A stretch of 33,959 nucleotides of DNA from Spirochaetaceae bacterium (lineage in GTDB: Bacteria > Spirochaetota > Spirochaetia > Treponematales > Breznakiellaceae). The stretch spans positions 1 through 33,959 of the forward strand of contig JAISCK010000061.1 in assembly GCA_031265635.1 (NCBI GenBank), read 5' to 3'. The notes below the pieces were generated by a model. It was not told the DNA's origin and ran no database searches. It saw nothing but the letters and a program-made list of their open reading frames with translations. Of the stretch, positions 1 through 33,959 are shown one piece after another; the first letter of the stretch is position 1; every line of letters starts with the position of its first letter. A program made the translations under genes and the position numbers.

Positions 1-1
1 G

Positions 2-106
2 TATGCCTATGTTTCCCTGTACATCGCCGCCAGGGGCATGGACCAAAACTTTAATTCAATATATTCACGCCCGACATTTTTGGGCATATTGCGGCTTCCC
101 GATTAG
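2..106 (+). CDS. Possible C-terminal fragment of an ORF entering from the left edge
   Basis: Open frame from the window edge (YAYVSLYIAARGMDQNFNSIYSRPTFLGILRLPD*) ending at TAG 104-106; no family recognised. Confidence 0.3.
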   Translation, partial: YAYVSLYIAARGMDQNFNSIYSRPTFLGILRLPD

Positions 107-311
107 GGTGATTGTGATATAGCTGAAAAATCTTTTTTTGCAGAGTGTAGTCCGGGAAAATAATGTGATTGTGCTGGAAATATAGGGTTTCCGGTACTGT
201 CCATAATGAAGATTCTGTCTACTTAAAAGTCGGGATGTGGGTGTGGGCACTCCAAAACTGTTTCCGTTCAGCCGGTTGACGTGGTAAACACCGGTCTGCT
301 ATATTTTTGTT

Positions 312-689
312 ATGAGCAGGATAATCGTTACTGAAAAAGCCCCGGCGGCAATAGGCCCTTATTCCCAGGCCCTGGTCAGCGGAAAACTTCTTTTTACGTC
401 GGGCCAGATACCCCTTGATCCCCGTACCGGAGAAGTTAGCGGAACCACGGTTGCCGAGCAGACCAGGCAGGTTATGAACAATCTGCGGGCCGTGCTGGAG
501 GCTGCCGGCACGTCTTTTGAACGGGTGATAAAAACCACCTGTTTTCTTGTGAACATGGATGATTTTTCGGTCTTTAACGGGATTTACGCCGAGTACTTTG
601 TCAATAAACCGGCCAGGTCCTGCGTCGCGGTAAAGGCGCTTCCCCGGAATGTACTGGTCGAGATTGAACTCGTCGCCGAAACAGACTAA
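312..689 (+). CDS. ridA: RidA/YjgF/Rid family enamine/imine deaminase
   Basis: 125 aa, typical length and motifs (APAAIGPYSQA, FTSGQIPLDPRTGE, VKALPRNVLVEIE). Confidence 0.93.
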   Translation: MSRIIVTEKAPAAIGPYSQALVSGKLLFTSGQIPLDPRTGEVSGTTVAEQTRQVMNNLRAVLEAAGTSFERVIKTTCFLVNMDDFSVFNGIYAEYFVNKPARSCVAVKALPRNVLVEIELVAETD

Positions 690-718
690 CGGAAATTGGG
701 CTTTTCCTTAAAGAGTCC

Positions 719-2110
719 TCAGTCATCATTTGGGCGCTTATTGTTTCTGCTTTCTTCTTCATCTTCCGCGTCCTCACCTGAAAGTTTGCGGTGCAGGGTT
801 TTGCGGCCTATGGCGAGGACTTCCGCGGCCCTGCTTTTGTTGCCTTTCTGGGCGGCCAGGGTATTCCGTATGATAATCTTCTCAGCCTCTTCCATGGTTG
901 AACCAAGGGGGATGCGTATCCAGCCGTCTTCGATATTGACCTGCAGGGTCGGGGGAAGATCCCCCAGGGTGATGATGTTTCCCTTGCACATAACCAGGGC
1001 GCTTTCTATGCAGTTGCGCAGTTCCCGCACATTGCCCGGCCAGCCATAGGCGTAGAGTCTTGACCGGGCCTTGTCGTCTATGCCGGTAACGTTCTTGCCG
1101 TTTTCTTCGGCGCATTCCCTGAGGAAGGCGCTTATAAGGAGGGGCAGGTCGTCCTTTCTTTCCCTGAGCGGCGGGACCTGTATGTTGACCACGTTGAGGC
1201 GGTAGTAAAGGTCCTCGCGAAAATTCCCTTTTTCGATATCCGCCTTGAGGTCTCTGTTGGTCGCCGCGATGATGCGCACGTCCACGTCAATGGTTTCTTC
1301 TCCCCCTACCCGCTCGAACTGCCTTTCCTGCAGCACCCTGAGGAGCTTTATCTGTATGTTCTGGTCTATATCGCCTATTTCGTCAAGAAAGAGGGTTCCC
1401 TCGTTGGCAAGCTCAAAGCGGCCTCTCTTGCGGGCGACGGCGCCGGTAAACGCGCCCTTTTCATGGCCAAAGAGTTCGCTTTCCAGGAGGCTCGCGGCCA
1501 GCGCCGCGCAATGAACCTTGACAAGGGGGCCTAGAGCCCTGGGCGAAAGTTCATGAATGGCGTTGGCCACAAGTTCCTTGCCCACTCCCGATTCTCCGGT
1601 GATGAGTATGGACGCCCTGGTCGGCGCGGCGCGGTTTATGGTATCAAAAACCCGGCGCATGGGAAGGCTTGAGCCTATCATGGCCTTAAAATGCTTTTCC
1701 CGCTCCAGCTCTTCTTCCAGGCGGTGGTGCTGTATGGCAAGTTCCCGGTTGGCGAGGGCCCGTTTGACAAGAAGCGAAAGGCGGTCAAGGTTCACGGGCT
1801 TGGTGAGAAAGTCATAGGCGCCGTTTCGCATGGCGTCTACGGCGTTCTCGACAGTACCGTGGCCGGTAAGTACGATGACAGGAACGCCGGGAGTTTCCGC
1901 CCCTATGCGGCGGAGCAGTTCTTCTCCGGAAAGGCCGGGCATTTTAAGGTCGGTGATCACAAGGTCAATGTCGCCTTTTTCAAAACGCTTCCACGCTTCC
2001 TCTCCGTCCCGGGAAGTAACCACATCATGGCCGTCCATACGCAGCGCGTCGGCCAGTCCTTCGCGTATGTTTTTTTCGTCATCGGCTACAAGCAGTCTGA
2101 AGCGCATCAA
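719..2110 (-). CDS. Sigma-54-dependent response regulator (REC-AAA+-Fis HTH, NtrC/AtoC type)
   Basis: REC domain (VADDEKNIREG, DLVITDLKMPG, FLTKPV), AAA+ (GESGVGKELVANAIH, ESELFGHEKGAFTGA, LFLDEIGD), C-terminal Fis-like HTH (NKSRAAEVLAIGRKTLHRKL). Confidence 0.95.
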   Translation of the reverse strand: MMRFRLLVADDEKNIREGLADALRMDGHDVVTSRDGEEAWKRFEKGDIDLVITDLKMPGLSGEELLRRIGAETPGVPVIVLTGHGTVENAVDAMRNGAYDFLTKPVNLDRLSLLVKRALANRELAIQHHRLEEELEREKHFKAMIGSSLPMRRVFDTINRAAPTRASILITGESGVGKELVANAIHELSPRALGPLVKVHCAALAASLLESELFGHEKGAFTGAVARKRGRFELANEGTLFLDEIGDIDQNIQIKLLRVLQERQFERVGGEETIDVDVRIIAATNRDLKADIEKGNFREDLYYRLNVVNIQVPPLRERKDDLPLLISAFLRECAEENGKNVTGIDDKARSRLYAYGWPGNVRELRNCIESALVMCKGNIITLGDLPPTLQVNIEDGWIRIPLGSTMEEAEKIIIRNTLAAQKGNKSRAAEVLAIGRKTLHRKLSGEDAEDEEESRNNKRPNDD

Positions 2111-3291
2111 ACACCATCCTCTCCGGCCGTATCCCTGGTATAGGAAATGAGCCTGGTCGTTGTTCTGGGCAGGGGCAGCGTAATCTGGAAACTAGTCCCC
2201 TTCCCTTCTTTTGAATTTACCGTTATTTCGCCCTGGTGTTCCTTTATGATTTTGAACACCAGGGTAAGCCCCAGGCCCGAACCGCTTTCTTTAGTGGTAT
2301 AATAGGGTTCGAAAATCTTGGAAAGATTTTCCTCGGGTATCCCTACACCGGTATCGCTGATATGTATGTACACTTCGCTCTCCGACGCTTCGGTTTTTAT
2401 GGAAAGCACCCCGCCGCTGTCCATGGCGGCCATGGCGTTTTTGATAAGGTTAAGGAGGGCCTGTTTCATATAACGCTCGTCGAATTCTATTGAAGCGAGG
2501 TCCCCGGCAAGGTCAAGCCTTGTCTCGATATGGGCCGCTTCAAGCTCAAAGCGGACAAAATCCACGAGGTCCTGTATGAGGGCGTTGATGTCCCCTTCCC
2601 TGACCTCAATGTTCATGGGCCTGACCGCGAAGAGAAAATCAACAACGATATGGTTGAGCCTGTCTATTTCCTCGTTCACCACGCTGAGGTACTTGTCGAG
2701 AACACCCCTCTGGTTCCGGGGAAGTTTTTTGATGGCTTTCTGGATGAGCTGTATATGAATCGATATTGAACCGAGGGGGTTTTTTATTTCATGGGCGACT
2801 CCCGCGGCAAGGGTGGTAAGGCTCGCCAGATTTTCCGCCCTGCGGAGCCGGGCTTCCCGCGTTTTGCGTTCAGTGATTTCCTGCACATGAACCAGCGAAC
2901 CGGTAACATGGCCGTCCTTGACCAGGGGAAGCACGCTGACGCTCAAAAGGCGGCGTATGCCTTTTATCTCGACAGTAAATTCCCTGTCCAGGGCCTTGTC
3001 GCCGTTTCGCAGGGTATGCTCAAGGAATTCGGCTATTGTATCGTCCCGGACAGAGGCCCATACAGGCTGGCCTCCGGGCTCATAGGCGCCTATGGGCAGG
3101 TAATGTTCGGCGTATTTATTGGTCAGGATGAGGTTGTGGTTCTGGTCGCAGACAAGGACCCCTTCGGTAAGGGAATTCATCACGGTTTCGAGCCGGTCTA
3201 TTTCTCCGGCGGACTGGATGAGCAGTTCTTCAACCTGGTCCCTGGTAAGTTTGGCAAGTTTTTTCAGCGCCCGCTCAATAAAATACCGCAT
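2107..3291 (-). CDS. PAS-containing sensor histidine kinase, partner of the downstream sigma-54 regulator
   Basis: H-box GVAHEIKNPLGSISIHIQ, N-box NLIKNAM, G-boxes DTGVGIPEENLSKIFEPYYTTKESGSGLGL; 4-nt overlap with the response regulator. Confidence 0.94.
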   Translation of the reverse strand: MRYFIERALKKLAKLTRDQVEELLIQSAGEIDRLETVMNSLTEGVLVCDQNHNLILTNKYAEHYLPIGAYEPGGQPVWASVRDDTIAEFLEHTLRNGDKALDREFTVEIKGIRRLLSVSVLPLVKDGHVTGSLVHVQEITERKTREARLRRAENLASLTTLAAGVAHEIKNPLGSISIHIQLIQKAIKKLPRNQRGVLDKYLSVVNEEIDRLNHIVVDFLFAVRPMNIEVREGDINALIQDLVDFVRFELEAAHIETRLDLAGDLASIEFDERYMKQALLNLIKNAMAAMDSGGVLSIKTEASESEVYIHISDTGVGIPEENLSKIFEPYYTTKESGSGLGLTLVFKIIKEHQGEITVNSKEGKGTSFQITLPLPRTTTRLISYTRDTAGEDGV

Positions 3292-3297
3292 ATATCC

Positions 3298-4632
3298 TCA
3301 CTGCCCGCCTGAACGCAGGACGGGCCCCGGGGGAAACACCGGGCAGGAGACGAGCCCCTCTTTTAATTCCACAAAGAGCCGTTCCAGCGCCAGGGAAGGA
3401 TTCTGGTTATACACCATGTGGGCGTTTCCCGCGTCGCTGATTCTTTTTAAGGCATACTCGCGGAACACAAGAGCCTCGGGTCCGCCGTCCCTAAGCGCGC
3501 CTGAAATAAGGAACAAAAGCCGGGCAAGAAAACGGCCAAAAAGGCCCCGTACCTTGAACCTGCCGGCACGTTTCATGAGTTCGCCGATAAGCTCTCCCAT
3601 GTCAACGGGACGGCCAAGCCCGCCCTCTTCGGCCAGGGGGCTTGCGTATTTTCCCAGGGCCAGCAGCACCGGGGAAACGCCGTCCCGTTCCCGCCGGGAG
3701 GAAAAAGCCCCGGCCGCGAAGGACGCGGCGAACCACGCCGCCAGGGGAAGGAGTTCTTCTTCGGAAGGGGGAATAAAGGCGTTAAGGTAGTCCGTGAGCG
3801 TTCCCGGCAATACGCCGTCTTTGTCCCTGAATACCCTGCGCAGCACTTCTTCTTCCACGGCCTTTTCGCGCCGGACAAAACGGTACACCCTGAGCCGCGA
3901 GCGTATGGTGGGGAGCAGGTCTCCCTCGCGCACCGCGCAGAGTACGATGACAAGGTAGGGCGGCGGTTCTTCAAGAATTTTAAGCAGTGAATTTCTGGCC
4001 CCTTCCTGCATGCGGTCGGCGTTCTCGATGATGAGAATTTTTCTTTTGCCTCCGGGCGCGAGACGGCTCCAGTAAGCGGCCCGCCGTATCAGGTCAACAG
4101 GTATGCGTCCGCTGACGCCTTCGGCTTCAAGATCAACGGCAAGGGAAAGCACGGTATCGGCAAGGACCAAAAGCGCCCCGTCTTCAGGCGACCGGGAGAA
4201 ATCCTCAAGTTTTTCGTCCAGGTCAAGAAGGACGCCGTTAATTTTTTTCAGCTTGGAGTCCCCTTCCCAGAGTACGGGGGAAAAACGGAGAAGGAGCTTC
4301 CGCACGGCCCGTATGAACAGAAGCCGCGTTGAACTGTTGGCGCGGTCCTTTGCGAGGCTGTGCCTGCACGCGGCGATTTCAGCCGAGAAGGGTTTGGAAC
4401 CCAGGACCAGCATGTCCTGGCTGCCGAGATGGCGGTGGGAAGCGCAGGAAGGGCAGAGGCAGTTCCAGCTTCCGTTTTCGCTGCAGGAAAGGACGCGGCC
4501 AAGTTCCAGGGCGGCGCTGCCCTTTCCCGACGCCTCGGGCCCGGCAAAAAGTATTGAAGGGGCGAGTTTTTCCCCTTCAATATCCCGGATAAGCTGGTTT
4601 GTTATCTCCTGGCCAAGTATGTTCTCAAACAT
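3298..4632 (-). CDS. holB: DNA polymerase III delta-prime-like subunit (clamp loader AAA+)
   Basis: MFENILGQEITNQLIRDIEGEKLAPSILFAGPEASGKGSAALELGRVL; Cys-rich C-x(n)-C-x2-C segment; NADRMQEGARNSLLKILEEPPPYLVIVL typical of DnaX/HolB. Confidence 0.88.
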   Translation of the reverse strand: MFENILGQEITNQLIRDIEGEKLAPSILFAGPEASGKGSAALELGRVLSCSENGSWNCLCPSCASHRHLGSQDMLVLGSKPFSAEIAACRHSLAKDRANSSTRLLFIRAVRKLLLRFSPVLWEGDSKLKKINGVLLDLDEKLEDFSRSPEDGALLVLADTVLSLAVDLEAEGVSGRIPVDLIRRAAYWSRLAPGGKRKILIIENADRMQEGARNSLLKILEEPPPYLVIVLCAVREGDLLPTIRSRLRVYRFVRREKAVEEEVLRRVFRDKDGVLPGTLTDYLNAFIPPSEEELLPLAAWFAASFAAGAFSSRRERDGVSPVLLALGKYASPLAEEGGLGRPVDMGELIGELMKRAGRFKVRGLFGRFLARLLFLISGALRDGGPEALVFREYALKRISDAGNAHMVYNQNPSLALERLFVELKEGLVSCPVFPPGPVLRSGGQ

Positions 4633-4643
4633 CGTTTCCCCGC

Positions 4644-5126
4644 TCAGGCCGCTCGGCGCATCAGGAATTCCCTGAAAGCGCCGATAAGCGGAATGAGGTG
4701 CCTGGCGAAAAAACTGCTTTCCAGCAGTTCGCCGGTCCTAAAAACAGGCTGGACATATATAATAAAAATCAAAATTGAAATAACGGCAAAACCTTCAACA
4801 AAACCGAAAATAAAACCCAAAAGCCGGTCCAGCCAGACAAGGCTGATGCGTATGATTATATCCCTGAGCATATATTCGACTATCTTAACCAGTATGAAGA
4901 TGAGTACGAAGATGCCCACAAAGGAAAGTATTTCGGGAATGAAACGCATGGCAAGGGAATTCCTTACAAAGGCGGCTCCGCCCCGGTAGAGAAAAAAAGC
5001 GCCGGTAATGCTGAGAAGCAGGGCGGCCATGGACATCACTTCCTCTATGAGTCCCCGCAGGGTACAGCGTATGATGATGATGGCAAGGAGGCCGGCAAAA
5101 ATAAAATCCAGAACCGTAAAACTCAT
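4644..5126 (-). CDS. CvpA family membrane protein
   Basis: Start chosen at ATG 5126 (MSFTVLDFIFAGLLAIIIIRCTLRGLIEEVMSMAALL), giving a 4-nt overlap with murG; the longer ORF to 5408 lies inside murG. Confidence 0.85.
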   Translation of the reverse strand: MSFTVLDFIFAGLLAIIIIRCTLRGLIEEVMSMAALLLSITGAFFLYRGGAAFVRNSLAMRFIPEILSFVGIFVLIFILVKIVEYMLRDIIIRISLVWLDRLLGFIFGFVEGFAVISILIFIIYVQPVFRTGELLESSFFARHLIPLIGAFREFLMRRAA

Positions 5127-6214
5127 GACGCGCTCCCGCCTATGGAATGTACCATGGTTTCGGCGATACAAGAGGCCGCGCTGGTCCTGCCCGTTTCCTC
5201 GGAACAGGCGGCCATGGCGGCCAGCTTTCCGGCGTCGTCCGCGAGGGCGAGTACGCGGGAAAGGCCCTGCCCGTTCCGCAGCTCTTCGGGAGAAAGAACT
5301 ATGGCGGCGCCGGCCTTTCTGAACACTTCGGCGTTTTCCACCTGATCGCCCCTGGTTCCCCTTCCCCGCAAGGGTATGAGAACCATGGGCCTGCCCAGGA
5401 CAGCGCATTCCCAGAGAGTGCCCGCGCCGCTCCTGCCGAGGACCAGGTCTGACGCGGCAAGCACATGGGGCATTTCCCGGTTAAGGTACTGGCAGGGCCT
5501 GTAGCTTTCCGTAGCGGCCGGGGCCTCCCATTTGTTTCCCGTCTGATGCACCACGGTAAAACGGGACACAAGGCCGGGCAGCCACGCGGCGACCAGTTCG
5601 TTGATTTCCAGGGCGCCCTGGCTTCCCCCAAGAACAAGCAGTACGGGCTTTTTGTTTGCGAGGCCGAGAAAGGCCCGCCCTGTTTCCCGGTCGGCCTTGA
5701 AAAAGGCCCCGCGCACGGGATTGCCCGATACTTTTACCCGGGAGGCGTATTTTCCAAGGCGGCGCGCGGTTTCGCCGTAGGCGGTAAAAATTACCCTGGC
5801 AAAGCGGGCGTTTATCCGTGTCGCCAGTCCCGGACTCAGATCCGACTCGTGGGTAAAGACCGGAATCCCCAGGGACCGGGCAGCGGCGCAGGGAGCCACG
5901 CTCACAAAACCGCCCTTGGAAAAGAGCGCCGAGGGCCTTTCTTTTTTTAATATACGGCGGGAGGCAAAAAAGCCCGCAAGAACCCTGAACATGTCGGGAA
6001 CGTTTTTAAGGGTAACATAGCGGCGGAGTTTTCCGGCTGGAACGCCGTAAAAGGAAATGCCCGCTTCCTCAACAATGGACCTGTCCATGCCGTTACGGGA
6101 ACCTATCCAAAAGACCGTCATCCCGGAATCCGCGGTTTTAAGGGCCTCGGCCACGGCTATACCGGGATAGATATGTCCTCCGGTTCCCCCTCCGGTCAGG
6201 GCTATTTTAAGCAT
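5123..6214 (-). CDS. murG: UDP-N-acetylglucosamine--N-acetylmuramyl-(pentapeptide) pyrophosphoryl-undecaprenol N-acetylglucosamine transferase
   Basis: MLKIALTGGGTGGHIYPGIAVAEAL, LVLGGSQGALEIN, SDLVLGRSGAGTLWE - MurG signatures. Confidence 0.96.
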   Translation of the reverse strand: MLKIALTGGGTGGHIYPGIAVAEALKTADSGMTVFWIGSRNGMDRSIVEEAGISFYGVPAGKLRRYVTLKNVPDMFRVLAGFFASRRILKKERPSALFSKGGFVSVAPCAAARSLGIPVFTHESDLSPGLATRINARFARVIFTAYGETARRLGKYASRVKVSGNPVRGAFFKADRETGRAFLGLANKKPVLLVLGGSQGALEINELVAAWLPGLVSRFTVVHQTGNKWEAPAATESYRPCQYLNREMPHVLAASDLVLGRSGAGTLWECAVLGRPMVLIPLRGRGTRGDQVENAEVFRKAGAAIVLSPEELRNGQGLSRVLALADDAGKLAAMAACSEETGRTSAASCIAETMVHSIGGSAS

Positions 6215-6249
6215 GCGTATACAATACAGGATTTTTCTGTTTTCCGCAA

Positions 6250-7908
6250 TTATAGGGAATTCACCCTGCCGGGACCGGCCGGGTCATCCAGTTTGGCCAT
6301 ACACTGGCCCATATAGGCAAGGGTGGCGCCGTCTTCCGGGAGAAGTTCCAGGACCTTGCGGAAGTTCAGCAGGGCTTCCGAGTATTTCTTTTTTCTGAAA
6401 CTCATCATCCCTTCCTCAAAGAAGCGGTTCGCCTTCATCTTGAGTTCAAGGATGTCGGGAGTTACGGCGTCGAGTATTTCGTAGAAAGGTATGGGCGTAC
6501 TCTTGCCCCGCAGCTTTACCGCGCCGAGATAGCGGTACATATACGCGCCCGGATTTTCAAGCTGCTTAAAGGTATCTCCGGAAATAACCAGCGATACATT
6601 GTAGGCCTTGCACATGCCCTCGATGCGGCTCGCCAGGTTTACCGCGTCGGAAATAACCGTACTCTGCATGCGGTCCTCGACGCCCACAACGCCTATCATA
6701 AGGGGGCCCGTATGTATGCCTATGCCCATGGAAAGGGGCCTGTAGCCCATATTTGCCCGGTGGCCGTTGTATTCAAGTATCTTTTTCTGAATCTCTATGG
6801 CCGAGCGCACGGCCTGGTCCGCGCCGTTGTTCTGGGGAAAGAGGGCCATGATGGCGTCGCCTATGTACTTGTCCACAAAGCCCCCGTTCGCGCTGATAAT
6901 GGGAACAATGCGGGAAAGATAGGAATTGATGAATTTGAAACTCTCCTCGGTGGAGAGGTTTTCCATCAGGGCTGAAAACTGCCTGATGTCGGAAAAGAAA
7001 ATGGTCATCTCTTTTTCAACATGGTCCCCCAGTTTAAGGTCGGCGACGGAGACACGGTTCAATATTTTAAGAAAGGCCTGGGGTACAAAGGGACTGTACT
7101 CATCGGAATCCTCAGGGGTGATTTTCTTTTCCTTGTCGTCAAAATCCAGGGGCATTTCAATCGCGTCTTCGGCAAGGGGCGCGGCAAGAGGCTCGGCGGG
7201 GGAAAACGCGGCGTCAGGCGCGGCGTCAGGTACCGCGTCAGGCACGGCGTCCGGCTTCTGGTTGTAAGAACCTTTAAGGTCAAGGCAGTTCCACAGAAAC
7301 CATGACATGGTCCAGAACAGGACGCCTAAAAGGGTATAGCCTGAAAGAAGGGAAAGGCCGGTAAAGAATATACATACCGAAAGATAGATATAGCTTGGCC
7401 CCGGTTTTTTCCGCCCTCCCCTGTACCGGTACTGGCGAAACAGGGCAAGGAAAAGTTCGCAGCCAAGGGCCGCCGCGGCAAAGCCGTTGACCGGCCTCCC
7501 GGAAAGCAGGACCGCCGGAAAGGGAACGATGCTTAAAAAAACAAGAAGCGCGTTTTCTTTCCGCGAGGCTCCCCTCCCCCCGAGATGCCAGGAAAGCAGG
7601 TTAAATGAACAAAGAAAAAACAGAAACAGGCCGGTAAAACAAAATAGGGAACCCAGGCCGGTAAAGCCAAAAAAGGCGGCAAAAAAACCAAGGACCGCGA
7701 CAAACTGGGCGGCCGCGCTGATAATCCTCAGCCGGCCGGCGGCCTTTCCGGCAGCGGGCCGGGAGGAAATTCCCCGGCGGAACAGGCAGGCGGCGGAAAG
7801 CAGCAGCAGCCCGGCAAGGCAGCCCAGGAAAAAAGTACGGGCCCCTTCAACATTTATATCCGCGGCGCGGGAAATCCAGGCAATAGTATAGATCCCTTGG
7901 TTTTTCAT
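6250..7908 (-). CDS. Membrane-anchored class III adenylate/guanylate cyclase with C-terminal TPR
   Basis: Several N-terminal hydrophobic segments; catalytic domain TIFFSDIRQFSALMENLSTEE...GGFVDKYIGDAIMALFP; TPR-like C-terminus (YSEALLNFRKVLELLPEDGATLAYMGQC). Confidence 0.92.
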   Translation of the reverse strand: MKNQGIYTIAWISRAADINVEGARTFFLGCLAGLLLLSAACLFRRGISSRPAAGKAAGRLRIISAAAQFVAVLGFFAAFFGFTGLGSLFCFTGLFLFFLCSFNLLSWHLGGRGASRKENALLVFLSIVPFPAVLLSGRPVNGFAAAALGCELFLALFRQYRYRGGRKKPGPSYIYLSVCIFFTGLSLLSGYTLLGVLFWTMSWFLWNCLDLKGSYNQKPDAVPDAVPDAAPDAAFSPAEPLAAPLAEDAIEMPLDFDDKEKKITPEDSDEYSPFVPQAFLKILNRVSVADLKLGDHVEKEMTIFFSDIRQFSALMENLSTEESFKFINSYLSRIVPIISANGGFVDKYIGDAIMALFPQNNGADQAVRSAIEIQKKILEYNGHRANMGYRPLSMGIGIHTGPLMIGVVGVEDRMQSTVISDAVNLASRIEGMCKAYNVSLVISGDTFKQLENPGAYMYRYLGAVKLRGKSTPIPFYEILDAVTPDILELKMKANRFFEEGMMSFRKKKYSEALLNFRKVLELLPEDGATLAYMGQCMAKLDDPAGPGRVNSL

Positions 7909-7949
7909 ATCCTCGATTGAAATACTATATGAAAATAATTAAAAATTGA

Positions 7950-8003
7950 AGGGTAAAAAACCGATTTATGCTCTTTTAATGATTTTTTTCGTGAATTTAC
8001 CCT
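7950..8003. promoter_or_regulatory. 8-bp inverted repeat AGGGTAAA/TTTACCCT in the divergent cyclase-luxR intergenic region
   Basis: Arms at 7950-7957 and 7996-8003, within an AT-rich divergent promoter region. Confidence 0.35.
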
Positions 8004-8074
8004 GATATGAGGGGATTTTTTCCATGCTTTTCCACTACTATGTTTCCTAATAATTTCGCGGACGGGGATAGTAT

Positions 8075-10636
8075 ATGGACAGCACAGGATTTTTCACCGG
8101 CCCCCTTGCGGACGGACAGCTTTACCTGGAACGGCAGCGGATAAACAACCTCCTGGACAAGGCCGTTCACCGCCCTATAATTACTGTTGTCGCCGGGGCC
8201 GGATACGGAAAAACCCGCGCCGTGCACTCGTTTGTTCACAAGAAAGGAATCCCGGTTACCTGGATGCTCCTTACCGAGCGGGACAATATAGCCGAGCGCT
8301 TCTGGGAAGACCTTACGGCGGCCGTGGGGATGCTCCACTACGACACGGGCCTTGCCATGGGCGCCGTTGAATTCCCCCCGGCGGAACGGCAGTTTATCAA
8401 CTACCTGCGTATCCACCTCCAGAATCTGGGACGCGACAGAAAGCACGTGCTTGTTTTTGACGATGTACACCTCATTCATAACAAGGAAATACTCCGCTTT
8501 ATTGAACACTGCGCCACGGCGGCCTTTTCCGGCGTTACCGCCGTACTCATCTCCCGCACCGGCCTGCCCATCAACCTCATGGCCTATGAGTCAAAGGGCC
8601 TTATCACCGCCATAACTGAAGAAGAACTCCGGTTCAGCCGGGCGGAAATGCTTGAATATTTTTATATCCAGAACATACGGCCCGGTCCCGGAACAGCCGA
8701 TTCCATTTACCGGGATACCGAAGGCTGGGCCTTTGCCATATACCTGGCCGCCCAGACCCTGCGGCGCCAGGCCCCGGAAACCCAGTACATACCCCGGGCC
8801 TTCAAGTCCAATGTGTGGCGGCTTATCGAGAGCGAAATCATGGCCGAAATACAGATGCCCCTGCGGCAGTTCCTCATCAAACTTGTGTTTCTGGAGCGGC
8901 ACCCCGAAGAACTTCTCTCCGAGATAGGAGACTCAAGCCTCATTGCCGCCCTGGAAAAAATCGGCTCCTTCATACGCCTCGATTCCTATACCGGGTCCTA
9001 TCAGATTCATCCGCTGCTTCTTGAATACCTGGGAAGCCTCAGCGGGGAACTTTCACCGGAGGAAAAAAAGGACGTGTGGCTCAAGGCCGCGCGGTGGTGC
9101 GCCGCCAACAGGCAGAAGATAAACGCCATTCATTATTATGAAAAAGCGGGAAACTACAACGAAATCATCGCCATGATGTATACGGAGTTTACGCCCCTCA
9201 TCCCCGCCGCCAGCGCCAGGCCCCTCCTCGCCATTATGGAAAGGACGCCCAGGCGGGTCTACGGGGAAAATCCCGAACTGTACCTGATACGGGCATGGCT
9301 GTATACCTCCATGGAGATGCTGGAAAAGGCGGAGGAGGAACTTTCCGTCGTCATTTCCTCGCTGGAAGAGCGGCCCCCCTGCCCCCGGGTACACCAGATA
9401 CTGTCCGGCTGTTATATCAACCTGGGCTTTGTCCGCGTGCTCGCGGGCACCTATACCGGGGATTACGATTATATTTCAAATTTTGAAAAAGCCGCTTTTC
9501 ACGCCCAATACCGCGAGCGGGATTTTTCCCCTCCCCTCACCGTGGCTTCCCTTGGGTCCTATATATGCAGGGTTAATTCGGCGGAAAAAGGGGAGATGGA
9601 ACGGTACATAGAAGCTCTCGCAAAAACCATACCCCATCTTGAAAGCGCCCTGGGAGGCTGCCGTTACGGCATGGACGACCTTGCCCGGGGGGAACTGGCT
9701 TTTTTCAGATCGGACCTGTACCGGGCCGAAGAATGCCTGCTCACCGCGGCGGTCAAGGCGCGGCGGAAAAACCAGTACGAAATCGAAAACAGGGCCCTGT
9801 TTTACCTCATGCGGGTATACCTTAACCGGGGGAACAGCCGGGAACTTTCCCGGCTCAGGGAACAGTTTCTCGCCCAGCTTGACAAGGAAGATTTTGTAAA
9901 CCGCTACACCTGTTTTGACATCACCACAAGCTGGTTTTATATACAGATAGGCCGCCTGGCCGCCTGGCTCAAAAACGACCTTGAGAAAAGCGACCTCAAT
10001 TCCATGGCCTACGGCCCCGGACTCCTGGTCAAGGCCAAATACCATTTTGCCGCGCGGGAATACCCGGCCGCCCTGGCGGTTCTCCAGAGCGGGGAAAACA
10101 GATTCGGCCCCAGGGCCTATAATCTGGGGAGAATCGAAATAAAAGTCCTTGAGGCCCTGTGCCGGTACAGACTGGGCGACCAAGAAGAGAGTTTTTCCGC
10201 TCTGGAAGAAGCCTGGGAAGAAGCGCGGCCCAACGGTTTTTATATGCCCTTTACCGAACAGGGCAAAGACATGCGGGCCCTCACCGGCGCCATGCTGAAA
10301 TCAGGCTCCGCGCGGATAAACAAAAAAACCCTTGAACGCCTACACTTTTCCGCATCGGCCTACGCGAAACGCCTGGTCATCGTCATGAAAGAATACCGGT
10401 TTCTGGATAACCGGCGGAGCGCGGTCCCCTCGGAATCCCTTTCCTACCAGGAACTTTCGGTCCTCAAAAGCCTCTCCCAGGGACTCGCCAGGGAAGAAAT
10501 CGCCGTGGAAGGGGATATCTCCATCAATACCGTAAAAAGCGTCATCAAAAGCATCTACAACAAACTCGGCGCCATGAACCGGGCCGACGCCGTGCGCATA
10601 GCCACGAATTCCGGCTTTCTTGAACGGGAAGCATAG
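8075..10636 (+). CDS. MalT-like LuxR family ATP-dependent transcriptional regulator (STAND-type)
   Basis: Walker A VVAGAGYGKTRA, Walker B HVLVFDDVHLI, TPR-like middle, C-terminal LuxR HTH (LSYQELSVLKSLSQGLAREEIAVEGDISINTVKSVIKSIYNKLGAMNRADAVRIA). Confidence 0.93.
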   Translation: MDSTGFFTGPLADGQLYLERQRINNLLDKAVHRPIITVVAGAGYGKTRAVHSFVHKKGIPVTWMLLTERDNIAERFWEDLTAAVGMLHYDTGLAMGAVEFPPAERQFINYLRIHLQNLGRDRKHVLVFDDVHLIHNKEILRFIEHCATAAFSGVTAVLISRTGLPINLMAYESKGLITAITEEELRFSRAEMLEYFYIQNIRPGPGTADSIYRDTEGWAFAIYLAAQTLRRQAPETQYIPRAFKSNVWRLIESEIMAEIQMPLRQFLIKLVFLERHPEELLSEIGDSSLIAALEKIGSFIRLDSYTGSYQIHPLLLEYLGSLSGELSPEEKKDVWLKAARWCAANRQKINAIHYYEKAGNYNEIIAMMYTEFTPLIPAASARPLLAIMERTPRRVYGENPELYLIRAWLYTSMEMLEKAEEELSVVISSLEERPPCPRVHQILSGCYINLGFVRVLAGTYTGDYDYISNFEKAAFHAQYRERDFSPPLTVASLGSYICRVNSAEKGEMERYIEALAKTIPHLESALGGCRYGMDDLARGELAFFRSDLYRAEECLLTAAVKARRKNQYEIENRALFYLMRVYLNRGNSRELSRLREQFLAQLDKEDFVNRYTCFDITTSWFYIQIGRLAAWLKNDLEKSDLNSMAYGPGLLVKAKYHFAAREYPAALAVLQSGENRFGPRAYNLGRIEIKVLEALCRYRLGDQEESFSALEEAWEEARPNGFYMPFTEQGKDMRALTGAMLKSGSARINKKTLERLHFSASAYAKRLVIVMKEYRFLDNRRSAVPSESLSYQELSVLKSLSQGLAREEIAVEGDISINTVKSVIKSIYNKLGAMNRADAVRIATNSGFLEREA

Positions 10637-10670
10637 AACCGGCCTAAACGGTTGTATGGTGAACTTGCTG

Positions 10671-10698
10671 TTGACAAAGGCGCATACGGTGCTACAAT
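10671..10698 (+). promoter_or_regulatory. Sigma-70-like promoter
   Basis: TTGACA (10671-10676), 16-bp spacer, TACAAT (10693-10698). Confidence 0.6.
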
Positions 10699-10709
10699 TT
10701 TCAGAAAGC

Positions 10710-11102
10710 ATGAAAAAAATCATTATGCTCTGTATGGTCTTTTTTCTATTCTTCGCGGCATGTGAAATAACAGAAGAAAGGAGCCCAAAATCACGCACCA
10801 TAAAATATGAAGTTACCGGCGCCGGCTTAACGGTAGATATAACCATGAGAAATTCCGGACTAAGCACCAAATATCTTTATGATGAAATTCTTCCTGAGTC
10901 TGGGTCTTGGTCTGAATCATTTACTGTTAAGGGTTACAGGGATGATCTTTTTGAGGCGTATATTTCCGCCAAAAATAAAAATCATCCATCAGGAACAGTA
11001 ACGGTAAGCATCTCTGTAGATGGTACCCGTGTCGAAACAACCAGTTCTGCGGCAGACGGTATTGCCACCGCCTCTTACGATATTTACTTCCCAATGTTTT
11101 AG
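10710..11102 (+). CDS. Small lipoprotein with MmpS-like C-terminal domain
   Basis: Signal peptide and lipobox (MKKIIMLCMVFFLFFAAC); YEVTG...VDITMRN...SWSESFTVKG...AYISAKNKNHPSGTVTVSISVDGTRVETTSSAADGIATASYDI resembles the MmpS family pattern. Confidence 0.65.
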   Translation: MKKIIMLCMVFFLFFAACEITEERSPKSRTIKYEVTGAGLTVDITMRNSGLSTKYLYDEILPESGSWSESFTVKGYRDDLFEAYISAKNKNHPSGTVTVSISVDGTRVETTSSAADGIATASYDIYFPMF

Positions 11103-11375
11103 CCTGATTACGGCAAAGTAGCGGCCGGCCGCCCCATAAACATACCCCCGAATTTGGTTATTCCTATCCCCGAACCCCTCCTCAAAGGGGATAAAACCAG
11201 GTACTTCTCGATAGAAGTCAAGGGAACCTCCATGACTAAGGCCGGAATTAAGGACGGCGACTTTATTGTCATGCGCCGGGCCGAAGAGCCGGAAGACGGG
11301 AGCGGAAAGACTATTGAAGTTGATTCCTCTGACTACGAAATTCAGGGGGAATTCGTGAAACTGAGGGTGGGCTAG
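11103..11375 (+). pseudogene. Remnant of an S24/LexA-type repressor: C-terminal peptidase domain only, with internal deletion
   Basis: Frame read from 11103: PDYGKVAAGRPINIPPNLVIPIPEPLLKGDKTRYFSIEVKGTSMTKAGIKDGDFIVMRRAEEPEDG|SGKTIEVDSSDYEIQGEFVKLRVG*. Ala-Gly cleavage motif and catalytic-Ser motif (GTSM) present; HTH and the segment carrying the catalytic Lys absent. Confidence 0.75.
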
Positions 11376-11402
11376 GCTGAACCAAAAACCCCATAATGTT
11401 CA

Positions 11403-11434
11403 CAAAAAGTCAAAATAGTGCCAAAAAGTCAAAA
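11403..11434. repeat. Two 13-bp direct repeats CAAAAAGTCAAAA, 19-bp period
   Basis: Copies at 11403-11415 and 11422-11434, immediately upstream of the promoter/inverted repeat. Confidence 0.7.
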
Positions 11435-11450
11435 ATTAGTAAAAAAGAGC

Positions 11451-11495
11451 TTGTCTTTTGTGAATATTTGAGTATAATGGACTATACTCAAATAT
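11451..11495 (+). promoter_or_regulatory. Promoter with -10 inside a perfect 13-bp inverted repeat (putative operator)
   Basis: TTGTCT (11451-11456), 16 bp, TATAAT (11473-11478); inverted repeat ATATTTGAGTATA (11464-11476) - ATGGAC - TATACTCAAATAT (11483-11495). Confidence 0.7.
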
Positions 11496-11557
11496 AGATA
11501 AGATAGACCGCGATGTGATTAATAGCCCGTTGCTTTATTTAGGAAGGGGGCAAATAC

Positions 11558-11758
11558 ATGGCTTATGAAAGAAAAATCGACCTTATGGATAAATCGCTTT
11601 TTCCAACGGTTTCTCTTTATGCGCAGAAAAAGAATCCCAAAGAGTCTATAACCACGGATGTCCGCCGGGTAGAACAGACTAATGATGAAATCATCGAATT
11701 TGTTGCTAACGAAATGTCTGGAACCCTGGGGGATAGCCGTGGCCCTAAAGCTAACTGA
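11558..11758 (+). CDS. Small hypothetical protein (66 aa), first ORF of the accessory cassette
   Basis: Strong upstream AGGAAGGGGG; downstream of the inverted-repeat promoter; no family recognised. Confidence 0.55.
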   Translation: MAYERKIDLMDKSLFPTVSLYAQKKNPKESITTDVRRVEQTNDEIIEFVANEMSGTLGDSRGPKAN

Positions 11759-12161
11759 TATTGTCTTAAAGGATTTTATTTATAAGCAAAACCCTGATTA
11801 TTCATATATATTTAATCCTGACGGAAGTCTCCAGTCTAATGACAGAAATGAGATTATCGATACTTTCTTATCAGTTTTGAAACAAATTTATACGACTATT
11901 ATTGCTGATGCTAAAATCAATCCGGGGAGGATAGAGTGTAATGAATATCTTCTTGCTCAGGCTCTTGCCCGGTACTCCCGTGATATTTTTGGTGAGTTGC
12001 GTCTTTCGGGTAAAATCGAACATTTACAAATTCTTGGGGTTCTAACAGAAACACAAAAGAATCAGCTTGCCCAATTTTCCGATTACGGATTAAAAATAGA
12101 TTCATGCAGTCCATATATCCATAGACAACTGGCCGCTCTTTTGTATTGGCTTGCGTATTAA
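11739..12161 (+). CDS. Hypothetical protein (GTG start proposed), overlaps the preceding ORF by 20 nt
   Basis: GTG at 11739 preceded by GGGGGA; VALKLTDIVLKDFIYKQNPDYSYIFNPDGSLQ...; may instead be a frameshifted part of a larger gene. Confidence 0.5.
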   Translation: MALKLTDIVLKDFIYKQNPDYSYIFNPDGSLQSNDRNEIIDTFLSVLKQIYTTIIADAKINPGRIECNEYLLAQALARYSRDIFGELRLSGKIEHLQILGVLTETQKNQLAQFSDYGLKIDSCSPYIHRQLAALLYWLAY

Positions 12162-12409
12162 AACCATTTGCCATTTATCCCGATAGAAATAACCCCATAA
12201 GGGAGCTAGGTGTTGCTTTTGAATTTCATAATGAATATGTATCCTACCTCCTCTGTCTTTCATCCTTGAAAGTGTTTAATTATTATCTCGATATACATAA
12301 AAGCAGAGATAGTTTTTACGATTTTCTTTATGATTTGCATTTCCGAAGTCTTTCAAGATCATCGCTTGAATTTTTCCTGGGGGAACACATGAAGGAAATA
12401 TCCTCCTGA
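12146..12409 (+). CDS. Hypothetical ORF, TTG start or -1 frameshifted continuation of the preceding ORF
   Basis: Coding-like sequence VLKPFAIYPDRNNPIRELGVAFEFHNEYVSYLLCLSSLKVFNYYLDIHK; no ATG start, overlaps the upstream ORF by 16 nt in the -1 frame. Confidence 0.45.
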   Translation: MACVLKPFAIYPDRNNPIRELGVAFEFHNEYVSYLLCLSSLKVFNYYLDIHKSRDSFYDFLYDLHFRSLSRSSLEFFLGEHMKEISS

Positions 12410-12483
12410 CAACGGAAGTATGTCATGCCTGTAGTGGCGGGAAAGGTTAGCTGAGAAATTTTTATAGAAAAGGAGTGAACGCT

Positions 12484-13341
12484 ATGAACATACCAGCCAA
12501 GTTTGCCAAAAGGATCAATGAAAATCTCAAAAAATATCAGGGAGTTATTGCCCAAATCAAGAAAAAAGATGCTAATGAATCTGATACTGTTACCGTGATA
12601 ACCGATATGCTGCAAGATATTTTCGGGTATGATAAATACGCCGACATAACATCCGAATACGCTATCAGGGGGACCTATTGCGATTTGGCGATTCTCGATA
12701 GCCATAAAAAGATAAAATTTCTTATTGAAGTTAAAGCTATTTCCGTTGTCTTAAACGATAGTCATATAAAACAGGCCCTGGATTACGGCGCAAACGCGGG
12801 TGTGAACTGGGTATTATTAACCAACGCCGAAACATGGATGCTTTATAAAATCAAATTCGGAAAACCGATTGACAAAGAACTTATATCGGAATTCAATCTG
12901 TTGACGATTAATTCCAAAACAGATAAAGAGCTTGAAGCGCTCTTTGTAATTAGTAAGGATGGGCAGGAAAAATCAAGCATAGAGGATTTCTATTCAAATA
13001 TTCAGGTAAAGAATAAATTCATAATAGGATGCCTGTTAAATAGCCCAGATGTTTATGTGTTAATTCGCAGAACAATGAAGAAATTATTTGACGATGTAAA
13101 AATCAGCGAACAGGAAATCGCGGACATTATCATGAACGATATTATCAAAAGAGAAATAATAGATTCTGAGGAATCAAAAAAAGCAAAAAAAGATATTGAT
13201 AAAATATACAAAAAATTGGAACGGGTAAAAGAAAAAAGCAGCACGGCGCCTCAAGACAATGAGATTTCCAAACCGGAAGAAATACCGGATACCCAGGTTC
13301 AGCAAGATGTTGTTGAAAAAGACAGCGAGACAAACGGATAG
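12484..13341 (+). CDS. Solitary HsdR N-terminal-like PD-(D/E)XK nuclease domain protein
   Basis: RBS AGGAG 8 nt before ATG 12484; ...AIRGTYCDLAILDSHKKIKFLIEVKAI...HIKQALDYGANAGVNWVLLTN (D...ExK plus QxxxY) typical of type I restriction R-subunit N-terminal domains; charged C-terminal tail, no helicase domain. Confidence 0.8.
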   Translation: MNIPAKFAKRINENLKKYQGVIAQIKKKDANESDTVTVITDMLQDIFGYDKYADITSEYAIRGTYCDLAILDSHKKIKFLIEVKAISVVLNDSHIKQALDYGANAGVNWVLLTNAETWMLYKIKFGKPIDKELISEFNLLTINSKTDKELEALFVISKDGQEKSSIEDFYSNIQVKNKFIIGCLLNSPDVYVLIRRTMKKLFDDVKISEQEIADIIMNDIIKREIIDSEESKKAKKDIDKIYKKLERVKEKSSTAPQDNEISKPEEIPDTQVQQDVVEKDSETNG

Positions 13342-13481
13342 AGAAAGCCAAGAAGAAGCTGGAGCAGGGGGAATAATGCTAAATTACGATACTTTTTTGA
13401 AAAAAGCCAAAAACAGCCCAAACCCGCTTGACTCGCCGTTTTTTTTATGGTATGTATAGATGCGTCAATATAATGACTTAC

Positions 13482-13554
13482 GCCACCTTAGCTCAGTTGG
13501 TAGAGCAAAGGACTGAAAATCCTTGTGTCTAGAGTTCGATTCTCTGAGGTGGCA
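13482..13554 (+). tRNA. tRNA-Phe (anticodon GAA)
   Basis: Full cloverleaf: GCCACCT/AGGTGGC acceptor, GCTC/GAGC D stem, AAGGA-CTGAAAA-TCCTT anticodon arm, TTCGATT T loop, discriminator A (CCA not encoded). Confidence 0.97.
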
Positions 13555-13584
13555 AAGGACCCTCCGCAAGGAGGGCCTTTTTTT
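13555..13584 (+). terminator. Rho-independent terminator after tRNA-Phe
   Basis: GGACCCTCC-GCAA-GGAGGGCC followed by TTTTTTT. Confidence 0.85.
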
Positions 13585-13655
13585 ATCGGGAAGCGGACAG
13601 GTGGAATTGGATTAAAGTAAGTGTTTTAGCTTGTCCACCAGCAGTGGAAAGGCGG

Positions 13656-16076
13656 CTAGCCTTGGACAGTCCTCCCGTACAGTCTCCGGTACAGTTCAAA
13701 ATAATCCGTTCCATCTTCTCCGGCCAATACGCTGTCCCGTATAAGGCCGTAGACGCCGCCCTGTTCCGCGCGGTAGGATTTTTCATTGGTTTTTTTGATT
13801 CTCTTTCCACCGTATTCAAAACCCCAGAGCAGGGCCGAGACAGAATATTTTTTTTGCCCGCCGGGTATGTGGTATTGTTCGGCCCTGGTAATCCGTATGC
13901 CGTCGGGAAGCGCGGCGTTGAGGGCCGAGGCGAAAACAGCGGGGGCCACGGCTTTGTCAAGATCAGAGGAGGCGATTTCCGCCAGGGCGCCTATGCCTAT
14001 GGACAGGGGAGAAGCTATATCAAGCCGGGGCAGGGGGTTAAAGCCCCGGCTGTACTGTATCGGCAGGCCGGAGCGGACAAAGGCCATGGAAAAAACTTCA
14101 ACCAGGGAAAGATGGGACAAAAAAACCGCTCTGCCTGATTTTGAAAAGCTGAAGAGCATCCTCAGCGTGTCAGGGTCCCGCTTGTGCGCTCCGGTTGCGG
14201 CAGTATCAGGAAGGGCGGAGAAAGCAGCAGGGGCGTCCGCGCCTTGAGAGGAATCAGGTTCCCTTGAATCTGGATCATAAAGTATTTTCTCATCATGTAT
14301 AAAATTATAGACGATTTTATTGCCGCCCTTGCATATTCCGCAGGGATTAGTGCAGTTTTCCATACATGGTGAAGTAAGTTCATGGGTTTTTGAACGCAGA
14401 GACTCTCTTTTCAAAAAGCCCTTGCCTGTTCCCGGATCAATAAAATCCCAGGGGAGCTTTTCATCCAGGTCCCTTGCCGCCCAGCCCGGCATTTCGGGGT
14501 TTTCGCGTATCAGGTCCAGCCACAGTTCGCGCTTAAAAAAATCGGTCCAGGCGTCAAGCCTCGCGCCCCGGGTAAAAGCCTCCAGGGCGAGCTCCCCCGC
14601 CCCTTCATCGCCCCGGGAAAAAATGCCTTCAACAGCCGAAACAAGGGGGTCGTGTATGCCTACCTTAAAGCCCCGTGGTTTGAGGCGGTCCCGTATATAG
14701 GTGAGTTTTTTTGCCGCCGTTTCAATATCAAGCTGCGGCGACCACTGGTAGGGCGTATGGGCCTTGGGAATAAAAGTCCCTACATTCACGCTGAAATGCA
14801 CGCCGGTTCTGCGGAATACCTCGATTACGAAATCAACGATAGCCTGTTCCTCTGGTATGCCTTCCCCGGAAAGACCCGCGGGCGGCAGGCCGATCATAAA
14901 ATAGAATTTGGCCCCCCTGAACCCCTGGCGCTTTGCTTCGGTGAGTATGGCGCTTACGCTGTCAAGGCTTACTTCCTTGTTGATTGAAAGCTGCCATGCG
15001 TCAAGGGGGGTCTCGACGGCAAAGGTAAGGCCGCTTTTGCGTACCTCGGAAACGCTTTTCAAAAGGGGAAGCGAAAAGCCCGATACCTTTAACGAGGGAA
15101 GCTGAAAGGAAATATGGGCCTTTCCGTAGAGCCGGTTAAGAAGCGAGACAAGGTTCCCTATGCCCCGGTAGTCCCCTGACGAGAGGGACGAGAGGCTTAT
15201 TTCCCGGTAGCCGCCCGAGCGGATAAAGGCCCCGGCCTCGGCTTCGGCCCGGTCAAGGCTTTTCTGCCGCATGGGCCTGTACCAGATTCCCGCGTGGCAG
15301 AAACGGCAGCCGTTGGGGCAGCCCCGCATTATTTCCACGGCGCCGTGATGCTGGACTATCTTCATGCTCGGCACCGGGAACACCGCCGCGCCCGCGGACC
15401 CGGCGGCAAAATCCCAGTCCACCGCCCTCTTCGCCCCGGCTTTCCCCTTGAGCCATACCGAAGGATGGGCCGCGAGTATTTCAAGCAGCGCGCCCCTGCC
15501 TGATTTTTTCGCGTCCCGCAGTGCGGCGCACAGCCCGAAAAAACCGGCCTCGGCCTCCCCTATCCAGAAGGCGTCCACAAAAGGAACATAGGGCAGGGGG
15601 TTTGAAACGCAGGGGCCGCCCATGATGACCAGCGGGTCCTGTTCCGCGCGGGAAGATGCCCTGATGGGGATATGGCCGCTTTTAAGAACGCTCAAAAGGC
15701 CGGTGATGCCCAGTTCATAACCCAGGGTAACGCCGAGTATGTCAAGGTTCCCAAGGGCGATGCCGGAGTCAAGGCCGTAAAGGGGAATGGCGTTTTCCTC
15801 AAGGAGCAGCTCGAAATCAGGAGCGGGGGCAAACACCCGGTCGCAGGCTATGCCCTCGACGCGGTTGAGGCCGTTGTACAGTATGCGCAGGGCCTGGTTT
15901 GACATGCCGATTTCGTACAGATCGGGAAAGGCCACGGCCACGCGGAGAACGCTTTCTTCCATGGCCTTTCTATCGGTCAGCGTGCCGTATTCGCCGCCGG
16001 TATAACGGGAGGGCTTTTCCGCGCCGAGGAGCTTTCCGCCCAGTTCATTTTGAATATCAACAAAACGAAAAGCCAT
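13656..16076 (-). CDS. TIGR03960-type B12-binding-like radical SAM protein fused to a DUF2344 (TIGR03936) domain
   Basis: Radical SAM CX3CX2C (MRGCPNGCRFCHAGIWYRPMRQKSLD), NCTNPCGICKGGN, C-terminal FSFSKSGRAVFLSHLSLVEVFSMAFVRSGLPIQYSRGFNPLPRL (DUF2344). Confidence 0.9.
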   Translation of the reverse strand: MAFRFVDIQNELGGKLLGAEKPSRYTGGEYGTLTDRKAMEESVLRVAVAFPDLYEIGMSNQALRILYNGLNRVEGIACDRVFAPAPDFELLLEENAIPLYGLDSGIALGNLDILGVTLGYELGITGLLSVLKSGHIPIRASSRAEQDPLVIMGGPCVSNPLPYVPFVDAFWIGEAEAGFFGLCAALRDAKKSGRGALLEILAAHPSVWLKGKAGAKRAVDWDFAAGSAGAAVFPVPSMKIVQHHGAVEIMRGCPNGCRFCHAGIWYRPMRQKSLDRAEAEAGAFIRSGGYREISLSSLSSGDYRGIGNLVSLLNRLYGKAHISFQLPSLKVSGFSLPLLKSVSEVRKSGLTFAVETPLDAWQLSINKEVSLDSVSAILTEAKRQGFRGAKFYFMIGLPPAGLSGEGIPEEQAIVDFVIEVFRRTGVHFSVNVGTFIPKAHTPYQWSPQLDIETAAKKLTYIRDRLKPRGFKVGIHDPLVSAVEGIFSRGDEGAGELALEAFTRGARLDAWTDFFKRELWLDLIRENPEMPGWAARDLDEKLPWDFIDPGTGKGFLKRESLRSKTHELTSPCMENCTNPCGICKGGNKIVYNFIHDEKILYDPDSREPDSSQGADAPAAFSALPDTAATGAHKRDPDTLRMLFSFSKSGRAVFLSHLSLVEVFSMAFVRSGLPIQYSRGFNPLPRLDIASPLSIGIGALAEIASSDLDKAVAPAVFASALNAALPDGIRITRAEQYHIPGGQKKYSVSALLWGFEYGGKRIKKTNEKSYRAEQGGVYGLIRDSVLAGEDGTDYFELYRRLYGRTVQG

Positions 16077-16080
16077 ACCG

Positions 16081-17394
16081 CTAATGCTGAAACCTTCTGC
16101 TGTAGATACTGAGGGAAAGGCCTATGCCTGTCATGGCGCTGATTAAGGCGGAGCCTCCGTAGGACATAAAGAGCAGGGGAATACCGGTGATGGGCATGAT
16201 GCCCATGGTCATGCCGACATTGACGATAAAGTGAAAGGATACCACGGCGGCAAAACCGGCGGCGATATAGGAACCAAAGGGATCGGAAGTCGTGCGCATG
16301 ATACGCACAAGCCTCAGCAGCATGGTGAGAAAGAGGGCGAAAACCAGGAGACCTCCGATCAGCCCCCATTCTTCCGAAAAAATTGAAAAGATAAAATCCG
16401 TACTCTGCTGGGGAAGAAAACGGTAATGGCTCTGGGTTCCCTGGAGATACCCTTTGCCAAGCACTCCCCCGGAACCTATGGCGGTAATGGACTGTATGAT
16501 GTGCCAGCCCGATCCCCTGGGGTCCACGTTGGGGTCCAGAAAAACAATGAGCCTCATGATCTGGTAGTCCTGGAGTACCTTGCCCGACGCGAAAGAGGCT
16601 CCCAGGGACACGGTCAGTATGCCCGACACATAAATTATCCAGTAAAAATACCGTTTTTTGAACCGCATAAACCCGTACAGGGCAATAGCGAACACCGTTA
16701 TGAGAAAGAATCCGGCAAGGACAATAAAGCGCGCGTTGGAGAGTATCATCAGCGACGGAAAGGCGCCCCGCAGTATGTGGATATGCCAGAGCGGCAGTAC
16801 CGTAAGCAGGCCGGTAAAAATGATGCACGCCGCCGTAAAAAGCACATAACGCAGCGAAAGCCCGGCTATAAATGTCATGGTCAGCAGTATGGGGATAAAC
16901 ACCAGGGCCGTGCCGAAGTCGGGCTGGAGCAGTATGATGCCCATGGGAACAAAGACCAGAACCGAGGATATCACAAAGCGCTTGAATTCGTTTTGTTCGT
17001 GCCGCGTGGAATCAAGATACCGCGCCAGTACAAGTATTGTGGCGATTTTGGCGAACTCCGACGGCTGTATGCCGAAACTCCCTATGCCTATCCATGCCTT
17101 GGCGCCGTGCACCATGCGTCCGAAAAACAGCGTGTACGCCAGGAGCAGCAGCATGGCAAGGTACAGGTATCCCGAAAAATCGTATATTCTCCTGTAGTCC
17201 AGTATGGATATGAAGAGGGCGATGACTATGCCGGAAACAGCCCACACTATCTGGCGTATGTATTCGGAAGAAACCAGGGTCCGCGTAGAGGTAATCCCCG
17301 ACGAATAAATAAAGAGTATGCCGAAACAGGCAAGGAGCAGGGAACTCAAAAAGAGCGGCAGGTCTATATCCAGTATATTCCGCAGCCGTATCAT
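16081..17394 (-). CDS. rodA: Rod shape-determining SEDS glycosyltransferase RodA
   Basis: Polytopic; QPSEFAKIATILVLARYL, FLPQQSTDFIFSIFSEEWGLIGG, GIPLLFMSYGGSALIS. Confidence 0.95.
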   Translation of the reverse strand: MIRLRNILDIDLPLFLSSLLLACFGILFIYSSGITSTRTLVSSEYIRQIVWAVSGIVIALFISILDYRRIYDFSGYLYLAMLLLLAYTLFFGRMVHGAKAWIGIGSFGIQPSEFAKIATILVLARYLDSTRHEQNEFKRFVISSVLVFVPMGIILLQPDFGTALVFIPILLTMTFIAGLSLRYVLFTAACIIFTGLLTVLPLWHIHILRGAFPSLMILSNARFIVLAGFFLITVFAIALYGFMRFKKRYFYWIIYVSGILTVSLGASFASGKVLQDYQIMRLIVFLDPNVDPRGSGWHIIQSITAIGSGGVLGKGYLQGTQSHYRFLPQQSTDFIFSIFSEEWGLIGGLLVFALFLTMLLRLVRIMRTTSDPFGSYIAAGFAAVVSFHFIVNVGMTMGIMPITGIPLLFMSYGGSALISAMTGIGLSLSIYSRRFQH

Positions 17395-19272
17395 TTACTC
17401 CCGCCTTGTCTGTACGGGCATGATATACTGGAAGCCCAGGGCCTGGACAGCTTCTTCGTAGCTCTGATTGGCGAAGATGCCCTGGAAGATAATGGCCGAG
17501 GCATAGGGCGCCCACCATTCCCACTGGTTGGCCGCTTCCACGATAACCGACACCACGACGCGTTCTTCCGGGATGGCGGTTTCATAGGGGGCAAAGGCGG
17601 CAAACCAGGAATGCCAGCGGTCGGCCAGCCCTACTTCGCCCGTGCCGGTCTTGCCGGCTATTTCTACCGCCCTGATGTTCAGGGGATACTGGGCGGTTCC
17701 CTCGCTGATGACCGAGCGCATGTTCCGCCGCAGGGTCCTGTACACCTCGCTCCTTATGTCATCGCTTCTGTGCAGGACTTCCGGCCGGGTGGTCCTGATG
17801 ACAGCGCCGGTAAGGGGATCGCGCACTTCCTTGAGCAGATAGGGCTTATACACTACCCCGTCGTTGACCACCATGGATACCATACCGGCCATTTGTATGG
17901 GCGTTACCAGGGTATAGCCCTGGCCTATGGACATATTCATGGTGTCGCCGTCGAGCCATTTTTCATGGAAGCGCCGGTCCTTCCACTGGGGGGTGGGGAT
18001 AAAGCCCGATATTTCACCGGGAAGGTCTATGCCGCTGGCCTCGCCAAAGCCGAATTCCCTGGCATAGGCGACGATGCGCTCCACCCGCAGATAGTCCCTT
18101 CCCGCTATCCAGAAATAAATGTCGCAGGACTGGGCAAGGGCCTGCTGGAGATTGAGGTAGCCGTGGCCCGGCCGCCTGATGTGGCAGCGCCAGTCCCGGT
18201 CGCCGTAACGTATCTCTCCGGGACATTCAATGGTCTTGTCCTGGGGAAAGGCGTCCTCGTTGAGTATGCCGGCGCTTAAAGGTATTTTGAAGACCGACGC
18301 CGGAGGGTAACTGGACTGGATGGCCCGGTTAAGAAACGGTTTGTTGGGATCGTTGATAAGGGCCTGGTATTCGCCTGAGGAATTGCTCCGGTTAAAAAGA
18401 TTGGGGTCATACCAGGGATAGGAAACCATGGCGAGCACTTCCCCGGTGGCCGGCCTGGTTACCACGACGGCGCCCATGCGCCTTCCCAGGGCCTTTTCGG
18501 CCAGGAGCTGTATGTCCCTGTCGATGGTGAGGACCAGGTTTCTCCCCATCGTGGCGGGCTCCCGTATATTGGCGTCTCCGGCTATGCCCCTTCCCTGGGC
18601 GTCAACCGTGCGGATTTCCCTGCCCTCCCTGCCCCGCAGGAGTTCGTCGTACTGCCGTTCTATGCCCGCCTTGCCTATAATATCCCCCTGGTTATAGCCC
18701 ATGTTGTACAGCATGGTCAGTTCGTCACGGGTAATATCCCCGACATAGCCGACGATATGAGAGAGGCTTCCGGAATCGACATAGTTACGCATGGGCTTAC
18801 TCTGCCAGGAAACGCCGGGGAGTACGTCTACCCGTTCAGCCAGGGCCGCTATGGTCTGGAAGGGAACATTGGCGGCAAGTTCCACCGGCTGGTACAGGTA
18901 ATAATTCTGGGGCGGAACCCTTCTGGCCATCTGGTCTTCGCTCAAATTGAGAAGGCCGGCTGTTTCCTTGAGCACGGACTGGATTTCGCCCCTGGGAACC
19001 TCGGCGGGAATGATGCTGACCGCGAAGGAATCGGTATTGAGTACCATGGGCTGGTTGAAATTCCGGTCGTAAATTTCCCCCCGCTGGGCGGGTATTATCG
19101 TGGTCCGCCGCGCGATGTTCCTGGCCTGGCGGCGGTAGGTTTCCCCGCTTACAATCTGCATGCTGAAGAGTTTGATTCCGTAAATGGCAAAGGCGGTTAT
19201 AAAGAGAACCTGGAGCAGTTTGATTCTGAAATCCGAACGGTCGTCATCGGGCAGGTGGCTGAAACTTGACAT
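17395..19272 (-). CDS. mrdA: Penicillin-binding protein 2
   Basis: PBP dimerisation and transpeptidase motifs: SSYPPASVFKI (SxxK), SCDIYFW, KTGTGE; adjacent to rodA. Confidence 0.95.
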   Translation of the reverse strand: MSSFSHLPDDDRSDFRIKLLQVLFITAFAIYGIKLFSMQIVSGETYRRQARNIARRTTIIPAQRGEIYDRNFNQPMVLNTDSFAVSIIPAEVPRGEIQSVLKETAGLLNLSEDQMARRVPPQNYYLYQPVELAANVPFQTIAALAERVDVLPGVSWQSKPMRNYVDSGSLSHIVGYVGDITRDELTMLYNMGYNQGDIIGKAGIERQYDELLRGREGREIRTVDAQGRGIAGDANIREPATMGRNLVLTIDRDIQLLAEKALGRRMGAVVVTRPATGEVLAMVSYPWYDPNLFNRSNSSGEYQALINDPNKPFLNRAIQSSYPPASVFKIPLSAGILNEDAFPQDKTIECPGEIRYGDRDWRCHIRRPGHGYLNLQQALAQSCDIYFWIAGRDYLRVERIVAYAREFGFGEASGIDLPGEISGFIPTPQWKDRRFHEKWLDGDTMNMSIGQGYTLVTPIQMAGMVSMVVNDGVVYKPYLLKEVRDPLTGAVIRTTRPEVLHRSDDIRSEVYRTLRRNMRSVISEGTAQYPLNIRAVEIAGKTGTGEVGLADRWHSWFAAFAPYETAIPEERVVVSVIVEAANQWEWWAPYASAIIFQGIFANQSYEEAVQALGFQYIMPVQTRRE

Positions 19273-19775
19273 CAGGCGTCTTCCTTTCCCATGAGTATGG
19301 GCTTAAACTGCCGCAGAAGGCCGAAAACGAGGGGGGCGCTGAGGGTATTGAGGACCAGTTCTACCCAGAGTTTGGGAGCGGTAAAAGAATACGCGGGAAC
19401 GGCGCCGGCAAAAAGCAGATGAAGCGCGAACACAAGGAGGGCCTTTGCAAGGGTCGCCGAAGCGCAGAGCGCCATCGGAAGAAATACCGCGTCAAGGAAA
19501 AACATTCCCTTTACGCATCCCGTTGCGGCGGCGATGAGGGTGCGTATAAAGGCATTGAGTCCCAAAGGCGCGGCGGAAAGAAAATCAAGCAGGAGGCCGG
19601 AGCAGAACCCGGTAAGCTGGCCTGTCATGGTTCCGTTCACATAGGAAACAAAAACCAGTATCACCAGGGCAAGGTCGGGCCGGGCCTGATAAACGGTCAT
19701 ACGGGGAAGTATAGTGGATTCCAGTATGGCGGCAAACAGTATGATGACACAGGCCCAGACAACGTTTTTAACCAT
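19272..19775 (-). CDS. mreD: Rod shape-determining protein MreD
   Basis: Small polytopic protein between mreC and mrdA; start chosen at MVKNVVWACVIILFAAILESTILPRM. Confidence 0.88.
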   Translation of the reverse strand: MVKNVVWACVIILFAAILESTILPRMTVYQARPDLALVILVFVSYVNGTMTGQLTGFCSGLLLDFLSAAPLGLNAFIRTLIAAATGCVKGMFFLDAVFLPMALCASATLAKALLVFALHLLFAGAVPAYSFTAPKLWVELVLNTLSAPLVFGLLRQFKPILMGKEDA

Positions 19776-20634
19776 CCTCCCCGCCTTCGGCATCCAGAAC
19801 AAAGACATATTCAAGCCGTGAAAAATCTATGGCGCTTTCCAGTTCGACTCCCATGGACGTTTCGTATTCCTGGTAGAGTACGCGGCTTGCCCGGCCTATA
19901 GTGAGGCCCGGAGGATAGATGCCGCCGAGTCCGGCGGACACTATCACGTCCCCGGCGCTGATCTCGTCCATGGCCCGCTTTCTGATAAAACGCATAACCA
20001 GGGGAAGATCGGGATTGCCCTGCCCTTCCACAATGCCCTCATACCGGGATTCGGCAAAACGGGCCGAGATGAAAGAACTCCCGTCATAGAGGGGCATCAC
20101 CAGGCTTTCCATCCGGGCCGCCTGAATGACCTTGCCCACCAGGGCCTGGGCGCCGTCCTGAAAGGCTATGACCGGCATGTTTACCCGGACCAGGTCCTGG
20201 GTACCCTTGTTGATGACCAGGGCCGAAAAAAGATTGTCAGGGTCCCTGCCGATAAGCCGGGCCGGAATATGGCGGTAACGCAGGACTTCGGAAAAGCCGA
20301 GTTGTTCTCTGAGACGGTTGTTCTCCTGCCGTATTTCCGCGGCGCTCCGTTCAAGCTGTTCGTACCGGGTCATGCGGCCGGCAAGCTCGTTGTACTCGCG
20401 CCTGAGGCTTGCCAGTTCCCGTATGGAGAGCACGGTCCGCGACATAAAGGACGAAACGCCGTATATGCCGCCTCTGATGCCGGAAAAGGCGGAAAGCCCC
20501 GCGTCCCTGACAGAGGTGATAAAACTTCTGGTGGAAAACAGCAGCAGCGAAAAGGAAACCAGGGTCAGAGCGGCAAAAACATAGGCGTCCCGGCTGAAAC
20601 GCCTTCCGCGTTTTCGGTTCTCCCTGATGCGCAT
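19768..20634 (-). CDS. mreC: Rod shape-determining protein MreC
   Basis: N-terminal TM, coiled coil, RLIGRDPDNLFSALVINKGTQDLVRVNMPVIAFQDGAQALVGKV; adjacent to mreB. Confidence 0.94.
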   Translation of the reverse strand: MRIRENRKRGRRFSRDAYVFAALTLVSFSLLLFSTRSFITSVRDAGLSAFSGIRGGIYGVSSFMSRTVLSIRELASLRREYNELAGRMTRYEQLERSAAEIRQENNRLREQLGFSEVLRYRHIPARLIGRDPDNLFSALVINKGTQDLVRVNMPVIAFQDGAQALVGKVIQAARMESLVMPLYDGSSFISARFAESRYEGIVEGQGNPDLPLVMRFIRKRAMDEISAGDVIVSAGLGGIYPPGLTIGRASRVLYQEYETSMGVELESAIDFSRLEYVFVLDAEGGEDG

Positions 20635-20636
20635 AA

Positions 20637-21665
20637 CTATCCGTTCAGGCTGTCATAAATACTGTGGGTATTGTCAAAGCCCTTGGCGTTCTCAAAGTAT
20701 TTGCCCGCGCCCAGGGCGACGCATTCAAGGGGCCGCTCGGCAAGTATTACCGGCACCCCTGTCTCCTTGGAAATCAGTTTGGGAAGCCCCTTGAGCAGGG
20801 ACCCTCCCCCGGTCATCACAATGCCCCGCTCCACAATGTCGGCGGCGAGTTCCGGCGGGGTCTTGCCCAGGGTGGCTTTTATTTCGTCGATGATCTGGAC
20901 TATGGGGTCCTTGAGGGCTTCCCGCACTTCCACAGAATCTATCTCAAGCCTGCGGGGAAGCCCGGTGATGGCGTCGGTTCCCTTTATCTCCACCTTCTCG
21001 ATGGTTTTGTCGGGAGAGGCGTTTCCGATTTCTATCTTGAGCCTTTCGGCGATATTGGGGCCTATGATGAGGTTGTGGACGCTTCTGACATATTTGATGA
21101 TTGATTCGTCAAATTCATCGCCGCCCAGGCGTATGGCATTGGTAACTACCATGCCGCCCAGGGAAATGACCGAAATTTCCGTGGTGCCGCCGCCTATATC
21201 GCAGACCATGTGGCCGGCAGGCTCCCAGATCGGAATATCCGCCCCTATGGCCGCGGCGCGGCTTTCTTCAATAACGTACACTTCCCGGGCTCCGGCCTTG
21301 TAGGCGCTTTCTTCCACGGCCCGGCGTTCAACCTCGGTGATGCAGGAGGGTATGCCGATAACCATACGGGGTTTTATGAAACGGTAACGGGGAATCACCT
21401 TGGAGATAAAATACCGTATCATCTTTTCGGTGGACTCAAGGTCGGCTATAACCCCGTCCCTGAGGGGCCGTATGGCGATGATATTGCCGGGGGTCTTGTA
21501 AAGCATGCTCTTCGCTTCGGCGCCCACCGCCATGACCTTCTTGGTTCCCCTCTCGACAGCGACGACCGAAGGTTCATTGATCACAATGCCCTTTCCCCGT
21601 ATGTAAATAATCGTATTACAGGTTCCCAGGTCTATGCCTATATCCTTTGATATTTTTCCAAACAT
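20637..21665 (-). CDS. mreB: Rod shape-determining actin homologue MreB
   Basis: [59 protein letters not shown]. Confidence 0.98.
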
Positions 21666-21707
21666 ATTTCCTCCGCAGCCTATGGCTTAATTCTTGTTTT
21701 GTCCTGT

Positions 21708-22661
21708 TTATGGCATATATATGCCAAGTTTTTCCCGTGCTTCCCCGTGGCCTGGATTGATACGCAGGGCCCTCCGCCACTCGGCCCTGGCGCGGGTCGC
21801 GTCTCCCAGCGCGGCGTACAGTTCGCCCAGTTCAAAATGGGCGTCGGCGTTCTCTCCGCTTTCGTCGAGAATGGCCCGGAACTGTTCTTCCGCCTCTTCC
21901 GCTTCTCCTTCTCCGGCCAGAACCTTTCCCAAAAGGAGCCTTGCCTGGATTACCACAGTAGCGTCCTTGGAATTTTCAATACAGCGGACAAGGTAGGCCC
22001 TGGCGGAATTCCCCTCCCCCAGTCCTATATAGGACCTGGCTATGGCCAAAAGCCGTAAATCCGAAACATAGGACCCGTCTTCGCTGTTCAGGGACTCCGA
22101 CAGGGAGGCCACGCTGTTCCGGTAATCGCCGAGTTCCGCGTAGGCCAGCCCCAGATACTCGGCAATGTCCGGCGCCCTGAAACCGTTCCCCCTGGCTTCT
22201 TCCAGATACCGGACAGCCAGATCCGCGTAAGAGGCCCCCTTGTGGTAATAGGCCTTGCCCAGAACATAGCGCAGGTCCGCGTCCCTTTCCCCCTCTCTGG
22301 TAAGAAGGGCTTTTCTGAGGGACACGACGCAGTCGTCAATATAGCGGAGGGTACTGGACGCGTTAATCTGGGCCGCGGCAAGCTGATATGACGAAAACCC
22401 CCGCAGACTCAATAAAAAAAAGTCCAGGGGTTTTTTCTCAAGCCATTGTCCGCTCAGGACATACACATCTTCGTAGGTCCCTTCTTCCCAGCAGCGCAGC
22501 AGTTCTCTCCGGTCCCTGCCCCATTCATTCTTGTTCCGTATACCCAAAAACGCCAGAGACAGGACCAGCATGGCCGCTATAATGACCGTCAGCCCGGTCA
22601 AAACAGGGTTTTTCCGGTAAACTTGTATATCAAGCCACTGTCCCGGCTTCTTTTTGAACAT
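21708..22661 (-). CDS. Membrane-anchored tetratricopeptide repeat protein
   Basis: Single N-terminal hydrophobic segment and multiple TPR-like repeats. Confidence 0.85.
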   Translation of the reverse strand: MFKKKPGQWLDIQVYRKNPVLTGLTVIIAAMLVLSLAFLGIRNKNEWGRDRRELLRCWEEGTYEDVYVLSGQWLEKKPLDFFLLSLRGFSSYQLAAAQINASSTLRYIDDCVVSLRKALLTREGERDADLRYVLGKAYYHKGASYADLAVRYLEEARGNGFRAPDIAEYLGLAYAELGDYRNSVASLSESLNSEDGSYVSDLRLLAIARSYIGLGEGNSARAYLVRCIENSKDATVVIQARLLLGKVLAGEGEAEEAEEQFRAILDESGENADAHFELGELYAALGDATRARAEWRRALRINPGHGEAREKLGIYMP

Positions 22662-22916
22662 AAGTCTTCTGTTGATTTAATACTGTTTCCGGGGAAAAGT
22701 CAACGGAGGATTCCGGTATAGCAGGCGGGCGCATATAAAATTTAGTACGTGTACCGTCGGATCTTTACCCGGCTTAAAAGCGAATCCAAACCCCTTGCCG
22801 CCCTGAAAAACCGTATCCCCATCCGTATTGGCATTTCGGAGCCACGCCATTGACCCTTATCGTCCCCGGGGTGTACGCTCACAAAACCAGAATATATTTT
22901 TCAAGGAGGACACAGT

Positions 22917-24638
22917 ATGAAGAGATTCTTGTTACCCGGCATCGCGGCAGCGCTTGTTTTTAGCCTTGTTCTGGCCTGCGGTTCCACAGGTTCCGCCGCG
23001 GGCGGTATGACTCCCGGTACTTACCGGACAGAACAGCGGGGTTATGTAGACCAGATCAAGGTTGAAACCGTGGTAGACGGATCAAAAATTGTATCCGTGC
23101 GTATTACGGAAAACCACGAAACCAACGGCATCGGTTCCTTCGCCATACAGTGGCTGCCGGAACGTATAGTGCAGGCCCAATCGGTGGGAATTGATATAGT
23201 CAGCGGGGCGAGCTTTTCCAGCCGGGCCATTCTCGGCTCGGTAACCGAGGCTCTGCGGCAGGCCGGCGCCGATGTGGACAAATTTTCCCGTCCGCCGCCC
23301 AAACCTCCGGCAAGGGACCAGGAACTCTCGGTGGATGTTATCATAGTCGGCGCGGGAGGAGCGGGTTTAACCGCCGGAGTTGAGGCAAGAGTAAAGGGAA
23401 AAGATACCCTGATCATCGAAAAGATGGATATTCCCGGCGGAAACACCATACGTTCATCGGGGGGCTTTAACGTGGCGGGCAGTCCGGAACAGGTAGCCGC
23501 CCGCCGGGGCCGTTACAGTATTGAGGATTTTATCACCTATACCATGGAAGGGGGCCATAACCTCAACAACCGGGAACTTGTTACCTACATGATACAAAAT
23601 TCATCCGGGGTGGTAGACTGGCTCAAGACCCAGGGCATGAATCCCCAGATAGGAGAAACCTACGCCAGCTATACCGTGGACGGGGAAGCCAAGGGGCTGA
23701 TTCTGGACCTGCTCCGCCGCTATGAGTCCCAGGGGGGAAAGATCATGTACGGCGTAAGGGGTACGGATATTATCATGAATGGCGGCCGGGCCGCGGGTAT
23801 TGTGGCGGTAGACAAGCTGGGCGGAAAACTTACTATCCGCGCCAGGGCCGTGATTCTCGCTTCGGGAGGTTTTGGCGGCGATTTGGAAATGTGCGCCCGG
23901 CTGGATCCCAGCCTTGAGGGTTTTGTTACCGATAACAGCCTTGGCGCTACCGGAGACGGTATCAAGATGGCCGAGGCCATAGGCGCCGCCACCGTTGATA
24001 TGGAGCAGATACAGAGCCATCCTACAATACACCAGGCCAGTTCCACCATGCTTACCGAAGGGATACGGGGTTCGGGCGGTATTCTGATTAACACCGCGGG
24101 AAAGCGTTTTACCAACGAAAACACCTACCGTGATGTGGTCTCCGCTGCCATTTTGAGCCAGGATCAGGCCAAGGCCTGTATTCTCTTCAACAAAGAACTT
24201 ATGGATCACAATCCCAATGTACAGGGCTATTACGAGCAGGGACTGATTACCCCCTACAATACCCTGGACGATGTAGCCAGGTATATGACCGTGGACCCTG
24301 CGGTCTTAAAACAGACCGTAGCCACCTGGAATACCTATGTGGCAAATAAAAACGACCCCGAGTTTGCCAGCAGCTTTTCCTGGATACGGGATCTTTCCCA
24401 GGGGCCCTATTTTGCCCTTTGGGTCGCCCCAGGGATACATCATACCATGGGCGGCATAAAGATCAACGTGCGGACGGAGGTTCTTTCCGCCGGCGGTTCC
24501 ACCATTCCCGGTCTTTTTGCCTGCGGCGAAGTTACCGGAGGCGTCCACGGGGGTAACCGGGTCGGAGGAAACGCGATTCTGGATATACTGCTGTATGGCC
24601 GGGTAGCGGGAGAAAACGCCGCGGCCTATATACGCTAA
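22917..24638 (+). CDS. Lipoprotein FMN-binding domain / FAD-dependent fumarate (or urocanate-like) reductase, flavocytochrome c type without haem domain
   Basis: Lipobox LVLAC; FMN-binding domain with DIVSGAS flavinylation-type motif; FAD site VDVIIVGAGGAGLTAGVEA; GIHHTMGGIKIN and GEVTGGVHGGNRVGGNAILDI. Confidence 0.93.
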   Translation: MKRFLLPGIAAALVFSLVLACGSTGSAAGGMTPGTYRTEQRGYVDQIKVETVVDGSKIVSVRITENHETNGIGSFAIQWLPERIVQAQSVGIDIVSGASFSSRAILGSVTEALRQAGADVDKFSRPPPKPPARDQELSVDVIIVGAGGAGLTAGVEARVKGKDTLIIEKMDIPGGNTIRSSGGFNVAGSPEQVAARRGRYSIEDFITYTMEGGHNLNNRELVTYMIQNSSGVVDWLKTQGMNPQIGETYASYTVDGEAKGLILDLLRRYESQGGKIMYGVRGTDIIMNGGRAAGIVAVDKLGGKLTIRARAVILASGGFGGDLEMCARLDPSLEGFVTDNSLGATGDGIKMAEAIGAATVDMEQIQSHPTIHQASSTMLTEGIRGSGGILINTAGKRFTNENTYRDVVSAAILSQDQAKACILFNKELMDHNPNVQGYYEQGLITPYNTLDDVARYMTVDPAVLKQTVATWNTYVANKNDPEFASSFSWIRDLSQGPYFALWVAPGIHHTMGGIKINVRTEVLSAGGSTIPGLFACGEVTGGVHGGNRVGGNAILDILLYGRVAGENAAAYIR

Positions 24639-24656
24639 GGTAAAATATACGGAGTT

Positions 24657-24718
24657 TTTCCCAAAACCCGTCTGGTTTTGGGAAAGCGCGGATACAGGGT
24701 CCCTCTTTCAGGGACCCT
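24657..24718 (+). terminator. Two tandem hairpins downstream of the reductase
   Basis: TTTCCCAAAACC-CGTCT-GGTTTTGGGAAA (24657-24685) and AGGGTCCC-TCTTTCA-GGGACCCT followed by TTCT (24696-24718). Confidence 0.7.
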
Positions 24719-24720
24719 TT

Positions 24721-25557
24721 CTATATCCTGAACGACACCATCACCGAGCCCGGCGTGATATACAGGGAGTGGTTTTTGGGGGTTCCGCCGTTTACGAGGG
24801 GGCTGAAGCTACGGCCTACCGCCCTTCCCAGGGCATAGCCGATGAGGGCGCCGGCGACGCAGTCAGAGGCCCAGTGGGCAAAGAGGGACATGCCAAGGCC
24901 GATACAGGCGGCGTAGGTGTATGACGCGGCGACCAGAACAGGTTTGTCATGGTGGAGTTCCGCCATAACCGCGGCCATGGCAAAGGCGGTGGCGGTGTGG
25001 CCGCTCGGCCAGCCGTTAAAAACGCCGCGCCTGAAAAAGCCAAAGGCAAAGTCATCGCTGTAGTCAGGCCCGGCCCGTTTGTTCCCCAGTCCTATGCCCG
25101 GTTCTTCCCGTCCGGTAAAAACCTTTATTGCCGACGTAACGCCCATGCCCAAAAGAACCGCCTGCCCAAGGGCAAGCCCGGTTATGGCGAGGCCCGGATC
25201 GTTTTGGCTGTTCCCGTAGAGATACAGGCCCAGAGGCAGCGCCGCCGGAAGCAGGGTGCCCAAAAGACCGGCGGGCATGGCGGCGTAGGCAAGATTGCCG
25301 TTATTGTACGACATGCGGTTCCAGCGCCAGTCAATGCCGCTTTCCACGGCCCCGTAGGTAGCCAGGGAAGCGGCGAGGAAATTCAGCCCGTAATTATCGC
25401 TGAACGAATGGAGCGTATTGGTCCCTATCTTGTAAAATACCAATGAAAAAGGTACTTTTCCGCCCTCAGGCTGCCCCCCTCCGGGGAGAAGGGGTTCTCC
25501 GGCAGCCGCGCGGACAAGGCCCAGGACGATGTACAAAACAACGGCTCCGCGCCTCAT
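24721..25557 (-). CDS. PAP2 superfamily phosphatase (membrane)
   Basis: KVFTGREEPG...GWPSGHTATAFAMAA...GLGMSLFAHWASDCVAGALIGYALG (PAP2 motifs); start chosen at MRRGAVVLYIVL. Confidence 0.85.
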   Translation of the reverse strand: MRRGAVVLYIVLGLVRAAAGEPLLPGGGQPEGGKVPFSLVFYKIGTNTLHSFSDNYGLNFLAASLATYGAVESGIDWRWNRMSYNNGNLAYAAMPAGLLGTLLPAALPLGLYLYGNSQNDPGLAITGLALGQAVLLGMGVTSAIKVFTGREEPGIGLGNKRAGPDYSDDFAFGFFRRGVFNGWPSGHTATAFAMAAVMAELHHDKPVLVAASYTYAACIGLGMSLFAHWASDCVAGALIGYALGRAVGRSFSPLVNGGTPKNHSLYITPGSVMVSFRI

Positions 25558-25588
25558 ACCGCCTGACAGCCGCTTTTCCGTCAAAAAA

Positions 25589-25813
25589 TTAAAATTTGCC
25601 CTTTGAAATGGCTTTTTCAACAGAGTCGGTAACAACCTTGTCATACCAGTCATAGCTAAAGGGCTGTTGGGCCCTGATTTCGGTCCTCAGAACGCCTTCG
25701 AGGCTGTCTTTACAGCCTTCGCATATATCGCGGGTTCCGATATGCCAATACGTCCGGTTGGGGACGGCGTTTTCAAGCGTGTGCCCGCAAACATCGCAAT
25801 ACAGGGTTTTCAT
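25589..25813 (-). CDS. Small zinc-ribbon-like protein (74 aa)
   Basis: Two CxxC motifs (CDVCGH, CEGCKD). Confidence 0.65.
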   Translation of the reverse strand: MKTLYCDVCGHTLENAVPNRTYWHIGTRDICEGCKDSLEGVLRTEIRAQQPFSYDWYDKVVTDSVEKAISKGKF

Positions 25814-25944
25814 AAAAAGCTCCTTGGGTATTAAAAAATAGCGATTTTTTATACTATCAAAATCGCGTTCATATCACAAGAGTAATCATACCGTAAAACT
25901 TTGCAAATGTCGAGATAATATGATAAAAATCTTATGGAGAGAAT

Positions 25945-27075
25945 ATGAACCCTATAATCTGCCCCTGGGAACAGGAGCGCCCTTTTATCATTGCCGAACT
26001 GGGGACCGGCCACGGCGGGGACCGGGCCAGGGCCAGGGAACTTATAAACGCCGCCGCCGAATCAGGCGCGGACTGCGTTAAATTTCAAATGGTATATGCT
26101 GAAGAAATACTCCACCCCAAGACCGGGACGGTACGCCTTCCCGGAGGGGATATAGCCCTCTTTGAGCGCTTCAGGGACCTGGAACTGCCCCCTGATTTCT
26201 ATGCCGAAATGAAGGAAAAGGCCGAAAAACAGGGGCTTTTCTTCCTCTGCACCCCCTTTGGCCCCCGGAGCGCCGGGGAACTGCGCGGCCTCGCTCCCGG
26301 CGCGGTCAAGATAGCCTCGCCTGAACTCAATTATAGCGCCCTGCTCGAACTCGTAGGCGCCTGGGATCTTCCGGTATTCCTCTCAACGGGAATTTCCCTC
26401 CTTGCCGATATTGAGGCGGCCCTGGGCTTCTTTCCCAGGGAGAAGGTATGCCTCCTTCACTGCGTTACCAGTTACCCCGCGCCGCCCGAAGACTACAACC
26501 TCCGCCTCATCCCGAACCTTTCGGCGGTTTTCGGCTGCGCGGCGGGCCTGAGCGACCACAGCATGGACGCCTGCCTGGTTCCGGCCCTTGCCTCGGCCCT
26601 TGGCGCCAGGGTGATAGAAAAGCACTTCTGCCTTTCCCGTTCAGACCCCGGCCTTGACGACCCCATAGCCCTGCCGCCCGGGGATTTTTCCCGCATGGCG
26701 CGCCGGATAAGCAGCGTCTCCGACGCGCGGCGTTCCCTGGTTCCGCCCGGACCCGCTTTCAGGGGAATCCCGGCGCGGCTCCTTGGGGAACTGTACCGCG
26801 AATGGGGAAAAGGCCGGGTGGAAGAGGTTCTTGGCAGCGGCGTCAAGGTCCTTGCCCCTTCGGAAAAGGCCAATTACCTGACCACCCGGCGTTCCCTCCA
26901 CGCCATGAGGGACATACAGGCCGGGGAAACCATGGGAAAAGGCATGATAGGGGTTCTCCGCAGCGAAAAAAAGCTCAAACCGGGGCTTCCCCCTTCTTTT
27001 GAGGCGCTGGTAAGCGGGAGAAAGGCCCGGCGCTTTATTCCCGGCGGCCAGGGCATCGGCTGGGACGATATTTAG
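25945..27075 (+). CDS. N-acetylneuraminate synthase-like protein (NeuB/SpsE family, C-terminal SAF domain)
   Basis: FIIAELGTGHGGDRARARELINAAAESGADCVKFQ, LSTGIS, HCVTSYPAPPEDYNLR, GLSDHS, VIEKHFCLSRSDPGLDDP, C-terminal SAF-like RRSLHAMRDIQAGE. Confidence 0.92.
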   Translation: MNPIICPWEQERPFIIAELGTGHGGDRARARELINAAAESGADCVKFQMVYAEEILHPKTGTVRLPGGDIALFERFRDLELPPDFYAEMKEKAEKQGLFFLCTPFGPRSAGELRGLAPGAVKIASPELNYSALLELVGAWDLPVFLSTGISLLADIEAALGFFPREKVCLLHCVTSYPAPPEDYNLRLIPNLSAVFGCAAGLSDHSMDACLVPALASALGARVIEKHFCLSRSDPGLDDPIALPPGDFSRMARRISSVSDARRSLVPPGPAFRGIPARLLGELYREWGKGRVEEVLGSGVKVLAPSEKANYLTTRRSLHAMRDIQAGETMGKGMIGVLRSEKKLKPGLPPSFEALVSGRKARRFIPGGQGIGWDDI

Positions 27076-27097
27076 GCCCGGCCCCGGGCTTATTTTT
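27075..27097 (+). terminator. Rho-independent terminator after the NeuB-like gene
   Basis: GCCCG-GCCC-CGGGC followed by TTATTTTT. Confidence 0.65.
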
Positions 27098-27293
27098 GAA
27101 CAGCCGCCTTCAATAATAGCAAATTCTGAAACCGGCCTATAAATTAAGGGTTTCCAAAAACAAAAAAAAAGGGTAGAATTAACAGTAGAAACCGCGCTTT
27201 GGCCGGTTTTTCAAAGCCGGTTTCATCAGAATCAGGTCCGTATTGACCGGATTTTGAAATTGGCTTGATATAAGAAAGTTGCCCGGAGTTTGT

Positions 27294-28097
27294 ATGGTCA
27301 ATATACCTACCGGACCTGCCCAGTATCTGGCCAGGTTCGCGGATCAAAGCGTAGCGTGCAGCCAGTATGCCCTGGCAAAACTGGGAGTAGACCGCTCGCA
27401 TTGTTTTTTGAAGATGGACGACTATATCATACTCTGCGCGCCCTTTCAGCTTGGATTCAAGCGCGCGATCTTTCTCGCTTCCCTTTCCAAACAGGAACTG
27501 ACTTTTTTCCAGCGCTATGTAAACGGCATCGTGGGGCTTTCCATAGCCTTTGCCCCGGGCAAGCAGGAACCCATCAAGCTCTACATACGCTGCACCCTTG
27601 TCACCGTGGGCCCCATGAAGGGCAGGGACAATGTGGGGCTTTTCGTGGTTGATTTCAAGAATACCCCCGACGACATGGCAAGCATACTGGGTAATTACCT
27701 TGAAACCCAGGAGCGCTTTAAGATACTTTCCGAGGACTACGGCAAAACCCTGATACGCATGAGCGCCGAAGTAGCCAAGCTGCTTGGGTATAATATGTAC
27801 GCCACCATTACCGAACCTGCCGGGAGCAGGCGCATCCAGATATACAACTTCAACACAAAAAAGCTGGAACACCTCGAAGCCGGTCTCGCCCAGGCGCGGA
27901 CGGCGGGAACCTCGGTGGCCTACCAGTTGTACTTCAAGAAGTACCGTATTTCCACAGCCGGGTCTATCGAGAGCTCCACCATGCTGCCCAAGGGCATAGT
28001 GCGTACTGTGGCAAATCTTTCATTCAGCCCGGAGCTTGCCGAAATTGTGGACGATTACTGGTTTCATACCCGTTCCAATCCCTCGGCCCAGGCATAA
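27294..28097 (+). CDS. Conserved hypothetical protein, possibly a PilZ-related domain protein of treponemes
   Basis: 267-aa soluble ORF, no clear motif; family assignment tentative. Confidence 0.5.
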   Translation: MVNIPTGPAQYLARFADQSVACSQYALAKLGVDRSHCFLKMDDYIILCAPFQLGFKRAIFLASLSKQELTFFQRYVNGIVGLSIAFAPGKQEPIKLYIRCTLVTVGPMKGRDNVGLFVVDFKNTPDDMASILGNYLETQERFKILSEDYGKTLIRMSAEVAKLLGYNMYATITEPAGSRRIQIYNFNTKKLEHLEAGLAQARTAGTSVAYQLYFKKYRISTAGSIESSTMLPKGIVRTVANLSFSPELAEIVDDYWFHTRSNPSAQA

Positions 28098-28106
28098 GAA
28101 GCAATC

Positions 28107-29429
28107 ATGACAGGCATCATAGAACCAAGGATACTTAAAGGGTTTAGGGATTTCCCGCCCGAAGCCGAGATTACCCGGCGGAGCCTGGTGGAACGCATTG
28201 AGGCGTCCTTCCGTTTATACGGCTTTGTTCCCATAGACACCCCGGCCCTCGAATACGCGGAGATACTCCTCGGTAAGGGGGGCGGCGAAACGGAAAAGCA
28301 GGTCTACCGCTTTACCGACCAGGGCGGGAGGGACGTGGCCCTCCGCTTTGACCTTACCGTTCCCTTCGCCCGTTTCCTTGCCGCGCACCGGAACGAACTG
28401 AGTTTTCCCTTCAAGCGTTACCACATCGCCAAAGTGTGGCGGGGCGAAAACACCCAGCGGGGCCGGTACAGGGAATTTACCCAGTGCGATTTTGACATTG
28501 TAGGAAGCGGCGGCGCGGCGTCTGATTTCGAGATACTTCTTATGATGAAAACCACCCTCGCGGCCATAGGCGCCGGGGACTGTACCATTCATGTCAATCA
28601 CCGGGGCATTTTTAACCGCTTCCTCTCGCGGCTCGGCGCGGCAGGACAGGCGACAGACATACTGCGCATTGTGGACAAAATCGCCAAGACCGGCAGGGAA
28701 GAGGCCGCGCTCCAGCTTGCCGGGGTTCTGGACGAAAAAAAAGCCGGAGCCGTACTTGACTATATTGAACCCAGGGCGAATTTTGAGGAAACCCTTGCCC
28801 ATATCACCGAAGCGTCGGGCGGCGATACTCCTGAATCGCGGCACATGGAACGTATATGGCGTTATATGAACGACGCGGGCATCGCGTCTTCCTTCATTCT
28901 TGATCCTTCTATAACCAGGGGCCTTGACTACTATACCGGCATCGTCTACGAAAGTTTCCTTGCCGCTTTGCCTTCCATCGGTTCGGTATGTTCTGGCGGC
29001 CGTTACGACAACCTCGCCGGCCTCTATTCAAAAGAAGCCATAGGCGGCGTGGGCGCTTCCATAGGTCTTGACAGGCTTATCTCGGCCATGGAAAGCCTCG
29101 GCGTTTCAGGCCGGTCAGGAAGCTACGCGAAACTGGCCATTGCCTGCGTTGACGAGGAGGCGGGCGGCGCCTGCCAGAAACTCGCCGGATATTTCAGGGA
29201 AAAAGGCATAGCCTGCGAAGTAATGCTGGAAGCAAAAAAACTGGGCCAGCAGTTCATGCTGGCCGAAAAAAAGGGCCTTGCCTGGGTCATCATACCGGGC
29301 GAAAAACCCCTGTCCTCTCCCCTCTCGCTGCGAAACCTCGCGTCACGGGAAACAAAGGAAAACCTTTCCCTTGACCAGGCTATACTGGAACTGTCCGGGA
29401 CTTCGGGTTTCAGGACAGAGGATGCGTAA
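28107..29429 (+). CDS. hisS: Histidine--tRNA ligase
   Basis: Class II aaRS motifs: LRFDLTVPFARF, RYREFTQCDFDIVG, RGLDYYTGIVYE, GGRYDNL. Confidence 0.97.
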   Translation: MTGIIEPRILKGFRDFPPEAEITRRSLVERIEASFRLYGFVPIDTPALEYAEILLGKGGGETEKQVYRFTDQGGRDVALRFDLTVPFARFLAAHRNELSFPFKRYHIAKVWRGENTQRGRYREFTQCDFDIVGSGGAASDFEILLMMKTTLAAIGAGDCTIHVNHRGIFNRFLSRLGAAGQATDILRIVDKIAKTGREEAALQLAGVLDEKKAGAVLDYIEPRANFEETLAHITEASGGDTPESRHMERIWRYMNDAGIASSFILDPSITRGLDYYTGIVYESFLAALPSIGSVCSGGRYDNLAGLYSKEAIGGVGASIGLDRLISAMESLGVSGRSGSYAKLAIACVDEEAGGACQKLAGYFREKGIACEVMLEAKKLGQQFMLAEKKGLAWVIIPGEKPLSSPLSLRNLASRETKENLSLDQAILELSGTSGFRTEDA

Positions 29430-29453
29430 ACTATCTTTTGCAAGGAGTGTACC

Positions 29454-30995
29454 ATGAAAATCTCCCTAGACCGCTTTTTTCTTGCCCTGATTCTTTCTTG
29501 TGGATTAACAGCCGGAATCAGCGCCCAGACCATACGGCCCGAAACAATCGCCGAACTTGATCTGGAAACCCAGCGTATCGCCGGCCTTATCGTCGCAAGC
29601 GTAAACGGCTTCCCCGGCGCGGACTCGATTACCCTGGGCGCTTCTTCGTTTTACCGTTCAGGAGAAGAGCCGCCTTTTGGTACCTACTGGAGCAGCGCCA
29701 TGCTCCAGTCATTAATCAACAGCCCCGGCAGGAATTTCAAGATACTTGATCCCTACTCCAATGCCGGCGGCGCGGGTACCCGGTTCAGGATAGGGGGAGA
29801 AATTGTCGCCATAGACCAGATCGTAAGAGTCTATACCAGGCTTGTGGATACCGAAGACGCCGCCATCATCGCCGCCTGGCAGAGCGATTTTGAGAACACC
29901 CCCCTTGTTTTTGAACTCATGAGAACCAACTCGGGCTCTTCATCCAACGTGCCCAGGGACAGCTATGAACCCGACAGCAGCCAAAATCCCGTGATCCTCG
30001 CGCCGGACCGGAGCCTGCGCAGGACCCTCCATAACGGCGACGAAGACTGGTTCTCAATACGTTCCTCAGGCCAGGGCGTTATTACCATAGAAATAGACGG
30101 GGACTTTGACGGCTACCTCGAACTCTACGACTCGCCGAACAACAAGATTGACGAAGACGACGATTCAGGAGAAGGGACAAACCCCCGCCTTGAGTTTTTC
30201 GCCGAAACCGGGACAACATACCTGATAAAGATGCGCGGCTACTCCGACAGCGCTACGGGAAGCTATACCATACAGGCGCTTTTTTCCAGCGTTCAGGAAA
30301 CTCCCATGGAACCGAACAATACCCGTAACCAGGCCTTTGCGGTGGGAATAGGCGATGTCATAACGGGGATTTTCCAGGGCAGCAATGACGCCGAATGGTT
30401 CAGGGTACAGGTTCCGCAGCAGGGGCTGCTCAAAGTCTACACCAGCGGTTCGCGGGACACCTGCCTCAAGCTGTACGACGGGCGGGAAAATCTTCTGTCC
30501 GAAGACGATGACGGCGGCGACAATCTCAACGCGCGGATCTCCTCGGTAGTGGAGCCGGGACTCTATTATATTGAACTCACCGAGTACAACGGCACTTCCG
30601 GCCTCTATACCCTTTATATTGAACTTACCGAAGCCCTGGGCACCGATGAATACGAGAACGACAACACCGCGGCAAACGCGAAACCCATAGAGGCAGAGGC
30701 CCAGAGGCGCACCTTTACCGACGGCAATGACGTTGACTGGGCCCGCTTTACCGTTGCCCGCGGAGGCTATTACGGCATCAGGGCCAGGGGAGAAAACAAC
30801 CTCCGCCTGGACACCTATATTGAACTTTACGACGCCGATGAAAACCTCATCGGAGAAGACGACGACGGCGGCGAAAACTACGATTCGTATCTCAGCGTTA
30901 ATCTGGAACCCGGCGACTATTACATCAAGGTTACAACCCTGGACAGTAACCCGCCCGAAGATTATTACCTGCTCAGCGTAGAGTTTTTGCGGTAA
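29454..30995 (+). CDS. Secreted protein: N-terminal LpoB/FlgO-like domain plus three tandem pre-peptidase C-terminal (PPC)-like domains
   Basis: Signal peptide (MKISLDRFFLALILSCGLTAGISAQ); three repeats each with E-P/D-x-N...DxDWF/AEWF...L.LYD...(DEDDD/SEDDD/GEDDD)...G.YYI. Confidence 0.8.
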   Translation: MKISLDRFFLALILSCGLTAGISAQTIRPETIAELDLETQRIAGLIVASVNGFPGADSITLGASSFYRSGEEPPFGTYWSSAMLQSLINSPGRNFKILDPYSNAGGAGTRFRIGGEIVAIDQIVRVYTRLVDTEDAAIIAAWQSDFENTPLVFELMRTNSGSSSNVPRDSYEPDSSQNPVILAPDRSLRRTLHNGDEDWFSIRSSGQGVITIEIDGDFDGYLELYDSPNNKIDEDDDSGEGTNPRLEFFAETGTTYLIKMRGYSDSATGSYTIQALFSSVQETPMEPNNTRNQAFAVGIGDVITGIFQGSNDAEWFRVQVPQQGLLKVYTSGSRDTCLKLYDGRENLLSEDDDGGDNLNARISSVVEPGLYYIELTEYNGTSGLYTLYIELTEALGTDEYENDNTAANAKPIEAEAQRRTFTDGNDVDWARFTVARGGYYGIRARGENNLRLDTYIELYDADENLIGEDDDGGENYDSYLSVNLEPGDYYIKVTTLDSNPPEDYYLLSVEFLR

Positions 30996-31002
30996 ATGAA
31001 AA

Positions 31003-31057
31003 CAACAACCGCGCGACAAAGTGGCTGCTTACGCAACGCCAAGGGGCGCGGTTGTTG
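31003..31057. repeat. 12-bp inverted repeat CAACAACCGCGC / GCGCGGTTGTTG
   Basis: Arms at 31003-31014 and 31046-31057, perfect, 31-nt loop, just after the PPC gene. Confidence 0.6.
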
Positions 31058-31166
31058 CTGAGGGGCGGTTACAGGGCCCCACCCCGCCGCCGTTTTTGAG
31101 CATGAACGGAAGGGCACAGCGTAAAGCTCTTTCCCTTAAAATACCCGAATGCGCTCTGCTGTAAAT

Positions 31167-31934
31167 CTAAGCCAGCATCTGGACACCGCCACAGACACCG
31201 ATAAACTGACCGTTCATATACCCGGCACCTTCACTGGCCATAAACGCCACAACCGGAGAACAATCCTCGTAAGCATCACCCAAACGACCGACAGGGCTGT
31301 AGGCAATGGTGGCTTTTTCGGCGGCGGCACTTTGCTCATCTGTGCCAAAGACATCATTTTTTATTACCGGCAGAAAACAATTGGTCACAACCCCAAATTT
31401 CCCGAACTCTTTTGAAGCTTTTCGTGTAATAGCCATAATAGCCGCTTTTGCCATCGCATAGCCGGTAAACCCGGGAGTATTTGATACTCCCGAACCAGAA
31501 GCACAGGTAATAATGCGCCCGTAATGCTGCTGCTGAAAATAAGGCATACACTTTTGAATCATTCGCATGGTGTAGATCGGGCCAGTCTTGTAAAAAACCT
31601 CGGCCAGTTCAGGAGTCGTATCCATGAAATAGGTTTGCTGATAAAGGCCGCCCTGGGCAATACAAGCCAGGATATCCACTTTGCCGAATTCTTTGATTGT
31701 TACGTTGAGAATCTTATCCAAATCCGTCTCATTGGCCACGTCGCACTTGACAGGGATGATTTTTCCGGGAAATCCCCTTTTTTGGGCGTCAGCCCGCAGT
31801 TCTTCCAACCGTTCAAGACGGCGGGCCCCGGCAACCACATCCGCTCCTTCTTCGGCAAACCGCAAAGCGCAGCCATAGCCTACCCCGGAACTGGCTCCGA
31901 CAAGAATCGCTTTTCTGTTTTCGAGAATACCCAT
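31167..31934 (-). CDS. SDR family NAD(P)-dependent oxidoreductase
   Basis: AILVGASSGVGYGCALRFAEEGADVV, catalytic YAMAK, GQFIGVCGG C-terminal motif. Confidence 0.93.
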   Translation of the reverse strand: MGILENRKAILVGASSGVGYGCALRFAEEGADVVAGARRLERLEELRADAQKRGFPGKIIPVKCDVANETDLDKILNVTIKEFGKVDILACIAQGGLYQQTYFMDTTPELAEVFYKTGPIYTMRMIQKCMPYFQQQHYGRIITCASGSGVSNTPGFTGYAMAKAAIMAITRKASKEFGKFGVVTNCFLPVIKNDVFGTDEQSAAAEKATIAYSPVGRLGDAYEDCSPVVAFMASEGAGYMNGQFIGVCGGVQMLA

Positions 31935-32051
31935 AATAACTCTCCTCTATAGTTTTATTAGTAACGGCGCATACCGCCGAATACTTCTGGCATTGGGACC
32001 GTTTCAAGTGCTTTGTTAAAGCGCCAACTACCTCCATAAATACATGAAACT

Positions 32052-33488
32052 CTAATTGTTTACCGGAGCGCTTTCCTGTTTCAGCGGGTTCAGGCTCAAA
32101 CCCATGACAAGCGCGGCCACCGCTGTAACGGCAGCGATGATAAACGCCGTCCTAATGCCGTTCTCAATACCCTGCGCCCCAATGACCGATGTATACACAG
32201 CCAGACCGACAGCTCCGCCGACTGTCTGAGCAAGCTGTACCACGGAATTTCCCATAACGCGAATTTCCGCGGCAATTTGAATCTGCGGACCAGCGGAAAT
32301 TGTCACGCTGTGCTGACTATTGTAAAAACCGGCCGCAAGAATCAAGACATATATGGCCAAAAGCGATGTTGTTGGTTTTAACACAAGCAACAACACAAGC
32401 GTCACGCCGATACGAACAATCGATCCAACGGCAATAACGCCACGCGCGCTCTTTTCTTTTGCGATTTTGCTGCCAAAAAAAGGGCTAATAAAAATACCCA
32501 GGACAGCAATCATCGTTGTAGTGAGCGCGGCCTGAGTCGCCGATGTTTGCATGACGTACCGGGCGAATGAGGGCATGAAAAACATAACCGCCATTGATGA
32601 GCAGGTGGCAAAGAAGTTGTACAGCGTGAGGCAGACCGTATTTCTGTCTTTTAACACGCGTGCGGGCAGCACGGCGCTGTCGCCTTTTTTACGCACGATA
32701 AAGAACAACGCGATCAAACTGACCGCCGAAAGCGCCAGTAGTGCGGTATTGCCGATGGAGCCAAAAATCAACGCCGGAAGGCCGGAAGAGCCGGGGCCAA
32801 ACGAAAGCGCGAGTACGAGTCCGCCCATGAACAACATGAGTATAACGCAGCCCGCCACGTCGAACTTTCTGCCGCCCTGGCCCATTGCGGCGCCTTCTTC
32901 TTTTGTAATTTTAACGCCAAAGAAAATAAGTACCGCCGCTGCAAACATCAACATCCAATTCATGTGGCATACGACCCGCCAGCCTGCAAAGTCAATAAGA
33001 AGCCCGGTAATAGCTGGACCAACGAGCATACCAAGACTCATCACAGTGCCACTCGCGCCAAGAAACAGGCCCGCTTTCTTTTCGTCGTACATATCACGAA
33101 TCATCGAAAAACCAAGCACGTAAATTCCAGCGCTCACCAGGCCCCAAAGCGTACTGACTGCCACGATGGTCATCATGTCAGGTGCAATCGCCCGTACCAG
33201 GTTGACCACGACGCCGGCGAGCAGCGAAAAAGACACGAGTGTCCGTTTTACCGACGGGTTTTTTGACGCCATATATCCGTAGAGCGGCATCGCAATAATG
33301 CTGATAAGCCCGCTGATGTTCGATGCCAGCGGATAGAGCGTCCTGCCGCCGATTTCTTCCGCCGCGAGCGGCAGCAGGGTTGAAACGCCGGTAGATACAA
33401 AAAGCTGGCTGATTAAAGCAAGATAAATGCCTACAAGCGTAATTGTTTTTTTGCCGTTAGGTACATCAAGAAACGGGTTTGTACTCAT
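32052..33488 (-). CDS. MFS transporter (drug/solute efflux-like)
   Basis: Polytopic, MFS-like motifs (PLYGYMASKNPSVKRTL); start at ATG 33488 preceded by GGAGGTGATTGC. Confidence 0.9.
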   Translation of the reverse strand: MSTNPFLDVPNGKKTITLVGIYLALISQLFVSTGVSTLLPLAAEEIGGRTLYPLASNISGLISIIAMPLYGYMASKNPSVKRTLVSFSLLAGVVVNLVRAIAPDMMTIVAVSTLWGLVSAGIYVLGFSMIRDMYDEKKAGLFLGASGTVMSLGMLVGPAITGLLIDFAGWRVVCHMNWMLMFAAAVLIFFGVKITKEEGAAMGQGGRKFDVAGCVILMLFMGGLVLALSFGPGSSGLPALIFGSIGNTALLALSAVSLIALFFIVRKKGDSAVLPARVLKDRNTVCLTLYNFFATCSSMAVMFFMPSFARYVMQTSATQAALTTTMIAVLGIFISPFFGSKIAKEKSARGVIAVGSIVRIGVTLVLLLVLKPTTSLLAIYVLILAAGFYNSQHSVTISAGPQIQIAAEIRVMGNSVVQLAQTVGGAVGLAVYTSVIGAQGIENGIRTAFIIAAVTAVAALVMGLSLNPLKQESAPVNN

Positions 33489-33532
33489 GCAATCACCTCC
33501 ATAATAATTTCCCCCCTCTTGCCGCCGCATTT

Positions 33533-33959
33533 TTAATGCTTTTTTGTCAAAAGCTGATTAACCGCCGCGGCGGCCCGGCGGCCTTCGCCCATAGCCAGGA
33601 TCACGGTGGCGGCCCCCAGGACTATATCGCCCCCGGCGTAGACCTTTTCCAGTGAGGTTTTTTGATCCTCCCCCACCAGAATCCGGCCCCGCCGGTCCAC
33701 CGAGAGGCCGTTCGTGGTCCGGGACACCAGCGGGTTGGACTCGTTCCCCAGGGCCACAATCACCGTGTCACAGTCAAACACATATTCCGATCCGGGTACG
33801 GCCACGGGGCTCCGGCGGCCCGAAGCGTCCGGTTCCCCCAGCTCAAACTTTTGCAATTCCATGCCCGTGATTTTTCCCTGGCCGTCCCCGAGAAAACGGT
33901 TGGGGTTCCGCAGAAAGTTGAAGACGATCCCCTCTTCCATGGCGTGGCCGATCTCCTCC
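33533..33959 (-). CDS. C-terminal part of an NADPH-dependent glutamate synthase small subunit-like oxidoreductase (truncated at window edge)
   Basis: CDTVIVALGNESNPL...VYAGGDIVLGAATVILAMGEGRRAAAAVNQLL; frame open to the window edge. Confidence 0.85.
   Translation of the reverse strand, partial: EEIGHAMEEGIVFNFLRNPNRFLGDGQGKITGMELQKFELGEPDASGRRSPVAVPGSEYVFDCDTVIVALGNESNPLVSRTTNGLSVDRRGRILVGEDQKTSLEKVYAGGDIVLGAATVILAMGEGRRAAAAVNQLLTKKH

Follow-up and report, generated by a model that had tools for sequence, protein, structure and literature searches.

A recurrent gene pair, possibly toxin-antitoxin-like or defensive, in an AT-rich patchwork beside tRNA-Phe of a spirochaete

Does the AT-rich stretch that lies between a MalT-like regulator gene and tRNA-Phe in this spirochaete hold a single acquired defence operon, or do its genes belong to units that have little to do with one another? 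The initial annotation favoured the operon, in which three overlapping open reading frames of unknown family would act together with the nuclease that follows them. We looked at this stretch within its window, i.e. the whole 33,959 nt of DNA analysed here, which constitutes contig C25 (the assembly totals 1.98 Mb in 257 contigs and is 72% complete), and followed its genes into related and distant bacteria. The answer that emerges is of two units: a small gene A and a larger gene B, found side by side in spirochaetes and beyond, and a nuclease gene that apparently became their neighbour by chance.

A patchwork in a variable spot

The borders of the island are those first proposed: a MalT/LuxR-like regulator gene (8075-10636) lies upstream and tRNA-Phe (13482-13554, forward strand) downstream, the next gene beyond the tRNA encoding a radical-SAM-type protein. 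Within this interval the G+C content falls to 0.34-0.39; across 11558-13341 it is 0.369, as opposed to a mean of 0.552 (sd 0.017, minimum 0.498) in 552 segments of matching length taken from beyond the island, and at third codon positions A, B and the nuclease gene have a G+C content of 0.30-0.41 where the flanking genes have 0.63-0.68. Both the AT-richness and the deviating codon usage that had been reported are therefore real, and so is the broken S24 repressor: a truncated, decayed Peptidase_S24/LexA-like fragment is encoded at 11154-11375 on the forward strand (E=7e-8, covering only positions 22-68 of the 116 in the profile). What does not hold is the homogeneity of the island, as this fragment is host-like in composition (G+C 0.51, GC3 0.62), unlike its AT-rich neighbours A, B and the nuclease gene; it is for this reason that we describe the island as a patchwork. 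A putative lipoprotein gene at 10710-11102 is also AT-rich (G+C 0.41), has no match above curated cut-offs, and is preceded by a strong promoter-like sequence (TTGACA-16-TACAAT, 10671-10698). Elsewhere in the window, a short 12-nt tandem repeat of 3.9 copies, CGGCGTCAGGCA, occupies 7209-7255.

The patchwork sits in a variable spot, at least on its near side. In a second genome of the host genus (G036), the MalT-like gene is 84% identical; behind it come a gene with a Panacea/SocA domain (E=5e-15) and another small, unassigned gene, with neither A-B nor the nuclease at this locus; since other genes follow the MalT-like gene in G036, the near side of the spot varies, which agrees with the earlier suggestion of horizontal acquisition at a variable site for the MalT side only, the G036 contig ending before the tRNA. 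The G036 genes are of interest in themselves (L073:3678-4413): the gene behind the one with the Panacea/SocA antitoxin domain has no Pfam match at an E-value of 0.001, is cut by the contig end, and is a candidate toxin partner.

Two genes, one of them split, and a separate nuclease

Gene A (ORF1, 66 aa) occupies 11558-11758 on the forward strand and is the small partner that precedes B in most relatives. Gene B (11739-12409, forward strand; about 225 aa) overlaps A by 20 nt and is split in the window into ORF2 (11739-12161) and ORF3 (to 12409) by a one-base frameshift near 12150-12160. When the host's family was searched with ORF2, the open frames of its relatives measured mostly 206-265 aa, and the relatives' loci revealed an intact B of about 230 aa behind an A gene of 60-80 aa. 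Profile A1, built from B, matches the window twice, with positions 4-138 at 11748-12158 and positions 137-219 at 12152-12397, in two different frames; as both pieces match one family profile, ORF2 and ORF3 are the halves of B. We are confident that the three overlapping ORFs announced at the outset amount to two genes, and that these are not tied to the nuclease. The suspicion that they could be decayed fragments of a common non-defence gene is right as regards the fragments, ORF2 and ORF3 being one gene, but not as regards the gene, B being an accessory gene without a known family.

Across the family, A measures 60-100 aa and B, which is probably mostly helical, 140-240 aa. Aligned A proteins share a near-invariant P (conserved at 92%) within an [N/M]-P-N-like motif, which reads N-P-K in the window; the family-wide alignment of B retains Y, D, W, P (100%), N (100%), E and R, giving signatures of Y..D, YW..K.KP, NE and R for B and of P-N for A. 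B is under strong purifying selection, with pN at 0.13-0.31 and pS near saturation at 0.73-0.86. Comparison with the copy at L115 gave pN values of 0.25 and 0.27 for the halves of B in the window, synonymous sites being saturated, and because the two values are about equal the break is either recent or an error of assembly. Would the latter, as a mere assembly or sequencing error in a genome as fragmented as this one, leave the module of the window intact? The equal preservation of both halves speaks for it, whereas the break lies outside any long homopolymer, and other copies of the family are broken at other places, with in-frame stops in G573 and G087 and a frameshift in G243:C21; we regard an artefact as possible, if doubtful. 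Judged from its reading frames, and unless the shift is such an error, the window's A-B copy is probably inactive. A programmed frameshift was considered and dropped, as the breaks of other copies lie elsewhere in the gene and B is whole in close relatives.

Upstream of A lies an operator-like dyad (11464-11495) with 15-nt arms and at most one mismatch, which overlaps the -10 element of a sigma-70-like promoter (TTGTCT-16-TATAAT, 11451-11478, forward strand; a consensus match only). The inverted-repeat promoter of the initial annotation therefore stands as to its repeat, with an arm length reached by none of 500 mononucleotide shuffles of 11376-11557, but less so as to its promoter, promoter-like sites as such being no commoner than chance would have it (6 observed, 8.3 expected). 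Some relatives have an inverted repeat upstream of A and others do not, and no recognised DNA-binding domain was found in A. One locus, L021 of genome G051, carries an inverted repeat with 29-nt arms about 100 nt before the start of A, far longer than at other loci; a small mobile repeat or a fold-back introduced in assembly could account for it.

The gene at 12475-13341 (forward strand) encodes a stand-alone PD-(D/E)XK nuclease of 288 aa; that a solitary restriction-type nuclease lies here had been recognised at the outset. It carries an HSDR_N_2 domain (E=4e-9), matches phrog_17239 over its full length (3e-73), and is 41% identical to a 'restriction endonuclease' of Thermus phage Riverbug, whilst its closest named relatives are found in Treponema MAGs, in keeping with a host lineage of the termite-gut Treponema type. 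The residues D70, E85-x-K87 and Q100 are intact, and do not vary among nine sequences drawn from several phyla. The predicted model (pLDDT 76.9) has a restriction-endonuclease-like fold, its best, though weak, structural matches being the restriction enzymes DrdV and BpuSI. It is no Type I restriction-modification system, as the protein has no helicase part and no hsdM or hsdS was seen nearby. Several relatives within the host's family adjoin genes for a CI-like repressor and a tyrosine integrase (L003/L025, L005), and an integrase is also present at L024 and L026. The nuclease gene is a separate one, its product probably active, and in relatives integrative elements often carry it.

Could A, B and this nuclease nonetheless form a single defence system, acquired as one operon at 11558-13341? 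They share a strand and a similarly low G+C content, and only 65 nt separate B from the nuclease gene. However, an HSDR_N_2 nuclease was seen beside A-B at no other locus, and both families are widespread separately; one further genome of the host's family (G040) holds the two, on different contigs and at a frequency near chance expectation. The proposed joint operon was rejected because A-B and the nuclease are spread separately, and we consider a single system highly improbable.

A pair on the move

Where else, then, does A-B occur? Of 200 genomes from the host's family, 18 carry B, and they are spread over 12 of 57 genera; the remaining three of the host genus, all incomplete, yielded no B. 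It is rare in the rest of the phylum, where a small family carries several divergent A-B pairs, two of them adjoining a gene that reads as ilvC-like; genome G299 holds a remote pair with a PtuA-like AAA ATPase gene downstream (L050), and G499 a weak B match that contains a stop. With a wider profile (A4), B was detected in 16 of 399 genomes (~4%) of the Pseudomonadota, the phylum of the Luteimonas locus L028, the weakest matches (E near 1e-4) being provisional. In these matches an A-like gene often adjoins B, sometimes downstream, and the order is B then A at three Pseudomonadota loci and at L167. On plasmid p5 of Azospirillum lipoferum 4B, both genes are annotated as hypothetical proteins and overlap by 4 nt; this was the only plasmid matched, and scans and searches of viral contigs and phages returned no B. 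As a two-gene unit the pair is thus conserved not only in termite Treponema and other spirochaetes but also in Pseudomonadota and on an Azospirillum plasmid, most of the loci coming from metagenome-assembled genomes. A B-like gene in two tandem copies was also noted at L160 (4912-6615, genome G760).

Almost every locus has different neighbours. These include, by sequence reading, adk, gnd, malQ/htpG, transketolase and motB, with the neighbours in Pseudomonadota mostly judged by eye, and most copies in termite Treponema sit between core genes, outside defence islands. Elsewhere, an Mrr endonuclease gene lies near A-B (L136/L162), a CRISPR array with a 66-nt period begins about 0.2 kb downstream (L173), and genes for a Mu-like head protease and a terminase small subunit are found within a few kb (L163, L165). 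The G+C content of A-B is 0.34-0.43 across 13 measured loci and clearly under both 1-kb flanks in 9 of them; the exceptions are L021, below the only flank measured, L013, slightly below one flank, and the window and L017, each with one flank that is AT-rich too. Of 22 regions surrounding further matches to A-B or B, none contains a tRNA gene, nor does tRNA-Phe stand beside the radical-SAM-type gene in any of the 22 relatives checked; the tRNA neighbourhood, to which the initial annotation had drawn attention, is not characteristic of the pair. Considering also that no att-like repeat of the 3' end of tRNA-Phe was found elsewhere in the window, tRNA-linked integration of A-B is unsupported.

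Two of the sites lie among RNA polymerase genes. In G146, A-B stands between rpoB and rpoC (L043:6281-7106), with the start of A 10 nt past the stop of rpoB, and the end of B 3 nt short of rpoC. The same spacer is without A-B in eight relatives, where it measures 9 to 120 nt (9 nt in G074, of the same genus as G146; G002 was left out, the end of its rpoB not having been identified). In G609, whose RpoC is 50% identical to that of G146, the pair lies between rpoC and rpsL in the order B-A (L167:5203-6101). These insertions, in two phyla, amount to a striking 2 of about 42 loci but were noticed post hoc. With the unoccupied spacers of the relatives for comparison, the rpoB-rpoC insertion shows clearly that an accessory cassette has been placed within an essential operon.

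What the pair may be, and how it compares with known systems

As far as the libraries searched can tell, the module is undescribed, as had been proposed. B has no significant family match in Pfam, PADLOC or PHROGs and none by sequence in the PDB; the A and B pieces of the window, the only ones searched there, have none in NCBIfam. A fold model of the 5' piece of the window's B, made without an alignment (mean pLDDT 61.5), has no match in the PDB either, and a literature search that was not specific to the family found no paper on A-B. Neither did A resemble a known antitoxin, or B a known toxin family, in the libraries searched. Two particular assignments were tried and set aside. The R-x4-6-H motif of HEPN toxins is absent from the window's B and its close relatives, and of the members outside Treponema only some (L123 and L136, for instance) contain an R-x4-H-like stretch; as for the ABC-three-component (ABC-3C) systems, the match of A to middle component 5 is not significant (E=0.17; 12.1 bits, where the cut-off is 25), and among the loci read only L050 has an ATPase beside the pair.

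We posit that A-B could be a new toxin-antitoxin-like or defence cassette, decayed in the window, a reading to which the sequence comparisons would lead us to give about half our belief. It draws on the recurrent pairing, the scattered spread over unrelated sites, the AT-richness, the purifying selection on B and its repeated breakage, as well as on the defence and phage genes near some copies and the Panacea gene that G036 has at the spot of the island; against a toxin-antitoxin role stand the want of homology to any toxin or antitoxin, the occasional B-A order, the sites among core genes and the inconstant dyad. In such a cassette, A would hold B in check by direct contact, perhaps via its conserved P-N motif, until infection or the loss of A frees B, and the released B would harm either the cell or the invading phage. 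The A-B complex could also repress its own transcription by way of the window's operator-like dyad, which lies across the promoter.

Two other readings have to be weighed. A-B could be a cassette that propagates itself without benefit to the host, or an accessory regulator tied to transcription, rather than a toxin or defence pair: both the clean rpoB-rpoC insertion and the B-A copy between rpoC and rpsL invite this idea, and no mobility gene is recognisable in A-B. On the other hand, the other ~40 loci lie away from rpo genes, and repeated breakage speaks against an essential regulatory role, so that we find it unlikely. The second reading concerns the origin of the island, and is compatible with a toxin-antitoxin or defence function of its genes. 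tRNA genes are common integration sites, and the island might be what is left of a prophage or integrative element at tRNA-Phe, with the S24 fragment as a remnant, A-B and the nuclease gene as cargo and the integrase lost. The repressors and integrases beside relatives of the nuclease gene point this way, as do the phage genes near some remote A-B copies; yet the window holds no integrase, in addition to having no repeat of the tRNA end, the S24 fragment is host-like where A-B and the nuclease gene are not, and the far boundary lies beyond the comparison with G036. We think this origin rather improbable, though a little less so than a purely self-propagating or regulatory pair.

Returning to the toxin-antitoxin or defence reading, it can be taken further. 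A-B would then be the first described member of a large, as yet unnamed superfamily of two-gene modules, anti-phage or toxin-antitoxin in nature and with a new helical effector, that has spread across phyla and can lodge within essential operons (rpoB-rpoC being one), there to be co-expressed with RNA polymerase. This is a tentative proposal, and one that we would sooner doubt than adopt. If the toxin-antitoxin or defence reading is right, a widespread accessory gene pair has gone unnoticed in the standard libraries of families on account of the short length and rapid divergence of its members; the profile built here makes the family searchable.

How, finally, do these genes compare with known systems? 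The nuclease shares with HSDR_N_2/phrog_17239 proteins a match over its full length, their conserved residues and a predicted fold, and differs from HsdR itself by having neither the helicase part nor hsdM or hsdS beside it. The pair at L050, with a PtuA-like AAA ATPase gene downstream, recalls Septu and other ATPase-based or three-component systems; it differs from them in that no other A-B locus read has the ATPase. The nearest likeness is to the Type II toxin-antitoxin systems, from which A-B differs by matching no known toxin or antitoxin, by the absence of a known toxin fold in the larger gene and of a recognised DNA-binding domain in A, and by its sometimes reversed gene order. Nevertheless, like those systems, Panacea/SocA-type pairs (Panacea: PMC8832971) included, A-B is a conserved unit of two short genes that lie close together or overlap, occur sporadically and change sites. 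A-B too turns up in phage and defence contexts, and it is a Panacea gene that fills the same spot in the host-genus genome G036.
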